Assembly (NCBI GenBank): GCA_009869945.1
Contig: WIXG01000209.1
Location: 1 to 64,000, forward strand
Length of the DNA: 64,000 bases
Direction: 5' to 3'
From: Mesaphorura yosii
Lineage: Eukaryota > Arthropoda > Collembola > Poduromorpha > Tullbergiidae
Below the pieces are notes generated by a model. The model was not told where the DNA came from and did no database searches. It was given only the letters and a program-made list of their open reading frames with translations. How positions within the stretch are numbered: position 1 is the stretch's first letter; every line of letters begins with the position of its first letter. The position numbers and the translations under genes are program-made. Positions 1-64,000 of this stretch are shown one piece after another.

Positions 1-1081
1 ACCGCAACGCAAGCCTGCTCCTCATGAACAGCCACTTCTCGCTCACATTTCCCAGGCCGAATTTGCCGGATAATGTAGAAGTCGGAGGCATGCATTGTCG
101 ACCCGCCAAACCACTGCCAACAGTAAGTACAGTCAGTCATCCAGTTAAATTAAAACTCATTTTCAAATAATTTGACTGTAACAGGACTTGGAGGAATATT
201 TATCCGGCGCTGAGCACGGATTCGTCTACTTCAGCCTGGGCTCAATTGTCCAAGCGAAGGAGATGCCTGAAGAGACGAAGAACAAGTTCCTGAAAGTTTT
301 CTCAAAACTGAAGCAAAGAGTTATATGGAAATGGGAAGGAGAAATGACAGGACTTTCTCCGAATGTGCGAATTAGTAAATGGCTGCCTCAACAAGACATT
401 CTCGGACATAAGAACATTCGCGTGTTCATCACTCACGGAGGCCTGCTAAGCACCCAAGAAGCCATCTATCATGGCGTATCTCTACTGGGCTTGCCGCTGT
501 TCGCGGATCAGGACGTAAGATTTCTAATTCCGTTCCATAATGAGAAAGTCCTTCCATTTCACAAAATGTCCTTTCGTTTTTTTTTTAGCTAAACATGAAT
601 CAAGCCGAACAGAAAGGATACGCGCTGACGGCCGAAATCCTGGACCTGGATGAGAATGATTTTGAAATGAAACTAAATCGCCTTCTCAATGAACCATCGT
701 AAGTCTAAATTATTGGCTTGAGCTTGCGTTGTACTCGGCTAGAACATATTACAAGTACACGATTCCAACGATTTCAGGTTCTCACAGAAAGCAAAGTACC
801 TGTCTTCAGTTTTTCGGGATCAAACAGAAACTCCGCTGGAACGCGCGGTGTACTGGGTCGAGTACGTCTTGAGACACGGAGGTGCGCCACACTTGCGATC
901 AGCTGCGAGAGACTTAAATTTCTTCCAAGTGCATTCATTCGATGTACTTGGCGTCATGCTAGCAGTATTATTTTTAATTGTAGTGATTGTAGCTTGGAGT
1001 TGCAAGCTTTTGTACAGACGAGTTTGTGGCAGTAAGTCGAGGGAGGCTGCTGTTTTGAAGAGTTTTAAAAAGCACAATTAA
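1..1081 (+). CDS. UDP-glycosyltransferase, 3' part (window-edge partial)
   Basis: Membrane-bound UGT that transfers sugar from a UDP-sugar to small lipophilic acceptors in the ER lumen, used in detoxification. Exons read as 3-122, 185-514, 589-698 and 778-1081, all in frame. The N-terminal acceptor-binding half, with the signal peptide and catalytic His, lies left of the window. What is visible is the donor-binding half with the UGT signature ([17 protein letters not shown] then GLPLFADQD, near 415-514), the conserved [18 protein letters not shown] stretch, a C-terminal membrane helix (about 950-1010) and a cytosolic tail ending KKHN, a dilysine ER-retrieval signal of the KKxx type. AATAAA follows at 1104. 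It is a tandem paralogue of the next gene, closely similar throughout. Family call is secure; substrate cannot be read from sequence. Confidence 0.9.
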
Positions 1082-1659
1082 GAAAACTGAAGATTTAAAA
1101 ACGAATAAATTCTAAATATTTGCCAACAAATTACTGGTTACCCAAATTAATTGTAAAAATTGCGTATATTCTTTCTCTTGCACCTATTAAAGCAGTAAAC
1201 ATTGCTAAAACACTTAAAACTGGTATCTTATCTGTTGAGTGAGACAACATCACACGTGGTGCGGAAACACTTGAGTATTTACAAATGAATGACCCCGTTG
1301 AAGGGTTATTGTCATGTGGCGTCCTGTCCCGTGCTTACGACCACCAGTAGTGCTGTGAAGTAGCGCAGCGTTAATCTCAATCACGGCAACACGGGTTTGG
1401 ATCACATTGCTACTTCTATTGTTTCAATTCATCTATGCAAATGATCGATCGTGTGACGTAGTCGATCATGCTTCACGTTATCAGTGTCGATAGGCAACAG
1501 ATGCGCATGATCAATAACAGTCCTACGTGCGTCCCATGATTTCTCTCGGTACTTGACATTCGAATATATACAATCTGCTCATTCTTGCAGAGCATTAGTT
1601 CAAAGTGCAAAGGTAAACGTGAACATTCAAAAGCTACGCTACGACAGAAAAGTTTTAAA
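1082..1659. promoter_or_regulatory. Spacer between the two UGT genes, with candidate promoter
   Basis: No gene is seen here. The poly(A) signal of the upstream UGT is at 1104-1109. A TATA-like atatatac at about 1563-1570 sits roughly 95 bases before the start codon of the second UGT and is the best core-promoter candidate. Assignment rests on position and motif only. Confidence 0.35.
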
Positions 1660-3522
1660 ATGAAGTCCCCTTTCGTCTTGTCCTTATTGGTGCTGGGGTC
1701 ATTCGTTTCTTTAATATCAGGAGACAGAATTCTCGTGCTGAGTCCCATCGGCTCAAAGAGTCACAAGAATGTGTTTGATCCACTAGTTGAAGGTTTAGCC
1801 GCCAAGGGTCACCAACTATTCACAATCATGCCATACAAATCTTCAAAGCTTCCGTCTAACGTGAAGGAGATTGTCCCAGCCGCGTCGATGAACATGATGG
1901 ACGCGATTCCAGATCCGTTCGTCCTGAGGCGGAAAGGAGTGCTGGGAGGGATGATGTTCAACACATCATCTATGCACTCCATTTGTCATGAGGTGCATCA
2001 GAATGAAGAGTTTAAAGAGATGACAAGGAATCAGCACTATGACGTCATCATCACAAACGGATTCTTCAACTGCTACGATTGCCTGATTCATACACTGAAA
2101 GCACCCCACATCGTCGTCACAACCATGGCGGCACCGCCAGCAGTTGCACAGTACACAGGGAACTACCTGCCACAGTCGTTCGTGCCACACATATTCCTTG
2201 GATACTCAGACAGAATGAACTTCGGTCAACGACTAGTAAACACTGCCTTTGACATCATTGCGTCGCTGTACCTCATTCCTCGCTGGATGGGTGGGTGGGA
2301 AGAAATCTACAAAAAATATGTGGGGCAAGATTGTCCATCGATTGAGGAAATCAACGCCAACGTAAGCCTCATCCTTATGAACAGCTATTTCTCGTTAACC
2401 CATCCAAGGCCAAACCTGCCTGATAACGTTGAAGTTGGTGGAATGCACTGCCGGCCGGCCAAACCACTTCCAAAGGTAACCAATCAATTGCTAGATTGAA
2501 AGCTTGCAAGCCCTTGTACAAGCCACGATTAATTCCCACCTATAAACTTGTAGGACTTGGACGATTTTTTGTCTGGAGCGGAAAATGGTTTCATATTTTT
2601 CAGCTTGGGTTCAATCGTCCAGGCTCAAACGATGCCTGAGTCGACAAGAAAGGTATTCGTGAACGCCTTTTCCAAGCTGAAACAGAGAGTGATCTGGAAG
2701 TGGGAAGGCAACATGACGGATCTCCCACCAAACGTGCGCATAAGTAAATGGCTACCACAGCAGGACATTTTGGGTAAGCCAGCCATAGACAAAGGTTGTA
2801 GTCGCAAGATGAAAACTGCATTTAATAGCGTTGGCAAAACTCAGGACATCCAAACATTCGGGCATTTATTACTCATGGCGGATTGCTGAGCACGCAGGAG
2901 TCTGTGTATCACGGTGTACCTGTTTTGGGACTCCCTATTTTCGCGGACCAAGATGTAAGTACTCTATGTCATGATTCTTTCAACAATAATTTTACACGGC
3001 CACTTTGCCCACAGTTAAATATGAAGCAAGCGGAATATCAAGGCTATGCGCTGACAGTTGAAATCTTGGATTTGGACGCTTCCGATTTCGAGACCAAGTT
3101 GAAAAGAATTTTAGAAGAACCAAAGTAAGCTAAGCCGCAATCCCATTTTTGAGTAACTTGGCAGGCACTTAATTGCGTTCAAACCCTACAGATTTTATCA
3201 ACGTGCGAAAGAGCTGTCTTCCATATTTCGAGATCAGCTTCAAACTCCCGTCGAGCGTGCAGTATTTTGGGTCGAATACGTCCTGAGACATGGCGGAGCA
3301 CCACACCTGCGATCTGCAGCGAGAGACTTAAATTATTTCCAAGCCAAATCATACGATGTGCTCGGGGTGTTTTTAGCTGCTGCAATTATACTAATTTGGT
3401 TGACAATCCGAATTTGTAAATTTATTTTTAGGCGATTAGTCGGGTTTTTTGGCTACTGTCTCACTGGTACTAGCAGAAGCAAAGGCATGCATAAAAATAC
3501 GCCTGTTAAAAAGACTAATTGA
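1660..3522 (+). CDS. UDP-glycosyltransferase, complete
   Basis: Complete UGT of 528 residues, the usual family length. Exons 1660-2475, 2554-2773, 2845-2954, 3015-3124 and 3192-3522. I chose the ATG at 1660 because it opens directly into a signal peptide ([10 protein letters not shown] then a hydrophobic run to SLISG); an open frame continues upstream but adds only charged residues. The N-terminal half carries the catalytic-His region ([15 protein letters not shown]). The C-terminal half has the UDP-sugar signature ([26 protein letters not shown]), then a membrane helix and a tail ending KKTN, a KKxx ER-retrieval signal. The 71-base intron at 2774-2844 splits DILG from HPNI and is absent from the neighbouring UGT, where the same codons are contiguous. 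AATAAA occurs at 3556 and 3617. Function inferred from family: conjugation of xenobiotics or endogenous lipophiles. Confidence 0.92.
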
Positions 3523-3768
3523 CAGTGCATATAAGTTTAGTGGTAGATGTATGGAAATAAATCTGTAGGAAAGTTCATAGTTTGAAATAATTTTGTAATT
3601 TTTAACTGCGCAATGCAATAAAATGGATGTACTTTTATTTGAGCCGATCTCATTTCAATCCTGAACCAAGTTTCACTTGTGCGTCCGCGAAACCATTTGA
3701 TTTCAATCTCCCAAAGAATTATATCTAGCCTCATGTTGAAAGTTTTCTGAGTGTACAAATATCAGTAG

Positions 3769-5485
<1,717 letters not shown>

Positions 5486-7319
5486 CTTCCCAGCGTGTGA
5501 CAATCGCTGGGCAACAGAGCACTCCAACGCGGATATTGCTCGAAGAATATGCGGTTTGGCACACAACCTGCAAAATCATATGCGAAAATAGTGGAATAAC
5601 GGATTTAACCACAAGACAATCGGTTGGAGAATAAAAGAACAATTTCCGGGCATTCTGACTGACCTTCGCTGACATTCCCAGCGCGAGCACTACCTTTATT
5701 TGACTGAAATCACAATAAAATTGCAGGATTTAATAATGGTTCACACGAGTTCGCTTTATTACAACATTCCTGTTCGCTTACATAACTTGAATCAAATAAG
5801 CCAACACCAGGTATAATATTCTCTGATGCCCGTCTAATTTCTGACATCAAATCAGTGTGTAATTTACGCGTAACAGAGAATTCGTTCAATTTTATTCAAT
5901 TTTAGCTATTCGCCAGTTTACATCGACTCCGCTTCGAGTTTCAAGGATAACGCATAACACAGATTATTTTGAACAGTTATTTCAGGCTGGTAATTCACAT
6001 TTTAACTCACTGGTTTAAGCTTCTTTTGTACGTTCGTTATCTGGCCATGAGGACGGACCGGATGTTAAGTAGTTTTGCAAGATTTTAAACTTGACATGAC
6101 AATGGAATGCTAGAGATGTATTTTAATGCAAGCAGTTAACCTACTCTCGTACCGGCTCTTCTTCCTTTACTTGACTTCCGACACTTCTCAGCATTATTTT
6201 TTGCGAATCTGCGATTCTCATTTTCCCATAAAAGCTCACGTCTTGATTATTAAAGTGGAAATTATGCAGGATAAATGCCAAGTTCATGCATGCAGCGGGT
6301 GGTTAGCTTAAACCCAACGTGACAAAGTTATCAACTTCGCGTTCATGTTATTTATTCGAAAGTCTTTGCTTTTGGTGAAAAACAAGACTCGAGATCTTTG
6401 AAAACATTTCATTTCTGTGCTTGAACGTTCTGACTTAATTCAACTGAGACGTGAGTTGGTTGGTGAAATTCCCATTCGTCGGTATATCGCTTGAGTTGCA
6501 GTATTTTCTGATATTCGACTGCGGTAGATACTTTGCGGCCGGATGATACTTATATCATCTCTGACCTGGTATTACAATTATGTGCAACTGCCTTGACATA
6601 CACTGAATTTGATTTTAACTTACGTCTAATCAACCATTTTCAGCTCATTGGTGCATGAATTTGCGTACGCAAGACTTTACCGGATACATAATCACCATCG
6701 CCAGTTGAATCTCCACGCAGTAGAAAGCGCACAAAGGATCACAAGAGGATGAAGTTGAAGCATCTCAACGGTATAGCGATCTTCTGGAACTTCTGAGTTC
6801 ATGTGAGTTCGAAATCTTTCTTACATTTACGCAGAGGTCTGGACGGGGGCGAGACGGGAAGTGTTTACTTCACGTTCACGTATAGTTCTGTATTCAGTTC
6901 CATTACCATTCACTTTCAGTTCCATTCCTATGAGCATAGGAAGGGATGGTCACATTTTAAGCACGGGCAAGAGCAAGAGCAAAAGCAGAATCGAATCTGA
7001 TGTTTATTTTGAGAAAAGGGAAACCGAGCTTAGCGTTCACAGTGAACAAGACGCATACTCAAGATCAAAAGGGTTTACATTATTTATAACATCGCTCTTA
7101 TTAATTCAAGTCGGATTGCATCGGGTGTCGGGTCAAAAATCTTCATTTTGCCCCAATCTTCTTTCAACTTTCAACTGCTACTATTTATCTTTAATTTCAT
7201 GTAATCAGTTGCCTGTTCCAATCCAAAAAGTCATGGTGCGTTTAATTTTTACAGAATAACATCCTAGAAAACTTTTGAGCTCGGATTGTGCCAGTATACT
7301 ACAAACCGCAACCGTAACA
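5486..7319. other. Intergenic, DUS2 to P4HA
   Basis: The DUS2 poly(A) signal lies at 5714-5719. The rest is AT-rich sequence with no open frame that shows splice-consistent coding or a recognisable family. Frames of 60-130 codons between 6800 and 7260 overlap each other and resemble nothing known. The last few hundred bases presumably hold the P4HA promoter and leader, but I see no clear TATA box. Confidence 0.4.
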
Positions 7320-9591
7320 ATGAAGTCTTTAGTCATTTCATCTGTGATTCTTTCACTGCTCCTACAAGTTCAGACCACCACCTCAGAGTCCGGTGATCTT
7401 TTCACCGCACAGGTTGAGCTAGAAAGTCTCATCGTCACAGAGCAGTCAGTTATCGAAGCCTTTGAGATATATCTGTCCAAAGAGCAAATTCGTCTCGACG
7501 AAATACGTCGGAGACTTGTGCCGTACGTGGAACATGCCCGGCAGTCACCACCGGAAGTTGTCTCAAACCCAATTAACGCGTTCCTACTTCTCAAAGAATT
7601 GTCCGTGGATTTGGACGATTTGATTTCATTATCGGACTATCGTACGAACGCCGTTGGTAAGTTGCCTCTACATGGGCTTTATGCTCTCCCACAAACAGTT
7701 TCGGTGGCGAGATGCGACTAACGCATTAATGTGTGCTTAGATTTAAGAAATACAATTGACGCACTGAAGGAGACTCAGAAGTTTCCGAGTTCAGAAGACC
7801 TCACTGGCGCAGCGTCAGCACTCACAAGGTAAGAGAATAGATAGCCACTTGAGTTTGAGTTTGAGCCGATCGATCGATTTCTCATTTAAAGCCGATTCAT
7901 GAATCTTTATGCATCTCTTTATGAATCATGGACACCTTGGGTTTTCAGACTTCAAGACACATACCTACTGGACACAAAAGCAATGGCGGGAGGAGACCTT
8001 GATGGGCATTGCTGTGCTTCTAAGTTCAGTGGTAGGTCAATGCGTCATTGGTCATGCTTAATGCGAACACAATCTGAACTAGCTTTATTCTTTCGTTAGC
8101 TGACGACTGCTTTGAAGTTGGTCGACAAATGTACAATTCTGGTGATCACGAGCATACCGTCATGTGGATGAGTGAAGCCCTACACAAAACTTATGAAGCT
8201 CAAAGTAACTCAACAAACGTCGGGCCATATCGTCACACCGTCTCAGAAGCTGACATTCTGGAGTACCTCGCATTCTCCACATATCAGAAGGGTGAAATAT
8301 CAAATGCAATCACTCTCACACAGAGATTGTTAGATCTTGAGCCCAATCATCCAAGAGCCGTGGGAAACGTCGCGCACTATAACAAACTCTTGAGCAACCG
8401 GATGGGTGAAGATGGACAAGAGTCTGATCAGGTTATAATTAAGAAACATATCAAATGTGATAGTGAGATCATTAGGAGTTTCACACAGTTATGTTGATTC
8501 ATAGACCTTTACAGTAAGAGAAAAGCGTGCCGATAAGGTCGGGTTCGAAAAGGCCAAATACGAAGCGCTGTGTCGTGGAGAAGATCAGCAAGTCCAGACC
8601 GGAACTAAATGTCAATACGTGACGAAAGGTCAACCATACTTTCTCATTGGCCCACTCAAACAAGAATTGATGAATGTGAAGCCAGCGATTTACTTTTACC
8701 ATGATGTCATATTTGACTCTGAAATTAAACTGATCAAGGAGCTGGCACAGCCTCGAGTAAGTGGTTGACGTGCTTGGCATGTGAATATGACCTTGACGTT
8801 GACTCACATACTGCTGCAATTCCAGTTTAAACGAGCGACAGTGCACAATCATGCAACGGGAGAACTGGTGACCGCAAATTACAGAATAAGCAAATCCGCA
8901 TGGTTGCAAGCAAAGGACCACGAAGTTGTGGAAAGAGTAAACCGACGAATCTCACTCGCAACCGGGTTGGAGCTGGCAACTGCAGAAGAACTTCAAGTTG
9001 TAAACTATGGACTTGGTGGTCACTACGAACCACATTACGACTTTGCAAGGGTAGTGCAAAGAAAATGATATTGAACGGGTATTAATTACATTTTGTACCT
9101 TCAGAGGGACGAAAAGGACGCATTTAAATCGCTTGGGACTGGAAATCGGATTGCCACTTTCATGTTTTACATGAGTGATGTGGAAGCTGGAGGAGCAACA
9201 GTTTTCCCACAAGTATGTCTCTTTGCTTTAGATTAGAACAAGCACTTAGCTCATTTAATCTTATGTTCTTCACACGTCAAATTATTCAGGTCAGTCTCAC
9301 ATTGTGGCCGAGGAAGGGGTCCGCAGCCTTCTGGTTCAATTTGTTTGAAGACGGTGTCGGTGACTACCTTACTCGTCATGCAGCATGTCCCGTACTGCTT
9401 GGGTCTAAATGGGGTATGTTAAACGAGGCCTTCGGAGCCATGTAAATCAGGCCCTGTTCCCGAACGATTTTCTTTTGAACTGCACGATCCTCTTTTGTGT
9501 AGTATCAAATAAATGGATCCATGAACGTGGACAAGAATTCAAGCGACCCTGCGGTTTGAAACCGTCTGTGGGAAGACTCTACGAGCAGTAA
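7320..9591 (+). CDS. P4HA: Collagen prolyl 4-hydroxylase, alpha subunit
   Basis: ER-lumen 2-oxoglutarate/Fe(II) dioxygenase subunit that, paired with protein disulfide isomerase, hydroxylates prolines in collagen-like chains. Nine exons: 7320-7656, 7741-7828, 7949-8031, 8100-8462, 8515-8756, 8826-9050, 9105-9212, 9290-9413, 9503-9591, giving 552 residues against about 534 in human P4HA1. A signal peptide opens at MKSLVISS; an upstream in-frame Met at 7275 is less likely because it precedes rather than starts the hydrophobic run. The N-terminal dimerisation and peptide-binding TPR-like domain is followed by the catalytic domain with iron ligands H441 and D443 (EPHYDFAR) and H512, plus the 2-oxoglutarate lysine K522 (RHAACPVLLGSKW). 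The exon 4 to 5 junction keeps frame only with the gtgaga donor at 8463. No KDEL, as is normal for the alpha subunit. AATAAA at 10041. Confidence 0.95.
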
Positions 9592-10164
9592 CTTCTTCGT
9601 TGGGTGCGGACAGCAGTCTTTCGACGAGTGTGACAAGACTTCTCTTTACTGCCATCTTGTTACCGTTATTATTTTTTAGCTCTTCTTTCTACTATTCATT
9701 GTTTGCTAAATTATTAACTATAGCATGCCTGTGGAGCTTGTAGACTTTGGTGAAAGCGCCATTGCTAAAATACCAAAGTTTTCACAATTTGTATTCATTC
9801 AAACGTGTAAGATCTCTTGACATCACAACATCTTGAATGTGCCAAAATAATTAACATGTTACGAGAAAGGCCATTGAAATGTGAACGGGGTAAGTTGTAT
9901 GTATCACGTGCGAAAGGCTTCTTGACGGTCACAAAAGTAATCTTGCCAAAGTACTGAGTTCTCACAACTATTAAGTAGATTTAGTTTTAATGGAAAAACG
10001 ATCGTCCGACGACTGAGATAATCATCCTAACTTAAGTTGAAATAAATATTCGTAAAATGCGTTGAAGATCACATTGTTCTCATCATCTCATCATTGCTAG
10101 AATCCGGGCCTGCACAAATCTCCGAAGACTAACCTGGAATTTCAGCACCCATGGTCCCACCATT
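9592..10164. other. 3' flank of P4HA
   Basis: Holds the P4HA 3' untranslated region, with AATAAA at 10041-10046. Past that signal it enters the end of the unresolved minus-strand gene. I see no further gene. Confidence 0.5.
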
Positions 10165-10619
10165 TCAGAAAATACCACCAGACTTTCGATAAGGAGACAA
10201 ACGCGTCCAAAATATATGTTCTGATGACTTGGCGAGTGGTAACGGGACACCTGCGAGAACAAATGAAATGAAATCAAAGCGTCAAGCATTTATGAGCCAG
10301 TAACAGTTTGAGTTTTGCGAGCCTCACCGTCGTCTAGGAAGGAATTTCTGTTTCCGACGACCCATGAATCTCGACCTACCATCCCATTTGTGCTGCTCGT
10401 AGCCGACACGGGCCTGAATGAAAATATAAAAATGTTATTTAAAGTTTTTAGTTTCAAAGTGCCGAGTATGCGGCTTGCCTTTTTTGCTTCAAGTACAAGA
10501 TCTGACTGTCGGCTTTCCTGACCCCTGAAATGGAGTCTCGATCAAGCGTAAGGGCACTTGTGGACAAAAAAATTGTGCTCGTGTAATATTTTTTGGTTTC
10601 TACTTCAATATTTTCAAAC
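10165..10619 (-). other. Coding-like small exons, parent gene unresolved
   Basis: Three minus-strand segments, 10619-10497, 10413-10328 and 10250-10165, are each bounded by plausible acceptors (cttgcag, attcag, ctcgcag) and donors (gtactt, gtgagg). They join in one frame to about 98 residues starting FENIEVETKKYYTSTIF and ending SPYRKSGGIF followed by TGA. They may be the true 3' exons of the upstream helical-protein gene, reached through a short 25-base exon ending at the gtaagt donor at 10684, or part of a separate small gene. A second frame is also open in the last two segments, so the reading frame itself is not certain. No homology recognised. Confidence 0.35.
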
Positions 10620-10718
10620 CTGCAAGAGGAACGATTGCACGAATGTGTGAATGTCGAAGTCAATGAACTGTCCATGGCACTTACAATCTCAGTGCGATAT
10701 TCTTGTCGACTTCGATTG

Positions 10719-12219
10719 TCAGTTAGACAACATGCCCACTGATCGGTGGCCGCAAGAACGCATATTTTCAAACGGCAGTAGCTTGGCAAAAATGGATCCC
10801 CTGCTTGTTCTCGGCCTTAGCGATTTCGGGACAAATTTTTCTAGCAGAAAGTTTCTCTTGTCTTTGGGCGCTCCGTATTTTACAACTTGTTCAAGGTGAT
10901 TGATGTGAAAGTACGGATACGCCCAGATTTTCCTTTGGTGATTGATTGCTTCCAGGGCGAGCAGAATCCATCTTACATTCTGGTGCATTCGATCCAACCT
11001 GTCACGACTCTCCGTAATCTTTCGGAGCAGCCTTTGTAGGGACGTTTGAAGGTCACGTGAGCATGTTGCGGAAGAGAAATTGGAACCGTTGCGCATTCGC
11101 TTGGCTTCTTCGAGAAATCTTGGCACAGTGTAGGACTGGAGCTTGTACAGCGAGTGTTTGTACGACTGATTAATCTCTAGCTTGCCCACACCTTTGAAAC
11201 CAGTATTCAACTTGTGAAATATTCTGTCCAGTAAAACGTTAGTCAGCAAGATCTTCTGTTGAGTTCCTAGTCTTTGAGTCTGGGTTTCAACGATTCTAGA
11301 CTGCTCGTCCACAGTTTGCAACGTGACATCGTGCTTCTTCCCGATAATGAAAGTTAGGAGAGACACGGACCTTGGAACTTGAGCCGTTGTAGCAGATGAA
11401 TTTTGTGTAAGCTCGGATTTGTCAGATTCTGACACCACGATTTGGGTCGCGACTGTCGAAGCTCCGTCACTCTTGCGACTTGACCTCTCGACATCCAGGA
11501 TATCTTTGTAGACATAACTATCGAGTTCTTGAAGTACGGGCTTCAGTGTCTTTAACTGCTGGAGCCCCTTTTCGACCATGTTCAAAATTGTGACGCACAA
11601 ATCCGCCACGCGTGAAAGCGAGCCAAACACGGAAAGCAGTACTTTGTAAACGTCTTTTGGTTCCGGCTCAATCCAAGACACGTGGACGCCAACCAGGTAC
11701 AAAAGAGTTGTGATGTTAACCATGTCGTAATTCTCGAGTTGAGTTAATTCTCGAGAAGGTGCGATGATTGCGTTTGATGCGACTTCAAAGACGAACTCAC
11801 ATTTCTCGACGACCGCCACAATTTCTTTGGTCAAACCAATAAATTCTTTCTGCCAACTTGGTACTTGAGATCTGCCTTGAGATGTTGGCTTTGCGCTCTT
11901 CACAAGCGTATTCCCCTTCGACGTTTGAGAGTAGCGTGAACACGTGGACAACGTGTCAGATTTGCCGTGGCCTAATTTTCGAGGAAACCAAATGTTAGGT
12001 TATGCACCTCAAACAGCCACTGAATTAAGCAACCCTGAAAGTACCGTCAAGTCTCGAAGGATCGTCGTACGCAACCACGACTTTTGACCGGGTGGAGTCA
12101 TTCTTCAAGCGTAGGAATTCGACGGTCAAATTATCGGCCTCAGTTTCTTCTGTTCCGCGGGCTTTATATCGCCTAGCGCCTCGTCTGTCCACCAGCGCAC
12201 CCTCTGACTCTGATTGCAT
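10719..12219 (-). CDS. Unrecognised helical protein
   Basis: Two exons are supported: 12219-12045 and 11971-10719, joined by a 73-base GT-AG intron that keeps frame, giving 475 residues if the TGA at 10719 is the true end. I do not recognise a family. The N-terminal 60 residues are charged (MQSESEGALVDRRGARRYK). The rest reads as long amphipathic helices with many Leu/Val/Ile heptad-like spacings, a Ser/Thr-rich break near residue 230 and a basic C-terminus. No signal peptide or membrane helix is evident. The start at 12219 is the first Met in the exon, but a tag just before it could be a splice acceptor, so further 5' exons are possible. The 3' end is also uncertain, because coding-like exons follow at 10619-10165. 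The second exon alone is a 1.25 kb open frame, too long to be chance. Confidence 0.6.
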
Positions 12220-12832
12220 GCCCTACAATATGATAAACACGAGTCATATTGTACTGCCAATCACTTGCTTCCCCTTTGAGCTTTATTAATTTTGAACCAT
12301 TATCTCCACGTCTCCTTTAAATGAAGCCATTGGGAATTGCAGCGATTGACAAGACAGACTTGTCCCGGCCGCAATTTCTTCCATATTTCTCTTCGGTGGG
12401 TTCAAGGTATCTGGTGAAATTTAAAACCAATTTAGTAGGACAAAGATATGATATGACAATTTTGTCAATGGAGAGTTGGGTAGAATTTGGACAGATAAAT
12501 TATGTGAGAAAGAGAAAGAACCGGCGAGCAGTAAATTGCTAAGCTGTTTTATTTTAGCCTTGATCAAAGGATTTATAGGCATGTTACCACGTCATGTCAT
12601 CAACTCATTCTAAATTATATCATCGAATGCGACTTCATTAAAAAGATGAGTCCTTGTCATGCATCGAAATAAAGGTTGGTTCCTGTTTCTGAAAACATGA
12701 AGTCCATCTCCGTATTTATTTATGGATTCGATACATTCAGCAATTAACAATTAAATTCAGAGTGTAGGCTTTTTATTAAATGTTAAATAAATTATATGGG
12801 AATAGAAAACTCGACAAAGATTAGTGGCTGGT
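12220..12832. other. Spacer between helical-protein gene and coatomer zeta
   Basis: No gene supported. It should contain the promoter of the minus-strand gene to the left and the 3' end of coatomer zeta to the right; tttatt at about 12771 is AATAAA on the minus strand and fits as the coatomer poly(A) signal. A plus-strand AATAAA at 12668 has no gene I can attach to it. Confidence 0.4.
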
Positions 12833-13709
12833 CTACTTCAATAAACTCCATTTCAGCTGCTCTTTCGCAGATTGAAGAACCTGATAATAGTAGAACGCAA
12901 ATTATTAGCACTTCCTAGCAATTATTAAACTAATCTGTCGACTCCTGAATCTTAAAGGCTTGACGATAACCAACCTGTGCAACAGTTTGCTCGCCGATGG
13001 GAATGTCATCAGACCTCAATGCAACGCGCTGACAAACGGAGTTAGGATCAGCTTCCAAGATCACACTGAGAGATTAGAAATACATTATGATTGTCCGTAT
13101 TGTACATATTTGCTGCACAACTCCTGGGTTTAATTAATACTTACCCTCCATCGCAAATTTCATCCATTGCCAGCATAACCACGTCAAGATTTTCCATCAA
13201 GTTTCGCTTTTCTACATTTTTTCTCAAGATTTGACTGACTGAATCGTACATACAGTGAAGGACTGACATCAGAATTAGCTGCGCAGAAGATAGGAAGAGT
13301 AAAAAGCAAATTAGGTGATTGAAATCAGGCAGTTATTAAAATATTTAGCCAAGGGTAAGACATAACTTACCTCATTGTCATTGCAAGACCCCATGACGTA
13401 AAAGAACAAATCCACATTGCTTTTGTAAACGCACGTTAGGCCGTCGAGAAGAATTACTTCGGAATTGGCACGGTGAGTTTTTGTAAACAGGTTCTTTTCA
13501 AAAGTCTTCTGTTCTTTTACGGTAGGAAATATAGACGAATCGTAATACTTGGCAAAGATGCGGTTGCCATCATTGTCCATGATGATCATTCCTTTGACAA
13601 TGTAAAGAGTAGGTTCCTGCATTTAGGAGTTATTTCTAATAAAACCAAGCACTAAAAGATCGTAATTCAGATTATTGCTTGTGAAACTTACCAAAAGCGA
13701 ACCCTCCAT
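12833..13709 (-). CDS. COPZ1: Coatomer subunit zeta
   Basis: Small adaptor subunit of the COPI coat, which pairs with gamma-COP and drives Golgi-to-ER vesicle traffic. Five exons on the minus strand: 13709-13692, 13616-13371, 13278-13145, 13065-12975 and 12880-12833, giving 178 residues (human COPZ1 is 177). The first exon codes only MEGSLL; the second starts [10 protein letters not shown] and carries the longin-like core ([42 protein letters not shown]). The third has [15 protein letters not shown] and MDEICDGG; the last ends [11 protein letters not shown]. Every junction falls where the vertebrate protein continues without gap. Head to head with FIG4 across a 671-base spacer. Confidence 0.95.
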
Positions 13710-14380
13710 TTTGATATCCAAGCGTGGATGGGAGCTGAGTGAATAATTGATTAGTGATTATGATACTGTGAATCTGCTCACGAAATCCGGGATGACCAAC
13801 TGTACAGTTAAGAATTAATCAGAATTAAAGCTGAGTACCGAACCAGCCAGAAGTGACGTGTCTACTACTCAAGACTGCTGCTTGTGCCGCAATTCCATAT
13901 GACCAGTGAAATAGTCCGTGTTTATACTATGCAGCAGTAGCACAAGGACGGGTTACAAGGAATAAAATTTGAACTTCAAACGGCATCACCAGAATAACAG
14001 AATTCACTTGCTGGGCGGAGAGATTCACTTGGACTGTGGATTAATTCCTGTAATCTCTTTAACTACTGATAACATGATAATATTCAGCGCAGTTGCAGTT
14101 GTGGAATGGGAAGTATTCTCTCTTTAATAATAAATAAATTAGTGTTAATTATTGCGATCTCAAGCTTTAAGATCCGAGATGGCAAGGCCAGAAGACTGAA
14201 AAAACAAGAAATCTCAATCGGCATTGTCTTGAACAAACTCTATTTCCAGTTGGGATTTCCATTGCAGTCGAATAGAATTCATACAGGTGAGAAACCATCA
14301 GATCAAACGACAAAATGCTGCCTAAACCAAGCTTAGCGTATTACAACAATAATCTATTATCTATTTAGTAATCCAGAATA
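13710..14380. promoter_or_regulatory. Shared divergent promoter region, coatomer zeta / FIG4
   Basis: 671 bases between two start codons facing away from each other. No TATA box or other canonical core element stands out. The stretch probably contains both promoters and noncoding leader sequence; a polypyrimidine tract followed by cag at about 14247 could be an acceptor for a FIG4 leader exon. Confidence 0.4.
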
Positions 14381-17300
14381 ATGACAACTGGGAAAATGGC
14401 TGAGGACTCCCCCAAAATGCCGGAGCAGACTACGGCGGAGACAATCACAGTTGACGACGAGAACAATTTTAAAGTCGCAGGCAAGGCGGTGGTGCCATAC
14501 TTTCATACGATTCAGAAAATGGTACTTTATGAAACCAAAACGGTAAGGCAAACGCAGTTGTAACATTTCGATGTTATGTGTTGGAATTGCAACTATATGC
14601 AATTAATTTCAGAAATTCTACTTGGTTGGCTCGAATCAGTCAGAATCAAAGTTTCGTCTCTTGAAAATTGACCGAAATGATTCCAAAGAATTGCAGCTGT
14701 TCGAGGATCCAGCACATTATACGTCGAAAGAAATGAAAGAACTTTTAAGCACCATTGCTGGTGTAAACAGGACGAAGTCTGCAATCGGTGGATTAGTGCG
14801 GAGTGTTTCAGCGTTTGGCATCTTGGGATTCGTGAGATTTCTTGAGGGATATTACATCATTCTCATCACCAAAAGGCGAAAAGTTGCCACTATCGGACAT
14901 CATGCTATTTACAAAATTGAGGATACCGCATGTATCTACATTCCATGGGATGGTCCATCCAGGAACCCTGATGAACTGCGATATTTAAAGCTATTTCAGA
15001 GTATTGACTTATCCAGTAATTTCTATTTTGCGTAAGTGCACCACTGCTACAGCCCTAAAGCATAATCCCTTGACTGCAATTATGGGACTTTCTTTAATTT
15101 AAACCAGCTACAGCTACGATTTGACGAATACGTTGCAATACAATATGACAACTCCGAAGCGATTCTTCCGAAGGACCAATATTGCAGGTGCCGAGAGCGC
15201 GTAAGTTGACCAGATCCGAAATGTTGGAGCAATTATGTCATAATGGTTACAATTGTTATAATTAATTAGTGCTGCATACGGGATCACCAACATAGTAAAC
15301 CGCAAGTTTGTTTGGAATTCCCATTTACTTAAGGATATGGAGGGCGTTTTACATCCCGACTGGATTTTGTACATAATCCATGCATTTATTGGGCAATCGA
15401 ATATTTCCGTTTATGGGAGACCGATATACTTGACAATAATCGCCAGACGATCAGCAGAATATGCTGGGACTCGATTTTTAAAACGCGGTGCCAATTTTCA
15501 GGTAACGAGAACGACCATCGGTCCCAATCAGTCGTGAAGTTTTAAATAGGCAGATTAAATACGCTGAATCCTTTCCAGGGAGAAGTAGCGAATGAAGTTG
15601 AGACTGAACAAATTGTCTTTGATGCAAGTGTATCTTCATTTAAGCGTGGTCTCTACACATCGTTTGTACAAATGCGTGGGTCAATTCCAGTCCATTGGAG
15701 CCAAGACACTGCCAAAATGGTGGCAAAACCGCCCATCGGATTGGACATTGCGGATCCTTTTGCAGAAACAGCAGGTTCATGATTGCATTATGTCCTAAGT
15801 ATTTCGCTGTTAAAAATGAGACGCCTCGATACATCAGGAAAGCATTTCGGGAAACTGCTTCATCGATTTGGGGCGCCACTAGTGGTGCTAAACTTGGTAA
15901 AGAAGCGTGAGCGAAAGAAGCATGAAAGTATACTGACGGAAGAATATGTGACGGCTATTAGGACCTTAAATCAATTCCTGCCGGCAGCACATAGAATCCA
16001 TTATATTGGGTTCGACATGGCCAGAACGAACAAAATGTAAGTACGAAGATAGAGTGATTCGCAATTAAACGTTTCCTCATTCGAGTGAATATTAATTCAT
16101 GATATCAAAATCCAGGAAAGAAGCTGATGTAATGTCGAAACTTGCCAACATCGCAGAGGAAGCTATCCACAAAACCAAATTTTTCCAGTCTCACCCAAAA
16201 TTACATTCCAGAGCTGCTCATAATCAATCTGAACCCGAAAAAGAGGTGCGTGAAGCAAATTATAGCTCAATATATCAACGTCACTCTAACATTTTTGTTG
16301 TTACATTAGAGCAATTATGGACCGTTCGGTCAACGACAGACTGGCTTAGTTCGAGTAAACTGTGTGGACTGCCTTGATCGCACCAACACTGCACAGTTTG
16401 CGTTGGGCAAATGTGCTCTTGTTCATCAGGTAAGATTGCGGAGGACATGTTTGGATAAGCTGGAATTCTTATTCAAGGGCGTGACATTTGTTACAGCTGC
16501 GAGCACTTTGTGTACTGGATGAGGGAGTTCATCTGGACTTTGAATCGGATGCGATCAGAATGCTGGAAGAACTGTACGAGGATCATGGTGATACTTTAGC
16601 CCTTCAATACGGTGGCTCCCAACTCGTCCACAGAATTAACACCTACAGGAAGACTGCGCCATGGACATCTCAAGGAAATGACATTATGCAAACGCTTTCA
16701 AGATACTACTCAAATACGTTTTCTGGTATTTTTGCTTACTTCACCATTTCAGTCTTGTCTTGAAATTTGCACTGACCTTTGAAAAACTTTTCGTTTTTAA
16801 GATGCTGATAAGCAAAACGCGATTAACTTGTTCCTTGGAGTATACCAACCTTCCCAAGAAACTAGTCCATTGTGGGCACTTGAAAATGACCTGCACTTGC
16901 ATTTACGACCTGAGTTTCGCTTCACGAATGCGAACATGAAGGACATAAAACCGTAAGTGATATTATTATGTTACTTGTTTCAACTTCCAAGAGATGATTC
17001 TATTTTATCCTTGATTCTGTTTTTAGGATAACTGAATGGTATACTGACGCCGTGCTGAAGTCCCTGCCAAACTCATGCCATGAGTTGCAAAAAACGTGCG
17101 TCTTGCTCCCATGCGAGGACTTGGATGACTTGGATTCATTCAGTGACTTTTTCAAGACTCGCTTCTTCGTTCCTTTGTCAGATGTGTTCGCCTTCAAGAT
17201 CAGCCATTCTGTTCGTGATTTCATGCCTCACTTTACAACAGAGTTCAGTCCCTTTGTTGTACGTGTTCGGCCTGGGAAGCGACAAGAAGAAACTACATCG

Positions 17301-18057
17301 AATAAGAAAGTGAAGATCAAGAATCCTTCAATCATGGGTCTCGTATCAACGAGTAGCGGAGCCTCCGCGGCAAGCACCAGGTAATTGTGTGCAACGTTTT
17401 TTTTTACATTCGACCTTATTTTGTGAAAACTGCATATTTTCTCGTAGCTCGGAAGAGTCAGACTTTTCTAGCAGTGAAGAGTTCAACCCAAGTTTGGCGA
17501 GTTCGAACGCTGGTGGAGGATCAAACAACTGGCACCAGTCTGAAGAATCTGGATTAACATTCTCAAAAATGTTCCCAGACATGAAGGAGACTTATGGAGT
17601 TGAGCTCAAAGAACCTCGGAAATCTGATGTGTCGTTGTATAAAAAGTAACAGATTTTATACGAATTAACCTGTATTGGTATAATAATGACCAATACTTAA
17701 ACTTTGAAATACTTGTCTTAGATTCGTGCATCTTCAACAAATTCCTATGAAGCCTCTTACCTTTCCATCAGTTCCTAGCATAAAAGCAAGCGATCAAGTC
17801 ATTCCACTTAGCGGATTCTCGAAAGATAGCTGTTATCATGTGACTCCGCCAACAGTGTCCAAAGTAAGAAGTTTAAAATTGAGTTGAACCTCTGTCACTA
17901 AAACGTATGCTTTGTAATTCAGGTTTCAAGAGACATTTATCGCAATTACATCCAAAGAGGAGTAACTGGTGCCCAAACTCCTAGTCCGCGTGATTTGAGC
18001 ATATACAAGAGGCATGTGAAGCAATCTGGGAATCCGACTCAATTTACTCCAAGTTAA
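14381..18057 (+). CDS. FIG4: Polyphosphoinositide 5-phosphatase FIG4 (SAC3)
   Basis: SAC-domain lipid phosphatase that works in the PIKfyve-VAC14 complex on endolysosomes and sets PI(3,5)P2 levels. Fourteen exons: 14381-14542, 14613-15031, 15108-15200, 15270-15501, 15579-15774, 15838-16036, 16116-16245, 16310-16429, 16497-16725, 16802-16952, 17027-17380, 17448-17645, 17722-17863, 17923-18057; 919 residues, close to the human 907. Landmarks are [32 protein letters not shown], the catalytic CX5R motif CVDCLDRTN with the nucleophile at about C495, then [18 protein letters not shown] and [20 protein letters not shown]. The C-terminal Ser/Glu-rich region and the final SIYKRHV-like segment also match the family. 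The start at 14381 is the first Met; MAEDSPK six codons inside is an alternative. AATAAA at 18098. Confidence 0.95.
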
Positions 18058-18112
18058 TTTAACTTGTTCGAGTTTTATTAATATCCAGTCGTTTGTTCAA
18101 TAAACGCTAAGA

Positions 18113-18703
18113 TTAAATTAATTGCTCATTTTCATCAAAACCGGGAACTTCCGTTGCCTCCGTTGGAGTTGGTGTGGAAGAAATGAAATCTTCCGGTGCA
18201 TGAGTTTCCGTGTCTGGCTCAAGAGAATCCGCACGTTGTCGGTGTAAACAGCAAATTTGTTGACGAAAATCGTCGGACTTAAAGTAGCAGTCATGTGCAC
18301 GCTCGCGCTTGTTTCGCCTTCGTTCTTTCAACCATCTGCATCGATAACTTGGTCGAAGTTGTTGCACGGTGGGGTATATCGGCGTCTATAGAAGTTTCGG
18401 TTGCAGAATACTGGCTACCTTCTTGCATGTAAATTATCTGCACCTTCTTACCCGACAAACGCAGCCGCCCTTCCAGCATTTGTACTTTTCGCAAAAGTTG
18501 CCACATGTTGTGTTGGCTGTCCGAAGTTTGCACTGTTTCATAATCTTCGGTTTAGTGCCCCTGTCTGATTGTTGTGCCTGGATCAAAAAGTACGAGCTTG
18601 AACTTACAATTTAATCTCAGCCACACAAGACGCTAGAGCATACCAGAATCAATGTCCCCAGGGCTGCTACCGAACAGATCACAATAACAATTCTCACTGA
18701 CAT
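18113..18703 (-). CDS. Small cysteine-rich secreted protein, unrecognised
   Basis: Three minus-strand exons, 18703-18644, 18532-18452 and 18385-18113, join in phase 0 at both borders to give 137 residues. The first exon is exactly a hydrophobic signal-like peptide (MSVRIVIVICSVAALG). The second codes a compact knot of six cysteines within 26 residues, containing KYKCWKGGCVC. The third adds a very basic stretch (RWLKERRRNKRER), four more cysteines including an adjacent CC pair, then an acidic Thr/Pro-rich tail. I know no family with this order. It is probably secreted and disulfide-linked. Its stop codon is 55 bases from the FIG4 stop on the other strand. Signal, knot and tail each falling on separate in-phase exons supports a real gene. 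Confidence 0.6.
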
Positions 18704-19052
18704 CTTGTCGAATGGAACCGTTGCGCGCAAGCGAAGAAGAAAAACGTAACAAAATTGTCCATGGCTGTAGGCTCACCAACAATTTTATATTTCACATCAA
18801 GGATGACGGCGCAGATGACATTTAATGGAGCAGGGTTAATTGCATTTGCACTCAAGTTCGTCATAAATTAGTTTCATATTTTCTATCCAATCGACCCGAA
18901 CATTGCACAAAGTAATACAAAAGTCATAACTTAATTATTAAAGTGTCATTCATATGCACTAAATGTACTATGAACATAATTTCTACACAAGCATTGCATG
19001 CTACTCCACGTTAAAATATTTACATTTTCGTCAAATCTGATACCATCAAAAC
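18704..19052. other. Spacer between cysteine-rich gene and MFSD11-like gene
   Basis: 349 bases; both flanking genes are on the minus strand. It should hold the promoter of the cysteine-rich gene and the 3' untranslated region of the carrier gene. No distinct motif recognised. Confidence 0.4.
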
Positions 19053-21146
19053 CTATAACTTCTCAACTTGCATCTCTTGCCGACCGCGGGCAGCGTCTTC
19101 ATCTGCATTTTCTGCCTCTTTCTGCTTCAGCCGATGCGTTTTCCACTCCACAATTCCAAACGTTACACTGCTGATGACGCAACTGACAAGGAGTATGATT
19201 ACCTGTATAACAATTCCTAGATACGAGCTCGAGTAGAATGCTGCTGCCGAAGCTGCTGATTGTGTGAACTTAAAAATGGCGAACGCCGGAGCTGAAGATT
19301 CTTTGTACACGGACGCGAACGTCGAGATGAGTTGAGTCTGGAAACACGCGTCTCCGAAACCTGAAGCAGAGGCCAGCCAATGATACATGTAGAAGTAAAA
19401 TACTTCTCATTGTTAATTGCACTGTAATTATGAGCACCTACCAAGAAAGAATGCACATAAGAAAGCGACAAATGCAGAAGGAGTTGAGAAATGTGACACG
19501 GCCATCGTCTCTTTGACACTTGCATCATTTGGAAGATTCAGATACACAAGAATGAAGCAGCTGATGTGAACGATTGCGCCAAGTAAAACTATTGGAGTTC
19601 TTCCTGTTAACAAGTACAACATAAATAGCTCGAATGCAGTGACGGTGGTGTTCATCTGGATTTATGGTTAAGCATATATGAAACTTACCCTTCTTCGTAG
19701 TTCTCGTCCCGAGGAGTCCAAATAAAGACCCTCCAACCACTTCGCCGATTCCCAGCAGAATTCCAACGAGACCGACGTACGTTTTCGCATTTTCACCAAG
19801 CGCCTTTGTGTTTCCCACGGAAGTCGAGTAAACACCGCTGAGAAATGAGAATTCAAGTCCAGTGTATATGGAACTCAGCGATAGCAGAAGCATGTTGGGT
19901 GTAATGAACAGCTTCATCGAATCTTTGAGCGCTGATAAGGCCTTCGAAAAGTTTGTGGCAGGTTCGTCAGTGACTTTCGATGATGATGCGTTCTTTTCAA
20001 TGTTTTGATTGCTGTCTTCCTTTCGATTTCCAATTTCTATCTCCTGTGCTGTGTCTGAACTGTGATTCACTCTGGAAGTACGAATCGGATTTTATTACCA
20101 CTGCTCAATGACCGTTGTGTCACATATGTCTGTGATGCCGAAGAATTTAATGAATCCAACTAACCGGAGATTCTTCAGAAGTGAGAAGCACAAGACGCCC
20201 ACAATTCCAACCACAGTCAGCGGAATAAAGATGACCTCTCGTGTAGTCTTGTCAATTGTACTTTTGCCTTGAAACTGCCAATACACCAGCAAATTCCCGA
20301 AGAAAAAGCTGCGACACATTGTAGCAAGTAGAAATTGAGTAGTTGCTCTATCCTATCAAATTCCTGGTTCCGCTTACCTGCACTGATTGATAGCCCAGAA
20401 GATTCCAGAATCCCGTGTGATTGTCTTCTGATTGGATACGAGACTCAGAAAATGGCCCTGTGCAGTCCAAATCACAGCTGCGCCGGCTCCAAGCAATGCA
20501 GAAAGCAGATACAGAAGCCACGTGTTTGGAACCAGGAAACTCGCGATAAAGAGCACATAAACCGCAGCTGCAATGACCATACTCCATTTTGAATGGAAAA
20601 TGGCGACCAGTGATGGCGCGAGCCACGACGCAATGGCAAAAACCGCGTATAGAATGGAAAGCGATGTGTACCCATTTCCAGTGAACCCAAACACCTTGTT
20701 CTCTTCCGGGCAATGGGCTTGGACGTTCGTGACGGGTGTGTCCGTAATATTTGGGACTGTGGTCGCGTTCTCATGTTCGAAAGGGTTTTCACGAGGGTCA
20801 AGCGCGTAGACTGTGTTGTTTGTGTTTATGTTACCCGGTACAGCGACGACGTGTGCAGGGGGTGAACAGAATATGGACTCATTTCGGATGCTCTGTAATA
20901 CTGTTTCCTGTTTCAGAAATGCCAGCGAGATTAATTCTCAATGTTGTCCGAATCATGAAGCGATCGCATGTCTTCTAAGTAGATGCCCTCTTAAAATAAA
21001 GTAAGAATACAAACCTCAATAATGCCTGTCGTTTGGAACGCCGTGAACACAAACATAAACGAGAAGCTGAGGAGCAGCACTTGGAAGAAGTTTCCCTTCC
21101 AGAACGAAACCGGGTTTTCGCTCTCGTCCATGGAACTGGGCTCCAT
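19053..21146 (-). CDS. MFSD11: UNC93-like protein MFSD11
   Basis: Multi-pass membrane protein of the major facilitator fold, UNC93 branch; transported substrate unknown in the family. Six exons: 21146-21015, 20907-20378, 20308-20165, 20071-19689, 19603-19442 and 19360-19053, giving 552 residues against 449 in human. Family landmarks are FMFVFTAFQTTG, TGNGYTSLSILYAVFAIASWLAPS, AVIWTAQGHFL, DSGIFWAINQCSFFFGN, LLSLSSIYTGLEFSFLSGVY, GIGEVVGGSLFGLLG and FGDACFQTQLI. Much of the extra length is a roughly 70-residue extracellular loop after the first helix with four N-glycosylation sequons (about N53, N74, N91, N97) and two cysteines. The C-terminal tail is charged and cytosolic (RLKQKEAENADED). Start chosen as the first Met, directly before the first helix region. 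Confidence 0.92.
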
Positions 21147-22868
21147 GATGACAGGATTGAAATTGCACTAATTCTCAGAAGACTCTGAGCTAAGTTTGTA
21201 CAATAAGTACAGTTTCTGCTTCACTTTCCGATTCACGAGCGCTAAAACGCTCGTCGCTGCACGTGTATCGCTGAGAACTTGAGACGGCGTAAATTAGGAT
21301 TTGTTATCCCTGAGCATAATTGCTAATTATGCTAACACAAACTGAACGTTGTGTTCACCGTTCTCGGTTGGAAGTCAACCTACGACTGATAGATTAATTG
21401 AGTGAATCGCACTCGCAACAATGAGATGCATTGTCATTAAATGCAACTGAGCGCGTATTAGTTGGCTGGCTAGGCTAGGCTGTCTTTACTTGACTTGTAA
21501 ATAATGTAAATGTTAATTTGTTCTTGGAATTCCTGCAGCTACACCGGCAGAATCAGGATTGGCCTGTGCAACAAAAGTAAACGTAAAATCAGGAGTTCGA
21601 ATGTTATTGTTGTAGACCAGGCCACACAGCGCAGGTACGCAAACCAAGTCGCATTAAGAATACGAAATGAGTTGGAAGATAAGATTATTCGTACGCGTAC
21701 GATTAGAAATCAAAAATAATAACTTTACTATATACGAATGGTTAGGCTAAGGCCTACCTCGCGTCCGCGTTCGCGTATGAGTGGAATGACCATTAACAAA
21801 TTTGTATGCATAAATCGTAATCGTATATTAACGACTTGGTGTAGTCGTAGTGTAAGTCAGACGTAGAAGGTAGAAAAGAATTTTCTTCAAAGAGGTGATA
21901 CATGCAACAACGCAAGAAGGGAATGCATCAATGAAATTTTCAATTACAGCAAGCACAAAAATATCCTGAATTAATCATGCTACAGGCCCACCATCCGCGA
22001 ATGTGATTGCGAGTCTGAGTCCGCGCTGTCAAGTTTACAGACCCCATCCCTCGCATGAAAAGTTAGTAATCCTGTTTTGCGAGTATAAAGTTATTAAATG
22101 CAAGTGTAGAATGGGTTTTATGGTCATGCACTATGCACTTCGCATTTTGAATTTCTTGTTGCAAGGCTGTCGTGATGCCGGCCGTACTATTTTGATGCAA
22201 CTATTTTGAACCCGGTGACTGCTGCGATGACGTCGAGACAACATTCCACAAGCACAGACGTTGTTTATTATGAGTGATTTCATGATGAATGATGAGAGCC
22301 AGGTTTCTATCTATGAGTGAGGTCTAATTATGACTAATTGCGTATTGCGTAATTCAAATATATACTTAGAAATATTTCAGCCTTGAGAGGAGGGAGTTAG
22401 AGGCCAGATATGAACAACCTTCAACTTGACAGTGAAAACAGATGGGCTTTCGTTGTCCACTGGCGAAATCAACGGCAACATTTCGTTCCGAGTCCGATAT
22501 TTTCTTCTGTCAGCGAAAGCTTGCCTGCTGCTATCCAATTTGTCACAAAGCTGTAGAAAAGCAGCAAACAAGAAATGTCAATAATGTCAAGACGTCAACC
22601 TGTTACGCTTTTTTGTACGTAGCGCTGGCGTACTGCACGCTTTCGGTGCAGTTCTTGGTGGTTTTATTGTGCGTTGTGAATTTCAGGCTTCCAAGCAACA
22701 ACTTTATTAGACTATCACATCGAGCTACTCACCGTAGGCTAGCCTAATCAAGTCCCAGTCCAGTAGAACGAGTTTACACCAGTTTATTACACTTTCTTGC
22801 AATCTCGTACAAGTGCTTTGCCTATTTCTAACATTGAATTATCATATTTTTATCGACTGCACTAAATC
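21147..22868. other. Divergent intergenic, MFSD11 to LZTFL1
   Basis: 1.7 kb with no supported gene. It contains the MFSD11 promoter on one side and the LZTFL1 leader on the other. A plus-strand frame of 101 codons at 22442-22747 has an irregular composition and no recognisable motif. Short direct repeats (ggctggctaggctaggctg) sit near 21463. Confidence 0.4.
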
Positions 22869-24826
22869 ATGGTAATTCAGCCAATAAAATTCATATTAAA
22901 GTTGATGAACCAGTTTACTGATCCACTTTCGAAATTCTCCTTCTCTTTTAGGATTCCAATCTTCACCTGAACCCTGTCCACAGTGACTTAGTTAAGCAAT
23001 TCCTGGACTTGACTCATTATCAGTTGGCGCAGCGCATCAAGTCAGTCCGCCATTCATTCAGCAATCTTTTAACATTCAAGTAAGTTTAGACTCTTAAGTT
23101 CACTTGCCCATGACGCGAGTTAAATGCACGTGTGTTTAATTTGGTGCAATAGAATCCGGGACAATGCCTCGTACGAGAGCGGGCAAGTGCGTGAGATGTT
23201 GATTGGGCTTCAGGAGATTGTTATTGACGAGATAGAAAACGAATTGACGGACTCGACATACACGAGCACTCTACTCATACAGAAATTACTCAAAACGGCT
23301 GAAGAATGGCATCTGACCCTAAATACTACAATTGCGGACCTGGAAGATCGGTAAGGTCATCAAAAAAGCACTTTGCTCCCATCTTGATTCTTGATTGGAT
23401 AAACAGCGACAAACTGAACGCGATCAAGCAGTACGACGAGGAACTCCGAAGGAGCCCGGCCCAGATGACAGTTACCATCGTCAACAACGATGGTTGGTCG
23501 AGCTCGAACGGCGACGGTACTGGCGATTCCACGAAGTCCATTGCGCACGTCCTCAAAGAGAAAGTAACTCAACTCACCGTGCAGAATCAATTTATGAAGT
23601 CCAAGATTGAAGATTTGGAATTTCAATTACGAGAAGCTACGGTAAGGCAGTGCAGCAATCTCACCATTCACATCATTTCTGCACCACGCAATTAGAGTTA
23701 TGATTAACTCGGATGGTTACGCGTGAAACACGTCCACGTATACCTGTGTTGATATTGCTTTCATTGCTATTTCTAGTAACGAGTCGAGTGTCAATGAAAC
23801 AATACGGTTTTATCTGCAGTCAGATCTGCATAATAACCGTGGCCAAATTAAAAGATGATAATCCTCATATTAATTCGCAATGCTACACGGCTATCATTCG
23901 TAAATCTTTGCTTTAGCTTTGGCTTTGGCATCTGTGCCAGAGAAGCAGAAGACACGTTTTGGCACCGAATACGTGTGAATAATGACCCATTTACATACAT
24001 CAACCTGTCACGTCGCGTGTTGCGTCACAGCAGCATAGAACAGCGAATAATCGCAATCAGAGTTGCCATTTTAATGAGCCTCCCACCATTGCATTGTACT
24101 GCAGTGAATTGAAACGTCATTACAAGGATTAGCATGCAATTGTTGGTGAGCGCAGGGAAGAACGAGTGGAAAGTATGAGCACGGGCTTTGACTGTGATTT
24201 GGATTAGCAAATTCGGGTGTTGCCTTTTTGTGTGTCGTACGGAGACGAATGAAATTAGCCATTGTTGACGCTGAGCTTTAATTGAATTTCTTGTAATATC
24301 TTTGTCTTAATAAGACATTTCACTTTTCGCGTTGCAGATTGAAGACGAGTCGTCCAACAATGACAATGGGAATAGTAACGATAGCGCGACAGGCAAGCGG
24401 AAGACGAAATCCGCGGCGACACTATACGCTGAGTTGAAATCTGCCCAGAAAGAAATCCAGTCATTAAAGGCGCGTCTGGATCAATTGTCACACTCGAAGG
24501 ACGACGACTTGGAATCAATTCAAGAGAGCGTGGTGATTATGAAGAGGGAATTGGAGGCAAGTCGTCAACTTGCCGAAACTCAGACGGAGCAACTCAGACA
24601 CGACTTGGAGATGAGGGAAGACAAACTCCGAACAGTTCAATCTCATTTACTGTTGAAAGAAAAAGAACTGGAACAAAAGTTTCAGGCTACGCAGGCCTAC
24701 TTGAACATGAAGAAGATTCTTTTGCAGAAAAATAGCACCATTAAGGACTTGAGACAGAAATTGGTTGAGTCTGGCTACAAGTTCGGTACAAATACTGGTA
24801 ATCAAGAAGACGATGAAGAGAAGTAG
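22869..24826 (+). CDS. LZTFL1: Leucine zipper transcription factor-like protein 1
   Basis: Cytoplasmic coiled-coil protein that binds the BBSome and limits its entry into cilia. Exons 22869-22871, 22952-23079, 23153-23350, 23407-23641 and 24338-24826 give 350 residues (human 299). The match covers the N-terminal helical part (LHLNPVHSDLVKQFLDLTHYQLAQRIKSVRHSF), the region around EIVIDEIENELTDSTYTSTLL, and the C-terminal coiled coil ending KEKELEQKFQATQAYLNMKKIL then KNSTIKDLRQKL, which is diagnostic. The start is unusual: no Met lies in the second exon, but an ATG followed directly by gtaatt at 22871 provides one, spliced by an 80-base intron. Extra length comes from Ser/Asn/Asp-rich inserts in exons 4 and 5. 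Intron 4 is 696 bases, long for this region. Confidence 0.9.
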
Positions 24827-24955
24827 CAACTAAAATTTTAATTTCATGCTCATATTACATTCCAGTAATTGGTTCACAATTCTTAATTTGGGCAGAAGGC
24901 ATAATACACGCAAATACAATCATTCCAACTTGAGTCATGATTTTAAGTCTGAATT

Positions 24956-26519
24956 TCACGGCTCAGGGCAGCATTCCCAGTTTTCGCCCCAGCGTTCCTT
25001 CTCCTCTCTCCTCTCCTTGATCAGTTCAGACGCGCAGATTACTTTTTCACACAATGGCATAATTTGTGGTCTGCAGTTTGATTCATCGCCCAGGAACTTC
25101 AATCGCGACGTGTAATCGTAAATGTAGTCTGCTTCGTACGTTGACATGTGGTCAAACATCGGTCCTGAGAAGAATTATAATTGTTACAATGTGTTTACGA
25201 GACTTTGGACTAGGCTGGACTATGGACTTGGTCGCTAATAATTAGCATACGTGGGTCTGGATGAGGCCCACTGTCGGTGAAACAGTAACTTGGAAGTTCT
25301 GTCGCGGCATCGTCAGCGGTGCGAACTTCATCCTAAAGCAGCAATAATTCCTCAGTGAACAAATCGGCACGTATTGCACTGATAATCCACGCCATGAGTT
25401 ACTCACAAACTTTTTCGCGCGATGGACGTGTGGGTCTGCCAGTGGCGGAGTCTTATACGTTGATCGATAACTGGACTCGATGCATTCCGGTGGGAATTTG
25501 CACCTTTCTTCTTCTAGCTTGTCTAATAGCTGTTGTTTAGCCTGCGCAATCGCAGCTTGAGTTGGGAATTGGTTCTGTACAGGACACTCCAGGGTTCCAC
25601 CGGCGCCCAGCACTTTCGGATGACGTGGTGGATCGCGTGGATTTGGCACATAGCGTGGAGTCCCCATTACGATCGGGTACTTCCGCGTTGGGGTCGTCGC
25701 GGCTTGATAAAGTTTGCATGGATACTCGCAACCACAGCACGCGTCGCACAGCTTTGACTCGTCATTACACGGACAGCACAGAATTTCTCTCGGACATTTG
25801 CAATATAGAGATGTGTCGGTTCCAGGCTTGATGAGATCTTCTTTGCGAAGTCTTGGCATCTGTCTATACTTCGTGGGCTGTTTATAGCAGATTTGAATTC
25901 CATAGTCATCCTAACACATTTGAATTCCGTCTATTAAAAAATAAACGAGTCCACAGTTTGTCCGCTGACTACTTACGTTACCATCAGAACAAGCATTCGG
26001 ATTTCCTCCACAGCACGCGCCTTGTTGGAAATCCTGCTGCGCACACAGCGGCTGGAAGTTAGTCTGTGACATGTCGAAAGCACGAGCATACGTCGTATCA
26101 GTTGTAAATGGGCAGAGGTACTGCTTTGGAAGTTGATGACGAATTCTCGGTTTGACACCGGGAAGGGTCGGCATCTGACGATTGCACTTGTTGTGGTGCA
26201 TGTCGAAGTCGTGCGCGTACGTCGTTTCAAAGCGGCATCGTTCTGGCGGAGGCGTGCAGTCGCAGTACGTAGGAATCCTGAACCTAGCTCCCTTGCTGAA
26301 TGAGTACCGCTGCTTCCAAGTCGAGCCACCATCTCCGCCACAGTCAGCACCGCCATACTGAACAAGTCCGGAACTGCCGTACGATGGAGAGAAACTGGGT
26401 GAGTGAACGGGGTTTGGCCACTGTTTGTAATTCATTCCATATTCCGAGACACCAGTTCTGAGTTTGCATGCATCTGATATTGGGATGTGGCCTCCCGTTC
26501 TAGGGAAACAGTCCCCCAT
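24956..26519 (-). CDS. Unrecognised protein with TTYA-x-x-FDM repeats
   Basis: Four minus-strand exons, 26519-25977, 25910-25407, 25332-25251 and 25164-24956, join in frame to 445 residues. No family recognised with confidence. It has no signal peptide, is rich in Cys, Pro, Tyr and Gly, and contains spaced short motifs: TTYAHDFDM (about 99-107), TTYARAFDM (142-150), SSYRSTYKTPP and a C-terminal STYEADYIYDY. Cysteine clusters occur near residues 86-112 and 204-232 (KCPREILCCPC, CDACCGCEYPC). Regularly spaced Tyr/Phe motifs in a Pro-rich background recall microtubule-inner or axonemal proteins, and its convergent neighbour LZTFL1 is a cilium gene, but both hints are weak. The C-terminus is a charged helix (IKERREEKERWGENWECC). 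The stop lies 129 bases from the LZTFL1 stop. Confidence 0.75.
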
Positions 26520-26732
26520 TCTTTGTAATCTTGTTGTAGTGGCTTAAGAGATCAATCTGTATTTTGCTAAATTGCACAGTGAGTGGGTATCTTCAGTCCG
26601 GCTCCCACTAAATATGGCGTGGCACTTCTAAATTTTGGTTACACAAATTGGAAGCAGGATCAGTAGTGAGTGGGCAAATTTTTGTTTGGCGTAACTGTAA
26701 CTTTAACACAGAGCATGGTAACTAGTACCAAA
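26520..26732. promoter_or_regulatory. Short divergent promoter region
   Basis: 213 bases between the start codon of the minus-strand repeat protein and that of the possible 59-residue protein. Must hold both promoters if both genes are real. No clear core motif. Confidence 0.35.
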
Positions 26733-26974
26733 ATGAGTGAGCCTGAACCTCCGACCAATATTAGGCGACGCCGGTCACTAGCCGTGAGTGAAACAAAGAA
26801 TACAATTAAATGAAACGCTAATCTATTTAAATGCATCTTGTCTAGAGCTTTAGCTCAGACTCAGAGCTCAGGTACCAAATTCAAAACGGCTCACCTATTT
26901 CTGTTCCGGTGTTTGTAGAATTAACGGGGCCTGCAGACATGCAGTTCAAGCTCAACAGCAGGGAATTAACTTAA
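26733..26974 (+). CDS. Possible 59-residue protein
   Basis: Two exons, 26733-26783 and 26846-26974, separated by a 62-base intron with a strong gtgagt donor and a tgtctag acceptor, give 59 residues: an N-terminal MSEPEPPTNIRRRRSLA then a polar and beta-like part containing NGSPISVPVFVELTG. The stop is only 29 bases before the ATG of the F-box gene. I recognise no homologue. The basic RRRRS could be a kinase site or localisation signal, but that is guesswork. Alternatives: leader exons of the F-box gene with a chance upstream frame, or one transcript coding for both proteins. Confidence 0.4.
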
Positions 26975-27003
26975 GCCAACAGTTATAAAATCATTTGTGC
27001 ATC

Positions 27004-28736
27004 ATGGATCAAGATCTTTCAGAAGCCAGAAGATCTAACCAGCTTCTGGAACCGGAACTGCCTTACTCGGCTCCCGGGAACGAAGAAACTCAAAGCCACT
27101 TGCAATATTCACATATCATGAATTTACCAGAAGAAGTAAAGAGATTCAGTTTCTTTGTTGTTAATCATGTTGAACACTCAAGAATCTCCGTGCCTCTTAT
27201 TACTTTCAGCTCCGTGGTAAGATCTTCAACTTCTGCCCGCAACAAGAAGCCGTTCGTCTGAGACTCGTTTGCAAGCAATGGTTGTCCGAAATCGACAGAC
27301 TTTACGACTTTGATGGCATCATCAACGATGAGATTCCTGGCTGGGAACGCGTTCTGGAATTGCGTCTGGTCTCCTGTAAAATCATAAGCTTTTACAAAAG
27401 TCCTCCAAATTACGGACTGCCTGCGACAAGAGTTTTCAAGTATCCACACTTACTGAGGAAGCTGGACATGAATCACCAGGAACGGCTCAATATTTCGCCG
27501 GAAAACTTCTATTACATTTTGTCGGACTACGGCTCCTACCTGAAAGAACTGAATCTGTATCTGAATACCCCGATTCTAACAGCTGATTTCTTGCCATCAT
27601 TATCAATGTTCAATCTAGGAAATCTAGTCAAGCTTGAGTTGACAGCTTCCATCACGTTATTCTCAGATGGTGGCATTCCGAACGGTGGTGTGCACGTCCA
27701 TGAAATCAACGCACGACAGAATGCATTCGACCAACTCATGAGAAACCCGATGCCGTCGTTGAAATACGCCAAGCTCGAACTACGTCTTGTCGGTGATCGA
27801 ACAATCTCAAAGTTCCTGTCCAGCGTCTTTGTTTTCTTGGCATCGAGGTTCAAGAATTCGGGTGCCGGTTTTGAGGAGCTCGACTTGCAGCTTCTTCAGG
27901 GGCACCACGGGCTTCCTCCTGTGCACAGACACGTGCAAGAACCGCTGCCATTAAACGATGTGGACTCCGAATTTGTTGACATGCGTGGACTTGGTCAGCT
28001 CGTGAGCTTGCGGCATTTGAGAGTTGTGAGCTCTTCGTCAATCGGAGTGGGACTTTGGCTTGGTTTGTTGCAACGACAAATGAACCTCGTTTCCCTTGAA
28101 GTCGATGTAATCCCGGCGTCACACCAGCTCTTCTCCAATGTCATCTCCAACAATTATTCGTCTCTCGTTGATTTGGAAATCACGGATTTGATCATTTGGG
28201 TGGTGCCGGCGGACGAGGATGGGGTTCCACAGCCAGTGCCTTTCGACCTGACTATCCTGCAGCCATGCACAAGTCTTAAACGACTGATCCTAGACCGGAA
28301 TGTGATGGCAAGACGAGAATTTGACTGTGCCGAGTTGGTCAACCTGATCAATTTACCCAACTGCCTTGAAGAGTTGGCGCTGAATTTCTTCAACGTCTTC
28401 ACAAACGACTTTTATCTCTACTTTTCATCGCTCAAGCTGCTCCCAGCATGTAAATTAAGGAATGTGGCAATTACGCAGTGCGGCAGCAATGGAGATTACG
28501 GAATTAATGGATCGGTGCTGGAGATGCTTCTCAGCCTCAAGACCGTCCTCTTCATCGAAATATCCCGGTTGAACTTTGGTGAAGACACCAACGGTGAAGA
28601 AGCAATAAAACTCAATAGGATCTTGACAATGTTTGGCTATCGCGAAAATCATTCGTATTTTCAATGCGTGAAAATACGAGCCAGTCTGGACGAGTCTGAA
28701 GAACCCACCGAGTTGTTAGTCGGTGCGCATATTTAA
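27004..28736 (+). CDS. F-box and leucine-rich-repeat protein
   Basis: Likely substrate-recognition subunit of an SCF (Skp1-Cullin-F-box) ubiquitin ligase. Exons 27004-27135 and 27210-28736 give 552 residues. The F-box spans the junction: MNLPEE in exon 1 continues as LRGKIFNFCPQQEAVRLRLVCKQWLSEI in exon 2, which fits the F-box pattern of Leu-Pro, a hydrophobic core and VCKQW. The remaining 450 residues are irregular leucine-rich repeats (for example LVKLELTASITL, LVSLRHLRVVSSSS, LVSLEVDVIPAS, SLVDLEITDLIIW, LKRLILDRN). Start at 27004 is the first Met; the Met at 27118, directly before the F-box, is an alternative. AATAAA at 28880. I cannot assign an orthologue. Confidence 0.82.
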
Positions 28737-29981
28737 TTAGTTCTTTCGACGTGTGCGCATATTTCGCGTCTCCCCGCTTTTCTATTCGAGCCAGCTCTGT
28801 GAAATGAAGAATGCATAGCGACATTGTGACACTTTGACATTTGAGATATCGAGAATATGACCGTGGCCAATTCTGTGTCAATAAATGTTTCTTTCATATT
28901 TTTTTGTAGCGTAGATTTCATTTCCATAGAAAAGTTCGAAGCCGTTTTTCGAGGTACGATCTTTTGAATCATCACAGAGTGGCTAAACTGCAAGCATTAA
29001 TGACCCTTAATCACGATTATCAACAATGATTTGACGTCAATTACGAAACAAGACTAAAAATGAATCGTAGTTGTCAATAAGGTTGCTGGATTTGGCTTGG
29101 GAGAAGACGGGTATTCTGCTCACCGTTTCATTGTTTATCTTTTTATCAACATATTTATAGACGAGAAGTCAGGTCGATTAACTGGGACAAGCTCCTCTAG
29201 AAGTTGACGAATGCATTTGCATTGAAGGAGCCAGTCACCGGTCAAATGTGAGTAATTCCAGGTAATAGTATCGGAAATGGAAGAGATTCCTGTTTACAGT
29301 TGACAACGCGTGACGAGTCATGGGAAAGTTATAAGATTCCACGCTTTCGCTTCCTGGCGTGCAAACGCTTTGCTTTTAGTAAACTCAAGTGAAGATCACT
29401 GCGCATTTGGAAAGAATACGAAAACTAGGCCAAATTGACCAACTGCGTCCGAAAAATTACTGAGGTTCATTGCACACGTCATTAAGAAACATTCGCATTA
29501 ATTTAGTTGGACAGATTTTGCGTCTTGAATGAATTCATTGCATTGGGGCCATGCATGGCATAGAAGCGCCTAGATTTATTGCCAAAACTTCAAGAACTTC
29601 TTTCTTACGTCTCAATCCGAATGCTTCTCATGGTCCATGTGAATTCTAAATTTAGATTTACTTCGCACAAGCGTGCTAGCACTTTGGAGCACGAGCACGA
29701 GTACGTTTTGGGGTTTTTCAATTCGTCTTCATCTCGGAAACTCATTGTTCGTGGTGAAAAGAATCGATTGCATAAACAGTTCTTAAAATAGGTTCAGACA
29801 GTTCGGAGTGAATCGCTCGCTGCTGTAATGCAACTCGACAGATTCGTATCAATGATTAACTCCGGAGTAGATTAGTTGTTTACGTCGTAAGTGAAAAAAA
29901 TTATCAATTAGAGCGAAGCGGAGTTTGTGAAGTGCGTTGAAGACAATTATCACGAAACCTGCAATCCATAATTCAGATGAA
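28737..29981. other. Intergenic, F-box gene to FYVE-like gene
   Basis: Starts with the F-box 3' untranslated region (AATAAA at 28880). The rest is AT-rich, without a supported gene. A short out-of-frame ATG AAA TGA immediately precedes the start codon of the FYVE-like gene. Confidence 0.4.
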
Positions 29982-32900
29982 ATGAGCGACAACAATGAGA
30001 ACAACGAAGAAAGTGATTCACTTTCTCCGCTCAATAATAATCCAATTAATGCGATAAACTTATTGAATAACTCGACGGCAGGAGATGAACAGGAGAATGG
30101 AGCGTTGGTCACCCGATTACGTGAACAGGTAAGCTGGTCTCAAAATATTACCTGGCCCAAAAAGTTTTTACATTTCTTCATTGTCAGATTCAAAGGCTCA
30201 AAAATCTGTCTTCACTTAAACAAAATCTGCTCAACGTTCGCGAGGACCAGGTCAAGGATCTGATTCAGAAATTAAAATTCTTCGAAGAGGCTGTCGCAAA
30301 TGAAAAGGTTAAGAGAGGCGAGTTGAATGAGCGGGTGGAGACTGCTGAAGCAGAATGCGCAGATTTAGCAGAACGACTGAGAGCCAATGTGGCTGAATTC
30401 GAGAATGCGAAAAGCGATTACGAAAATCGCATCGTTGAGTTGATTGCGAATCTGAAAGGATCCAACGCAAAATGTGACGTTGCGTTGGCTCGCGTGGCCG
30501 AGCTGGAGGCTCAACCAAAGAAAGTTCAAGAAACATGTCCGTCGTCGCGTGAGCGAGAGACAGAGCCTCAAAGCACGCTTGGAACAAGGACTAACGACGC
30601 AGAAGCAACGAGTCTCATCCAAAATTTGAAATCCGAGTTAAAAGAAGCCACGGCAAAGAATCGTGTCCTCTCTTATCAGATGACATTGCTCAATACACTT
30701 TTTATGGAAACTGAAGAGACTGCTATTGACTTTGATCGCATTCGCGCCATTGGAGATATTGTCAGGTATCGTTCATACTTCATGGCGTACTTTTGCTTAA
30801 GGTGTAACTCTTTAACTCTTAATTATACATTGTTAGAGGTTCGATGGACTTGGCCTTAGAACCCGCACACGAATGTGAGTCAGAAGCCACGTCTGCAAGC
30901 GAGGTTGACGGCGAATATCTCGACGTAGCTGGCGCAAGCAGTAAACGAAAATCGTCATTCGACGTGGACGGTCTCATAGAAAAGTTGGATGCGTCGAATC
31001 AAAAGAAATTGCAAGATATTCCAGGTAAAATTTTACACTGCCTATGCGTAAGTGTTCGCTGGTGAAGTAAATGCCTGTCTGCAAAATTTTGATTTCAGGA
31101 GAAGAAAGTTGTTACAAGAGTATTGACACGACGGCTGGTCCGAAATTGGTTCTTTCAGTCTCGCGAACTTTTATAAAATTGAAAGACTTGATTTTAGAGA
31201 AGAAATCTCTGCAGAAAGAAATTGATGGTCTTAAGGAGTTGAATGATAAGTTATCCGTCAAGGTGAGTCACGGTTACAAAATTAGCGTGATTTTGTCTTG
31301 TTTCCTGCTTACAAGAAAATGTCTTATTGTAGGTTGATCAACAAGAACGTAGGCTTTATTGTGTAACTGGTGAGCTGAACAAAACATGGAGTTTGGTAGC
31401 CACTTTAAAGGCTCAGCACAAGCAGCTCCATAATTCAAAAGCAGTCTTAAGGTGAGTATAAAACCAACTTTGGAAGTTCCACTTTTAGGCTTCTGGCTTT
31501 TGCTGTCATAAGTCGGCAATGATTGACACCTTATAATTAGGCTCTGGCTATTTTCAGATATGAGTTGCAGGAAAAGAGAAAACTTCTTGAGAAGTTGAAA
31601 CGTGATCTTTCGCTTTCACGAGAAAAATGGATACGCGTCAGACAAAAGAACTCTGAGTCTGAGGTAGAATGGCTGCAAATGCGTGAAGAGTTCACCAAAC
31701 GACGAAACCAACTGACGAACGAGACTTCACAAATCTCACAGGAGGAAAGTACGAGTGGAGTGTACTTATCGGAGGAGGGGCAGCCGCTGCTCCAGCACTC
31801 AACGTCGCCATCAACAATCTCAGACGATGAACAAGATGCCGCCGAGCAAAGCGTGAAGAACCAGAAATCCCCTGCTGAATCCAGGAAGTATTGCCAGAAG
31901 GAAGGTCCGTCGAAGTCGAAGTCTACAGAAAGTGCGGACATTGAAGACAATGAGAACCAAGACTCGGAAGAGTTGGAAGCCCTGGAAGAAGGTGCATGCG
32001 GGATTGATTACGTCAAAGCAGCATTTGATGACCCATTAGATGAACTTGAAGACTTAGCAGAAGAAATCAAAACGATTGAAGCAGCAGCTGCGACCAGTGA
32101 TGAAGAGGATGATGATGTTAACGGTCATGACGGAGACGCCGAGCCCGGTAGCCTCTTCAATGGGACTGAACTCAACTTGGAACGTAATGCATTTACTTCG
32201 AATGAACTTCATTATGCCAAATCATTATTTCTATTTTCGTTCCGACTCTTTTGTTTCAAGGACTTGTGAATCGACGAGCTGCACGTTTACAAGCTTTGGA
32301 AGAACAATGTCGTCTCTTGTACAAGAAGTTATCCGCAAGCAAAGTCAAAAGTATTACTTTGTACACGAAGTTGGCAAACCTCCATAATCACTATGGCTCA
32401 GAATCGGATGACACCACAACGGGTACGTAAAAAGAATTACGGCTATTGCATGGGAATACCCACACGGGCACGAACCTTTGTCCGTTCCAAGCTGCTAAAC
32501 AGTTCTTCCATGGACTATTTAATCAGATGAATTGCATGCACTCGACTAACTTGTGATTTTTATTTTTGTTTTATGCACCGTGAAGATCAAAGTCGTCCTA
32601 CTGAAACCTCCGAGGACACAAGTGAACGTAGAGAATCTGGGAGCCGTCGGCTTTCCCAGAATGAATCATCTGGTCCTCGGGACGGTTACAGGCAGTTGGG
32701 GCATGATGCTGACGGAGACGATGATTTGGATACAACTGAATTGCCGTCTGAAATGGAAAGTCAAGACGAACAAGAGATGAGCAGTGTGCCTCTGATGCAG
32801 GCAACCGATTCTGTGGACGATGACAATGAAGCCGCCGCCACCGCTGCAGTAAATGTCATTGAGCAGTCTATCAATTCTAATAACGAACCAGAAACAATCG

Positions 32901-34267
32901 CATTGTCTCCTGCGAACGCTAATTTAGTCGAAGCGAACATTCGCAACGTCACACATGAAGAGCAGATAGCATCAGAGAACAGAGAATTACAAGCCGCAGA
33001 AGCCGTCGGTCAATCAACCACCGATCATAATCTCGAGAGTGTCGGCAGAGAGAACGCAACGATTGTTATAACGGACGAGACAATGGAGCAGATCGCAAGG
33101 AGTCAAAATCACTTAATCGTGCGAAATGGTGATGTTGTACCAGCGAGACCGATGCCAACTTCGCAGTACGACCAGCCACGGCGCAGTAACAGCAACATGG
33201 TCATAAGCAGTAGCGTCTTCGATTTGGTAAACAGAGAGCAGACGTCTCGTTCACATCAGAATTTGGCATCTGCACTAACGATAACAAACCCTGTTGTTGT
33301 TTCGACGTTTGATGAAAACAACCGTGATAGTTTGCGCCGCCAGCCTTTGACCTCTTCTCCTATTCCAATGAACCCACTGCGTAATAGTAGCAGCAGCAGT
33401 CATAATGCCACCGAATCCACTCCTGCTCCAACTGTCCCTGCCAATGCCAATAATAGAAATGGTAATGATACTTTAATGGAGGACGAGTTGGACCCGTCCA
33501 GCCCAAGTGATCTTAGCTCATTAGGAAGACTAATCATACAGCAATTGCCGAAACGTCTTGAAATTCTCAAGCACGAGAACAACGCGTTGAGGGACGAGTT
33601 GCATCTAAGTGATAAGAAATTAAAAAAGACGGAAGAAGAGTTACAGAATGAGAAACAACTGTCACATCTTCTCCGAGCACAAATCGAGCAGCAAAACCTA
33701 CTCGAGATTAAACTGCAGGAAGAGCTGGAGCTCCAACAGCAGATCATCGAAGAACTGAAAAATGAAATTGGAAATGGAAAGCATTGTTTTGATAATTTGT
33801 TAAGGTACACCAGTAAGAAGTTTTCTGAACGGTTGGCACAATTCACTAAACGTTGGATTGTTTCTTTTCAGCGAGAAACAAGTCCTTTCCGATTTTGTTG
33901 AACTTTACAATCACGACAAGGTCATCCATGATCAGAGATTTGCTGCGCGATCGATGAATAGAAAGCACTGTTCTTCATGCAGTTGTAAATTCGGCCTCTT
34001 CAAGAAAAAGTACAACTGCAAAATCTGTGGCTTCGACTTTTGTTCCAAGTGCTCGACCGAAAGAAAATTCCAGGAAGCTGTCACTAATGAAATGATCACG
34101 TAAGCATCATCATGCACATAACACGTGAGATCATTTCCTCATGCCTTGTCTGTGTTTGCGTTTCTTTCAGGGATAAGGTGAAAGGTCACGGGTGCCTGCG
34201 ATGCATCGAGCGACGAGACAAATTAGAAACCCTGAGAGTAGCAGCCACTCTTGAAACCAACGTGTAG
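29982..34267 (+). CDS. Large coiled-coil protein with C-terminal FYVE-like zinc finger
   Basis: Ten exons: 29982-30128, 30188-30765, 30837-31024, 31099-31262, 31333-31451, 31558-32183, 32261-32422, 32586-33804, 33872-34099, 34171-34267; 1175 residues. Coiled coils cover about residues 45-220, 300-440, 630-690 and 990-1070, separated by acidic and Ser/Asn-rich disordered stretches. The C-terminus (about 1100-1160) has four zinc-ligand pairs, CSSC, CKIC, CSKC and CLRC, with a basic KKKYNCKICG where FYVE fingers have R+HHCRxCG. The loss of the double His suggests a degenerate or FYVE-related finger, so PI(3)P binding is not assured. Probably an endosomal or trafficking scaffold, by analogy to RUFY and FYCO proteins. 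The exon 6 to 7 border (gtaatg donor at 32184) was chosen because it alone keeps the coiled coil in frame. AATAAA at 34351. Confidence 0.82.
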
Positions 34268-34550
34268 TGAAGATTCATGATTAAGTTATACCTGGTCAAT
34301 TTATGAGTTCGCCGAAATTTTAGTAGAATTTTGAAAATGTAGACTTTTTGAATAAATCCCTTTGTACGGCTATATGAAAGTATTATTATTCATTTCCAAC
34401 ATTTTCGACACCTTTTTTAACATGTCAGACACAAAATCGGCTGTTATCCTATGCATGAAATGGTAATTTTAAACGTACTGTTTTGTAAGTGTCACTCGAA
34501 AAAAGTAAATCAAGGAAGTGGGTTTAAGCATAGCATTTTGATGGTTGGTA

Positions 34551-35500
<950 letters not shown>

Positions 35501-37162
35501 TGACTCTCTCCTTAAATCAGGCTACCCCGAGCGTAATAGCACAAGTTTAGATAATCAATTAAAATTTAATTGCCAATTGCTAGCAGGAAATCTAGCTTAG
35601 GAGAGCAGTAGTAGGCAACAAGGTACAACGTAGTGAGTGAGAGCGTAAATGAGAACGCAAGATGCACGCCGTGCTTATCCGCATTTCAAGTTTCCTTCTC
35701 AATGGTTCGCACTCTCATCTCGCTGTGCTTTGATTATGGGCAACAGCCCTGACTCATCTTTGCCAGCATCAAGGATGTGAATTTGAATTCTTTTGTGTTT
35801 CCGAACTGCGAATTGCGAACTGCGATGTTTGCTAATTCTAGGTCTGGGACCTCAAATGTAATGATATTTTTCTGTAACAATAGTGTGGCTTGGTGTACGG
35901 GTGTCTGAACCAACTAAAAATCACTCTCCTCTTGACGTAATTAAACTAATCTGCCATTGCGTAAGGCAAGCTAGTAATGAGAGTGTCTCATCTCATGTGA
36001 ATTTAACCAAATGCTATTATAACAGTCGCAATATATTAGATTAGGATATCTTGACCCCAACCCCAGTTTAGATTCTGATTTTGTGTTTCCAACTTTGCTG
36101 TCATTAATGGCGAATTAGCGCCGAATGGAAAAAGAAAAGTGGGCTGGTGTGGTTTCGAATAAAGTCTGAAAAGTCCGTAGCTGAAAGCTGATAGAATTAT
36201 TTGAGAAATTCGTAAAGAAAGTGGCGTACAACGACAACGGGCTTCAGATCAAGTAAGTTTATTCGGAACTTATATTTGACGCTGAAGAAGCAGTTTGTTT
36301 CTACAATGAAATTTTAATTCCAACAGATAGGTCAATTGGTGCAATAATTATAAACAAACCAAGACAAGACAATATACAGAATCGCCTGGAATCAAGTGAT
36401 TTCTGCGTCAATCAATGCTCCCCTAAGGTCGAGGTCCTGCTCGAATTGTGCTATATTCACCAAACTCTGTTGATTACGATGACTTTACCGCAGCGTAACC
36501 ATAAATGAGGTAATAGACTTTAACCTTATACATGATATTAACTGTGTCTTAACACGTAGAAAATTTTTAACATAGTAACAGAACGTAATATAACATAGAA
36601 TCATAGTTGGCTGTCTGGCTGGAATAGAACAGTCCTTTCGAATAAACCCACTGAAGCCGTAGTGGTACTTCAAATTCACTTCTATTTCAATTTTTGAACG
36701 GCGTACCAAATCTAAACCGATTTAAAAAAATTAAATACAAGACAGAAATGTGTGAATCATACCATGGTCATCAAATCCCCAAATGAATCAAGTCATTCGA
36801 AAGGACAGCTTTTCCACTACCATTTGAGACCACTTAACGTTTTAAAGTAAACTTCGTCCTTATATAGCATGCGTGCACGTCATCATCATGCATTGCTCCA
36901 TCACTTTAATCCGGTTGGGTGAAGAAGGGGTTATACACTGGGTCGAGGCATTTCTTTGCTAAAAATAAAGCGTCCTTAACTGCTTATCTTTCTATCAGTA
37001 AACAAAAATATTTACAAAATTAATGATTCATACTCTCTGATCAATGGATGAGAGAGTTCACTCATTCTTGACGCCTTCACTTCATCTTACAGATTCCAGT
37101 CATGATACTTCGTCACTGCAGCTAACTGGTAGTGCGTCCCTCTGAAGCGAAGCGGCGAAAGA
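35501..37162. other. Divergent intergenic, NACA to STARD3
   Basis: 1.66 kb with no supported gene; open frames are short and do not resemble known proteins. It contains an AT-rich near-palindrome at about 35552-35575, and short repeated gcgaact/actgcga words near 35810. Promoters of both flanking genes must lie here, but no core element is evident. Confidence 0.4.
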
Positions 37163-39752
37163 ATGGATCTCTTTGGGGGCTACCCCCAGGCACCGTCTGA
37201 AGAAGTGGTCCTTGGAACACCGGAAGGCCGGAACCTTTCGCCTGTTCGAAGATTTTACTGTCTCCTGGTGACGTTTGATCTACTCTTCACAATTTTGTTA
37301 TGGATTCTTTGCATAATCCTGGTAAGCGAAAAATCAAAGCCACATGTGAACCTATATTCTTATGATCCACCTCGTGTTATTTTGTTTCGTTGTTAGATCA
37401 AAGGAAGCGACCAAATACTGGACTATTTAGTTGTTGAAGTAGTGCAATACACATTAAAAATGAGTCTGTTTGACATTGTGGTGAGTTGCATCAACTGTCT
37501 GTAAACGGCGAAATACTGGAAACAGGTTAAAGAACTCACTTCTCTCTTACATTCTTCGTTACAGATGTGCGCAGCTAGTCGATTTACAATTTTGCTACTA
37601 TTTTACGCATTTCTACAATGGGACCACTGGTTCCCCGTTGCCGTAAGTTTCTTAATAATTCAGAGCCATACATGATATGAGTTTATTTCATCCGATGCTA
37701 AGCAGTTTACGTTCTAAATTGAAGTTTTCCACGGCCGGATCCTGCGCATTTTTATTGGCGAAAGTATTTTTATTCGATGTAAGTTATACACGTGCTATCA
37801 ACGCATTTGATCTGATGTAATAATGAATATTCGTTTGTCATTGGCATCACAGTGGAAGGAAAACGGTGGAGGAAGCCCGTGGCCTGTGCTTCTGGTTCTC
37901 AGCAGTTTTGTGATATCGTGGAGTGAAGCATGGTTCTTGGACTTTCGAGTTGTTCCGATCGAAAGACAAGCCAGAATATTTATGTCTCGTAAGTAATGCA
38001 TTATTCATGACTTGCTTCTGAGTATAAAATCTTCCCAATTTGTGGTACAGGCTCTAGAAAGTAAATTCTTCCAGAAGTAAAAATAACCCAGGTTAACGTG
38101 CTTGATTTCTCCATGCCTTAGGGTGTAAAGTGGAAAAGAGAATGAATAATTTTCCATTCAACTTAGAGCAGATTCAGAGTGAACGCATTCATTCAACAGA
38201 TAACAGAGATACAAAAAATTCGATCAGGATACGATCAGTCGATGACAACAGCAGATAGCTGGGCTGTTGATGTGTTCAATCATTGCAAACCTAAAAGAGA
38301 TATTGCAAGATTCAAACTTATTTAAATGACGTGAATTGAGAATTGGTGAACTCGAATTAACCAAATGCGAATTTCGCAACACATTTTAAAGCTAAATCGT
38401 AAAGTATTATAAGTTCACCCTTCAATGCAGGAATTGGACCAGTTCTCGGTGGTAACGTTGGCGTCGGTCCATGGTTAGAAGCTGGAAGGCAGTCCATGGG
38501 TGCTCCTTCGGTGCGTGGAGTTCAAAGCTATCCACAATCAGAAGCAAACTTCTACTCACCTTTGGAATCGCCAGAGCACTCAGACAAGGAGAATGAACCA
38601 TCGGAGACTGAATCCAACGAGAGGAGGCACCAAAAGCTTAAACGAGTTGCTAATATGAGTGAGGTGAGAGAAATACTTATTTGAGCGTGCATGAGCTATT
38701 GCGGTTCATCACATTAATGTATCTTCTAAAATGTTAGGTCCAAATGTGGCTACAGCAAGGTCCAATAATTGCTCAGGAATTGCTGGCCAAAATTCAGGCT
38801 ACAGGATGGGTTCTAGAAAAGACAACGAATAATGGAGACAACGTACTTTCACAGAAAGCGCCTCGAAGAATTTTTATGGTTACGGTAAGAACTGAACATA
38901 AAATAAAGAAGAATACGCGTAGACTTCCTTCTTTATGAAAACAACTTGTCCATGTCGTAGGGTTCACTTCCAGTACCTCCATCGATAGTGGCAACGGAGC
39001 TCTTTAGCAATTTCGAATTGGTTCCTAAATGGAACGCTGCGGTTACTCATTGCGAGATTCTCCAGGTAGGATTCAGTACAAAATGTTGTGTCTGTATGCT
39101 TAAGATCACACCGTGCTCACGTTCCTTCCTTTCTCCCGAAGAAATTGGACGACTTTACGGACATAAGTTACCAAGTAAGCAAAGAAGGTGCTGGAGGTGC
39201 AGTTTCACCGCGAGATTTTGTTACTCTACGCCACCACAAAGTAGATGAGAATGGGTTTCATATCTTAGCATGGGTGTCCGTGAAACATACTGCAAAACCG
39301 AAGCAGCCCAAAATCATCAGGTACCGTACCTTTTTGGCACTCGAACGTTGCAATGAGAGATTGAATCGAATTTGGAATATCTTCATCTGAATTACAGAGG
39401 CAGAAATGAAATCGGTGGTTGGTACCTTGCGTCGTCGCCGATACATCCAAACAGCACCGAATTCCAGTGGATTTTGGACGTTGATTTACAGATTCAAGGT
39501 TGGATACCGAAAAGAATTATTGACTCCGCCATCATAACAGCGGCTCTGGACACCGTAAATTGCTTACGCTCAAAGCTTACATTTTGTCTTCGGGGACTTG
39601 AAATTGTAATCGAACCAGAAAACAACCTTAGTATTAACGAATGTACTCTTAGTGGTAACACCAGCCCCACACGAATTCGTAACAATCCGGAGGATACTTT
39701 TATAAATATTAATACAATCGCGAACGCTGCAAATGACTCGTCTTTCGCATAA
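37163..39752 (+). CDS. STARD3: StAR-related lipid transfer protein 3 (MLN64)
   Basis: Late-endosomal cholesterol transfer protein that tethers endosomes to the ER. Ten exons: 37163-37321, 37397-37480, 37565-37642, 37725-37778, 37853-37988, 38431-38663, 38738-38884, 38961-39065, 39142-39320, 39398-39752; 509 residues (human 445). The N-terminal MENTAL domain (about 25-170) has four membrane helices, beginning VRRFYCLLVTFDLLFTILLWI and ending SWSEAWFLDFRVVP. A phospho-FFAT motif for VAP binding is conserved at about 211-217 (FYSPLES followed by acidic residues). The START domain follows (WLQQGPIIAQELL, KWNAAVTHCEILQ, GAGGAVSPRDFVTLRHH, GWIPKRIIDSA). A longer C-terminal Asn-rich tail accounts for the extra length. 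AATAAA at 39946. Confidence 0.95.
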
Positions 39753-40077
39753 TGTTTAAGTTTATTTATAAGTATAGTAGTTAAGTACCATTGACTATGT
39801 TCAGTTCTGACAAGAATTCCAATCTTAGTAACTTAATTTTAGTAGTTCTCGCCAATGAAGTGGAAGTTTTAACTTAACGTTTGGAGAGACAGGGACCAAA
39901 TATTGCCTAGTACTATCCTGCGCCTGTGATAATGAGGTGTGACTAAATAAAGTCTATTAAGCCCTTAATTTATTGGTACATTCCATTTGCGAGTTTGTAT
40001 TAAATTCTGAGAGCATGATTGCAATCTTTTCCGTTCGACTTTTGCCAATTTCTTCTATCATTCTATTATGACTTGAT

Positions 40078-40925
40078 TCATACAATATGATTGTTGCTCC
40101 CAGTTGACCCCGCGGATGCGCGTCGGAATATTGAACTACTGCTTCTCTGCTTATCATTTAAATATAGTTTGATTCTCTGCTGAACGTGGTATAAATACTG
40201 TGGAAATGGTAAGTTAATTAAGGTCTGGATATATGACCGGCTGAATAAACGATGAGCTTCGTGTCGCTGATGCGCTGTCACATGAAGGTCGTCCAAGCAT
40301 ACAAGGTTTGCCAATTGCGAAATGACGAATAGTCTGGAAGGAAGTATTTGGATTAGATGTAAGGCCAGTGTGTCGAGCAGAATCCGTGTTTAGTTTAGTG
40401 CTTGCCTGTACTGAAGGTACTGATAGTAAGTCCCGCCGTTAAGGTAGCTCGGTGCACCAGTATTTCCCATCAGGGACAAGTACTTCAAGTTTGGGAATGC
40501 GCGGTTGACTCTTTGGATGAAAGGGTGCAGTTTGTCAATATGGTTGTGGTTGATCCAAAAAGTGGTCAGTGTTTTACTGACAGTTGGAAATGTAGTCTCC
40601 GACGTCAGCAAGTTGTGATCCATGATTAAGGTAGTCAGGTTGGGAAAATGCCCAAGGAAGCTGACGTCGCTAATATTGGAAATGACCTCTATGAACCTTC
40701 TTTTAACAGTTCGCAGTTTAACATGCAATCTTTGTGTTGATACCTGAGCCGATTGTGGCTGAGATCCAAAATTTCAGTGTCAGATACCCCGTTTTGGGCC
40801 AGCAGATTTGGGAGTGGAAATTCCGTCAGATTTTCATAAGAAAATACAAGCTTTTTGTCTTCGCCGATGTTTTCTCTCGCGATCGCGCTTCCACGACCTT
40901 CAGCACCAAACGTGTCCATCCCCAT
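40078..40925 (-). CDS. Leucine-rich-repeat protein, LRMDA-like
   Basis: Three minus-strand exons, 40925-40744, 40699-40406 and 40333-40078, give 243 residues. LRRs read TEILDLSHNRLR, FPNLTTLIMDHNLL, KTLTTFWINHNHIDKLHPFIQRV, FPNLKYLSLMGNTGAPS, then the cap YYQYLQYRLFVISQLANLVCLDDLHVTAHQRHEA. This layout, with the YRLFVI-x-x-L-x-x-L-x-x-LDD cap, resembles LRMDA (C10orf11), a small LRR protein of melanosome traffic, but it rests on memory of the pattern. The second intron begins GC rather than GT at 40405. An acceptor-like site at 40980 opens a leader exon with an immediate in-frame stop, so translation must start at 40925. Convergent with STARD3. Confidence 0.78.
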
Positions 40926-41347
40926 TGTTGTCAGCGTTGAAGATGTCCGTTGATGCTCCGAACAGCGACTGAGTTCTCACTGAAATATTCAGAGATTAGA
41001 AGGTAAAAAGCACCGTAAATTGAACTACAAAATAACAGACATATTGCAAGAAATGCGAATCTTCATCTCGCTTTCGCGAAAAGTCATAGACCGTAAATAA
41101 TCTTAACTGTACTTGATCACGCCGATGCTGGTGGTTTATGTAGTCGTCGTCTTTGAAGCAGACAAGCAAGCAAGCGGTGCTTGTTAAGCGTGACCGTGAA
41201 TTAATGTCCATTGTATTTAAATTGCAAATTCATTATTTCTTGAAAAAAAAACTTTATAGTAATGCCACCATTCAATCCGTTAGTATCATTTTTCGCCTTT
41301 GCATGCTCAGAACCACCGAGCAGAAGCAGGATTTTGTGATACCTTGA

Positions 41348-41730
41348 TTACGATTTCTGAACTTGACGTTCCGCCTGAAGTTCAATAAGTGGTCAATGGA
41401 GTTCACTTCACTTACCTGGGAGAAGGGATCTTGAAGGAGCTTGATGACTTCTGAATTGAATTCTCGAACAAACGACGAAATGACTTCAGATTTAAATTGA
41501 GGCCGTGATGGAATGAAGTGCGGGTTAAATATTAAAGATGTTGTGGCTGCGGACAAGAGGATAGTTTAATTTTCTAACTGTAAATCGTAGCAAGACTGAC
41601 TGAAATTCACGTGATGCTCTATTTGTCAATAAATGATAATGCGATAATTATGTAAATAGTAAACCATCTGCAGCGTCAGCGTACAGCCCGCTCCACACAC
41701 TGCAGACAGGAAAGAGGACGCGACACCCAT
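41348..41730 (-). CDS. Possible 67-residue protein with N-myristoylation-like start
   Basis: Three minus-strand segments, 41730-41685, 41546-41416 and 41374-41348, join in frame (donors gtacgc and gtaagt; acceptors ccgcag and cttcag) to 67 residues. It begins MGVASSFLSAVCGAG, which fits the Gly-2, Ser-6 N-myristoylation consensus, and continues with a helical segment (FKSEVISSFVREFNSEVIKLL). No homologue recognised. The middle exon, with its strong gtaagt donor, is the best supported part; the first donor is weaker. Could instead be alternative 5' exons of the LRR gene downstream, but I found no in-frame join. Confidence 0.38.
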
Positions 41731-41959
41731 CTCGAGCTGAAGGTTACTTGAAATAATCCAACTTCGACTGCGCCACTACGCACTTCGTACTGTTAACTAA
41801 TAGCGATGTTATTTTCGCTTTAATTTTGGAAGTCTATAGCAATGATAATAATGACATAAGATATTCAACGATATTCATAATGCAAACATAACAAGAATAC
41901 AAATTAGATGACTAATGTAGACAATCACGGTCGAATTTGAGATGAAAAATGGTACGCGA

Positions 41960-43309
41960 CTAGTAGCCGTAGCCTCCTCCGCCATAACCGTTGCCGTGGC
42001 CTCCACCATAGCCTCCGTGCCCCCCACCATAACCACTGCCGTAACCTCCACCATAACCGCCGCCGTAACCTCCACCATAACCATATGACGATTGCTGGTA
42101 TAGTTGAGCATTTTTACTGTAAATACACTGTGACACGCAGCCCATAATATATGGAGTCCAGGGATCATTTTCGAAGTATGACGTGCTGCCGTAATATTTG
42201 CTCGAGCCATGATGGTATTTCTTATGGCCATACTTTCCCCCGTAGTGATCAGAGGGATAATTGCCACCCTCATACTTGTATTCTTCTTCCTCTTCATCGT
42301 CTTCGTAGGTGTAGTACTTGTCGTTGTCGTAGTACTCTTCCTCCTCACCTTCGTAGTACCCACCGCCATGACCGTAGCCTTTGTGATGTTTATGTCCATA
42401 GCCTCCATGACCATACTTACCCATGTTGGACTTGTGATACTCGTGATAATTCTTGTACGATTCTCCATACTCGTTGTCATCTTTGTAGGAGCTGCCTTCG
42501 TACTTGTGGTGTTTGGCGTACCGTTTTCTGCTTTCCTTCAGGGCCTTGGCTTCACGTTTTGCTTGTTTGTCCAAATCTTCTTCCATATTGTGTGCTGTAG
42601 CACGGCCTAACAATGGGTGGACTCTTGACTCCTCTGACGGTTGGGATAAGGAGCGAGCCATGGGGTGTAGGCGGGGATCGTCAAGCACAGCTTCAAATTG
42701 TTGGTCATGCGAGACAGCGTCGTCAAATAGGTGCTTTCCTTCGCCAAGGTCAGCATTATCTTCCAATATTTTGGCTGAGAAGGACTCTGGTTCTGCGTAG
42801 GCACAATTATGATAAGTCAAGGATTCATTAATCAATTGCGGGCACATGCACCGTGACGGTGACTCACCTTTTGCAATTCCTGACTGCGATTGTGATTTCC
42901 TGGATGACCTCATATTTTCTTCATCGGAAGTCCCTTCGATATCACCGATAGTACTCTGAATGCAGCAAACTCCTTGACCGCGGCCCAGAGGACAGAGAAA
43001 GGTACCAGGCTGTCCTGAACCGGGAGCCATTTCAGTTTTGACAACTGAAAGTCAGAATGAACGGAATGATTATGGAATCTTAAATGTTTGCAATGGAAGA
43101 TACTCCGTGCCTCCAGATTTGTTGCTGCAAACTTTGAAAGCTTCATGGGTTTCATGGACGAAAAACTCACGTTTATTCGGCGTGCAGTCTTGTGGAGAAA
43201 CGCAGGTACTGAATCGTGGGCAAATAGCTGATGAAAGCACAACTTGCGTGGAAATTAGCAGCATAACCAAACTGCAGAGATGACACGGTGGAAGTGAAAG
43301 TCGTGCCAT
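41960..43309 (-). CDS. Secreted CLIP-domain protein with Gly/Tyr/His-rich tail
   Basis: Exons 43309-43171, 43044-42868 and 42792-41960 give 382 residues. A signal peptide (ARLSLPPCHLCSLVMLLIST) is followed by a six-cysteine CLIP-type domain split by the first intron: ICPRFSTCVSPQDC in exon 1, then FLCPLGRGQGVCC in exon 2. CLIP domains normally sit ahead of serine proteases in arthropod immune cascades; here no protease follows. Instead comes a charged stretch, then Lys/His/Tyr/Glu-rich low complexity (YKDDNEYGESYKNYHEYH) and a terminal array of GGGY-type repeats, as in cuticle or glue proteins. The gtgagt donor at 43170 is needed to keep the six cysteines in frame. The second intron (42867-42793) is 75 bases and stop-free, so retention would add 25 residues. 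Confidence 0.78.
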
Positions 43310-44270
43310 TTTCCGCAAATTTTGAAACACCAACGGTTTGGTCGTGAAATGCACAGCAGAACGTTCTTGTACGAAGACTGACCCTGGACTGAATATCTTT
43401 GCAGCTAACTAGGATATAAGTACACTAGATGGTTGGCGCGCGCAAGCGCTGAAAGTCCTTTACTTTGTGTATGTGTATTTACACAGCACATAAAACTGTG
43501 TTGTACAGACATCAAGAGCATTATATGAAGGGGGTAGGATTAGACGATAACCCGCTAATTCGTATCAGACGTTGGTCTCCTTTGGATCACTGACTTGTCC
43601 GTTATCAGACTTGGTAGACTGCCGGCAAATGAGCCAGCACACTCACAGAAAACGTTGACCTGTTTCACCATCAATAATATAATCCAGCGTAAGGAAGTAC
43701 ATGTTTCACATGTTCATGACGTTCTGCCGTTTAATTTGCTTAAGGGTGATAAGTGACTCAAGCCAGCGAGCCATGCAAGAAGCTTGGAAAAGGAAGTTCT
43801 TCAACATAGTCTTAATGCACGTAATCTCAAAGGCTCTAAGGGTGGAGCACGGCATTCAGATTTTCTCCGGTGAGCGTGAAGCCTGGGAGTATGGGCTGAA
43901 ATCGCTCGAATACTGCAAGTTATCGCTTCGATTTTAGCCAAGGTCTACTGAAACATGTAGATTAGTGTGCTATCATACCGCTGCACTAATTTATATTGCT
44001 TTTATCTGTTTTTCTTTACAAACCATAAATTAAACGTCCTGACGGATCAGACATGGCATGGCTCGGTTCTGGCGGAGTAAGTTGTGTGTCTCAATTGAAA
44101 CCAACGCGCACATGTAAGTTGCAAATGCAACCAATTAATAATCACTGCCTTTATTTCCTCAGCATGTCGACCTTTAAATCTAGAATGTTTAAGATACGAA
44201 GAACAAGTAATGAAGTAATGAATCACTTGTAAATATTCCACCTTCGTCCCGTAATTTCGTGGGTACTTCT
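43310..44270. other. Spacer between CLIP-domain gene and allantoinase
   Basis: Both neighbours are on the minus strand. A minus-strand ttatatcc at about 43411-43419 is a weak TATA candidate for the CLIP gene. No gene is supported in the rest; plus-strand frames near 43701-43937 lack recognisable features. Confidence 0.35.
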
Positions 44271-46613
44271 TCACCATTGCTGACGAATAAACTCTCCTTG
44301 CGGCTTTTCGAAGATCCCTTCGTCATAAATGACATTACCTCGGAGAATAGTTTTGTACACTTTGCCAAAGAACTTCATTCCATGATACGGTGTCAGCTTT
44401 CGCAGAGAAAGATCGTTAAGTTAGACAGTGCGGTGTCGCAAAACATCTGCGCATGGAAATAATTAAGTTGTTGGCATTACCTTATTCTTGAAATGAATGA
44501 ACTTCCCTTCAATCTGCGCAAGGAATTACATAGATGAGTTTAAGAAAATTCGAAGCAACGCAGCTAGGGCATGAATCTCGACATTTTTTGTTCTCGAAAA
44601 ACGTCGAGAATTATTAAATCTTAAATTTTCGAAAATCCATGCGAACGAAATTTTCGAGATTCTCGTTTCTCGAAAATAACATTCTTGAGCCGATTTTGAT
44701 TCTCGAATTCTCGATACATTTTCTCGAAATTCTCGTGTGCTGTTCTGCTCAAATCAACACGAACATGAGCATGTGAGCTGTGAGAAAAGTGAAGAATGTT
44801 AGCAACTAGATGAATTCAGAGTCGAAGTATAAAACGCATTTAATTATTTACAATTTAGAAATAAATGTGCGTGTCGAGTGTCATCTAAGTTCCTGCTTTA
44901 TTTCCCTGACCAGATTGAACCTGTCCAAGAATTCGAGTTTCTCGCATCGAGAATCTCGGTTCTCGACATTTTCAAAGCTGGCAAATTTCGAGAATCTCGT
45001 TTCTCGAAAATCCAATTCTCGAGCCGAGATTCATGCCCTAAACGCAGCGATGGGAGTATTTACCTTAATGTCCTCATCCGGCTCCCAAACGACGAAATCC
45101 GCATCGTACCCAATCTTGATGTGACATTTATGGTTATCAATGCCTGCCAACTTGCCCGTGTTCAAACTCATCCAGCGCCAGACATCTTCTACCAAGTGCC
45201 CGCGTTGACGAGCGTTCGTCCAAACGACAGGCAATCCTGCGGACAATGAAGGCAGTAGTCAATAATTGAGCACATGTGAGTTCATGCGGCACAATTACCA
45301 AATTGAAGCCCGGCAATTCCGCCCCATGACTTGATGAAATCCCTTGGCTTATGGCACGGCGTGCAATTAGCATGATCAGCAGCAATCGAGTCGATAAGCC
45401 CATCTGCTAGTCCACGCCACAGCTTCTCACGGTTATACGCATCTCGAATCGGTGGCAAAGCCAAGTATTCGGTCCACCCGGTGCCAATGTCCTCGTCAGA
45501 GAAATGCAAATAATGCGGGCACGTCTCGACCGTAAGTGGGAACCCATCTGCCTTCAATTTCTCAATGATCGGCAATGCATCGGTCGCCGAAAGGTGCACG
45601 ATGTGAACGCGGACGCCCCTTGCAAGGAGAAAGCAATTGTACCCAAATCATCGAAATGTTAAGGATATTTTATACCAACTCACTTGTGCTTTCTCATGAC
45701 CCTATCAATCATTTCAATAGCCTTGACTTCCATCGACGGTGGTCTCCACTCCAGAACCGTCTTGTAGTGCTCAACATTCTCTGTCGGATCATCATCGCCC
45801 GATGGAACCTCAGCATGAACCTGGCATTAAAGAGATGGTAAGCAATCATGGACCTGGCGTAGGATAGGGAATTCATTGACGCTTAGAATGGCAATACCTG
45901 CAAGACACTGCCGGTTCCTTCCAGAGTTTCAAGCGCCTCGTCAAGTGATTGTTCGTCCAAGTGCGGAAACTCGTCGAATCCGGTACTAATTAAGAAGCAC
46001 TTGAAGCCACAGACTCCCATACCCAAGAGTTCCTTCATGTCGCTCTGTTGCAGCAAGAAAATAAACTCGTAAAGACAAGAGCCAGATCGTAACAGAAATC
46101 ACGGTATTGTGCGTACCGGATTTCCAATTGCACCACCCCAGAATCCAACATCGACATGGCAGTTTCCCTGCGCAGCCTGCAGTTTCAAGTTGAAATTGTC
46201 AACTGTTGTGGTCGGTGGGCTGCACTGTAGAGGCATGTCGATAATGCTGGTGAATCCTCCAGCAGCCGCGGCGCGCGTGGCAGTGTAAAATCCTTCCCAA
46301 TCGGTTCGGCCAGGCTCGTCGACATGCGTGTGGGTATCCACCAGCCCCGGCATAATCACCTTAGTTCCAGCATCGAGAACCTGGGTGGCACACATTTGGT
46401 GATTTAGGAGTACTTTGTATATCCACCCATGCATTTGGTAATTATTCGTAGCAGCAGCGGAAAGAAAAATACCTGAGCCGGTGCGACGTCCGACAAGTCC
46501 ATTTCATAGTCGAAGTAAATATTCGCAACTTTGCCATCTGCGACTTCAATGACTGCAGGCGTCAGTTCACCATCGATGAGAACATTCGTGCTCCTTATGA
46601 ATTGAAACGACAT
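44271..46613 (-). CDS. ALN: Allantoinase
   Basis: Zinc amidohydrolase that opens the hydantoin ring of allantoin to allantoate, in purine/urate breakdown. Eight minus-strand exons: 46613-46473, 46380-46117, 46044-45898, 45820-45684, 45618-45299, 45236-45064, 44513-44481 and 44396-44271; 446 residues. The metal-binding [15 protein letters not shown] (His64, His66) is the allantoinase/dihydroorotase signature. MGVCGFKCF holds the likely carbamylated lysine (about K150); [29 protein letters not shown] and [10 protein letters not shown] complete the active site in family order. [23 protein letters not shown] is the C-terminal signature. Loss of this gene in many animals makes its presence useful for taxonomy. 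Intron 6 (45063-44514) carries a MITE. Confidence 0.95.
44565..45040. mobile_element. hAT-type MITE in allantoinase intron 6
   Basis: A 476-base element with perfect 16-bp terminal inverted repeats, TAGGGCATGAATCTCG at 44565-44580 and its complement at 45025-45040, flanked by an 8-bp direct duplication AACGCAGC at 44557-44564 and 45041-45048. The 8-bp duplication and a TAGGG terminus are hAT hallmarks. The interior has no open frame of transposase size and is packed with TCTCGAAA-type words in both orientations, so it is non-autonomous. Removing the element and one duplicate leaves an intron of 66 bases, the normal size here. Confidence 0.85.
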
Positions 46614-47721
46614 TTCGAAAGTAGACGCTGGAGACGATTAAAATGTTAAACTGTGCACGGCGAGAATTTTCAGACGACTGAAGCCGTTTACGCTTACAAA
46701 TAGAACAAGCTCAGGAGGTGCAAGTTGTGCAAATCCCTCCTCAAGGACTTTTGTACACGACTTAATTGGGTCTTCCCAACCGCATCTCAACCTCATAAGA
46801 TAAGTGAATCACCGCCAGCCAGATTGTCCCATAAATAAATGGAGATTTGAGCGAATGAGAAGATTACGTGAGTCGTTTAGTGATTTCGTTTTCATTTATC
46901 AGTCAATTTGTTCAATTGAACTGAATATAAATTCGCGTCAACGCAAGTAATTGGCAACCACAGCCGCGACAGTTTAATACAGAGGAATAATTGCCATTAG
47001 TTAGCCGAGAATCCCACAACTGCGATCCGCGATAAATTAAGATTCAGAATCTTTATTCAAGGTGACGACGCAATGTTTGGTTACAAGAAGCAGAGAGCAT
47101 TTCACACACTATTACAAACTGGGTACGGGTACGCGGTACGGATTTAGCAAACTGTAGCAGCTATTTCATAGTAAACAGGATCATGGTTCATTAAGTTCAT
47201 TCCAGTTAGTGACATCATTCATACTCCATTAATGCTCAAAGATTCAAAGTAAATAAAAACGACAGAATATGCATTCTTAAACTAACCACACTTTTCACTA
47301 TTACACTCACAATAAATAGACTTCGTACATTCGTGCAACGGGACATTAGAATGGTAACTTGAGTTTTCAGAAATTGCAGTACTTAGGATCTAGCAGCCAA
47401 CTAGCCAACTAATCGTAGTGACTCGAATAACAACGCCAACGCATAACGCAACGATGTACTGCTATTTACAATGGTTGGTTCTAGTCTAAGCGCGTAGGTT
47501 CACTCTAAATATGCATATATCGCTATCAACTCAAAAGAGGTACAACAAAACGCTAAGCTTCTACGAATAAATGAGTATTTTTCTCCAATTTGATTCCAGC
47601 TCGAGAATTCACTTCACTTTTACACTATTCGCAAATCGCAGTAGTTAAATAGCAAGCATGCAACTTATCCGTCAGGATCGCAATCTTCTACGCTGTTGTT
47701 CCGTGTCTAGTTGTGATCTGG
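46614..47721. other. Spacer between allantoinase and labial
   Basis: No gene supported. It should contain the allantoinase promoter next to 46613 and the labial 3' untranslated region next to 47721. A minus-strand AATAAA (tttatt at about 47052) is a fitting labial poly(A) signal, which would give a 3' untranslated region of about 670 bases. Confidence 0.45.
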
Positions 47722-50700
47722 TCACGGAGGACAGGGCGATGAAGATGGAGAGGACGAGTCCAGTTTATTGTTATTCTCTGGTGGACAACTACTGTTCGAA
47801 GTATCCGATAATGGTGTGTCAGGTGTTTTGGGAGATGTTCCATTACACGGAGTGATTGAATCGCTCGGTATCAGACCCTCCTTCATACGCTTCTTTTGTT
47901 TCATCCGACGATTCTGAAACCATATTTTCACCTGAAAGGAGGAAGTAACAGATTCTGTCAATTACAATTACACAAAATACTCGAGAAAACGTTTCGGAAG
48001 AAATTCCACAGGAATTCATCCATCAACCCAGGCACTTGTGCGTGGTTGGCGTTGTTGGAGAGTACGCACCTGAGTTTCATTCAGTTGTAAGGCAGAAGCT
48101 ATTTCTATCCTTCGTGCTCTGGTTAGGTACTTGTTGAAATGAAATTCCTTCTCCAACTCAGTTAACTGCTTTGTTGTGAAGTTGGTTCGGCCCGCAGCTC
48201 CACCAACGCCAACTCCACCAGTGATATGATTGAGACCAAGCAGCGTGTTGTTCATGTGGATACTCCCCGTGGTGGGCGACACAACTCCTCCACTGCCGTT
48301 GTGGCTGTATTCGCTTCGGGTGGACACTGCAACAGGACAACATGAAGCATGATAATTAGAGTAGGACAGAAAGTCAGAAATATGAGCCAACTAAGTTATG
48401 ATTGAAATTCCGTCTAATTAAGTAATTAACCCAGCCTAGCCTATGTGTGTGCGCTGTGACCATCGCTAACGAACGTGAAAATTAAAAAAAAATTGTCTCA
48501 AACACCAGCTGCAAAAAGTCTGTCACGACGAGCAAAACAACTTCAACGACCACACGACATCAAAACCTCGTTAATCAATTAAAATTTAATTTGATTATTT
48601 TATGCCCCATTTTTTACATTGCACGGGTGTCAAACTTCCCAATAACATACCTTTGATTCAGCATTCGAGAAGAGTGCTTTTTCATTCTACTGGCTGAAAT
48701 TTTTAACTGAAATGAATCTTAGTCATTGCATCGCATCTAATAGCCGCAATTCCCAACTCGCCACCTTGTGGCGTAGCAAATTAATGCCCTACGCTAAGAT
48801 GGCACATTTCTCTTCATCCATTTTGTCCCGGTATTCCATGCTTCCCTTTCATTGCCCCGTCCTGTACATTTTGATTTGTGAAAAGTTTTTTCTTTCTCGA
48901 TCCTGTCAACTTGAAAGGCAATCCGGAGCGAACCCGTGCGCACCAGGGAAAACGTATTTTAATCTCATGCCTTCATGTTTTCCCAAATACATTTTCAATT
49001 ACAGAATCCATTCGGTTCAGATTCCGACTCAAAGAACCACGTCGGACTCGGATGGACTTTGCACGAAAGTTTTTCATCTTGCCTGCCCGTCTGTCTATTA
49101 TATCCCATCTTTCTCATCTTGTACAGTCTACGTCCACTGCTGATCTGGAGTTCCGACTTCAATGCAGTAAAACGAGCGTCCGTGTCCGCGCTTGCCTGCC
49201 TGGACAGAACACTGAATGGCCTAGCTACCTTCGCACGGGGCGAAACTGTACCCGAATCCACTGCCATATGTACAAAGTATTTTATAGGCTTTTACGTTTT
49301 CATTTGAGTGAGTACAAGAAAGCAGCCTGCCTGATCCTGAGAGAGAGTTTTTCGACATGGTTTTGGACCCCATCCATCATTCGCTTGGACAACGCGATAG
49401 TCAGAGTTTGTAATTCAGAGAAAACTATTACAATGGAATATTTTTTCTCTCCTTCGCCTGCCTCTCGTTCTACCTTTTATGTGAAATTACTACATGCGCC
49501 AGAGTACGGTAGAGTTAAGAGATACAAAGGGAAGAAAGAAAGAACTTCCAAACAGAAAATATGTTGGCTAAAAGCAATGCAATGCGCCACGCAAATGCAA
49601 GCAATGTGGAAATGACAGACACAAAGAATTTTCAGTAGGAGGCGAAAGAGCAAATACATAAATGGAAATGAAATGACTGTGGTTCCTCACGCTAAGGCCG
49701 CGACTGACAAACACATTTTAATTGTTGTAGTTAGATTAATCTTTAACACGGCCATCACGTCGATATTTAAGCATTTTTAGCATGCGCCGTTCTGTCGTAA
49801 CATTTCCAAAGTCTAATCATTAATTTCGCATTTTAGGACATCACAATCGGGACCCAATCAAAGCAAATGATTGCAAATCTTTAAGCACAAAATCCCAACG
49901 AATAGCATTCATTTTGGTGTCCAGCTTCAGTCAAACTTGCGATAAATAATGCTAAGTACAAATTATTTGAATCAAAAGTAGTCTCACGTAGCAAGAAGAG
50001 GAAGTTCCCTTACTTAGTTTCTGAATCTGTTCAAGCGAAATCATGAATGGACGGCTGCGCCTGACGTCTTGGCCAGCATATGCAAGCTCGACTCTGCTTT
50101 TCCAGCGAAGAGATTATATCGGACTCGCACAGTGGACAAATTGAACCCAACGAGCGGAACCTCTTTCTCTGTACAGACTAAAAGTAAATTCGCTTCTCGC
50201 TTGCCAGGCAGCAAGAAAAGGAACATAAATAAATTGTCAGAAAAAGTTCCTTGCTGAATATTGAGTAAAAATCAGGTCACCTGTGCCACGATTTAATAAT
50301 TCGATTAATCTTACAAAGGTTATAATTAAATCTGCGATTAAAGTTTCATTGCGCAGCCAAAATCTTTCCTGCATTTCGCCGCATTTTATAAAGATTGAGT
50401 AGATTGAATTGTAAAGTGCGGAAGAATTGCAGGATTACCACGCTACCGTTGACCAACGTCCAGTATTAGTGCGGCTGGACTGACCACGTAATAAAATATC
50501 TCCCCGACTTATCTTGACTTGACTTGACTTGAACGAGAACTCGAGAACGTACGACAAAAAGTTGCTCACATAGTTGATATGATCACTGCTGCTGCCGTAT
50601 TATTAACTACTTCACAAGCATACGACCGACCAGAAAAATCGGGTTGTTCAGGATATACGGTCAGTATAAGTTTCTGCTTTATACTTTGAGTTTCTTATCT

Positions 50701-53700
50701 GCTTCGTCGTCAGTGCACAGTCATTTTTACGCGCTCGCGTAATATATGACACACTTTGATAACAGGCTATTACAACAGCTCTCCTGCACGCTGCAGCGAC
50801 TACCGTGACTGGTGACTGTGGCTTGGCCGTGCACAAGTCAGGCAGCACGAGTCCAATTATTTTATTGATCTTTAAAGGGTTGAGTTCATACAGTTTAATA
50901 ATCTCGGGCTTTTATTACTTTACATTCGCATGCAATGCACGCACAAGGCGAAAAACTCAAACTACAATCAAAGCTCTGCACGGACACTGAGCAAGAATGC
51001 AAATGTGTTGCTGGACACAGAAAAAACTGAAAACAGCAACAAACATAAAATCGTTAAGCCACAGCTTTCATATTAGCATACGAGCGGACTTTTATTTATA
51101 TTCAACGCAGACTGCTCAAGACAAGGAACAGAGTTTTGCAATTTTGAGCCAGGCAACCACATATTTCTTATTTTGCATTCGTTATCAGTTGTTTACGCCA
51201 TGGCTCTGCGTGAAGTCGAGTTCTTTGGCTTTTCTAGACTGAAAACTTGATTTAATCGCGTTTATTACCTGGTGATTAGAAGGCTCTATGCTCTCAAGCC
51301 AAAAGCTCCTGCATTGCACAGTACAAATCGCAACCCAGTCTTCCATGTTTTCAATTCCAAATGCCAACCCCATTTCCAAATCATCTTTGTGCCGTGCCAT
51401 GCCGTGCCAGGCCATGAATACATTTTCCTTTTCTTCCAAGCACGCCCATGACACCCTGGGAGAAGCAGTGGTGACAAATGGCTGACAAAAGAGCTTGTTC
51501 AACAAATATTTCCTCTCTAAACAATTCTCCCGCTGTTTTCGTGGTCCTTTGCTTTGAAAACTTCCTGGTCTGCACCGCTCTATACTGTATTGTAACCATC
51601 AAATCGGATTACATGGATTTTAGAATTTCATGCCCCATGTTTAAGAGGATGACTTGGCAATTTTCTCCTTCTTTTTGGGTGTGTGGTACAAAGCTATGAT
51701 CGTGATCTTTGAGCTTGTCATGATTTGTTCAGAACCCAGCCAAGGGATGTTTTCCACACATTTCGAAAAGCGATTATTTCTTTCATGAAGGGCGTTTCTA
51801 CGTTTCCGATAAGGCTTGTAATTTATGAAATTTTCATACATTTTTTTTTATTTTCATAAATGTTCTGCTCAGAGTTAAAAATCGGGTTCTCGAATAAAGT
51901 AGAGGGAAACGCCGCTTCATATATGCTTGCATCAGAACGAAATGCAAGAGGACTCACAGGTTGACATAGAGATTATTGTCTCGTCATAGTGGTGACTCTT
52001 TGACGAATTTGTCTTTAGACATTTTTGACAGTTGCAAATTAGTTTGAAGGGTGGTCCTTGCCTCTTGATTTGACTTTATCTTCTTAGTAAGAATTTATGC
52101 AAGGTTGTCAAAGTTAAAATCAACAGATGCTGAACGAGTTAGTTACTACTAAAATCTTATCAGACCTAAAGTGGTTCTCGGCTCTTACACTTCGAAATTC
52201 CTATCCACCGCTTCTCTGTAGCATTCAACTTCGAATTCCGGCGAGAGTTGAACTATGCCTCGGCTTCAGCATACCGTTTCAAGGGTTTGCACTGACGTCG
52301 ACTACTGACACAGAGACGGAATCCATTTCTCAAGGAAAGGAGCATAAAAGTCAATGAAAATTAAGCCCGACAAAAGAAACCTCGTGAGCAGCAGTCAGCG
52401 TCTGCGATTGTAAAAGACAATTCATGTCATCGTCGTTTTGTTTAATTGTAAATCATATCTCAATGACTGCCACTGCCTTTGCCAAGTTAAGCAGTTAAGA
52501 CAAGACAGGGCAAGGCCCAAAAAGGTAGAAAGTAACTACAAGTAGCACTAAAGTGCTGTCGCTGTGCGCTGCTTGCTGCGGCTGTCAGAGGAAAATGAGT
52601 CAGGCAAAATGACGACATGACGCGATAATGCAAACGTTACTCAGACAAGTGACAATGAAATGATATTGATATCAACCATCAAAAAAATCCTATTTACAAG
52701 TACGAACGCACCCACAGACAGACAAACAGGCAGCTTGAGCCAGATAAAATGAAGCATGGAAGTAGGTTCAGCTCTGACATGAAAAGTTGGACGAACATTT
52801 ATATTACGAAACGAATGCAAAACAACAGATTTGATTAACACTTTGATAATCGAGGATTACAAGATCCAATGGCGAATACTGCGAATAGTAGCTTCGCGCT
52901 CGTGCACGGACTGTTTCATATGCAAATTGATTTGACAAACCCAAGCACTTTAAGCTGAGAGCAAGCGACCAAGTGTCCAAGCACCTGATTTTTCCAGTTT
53001 TCTGAATTTTGTAATTGTTTTCAGCATAATTTTATCATTATGAGTAAATATACTTTCGGCCAACGGAGTGCTTACGTGATGCAGGTGCGTCTGAAGTCTG
53101 ATAACTGATTGACATCATAAACACGGACTATTTTTGCTTTGGCACTTGAAAACTTGAAACTCATTCTGCACTTCGCGATAATTTAAGTTTAGCCTGTGAG
53201 TTAAGTTTGCGGTCGATGTTACATTGTGTGTGAATGCGGCCGCGTGCAGCCTTTTGATCATTAACTTTTGGACCTTTGGTGGACTTAAGCACCACGTTTT
53301 GTAAATAGTAAATAGCGCGTTTTATGCGTTTTCAATTCTCAAATCAAGAGCACAAGTACCATGAAGTTGATGCGCATATACGTTCAGCCGGAATCTGCGG
53401 ATGTGCATCCTTAATTCAAAGGATGCTTAATTAAAGCCTTAACAATTGAAAGAAATGCTTACCTTGTGGGTACGGTGGTTTAGGAACGTTTCTCTTCACT
53501 TGCATCCATTTGTAGGTTGGAACATTAGAGTTTGATGGCTGCTGCTGTTGAGACAAAGACGGTTCTTGCTTAAAATCTTGCAGCCCACTCCCGTTAAGTG
53601 TGCTGTTGCTGGTTCCGCTAAGATTGTGTGGATGTTGCAGGTTGGGTTCGGTCTTAATGAAGGGAACGTGCTGCTGGTGTTGCTGAAGATCACCTGCACT

Positions 53701-54909
53701 GACACCACCATTGAGATCTAGCCGTAAAGGATCTACTCCAATTATTGTGTTGTGGCTGCCATTGATGCCAATGTTGTTACTGTGATGGTGGTGCAGGTGG
53801 TAATGGAAGTTATTTGACGGTGGGATCAAGTTACTTCCGCCACTGATATTCTGTGAATTATGAGATGCCGAATGTTGATGAGCCAGAAGTGACGCTGAGG
53901 ATGCCGTAATTGGTGAAGATGACATGAGACAAGAACTCTGATTTGCGGGGTTGCTCGCGCTGCTGACCGCGCCCGGAGAATTGTTGGGGTTGTTGAAATG
54001 GACTACACTTCCATAAGTGGCTGATGCCGAAGACATTTCGCAGTGGTTCAACTGATGCTGAAGATGCTGATTGTGATGCTGGAAGAGTTGCGGTGGAGGA
54101 AGCAGTGACAGATTGCCGTGACTGTGGTCAGCAACCCCGTCATTGCTGTTGTTCCCGCTTTCGGTGCTGTTGCTTCGGCTATCTATGCCATTCACGTTTT
54201 GTGATTTGGAAAAATCGTGAAATTGATGGTGGCCGTACAAATTAGCCGAAGGTTGGTGGCCATACTCGGGTGGAGTGACTGAGGTCGGGTGGGCTTGGTG
54301 GAGGTGAATGGGATCTGGTGTGATAATCTCGTAGGGTGGCGGTGGGGCATGATGATACAGCGGATGATGGTACCCGTGGTGGGCAGCCGCCTGATTGTAT
54401 GCGCCAGCATTTGTTGTGTCTAAATTGGTGTAGCTGAGCCCATCAATTCCCACTAGCGACTCATTTGAAGTCGACGCGGAAGTCGAGAAACTGCTGCTGT
54501 AGTAATCGATCGCTGAACCGGCCGAATTCGACTGGGGATGATGACTGTAGTACGACGATGTCGTCGACGGGACCGGAACCGGCGGTGAGGAATTTGAGAA
54601 ACTTGCTGAGCTCGAGGTGGTCATTGCCAAAGGTGAACTGCTGGGACTATTTCGGTGAGAATGTTGGTGCATGTGGTGTTGCGGATGCACAAATTCACTA
54701 GTCGGTGGAGATTCATTTGATGATGATGAGTAGTAATTAGCCTGGCGATACTGAAAGAGAAAATTGTCATGAACCGAATGAGGGTTTGAGGACCTACAAC
54801 GATTTTCGATATACTGAGGTGTGTTTACTTGTTGGTGCACTGTCATTCCTCCTGCAGTGGCAGCAACCGGGTTAGATAGTCCATAAATCATGCTTGACGA
54901 TGAACTCAT
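47722..54909 (-). CDS. lab: Hox transcription factor labial (Hox1)
   Basis: Anterior Hox protein that patterns the intercalary/head region with Exd/PBC cofactors. Three minus-strand exons: 54909-53463, 48326-48070 and 47931-47722; 637 residues. Exon 1 is a His/Ser/Asn-rich activation region ending in the hexapeptide [14 protein letters not shown] (YKWM at about 466-469), the labial-type PBC contact. The homeodomain (about 525-584) reads [28 protein letters not shown] then [11 protein letters not shown] and [22 protein letters not shown], the Hox1/labial class. An intron separates homeodomain positions 44 and 45 (Q/V), a place where other labial genes are also split. The first intron is 5136 bases, far longer than any other here. 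Start at 54909 is the first Met of the exon. The tail is Ser/Pro-rich. Confidence 0.97.
48327..53462. other. Large first intron of labial
   Basis: 5.1 kb of mostly AT-rich sequence. It contains an AT-rich near-palindrome with TAAT/ATTA homeodomain-core words at about 48569-48600, a pyrimidine-rich stretch with a long plus-strand open frame at 48878-49615, a CTTGA/TTGAC microsatellite at 50513-50531 and GTGCCATGCC-type repeats at 51390-51415. Long introns in Hox genes often hold enhancers; which parts act here cannot be read from one sequence. Confidence 0.5.
50513..50531. repeat. CTTGA microsatellite
   Basis: Perfect tandem copies of the five-base unit CTTGA (about 3.8 units), inside the labial first intron. 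Shorter copies of the same cttgactt word recur near 59467 and 63778. Confidence 0.7.
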
Positions 54910-57900
54910 TCCTTCGTGGCCGGGGTTTGGAACTTTCTAGCACCGACCCCAAGCAAGAACTGATTTCTTATACAATACTTACTCGCACTTCACATTCATT
55001 TTCATTGTTTGTAAAGGTTCGCAGTTCACTTGAGTAGTGCGTGTAAAAATGGCACTCGCCAAGATAAGTCAGGCGACTCCGTCCGGGTCCACGCCTCTTG
55101 TGAATGGTCGCTGGTATATGTGCTCAGCTACAGTTCACTGCATCGGTTCAAGATGAAATGATTCACTTAGTGATTTCGTGATCTGGTCGTGCATGTAATT
55201 GTAACAGAGCATTCCAATGATTATCTCTCGTTCGCGACTTTGGTGATCCTGAAGAATTCTGGTTACTGTCCATTCACTTTTATCGACAGAGCCTAATTCG
55301 TAGCCAGTCAAGCACTGCAGAAAAAGCGCGTGGTTGTATTTACTTTTTTCAGGTGAGAGCTTTCCCAATTAAACTATTGTTAAACAGAGTAACGGCACTT
55401 GCCACTTTTCGTGACATGTTCAAGTGCGAAAACGAACACACCTCAAAGCCAATCCTAGCCGTGCTGACAGTTACATAACTAGCACGTCAAATCGAACACC
55501 AATCAACTTGCATAGGATGATTCAATTTCCATGCGGCTGTCCCGTGCAGTCAAAGTGATTGGAACTTCACAGCTCAGCAACAAGTGCGAACGCGTAATTA
55601 AGTATTTTTAGTAATTGTTGATATGAAGTTCACGTGCTGGTCACTCGCGGCCCAAATGAATGAAAGAATGCAAATGATGAGACTACGTGAGAATTTCGAC
55701 GGTCGTACCATACCTTGTTGAGATTCCACGGCGCTGTTTATGGCGACGAATAACAGCGTGCTTACACTCAGGAATTCCAAAGATTCTAATTCCGATGACG
55801 CAACTTTTATTTGAGTCTCCAGCACTACACGGTGGCACAAAGTCGGTAATTTCGACTGCGTTTCTTGACTTTTGAACTCACACGGCACGACAAAAGATAA
55901 AGTGAGATTTTTCTCGGGTGCGAGGCAGGGACCAAATGAAAGCAGCTCTTGCTCTTTGCTCGTCCTATTCTTCGTGCTGGCTACGCTTTTCTCTCGCAGG
56001 CGAAGCACCAGTACTGGTTCATCCGTCACTCAGGCGAGAAAGACGAGGCTCTAGTGAGTTTTGGGTGCTCCACCTTCCAAACACGTAAGCCAGTCTTAGC
56101 TACAACTCTGCAGCCAAAAAATCCAATCACACTGCCAAAGGGCAGTAACCATTTTTTGCAGAAACACAATAGTGCTTTGGGACATGATCCCATCCTATTC
56201 AGGCAGGCTGCTGTACTGAACGCGCACTCTTGGCTGAGGCAGAGGGATTTTAGTTCCTCAGTTTTAACTTTCAATACATCCTGCCGTGCCATGCCATGTC
56301 TGCCTTGAAAATGAATGCTAGTCATACTAATCTATAATATGCGAAGTGCTTACTTGCGGGGTATCTTAATGGAATGAAATCGAAACTAGCATTAAACTGT
56401 CGTAATGCGGGCGGTAAGCAGTATTCACAATGCAATTATATTTCTTGGAGTCCCTGCTATCTTTTAATTGAAAGCTGTTTTTGGAAGATTTAAACAACTT
56501 TTTAGCGTTGATGCTCGGAGAAGTCTTTCACGAATTTAACTGACTCACATTGCTCGAGGTTACTCTGAATCAAATCAGAGGCAGTTACAATTTTTACCGT
56601 AAAGAATTCTGGTAATTCATAATGATCGAAATATCAAAGCATTTATCGAATTTCTAGCAGTTCCTGCTTGTGAGGTGAGTTAGGCGATCTTAAAATACAC
56701 GCTTTCATATTCAACTGTGTAAAGCAAATCAGCGGTGCTTGAATTACTGGAAATGAAATGAATGCCGCAGATGTAATTTGGACAGGCGCACTGAAACTGA
56801 AACGGAATCCTTTCTTCCGTTGTCCCGTCCATCGCAGTACGGCACTTTACAGATAAAAAACGTGGCACGCTGAGACAACAGCAGCTGGCTTCAACCAGGC
56901 ATTGGCCGCACATGATACGATGATACCTCAATTTATTCTGGGTTGACTCTCTCCTATTTAATCCCGGAGCCTGAAATGTACATGACTGCATTTTTAACCC
57001 GATCCAGTCTTCTTGCAAAGCTTGGAGGACTTGAGTAGTGCACCGTTTTAAGTTTACTTTTCATTTCCTCCCCTGCGCTGATGGAAAGGATGCTTCAGAG
57101 AGATATCAATTTCAGCTTCTATTCTACACGCTTCCAATCATGCAAAGTAAACAAAAGTGTACGCCTCGCTCAAGCAGCCGTTTCAAAGTTCAGAAGGTTT
57201 GTGCAAGCGCTGTAACTTGTAATTAACCCATGCATCGTTCCTTCTCCTCACATTTCCCAACCCAGTCGGAATTTTTTTTCCATTCAACTATAGGTTGAGA
57301 TTTTGAATATCGCCAAAACTCGTATAAAAAGTCCGATTCTAACGAATATGAATTTGCTAGAAGGATTGGAGGTTGTAATTTACTTTAGAATCAAATTGAA
57401 AGCATGAAGCAAAGAGCTTCCGGTTTAAATGTGGTTGTCATTCGTGAACTGACAACAGCAGCACGCGCTACGCCGACTAATTTGTGAAGAATTGAAAATT
57501 GAAAATGGCGCAGAGGTTTAGCCGTACCAATGCACGTAAAAGCAGAGCGGCCCATCCATGAATTGCGTGTACGCAACAGACAGCCTCTTGAAGGGTCTCC
57601 AGTGAATTGTGTGTAAGTATTTTATGGATAGCATGGGCAGAATTCTTGGAAGCAAATTTGATCAATTAGAAGCAAAATGATAAGTTTTCACTGATTGTGA
57701 ATTTCCTGGCCTTTTAACAGCAGAAAATAATGCAATTTCATGTACAAAAATAATTTCCCCAGCCTCCATTCTGATCTAACAATCTTGCACGTGCTTTTTC
57801 GTGTATTTTAACTCATGGTTTGAACGAAAGTCAGGCTTTCACACAGAGTACTCTGAGTAAAAATCTGCGAGACTCCCGTCCTTGCGCATCGTAACAAATA

Positions 57901-60900
57901 TTGCGATGTTGAGCATCATGTCCCATCATTCGCATATATCAAATTTTTGTGAAGACTTGTCCCGGCAAGTCTTCCACATTTAAACCAAAAGATAAGCAGG
58001 CATTAGGTCATACTTCAAGGTGAAGTCAGTCAGGGCTTCGTTGTTGTTGATTGAACAAGTATTGTTGAATTATGTTGACCTGTCCTGGCCTGACTTTCTG
58101 AGCATTTTGTGACTCATTTTGGAGTATCTTCAAACTCGCGATCTAAATTGCTTTAAAAGATGCATGTGCCGAAAAATAAGGTTATAAGAGGACGAGCAAG
58201 GGAGAATCAAGACGACGAAACTTTCGTGTTGACTTAACTAAAAAAACGCAGACAATGAAATTTAAGACAATGACAAAAGAACGACAATCCAGCTAATGGA
58301 GAAACTAAACACGTGTGCACTCACTAGTGGACTGCATGCAAGCGCTGAAACCTCATACAATTTATATTTACAGCAGATCATCTTCAATGTCAACAAAGGG
58401 TTCGCGTAAGTCTGGACCCTTTGTCTTGAAGATGTCGACAATCGACCTCATTCTTGATTTACACATCTTCACCAAGGGTAATCATACCTTTAATACTTTA
58501 AGCCTATAAGGAGGTTCGTCGCGATTACTTAATAGCTTTCAGACGATCCTTGCATGAGAACGAGATCCGGAGATCTCGTATCTTTCTAAATGGCCAGTTT
58601 CGACTGACTTTCGCCTTGTGGGGTCTCCTCATAAGTCTGACATTTGACATACTCCGTTCGAAAAGACAATCAGATACAGCCTGACACCTTCCTCCAAACC
58701 AGAACTCACAAGAACGAGTGTTGTCGTGCTTATTAAATCGTGAGTGATACAATTATTATTATTAGACCGTCATAAGGGCGTTCAAAACACAGCATATTCA
58801 ACATTGTTCGCATTCCACGTCCATCCAATTCCCAATGCCATTTATTGTTTGTCTCGCGTGTGCAGAGTTGCAGAGCAAACACAGTTATATTGTTGTTTAG
58901 TCCTCTGTCTCTACTAAATACGTGAGTAAATGGACTTCAGCCACCACGCCCATATTTGTTACAGTTCTTGACGTGAACGGACATCGACATCAAGCGACTG
59001 AATATCACTTATCTCCTTCAATGAATGGACGGACGACCAAACAATTACAGTATTACAATATTTTGTGTTGTTGACTTTTGGGCACGAGCACGAAACCACT
59101 TTCTTTTTCTTGTGGTCAATTTAGAGCCCTACGATAGTCAAACGGATTCAAGAGACGCAAAAGGACAATGAAAACAACAGTTATGAATTGGCATGTTTAC
59201 ATTACACGTTTCTGCCTGGCTGACTGAACACTGAAGGGACAACTTCATAAGTGTAGGATTAACGTTTCGAACGCTGTTCACTGTGCTCGATTCTACCCTG
59301 TAACGTAACTATCTCCTTTTAGGCAAGACAAGAATTGAAGAGGGTCTCAGTGACAGGAGAGTGAAATGGATACGGACATTTGAGGACCAGAAATCAATCG
59401 AGTAGATAATCAATGTTTGACAAGGCAGTGTAAAGTAAAGGGTGGACTAGACTGGATTTGACAGATTTGACTTGGCATGCTGGAGTGTTCGCATGCAAAT
59501 GAGTGGAAAATGGACAGTTCACATTCCAGAATTGACAAATACTCGATTCAGTTCAGCATGACAGGAATTCGAGCGCTGGCACACAATTCACTATGAACGG
59601 AAGCAGTTAACATGCGGCGTCTCAGTGCCCGGTCGAAGTACGCAATACCCGATAGTCGATATTGTCAGTGTGGATTAGCTGTAATCTTTTGATCCGGCAA
59701 AGAAGAGTAATTTAGATGTAATAGAGGGTGAGAGCGAGAGTGAGCACTGTTGAGCCAGTAGCCTGTAGTCACAGTCAGCAGAAGTACCGAGGAAAGAGTT
59801 AAAATATAGAACACGACACCATCACGCACTGCACATCATGCACTGGCTTGGCTCTCGTGGACGTGGACACGGTTGGGCTCGGGTCGCAGTTCGTAATCGC
59901 TGGCACCTAATCCATTCCAACTCTTGTCTCATCAGTCACTTTTTTGGTGACAGAAATGTTGTCGAAAAACAAATAAAATGGTAAACCGCGGAGCTAATTT
60001 AACACCAGCAGCAGCAGAGAAGAGAAGTCTGCCTAGCATAGCGCAATTGAGGCTCTGTGCTCTCTTAATTTAATATACGACTTGCTTTTTATTGAGCAAC
60101 AACAACACGGGCTAAGAACAAGATAAAATTACTTGAGGCTGGAATAGAATACGAAATTAGAGCAGAAGTCGTCAATCAGTCTCAGTTTGGGGTTCTTTCG
60201 TCTTTCACAATTTCCACGGCCACATTTGTGAATGACACATCGTCTTCCAAGCAGTGAAACCCTTTCGCCCTCGCATAATTGCAATAAGTTACCCTTTCCT
60301 CCGGTATCGCATTTTCATCCCTTTCCTTAATCCCGTCGTATTTCTTGGCTTGGAATCATTTCCCCACGAAGACTGAATGAGGACACGAGATGTCTTTCGC
60401 CTTGATGTCAACTTGGACAAATTAATTAAACACACTTTACTTATGTGTTTATAAGATTCCGAAGTAATGGGCATTTATTGTACGCCAGGACGCGAGGTCA
60501 CAAAAGTGGCTCGACCGATTACGAATCGAATATTGGATCGGAGGTTCAGATAACAACGCCATGTCGTGTGCGATCTCCTGCAAAGTTGAATGTACATGTA
60601 AGTAATCGTAATTTCACAACCCGTGATTTAATTCCTGTGTCCGTGACCCTTTCTGTTCATGAATGTAATATTGCGAAATATTTAAGTGAATAAGAGCACG
60701 GCACGGCAATCTCAACACAACTTGATTGCACGAAGTATAGCAGAGCACGCCGACGGCGAGTGGCTGCCTACGTAAATATTGTTTCGTGGTTTCTGGTCAC
60801 GTGCCTTCGGAGCCCGAAAGAGATTACTACGAGAGATAGAAATTGTAAAAGTCAAGCGGGGACGGGGAGTCATTACCTTCGCATGCAACTTACCTGTTCC

Positions 60901-63900
60901 GATTATTTTCACGAGAATGCTCTTATCAACCTAGAATTTAGTACGCGGCTAAACGCTTGCTTGAGTGTGAGTTCGCAAACAGTAATTTTGAAATAAACGC
61001 TTTAATCCACCCACTTTCCTACATAAAACTTGGTTTTCGTGTAGGAACTCCGAAACTGTGCTCGTCGAAGAAAATTAATGGACTTTCCCACTCCCCTTTT
61101 AAATACAGGCTGATTCTTTCACTTGACAAAGGTGAGGCGAATTGAAGCCTAATAATAGCAAGGAGCGTACGTGCGTCAGACGCCTGGCACGAGGCCTTGG
61201 AGTAGGAAACGGAAGAAGTCCTTCATAAAAAAGTGGGCCATTTGTGAACGCAATTGCACTGTGCATTATCGTGATTGAGTTCAAATGAGATGGGAAAGTT
61301 ATTCGGTTTACTTGTTCCATCGTTCACCTTTCTAAGAAACTAGCGCTGATAGACAAGATGGTAATGGACTAAATGAACATACGTACTACATATAGAGGTT
61401 GCATTCCTTCCCAATAAAACAACAACTCAAATGACTTTTTGGTTACCAATTCTTGAAAGGTTTACTTGATGGTTCGTTCTACAAGTTTGGTTGAGAATTC
61501 CGGATTTAATTCAACTTTTGAACAACGGACAAAAAATTTGTTAAAAAATCGGTTCTTGCATAACCTAAAGTCGATTCGTGTTGCTTACAACTCAAACCTC
61601 TCACATTGGATTGTGTAATTAATACACATCATGTTTTTGTTTCAATTTACATACTCAGATTAGAAATGGCGAAATTTGCATTTTGTTTCAATTCGTTTCA
61701 TGTCACAACAATTTGCAGTGCGTCGCCTTCCTGGTTTCGGGTGCTGGTGCTAAGAACGCGATATTCAGATTGTAATTTGTACTGTTACGATGTTATCAGT
61801 TTTCCACGTCAGGTGTTACAGTCGCATGGAAATTTTTTTTGTGACTGACTGTATGCTGATAAATTCAACTTAAGTAAAGTCATCGAGATGTTTCTACCAC
61901 TAATTACGCTCAGCTCCAGCATTTGATAAGCTTGTCCGCATAAATTGCGTTTGTTACCTGAAGCGCTTACTGGGAAAGGGAACACGGTTCAGTAATTGAT
62001 TTACGATTGGGACGGACGGACAGCAACAGCAAGGCAGGTCTGTGCAGCGGTAATAATGATGTAGCGTGGCTGTGGTGTGGTATCAGAACGAGAGATAGGG
62101 AATAAGAATATCAGAAAGAGAGGAATCAACTGTCACTTTATATTGTTAAAAGTTTTTGATGCTGTCACTTTGTGACAACGTTTATTCATTCTCGTCTCCT
62201 GCCCGTACTAGATACTTGAAATGACAACTCCAATACTTGTGGTGGTAATCGCATTGTGTTCTGGGAACAGAGAGCGTTAGCTTTGGACGTGGGCATCGGG
62301 CTTTCGAGCAGCTTTCCTCGCATTGACCACACTTTTAACAATTTCGCTTGCAGCCACACGTTAAATTATGAATTCAATAAGTACAGCTACTGCAGTGAAC
62401 GCGCAAACTAGTTGCCTGCTATTGACTTTGACTCGCCTTTCCAAATTCTTCAAAACAACAAACAAAATCTTCAATCGGACAGCAAAAGTATTCGATTTTT
62501 TGTTTTCACGTCAATCCTGCCTTTTTTGTCAAATGATATCATATTTACGAGCGATCATGATCTGAGATCTGAACAAAGAAGGAGATGGCACGACACAGTG
62601 AGGCCTATGACGATAAAGTATTCAAATTCCTATTCAATGCGATTGCGATTCTTCTTCTTCAGTCTATGGCTACTACGATTCTTTGATATTTGATATGCCA
62701 TTATCTTCTCAAGTGAATCATAGAAACTCAAAACGACAAGGCATCTTGTGCTCGTACAAAGTAGTCGTGTAGTATTAATGTGTGATTGACATCATACTTT
62801 AAGGATGCGATGTCGCACGCACGCAGGAATGGCCTGCCCTGCCTCTGCCGTCTGCTTACGTTGCATGCACAAAATGACAAAGTAAATACCTGTGAGTTTC
62901 TCCACGCTCCAACCTTCATGTCATGTCAATAGTTAAATTGAACTTGAACAGTGACTTTTTCCTTTTCTTTTATTCAAGTCGAATATCAGAGTTTGTCACT
63001 CAAATTATGAATAAGTAGTCAAATAGTTGTCAGGTGATGGTCTGGCTAGACTTGGGCATGATCTCATTCTTTCCTGGGGTACTCCATGCGTGCTTGGTTA
63101 TTGATCTTCTTTGTGACTATGACTTAAGGCCCATTGAATTCTTAGGCGACTTTTGCAAGGCTGATTTGCATCGTTCGGCATAAAATTCAGTACTCAGAAT
63201 AAAGTCGCCTCTTTCAAGCGGAATAAAAAATAAACTTTGCACTCTCATTACACGGAAATTCTCATTCTGCGTCTCCTCTTTTATCATTTCATTATTGAAA
63301 AGTTTTCACGCAGAAAGTTTGGCATCTCTTAAAAGCAATCGCAATGAGCAACACATTCAATTTAAAATTTGAACATTTTTACTGCGTCAAAGTCGGGACT
63401 CGAGCGGGCCCAACACTCAGCCTTTTATTTTGGGGCTTGACTCCGTTCCCTAACAGAACTTCGTTTGATATTTTCTGCCTGTGCTTGCACTCGCGCTGTG
63501 TTCTCTTGTATGCGATGTTTATGGGCTTTAGACTTGGAGTACCAGAATCAAGGCTCGTGTGCTCTTGCAGCGATACACGAACGCGAGTGGAGAGTCACGC
63601 AACCGGGTTAAAATTGCTAGACATCGTTCGGCGTGCGACGAAGCCTGGGAAAAGAAGTTTGCAAAGTCGAAAGTCATAATCACAGAGAATTCTGGAGATT
63701 GTGCAGATAATCACAACATTGTACTGGGTACACGGCAAAAAATAGAAAAATGCGATATGGACAAAAATGTGCTTGTTGACTTGACTTGGCTTAAATTGCA
63801 GGCAGTGCATGTTAAAGAGAGGAAAGTTATTGCGAAATTCTCCCTCGTAATAATACAGATATTAGCACCAAGCCACGCAAGGCGCGTTACTTGTGTCTGG

Positions 63901-64000
63901 TGTATGGAAATCTTTGAGGAAAGGAACGGGAAGTGAAAGCAACCGTGGCGCTGTCGTTACTTACGTTAGCTCTCTCGCTCTCTCATTGCACTGTCGCTGT
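54910..64000. other. Gene-poor flank upstream of labial
   Basis: About 9 kb with no exon I can support. The first few hundred bases must hold the labial promoter and leader. Open frames reach about 60-143 codons (the longest near 55.6-56.3 kb, minus and plus), but they overlap in several frames and show no recognisable domain or splice pattern. GAGA-type clusters occur at about 59724-59744 and 63970-63985, the latter running to the window edge. The low gene content is as expected next to a Hox gene and suggests cis-regulatory sequence. Confidence 0.5.
59724..59744. promoter_or_regulatory. GAGA-type cluster
   Basis: A run of GAG-spaced words (gagggtgagagcgagag) resembling binding sites for the GAGA factor, which acts at insect Hox promoters and Polycomb response elements. 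Site assignment is by resemblance only; the short motif is common by chance. Confidence 0.25.

Follow-up and report, generated by a model that had tools for sequence, protein, structure and literature searches.

In the maize Ac/Ds system, a hAT transposase with a BED finger mobilises internally deleted copies in trans, and its binding sites are repeated in the subterminal regions. The termini of hAT elements start with a T/CAGNG-like sequence, the target-site duplication of Ac follows the consensus nTnnnnAn, and incomplete repair copying is thought to be the origin of hAT and P-type deletion derivatives. Mar, a hAT MITE family of the Drosophila willistoni subgroup (PMC3517528), is a short, coding-free element with terminal repeats of 11 bp (CAG(G/A)GGTAGGC) and 8-bp duplications of the Buster type, consensus nnnTAnnn, with 93 sequences in D. 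willistoni. Longer relic copies of Mar with transposase remnants suggest that this MITE originated by internal deletion, an origin for which that study argues. In Herves, a hAT transposon of Anopheles gambiae, the purified transposase binds to a short subterminal motif, CG/AATTCAT, at both ends (PMC3143072).

We analyzed a window of 64,000 nucleotides, positions 1 to 64,000 of contig WIXG01000209.1 (C209) of the collembolan Mesaphorura yosii, in which an element of this type lies within the allantoinase gene (Table 1). The element resembles Mar in that it is short and coding-free, carries terminal repeats and 8-bp duplications, and has a longer relative with transposase remnants. It differs from Mar in its two copies found, in its 16-bp termini and in its duplication, which is not of the nnnTAnnn form. 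With Herves it shares a short repeated subterminal motif; in place of CG/AATTCAT, the putative binding words here are TCTCGA/TCGAGA. Whereas Ac is autonomous and present in maize, no autonomous partner was found here near 32 of 39 hAT domains. We consider it very likely that the element, which is non-autonomous, derives by internal deletion from a low-copy hAT transposon of the BED-finger type and that it was inserted by cut and paste.

Table 1. Features of the element, of its insertion site and of the host gene, in coordinates of the window
Feature	Position	Strand	Remarks
Non-autonomous hAT-type element (very likely an internal-deletion derivative)	44565..45040	+	476 bp
Left terminal inverted repeat TAGGGCATGAATCTCG	44565..44580	+	corresponds to the C644 end upstream of the transposase-like frame
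Right terminal inverted repeat	45025..45040	-	complement of the left terminus
Target-site duplication, copy 1, AACGCAGC	44557..44564	.	same letters as 45041-45048
Target-site duplication, copy 2, AACGCAGC	45041..45048	.	same letters as 44557-44564
Left part common to element and C644 copy	44568..44783	+	194/232 alignment columns identical (84%), one 16-column gap
Right end common to element and C644 copy	44983..45040	+	55/58 identical (95%)
Middle part, without match elsewhere in the genome	44784..44925	.	query spanned 44784-44984
Left subterminal cluster of TCTCGA/TCGAGA/TTCTCG/CGAGAA words	44576..44735	.	word positions; putative transposase-binding sites
Right subterminal cluster of TCTCGA/TCGAGA/TTCTCG/CGAGAA words	44939..45022	.	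word positions
Allantoinase gene	44271..46613	-	8 exons, 446 aa, frame intact after splicing
Allantoinase intron 6	44514..45063	-	550 nt, GT...AG

The two termini are complementary at 16/16 positions, the match being lost at base 17, and the 8-bp duplication is exact (8/8, AACGCAGC on both sides). When the window was scanned for perfect termini of at least 10 bp, spaced by 60-6000 bp and bordered by an exact 8-bp duplication, the element was the only place found. The same scan of 40 first-order Markov windows yielded 0 places with perfect termini at 10, 12 or 16 bp, and 18 and 15 places with looser termini (10 bp with 1 mismatch and 12 bp with 2 mismatches, respectively). Only perfect termini are thus decisive, since looser ones arise by chance in the 40 controls. 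The idea that an inverted repeat and a duplication coincide here by chance, or that the structure is an assembly artefact, is refuted by these controls (0/40) and by a second copy that has the same ends and its own duplication at another site. Nothing was found in favor of this idea, and we give it practically no credence.

The interior of the element lacks a transposase: its longest stop-free run is 77 codons, and a mechanically called frame of 123 aa (44878-45249) leaves the element into the flank. A Pfam scan of two stretches of the element and an Rfam scan of the window at gathering scores gave no match; a plasmid collection also gave none, as expected for an animal transposon. Being short (476 bp), coding-free and bounded by inverted termini and a duplication, the element has the structure of a MITE. 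The perfect 16-bp termini, the exact 8-bp duplication and the absence of coding capacity had all been claimed in an earlier note made from the letters of the window, and each was confirmed. The middle part contains AATAAA on the plus strand at 44860 and on the minus strand at 44902. The right end (44983-45041) is repeated directly at 44649-44707, with 80% identity over 59 nt, so that the left end of the element contains a second, internal version of the block next to the right terminus.

A DNA search of the 93.0-Mb genome (1127 contigs) with the whole element returned, apart from the element, two stretches of contig C644 that represent the left and right ends of a single copy of 1.3 kb. Without gaps, the window and C644 copies differ by about 10% on the left (22/216) and by 5% on the right (3/58). 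Over 16 bp, the right terminus of the C644 copy is exact and the left one has 3 mismatches; the flanks GTTTGGTG and ATTTGGTG form an imperfect 8-bp duplication (7/8). Between the ends, one frame encodes a BED zinc finger (PF02892, E 5.7e-9), and further transposase-like segments follow in shifted and interrupted frames. These segments show 49-57% identity to a locus on C630, which also has a BED finger, and 40-48% identity to a locus on C851, at which neighbouring frames carry PF02892 and PF05699 (Dimer_Tnp_hAT), both above the cut-off. Compared with Pfam directly, the transposase-like segments of C644 gave no hAT-specific match, and the BED finger alone exceeded the cut-off; VPS53_C (E 0.0017) and DUF7296 (E 0.047), both of them unrelated models, remained below theirs. 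The C630 relative, the closest at the protein level, gave a weak DUF659 match (15.4 bits, cut-off 34.7), and a scan of 5.7 kb at this locus revealed no convincing termini. A search of the PDB with a piece of the transposase returned one match at chance level (E 0.71). The genome has at least 39 Dimer_Tnp_hAT matches, none of them on C644, and therefore the C644 element is itself broken and deleted. Weaker protein relatives were observed on C54, C80 and C11.

Independent evidence that the ends of the element belong to a hAT transposon comes from the C644 copy, which has a BED finger together with segments related to the C851 locus with its Dimer_Tnp_hAT domain. BED fingers also occur outside hAT, and the connection to a hAT transposase with the same ends is indirect, leading from C644 by similarity to C630 and C851 and from there to the Dimer_Tnp_hAT domain of C851. 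Two further features are those of hAT elements: the short inverted termini (16/16) start with TAGGG, and the target-site duplications are of 8 bp (8/8 in the window, 7/8 on C644). The earlier note had assigned the element to hAT from its termini, an assignment now supported by the BED finger, the C851-related segments and the two 8-bp duplications. The duplicated sequences, two sites only, fit neither nTnnnnAn nor nnnTAnnn. A search with the 201 bp at 44784-44984 found the window alone in the genome at E values up to 10; since this segment has no other match, its derivation from an autonomous parent is assumed.

The subterminal regions are rich in short words. TTCTCG/CGAGAA occurs 14 times in the element (11 and 3 in the two directions) against 0.48 expected from the window frequency, and TCTCGA/TCGAGA occurs 13 times (9 and 4) against 0.36, an enrichment of about 30-fold over the window. 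Such words had been noticed before as running in both directions, which is the case, although unevenly. The C644 copy has equivalent clusters, which reach 10 words in 200 nt as compared with 13 in the window element. As judged from this repetition and by analogy with hAT ends, the TCTCGA/TCGAGA words are probably transposase-binding sites. Elsewhere in the window, a denser patch of 6 words was observed near 11600-11800 within an unrelated mechanical frame of 410 aa. Heat-shock elements were considered because TTCTCGAA contains TTCnnGAA, and were rejected: the element has no three-unit heat-shock element and the C644 copy has one.

The number of copies was evaluated by several searches, whose repeat counts are lower bounds, and the figure of two copies refers to those found. 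Used as a DNA query, the C644 copy returned nothing in the genome beyond itself and the window, and a 24-mer taken from the part that both copies share, allowing up to 3 mismatches, matched 2 places, the two known copies (reversed control, 0). With up to 2 mismatches, the terminus matched 37 places genome-wide, as against 19 for its reversed control. These 37 include three of the four ends of the known copies, each of them exact; the remaining end has 3 mismatches. At 17 of the other 34 places (L008-L024), no inward-facing second terminus with up to 4 mismatches was detected within 1.5 kb on each side; the opposed pairs in L015 and L018 point outwards. These 17 loci leave the excess of termini over the control without explanation. 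In a text search of the literature for the terminus TAGGGCATG, the matches listed appeared, by their titles, unrelated to transposons.

At least 39 Dimer_Tnp_hAT matches were found in the genome among 60 candidates scored. The flanks of 32 of the 39 were scanned (30 loci with flanks of up to 1.5 kb on either side, and C851 and C804), and near these 32 domains no autonomous partner was found: any 200 nt of the flanks contained 3 subterminal words or fewer, compared with 13 in the element. The autonomous member may be lacking, may have diverged too far, may lie beyond the scanned flank or may not have been assembled. The hAT population of this genome is diverse and lacks the subterminal word clusters of the element where scanned; many of the dimerisation matches lie on high-numbered contigs (for example C1101, C850, C472, C471 and C829), and several occupy open frames longer than 380 codons. 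Two other candidate hAT-type insertions were observed around hAT dimerisation domains, each with an exact 8-bp duplication: L041:1238-2143 on C940, with TAGTGCTCGCAC termini matching at 12/12, and L050:697-1959 on C675, with TAGG(A/G)TTCCGAT termini matching at 11/12. The latter pair may be a chance match, as 40 random 64-kb windows yielded 15 such pairs when up to 2 mismatches were allowed.

These counts bear on the expectation of the earlier note that the element represents a young hAT MITE family with many copies, still being mobilised. The perfect termini and duplication are what such a family would show, the terminus is more frequent than its reversed control (37 vs 19), and hAT transposase of some kind may exist, since the Dimer_Tnp_hAT matches number at least 39 and some of them lie in long open frames. 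However, the searches with the element, the C644 copy, the middle part and the 24-mer led only to C209 and C644 (lower bounds), the other copy is a broken one of 1.3 kb and not a short MITE, and the 32 hAT flanks are poor in the words of the element. Instead of many homogeneous copies, we thus found one short copy and one partly coding relative, both counts being lower bounds. The note had held that a lack of other copies would speak against its reading, and the single other copy found in 93 Mb comes close to that outcome; the autonomous hAT partner that it had also expected did not appear near the 32 domains. We regard a multi-copy family that is still mobilised as improbable, and favor the low-copy deletion derivative.

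The age of the insertion can be approached from 24 comparable positions, 16 of the terminus and 8 of the duplication. The window copy shows 0 differences and the C644 copy 4 (3 in the terminus and 1 in the duplication, read without gaps), and the window copy is therefore probably the younger insertion of the two. By our own arithmetic, 0/24 excludes only a divergence above about 12% at the 95% level. The insertion is possibly recent: its description as young in the earlier note receives weak support from these positions, and the suggestion of continued mobilisation receives none.

For the low-copy derivative, the following course of events is proposed. A hAT transposase, supplied in trans, would have recognised both ends, probably via the TCTCGA/TCGAGA subterminal words, and would have excised the internally deleted element from elsewhere. 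Insertion into the allantoinase intron at an 8-bp staggered target would have left AACGCAGC on each side. The internal deletion most likely took place earlier, by incomplete repair copying after excision. We infer that the element is now passive in the intron and would be removed with it by splicing.

The host gene is intact. Its exons were placed by eye on GT...AG, and the spliced allantoinase scored 465.5 bits against NCBIfam TIGR03178 (cut-off 357.85). The introns measure 92, 72, 77, 65, 62, 550 and 84 nt, and the element thus lies in intron 6, since the 550-nt intron is the sixth of seven. Removal of the element and of one duplicate leaves 66 nt (550 - 476 - 8), in the range of the other introns (62-92 nt), and the element lies 23 nt from the end of the exon, the donor G being at 45063; both the 66-base remainder and the distance to the 5' splice site agree with what had been stated previously.

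An effect of the element on the splicing of intron 6 is possible. A stronger proposal is that it was co-opted for the regulation of allantoinase, through a cryptic acceptor, through premature polyadenylation or through a hairpin in the RNA that alters the splicing of intron 6. On the gene strand, an acceptor-like stretch ATTCTTCACTTTTCTCACAG (13/15 pyrimidines) ends at 44778 and AATAAA starts at 44902, and the intron RNA folds at -163.5 kcal/mol against a shuffle mean of -129.5 (z -5.3, 0/100 shuffles). However, the element as DNA folds equally well (z -5.2), as any element with inverted repeats should, and the acceptor-like stretch is not kept in the C644 copy (by eye). A weaker acceptor-like stretch on the same strand, at 45038 (11/15 pyrimidines), lies 26 nt from the donor. 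We consider such co-option highly improbable, and hold just as little confidence in a regulatory cassette in which acceptor-like site, AATAAA and long hairpin would together produce an alternative or truncated allantoinase transcript. A passive insertion of the low-copy hAT derivative is preferred.

The surroundings contain other genes. A homeodomain exon (Pfam PF00046) lies at 48019-48390 on the minus strand, and a long frame with the motif YKWMQVKRN lies upstream of it (53431-54909, minus strand); together we take them to be probably a labial/Hox1 gene adjacent to allantoinase. On the plus strand, UDP-glycosyltransferase exons (Pfam PF00201) at 188-589 and 1585-2496 apparently belong to neighbouring genes.

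Taken together, the insertion is real but of an ordinary kind, that of a low-copy hAT element without autonomy. Perfect termini at a single copy and one duplication do not by themselves make a thriving MITE family. The value of the locus is mostly one of annotation: for a hAT lineage represented by only two copies found in a compact genome of 93 Mb, it provides a clean 16-bp terminus, an 8-bp duplication and a relative that is half coding.
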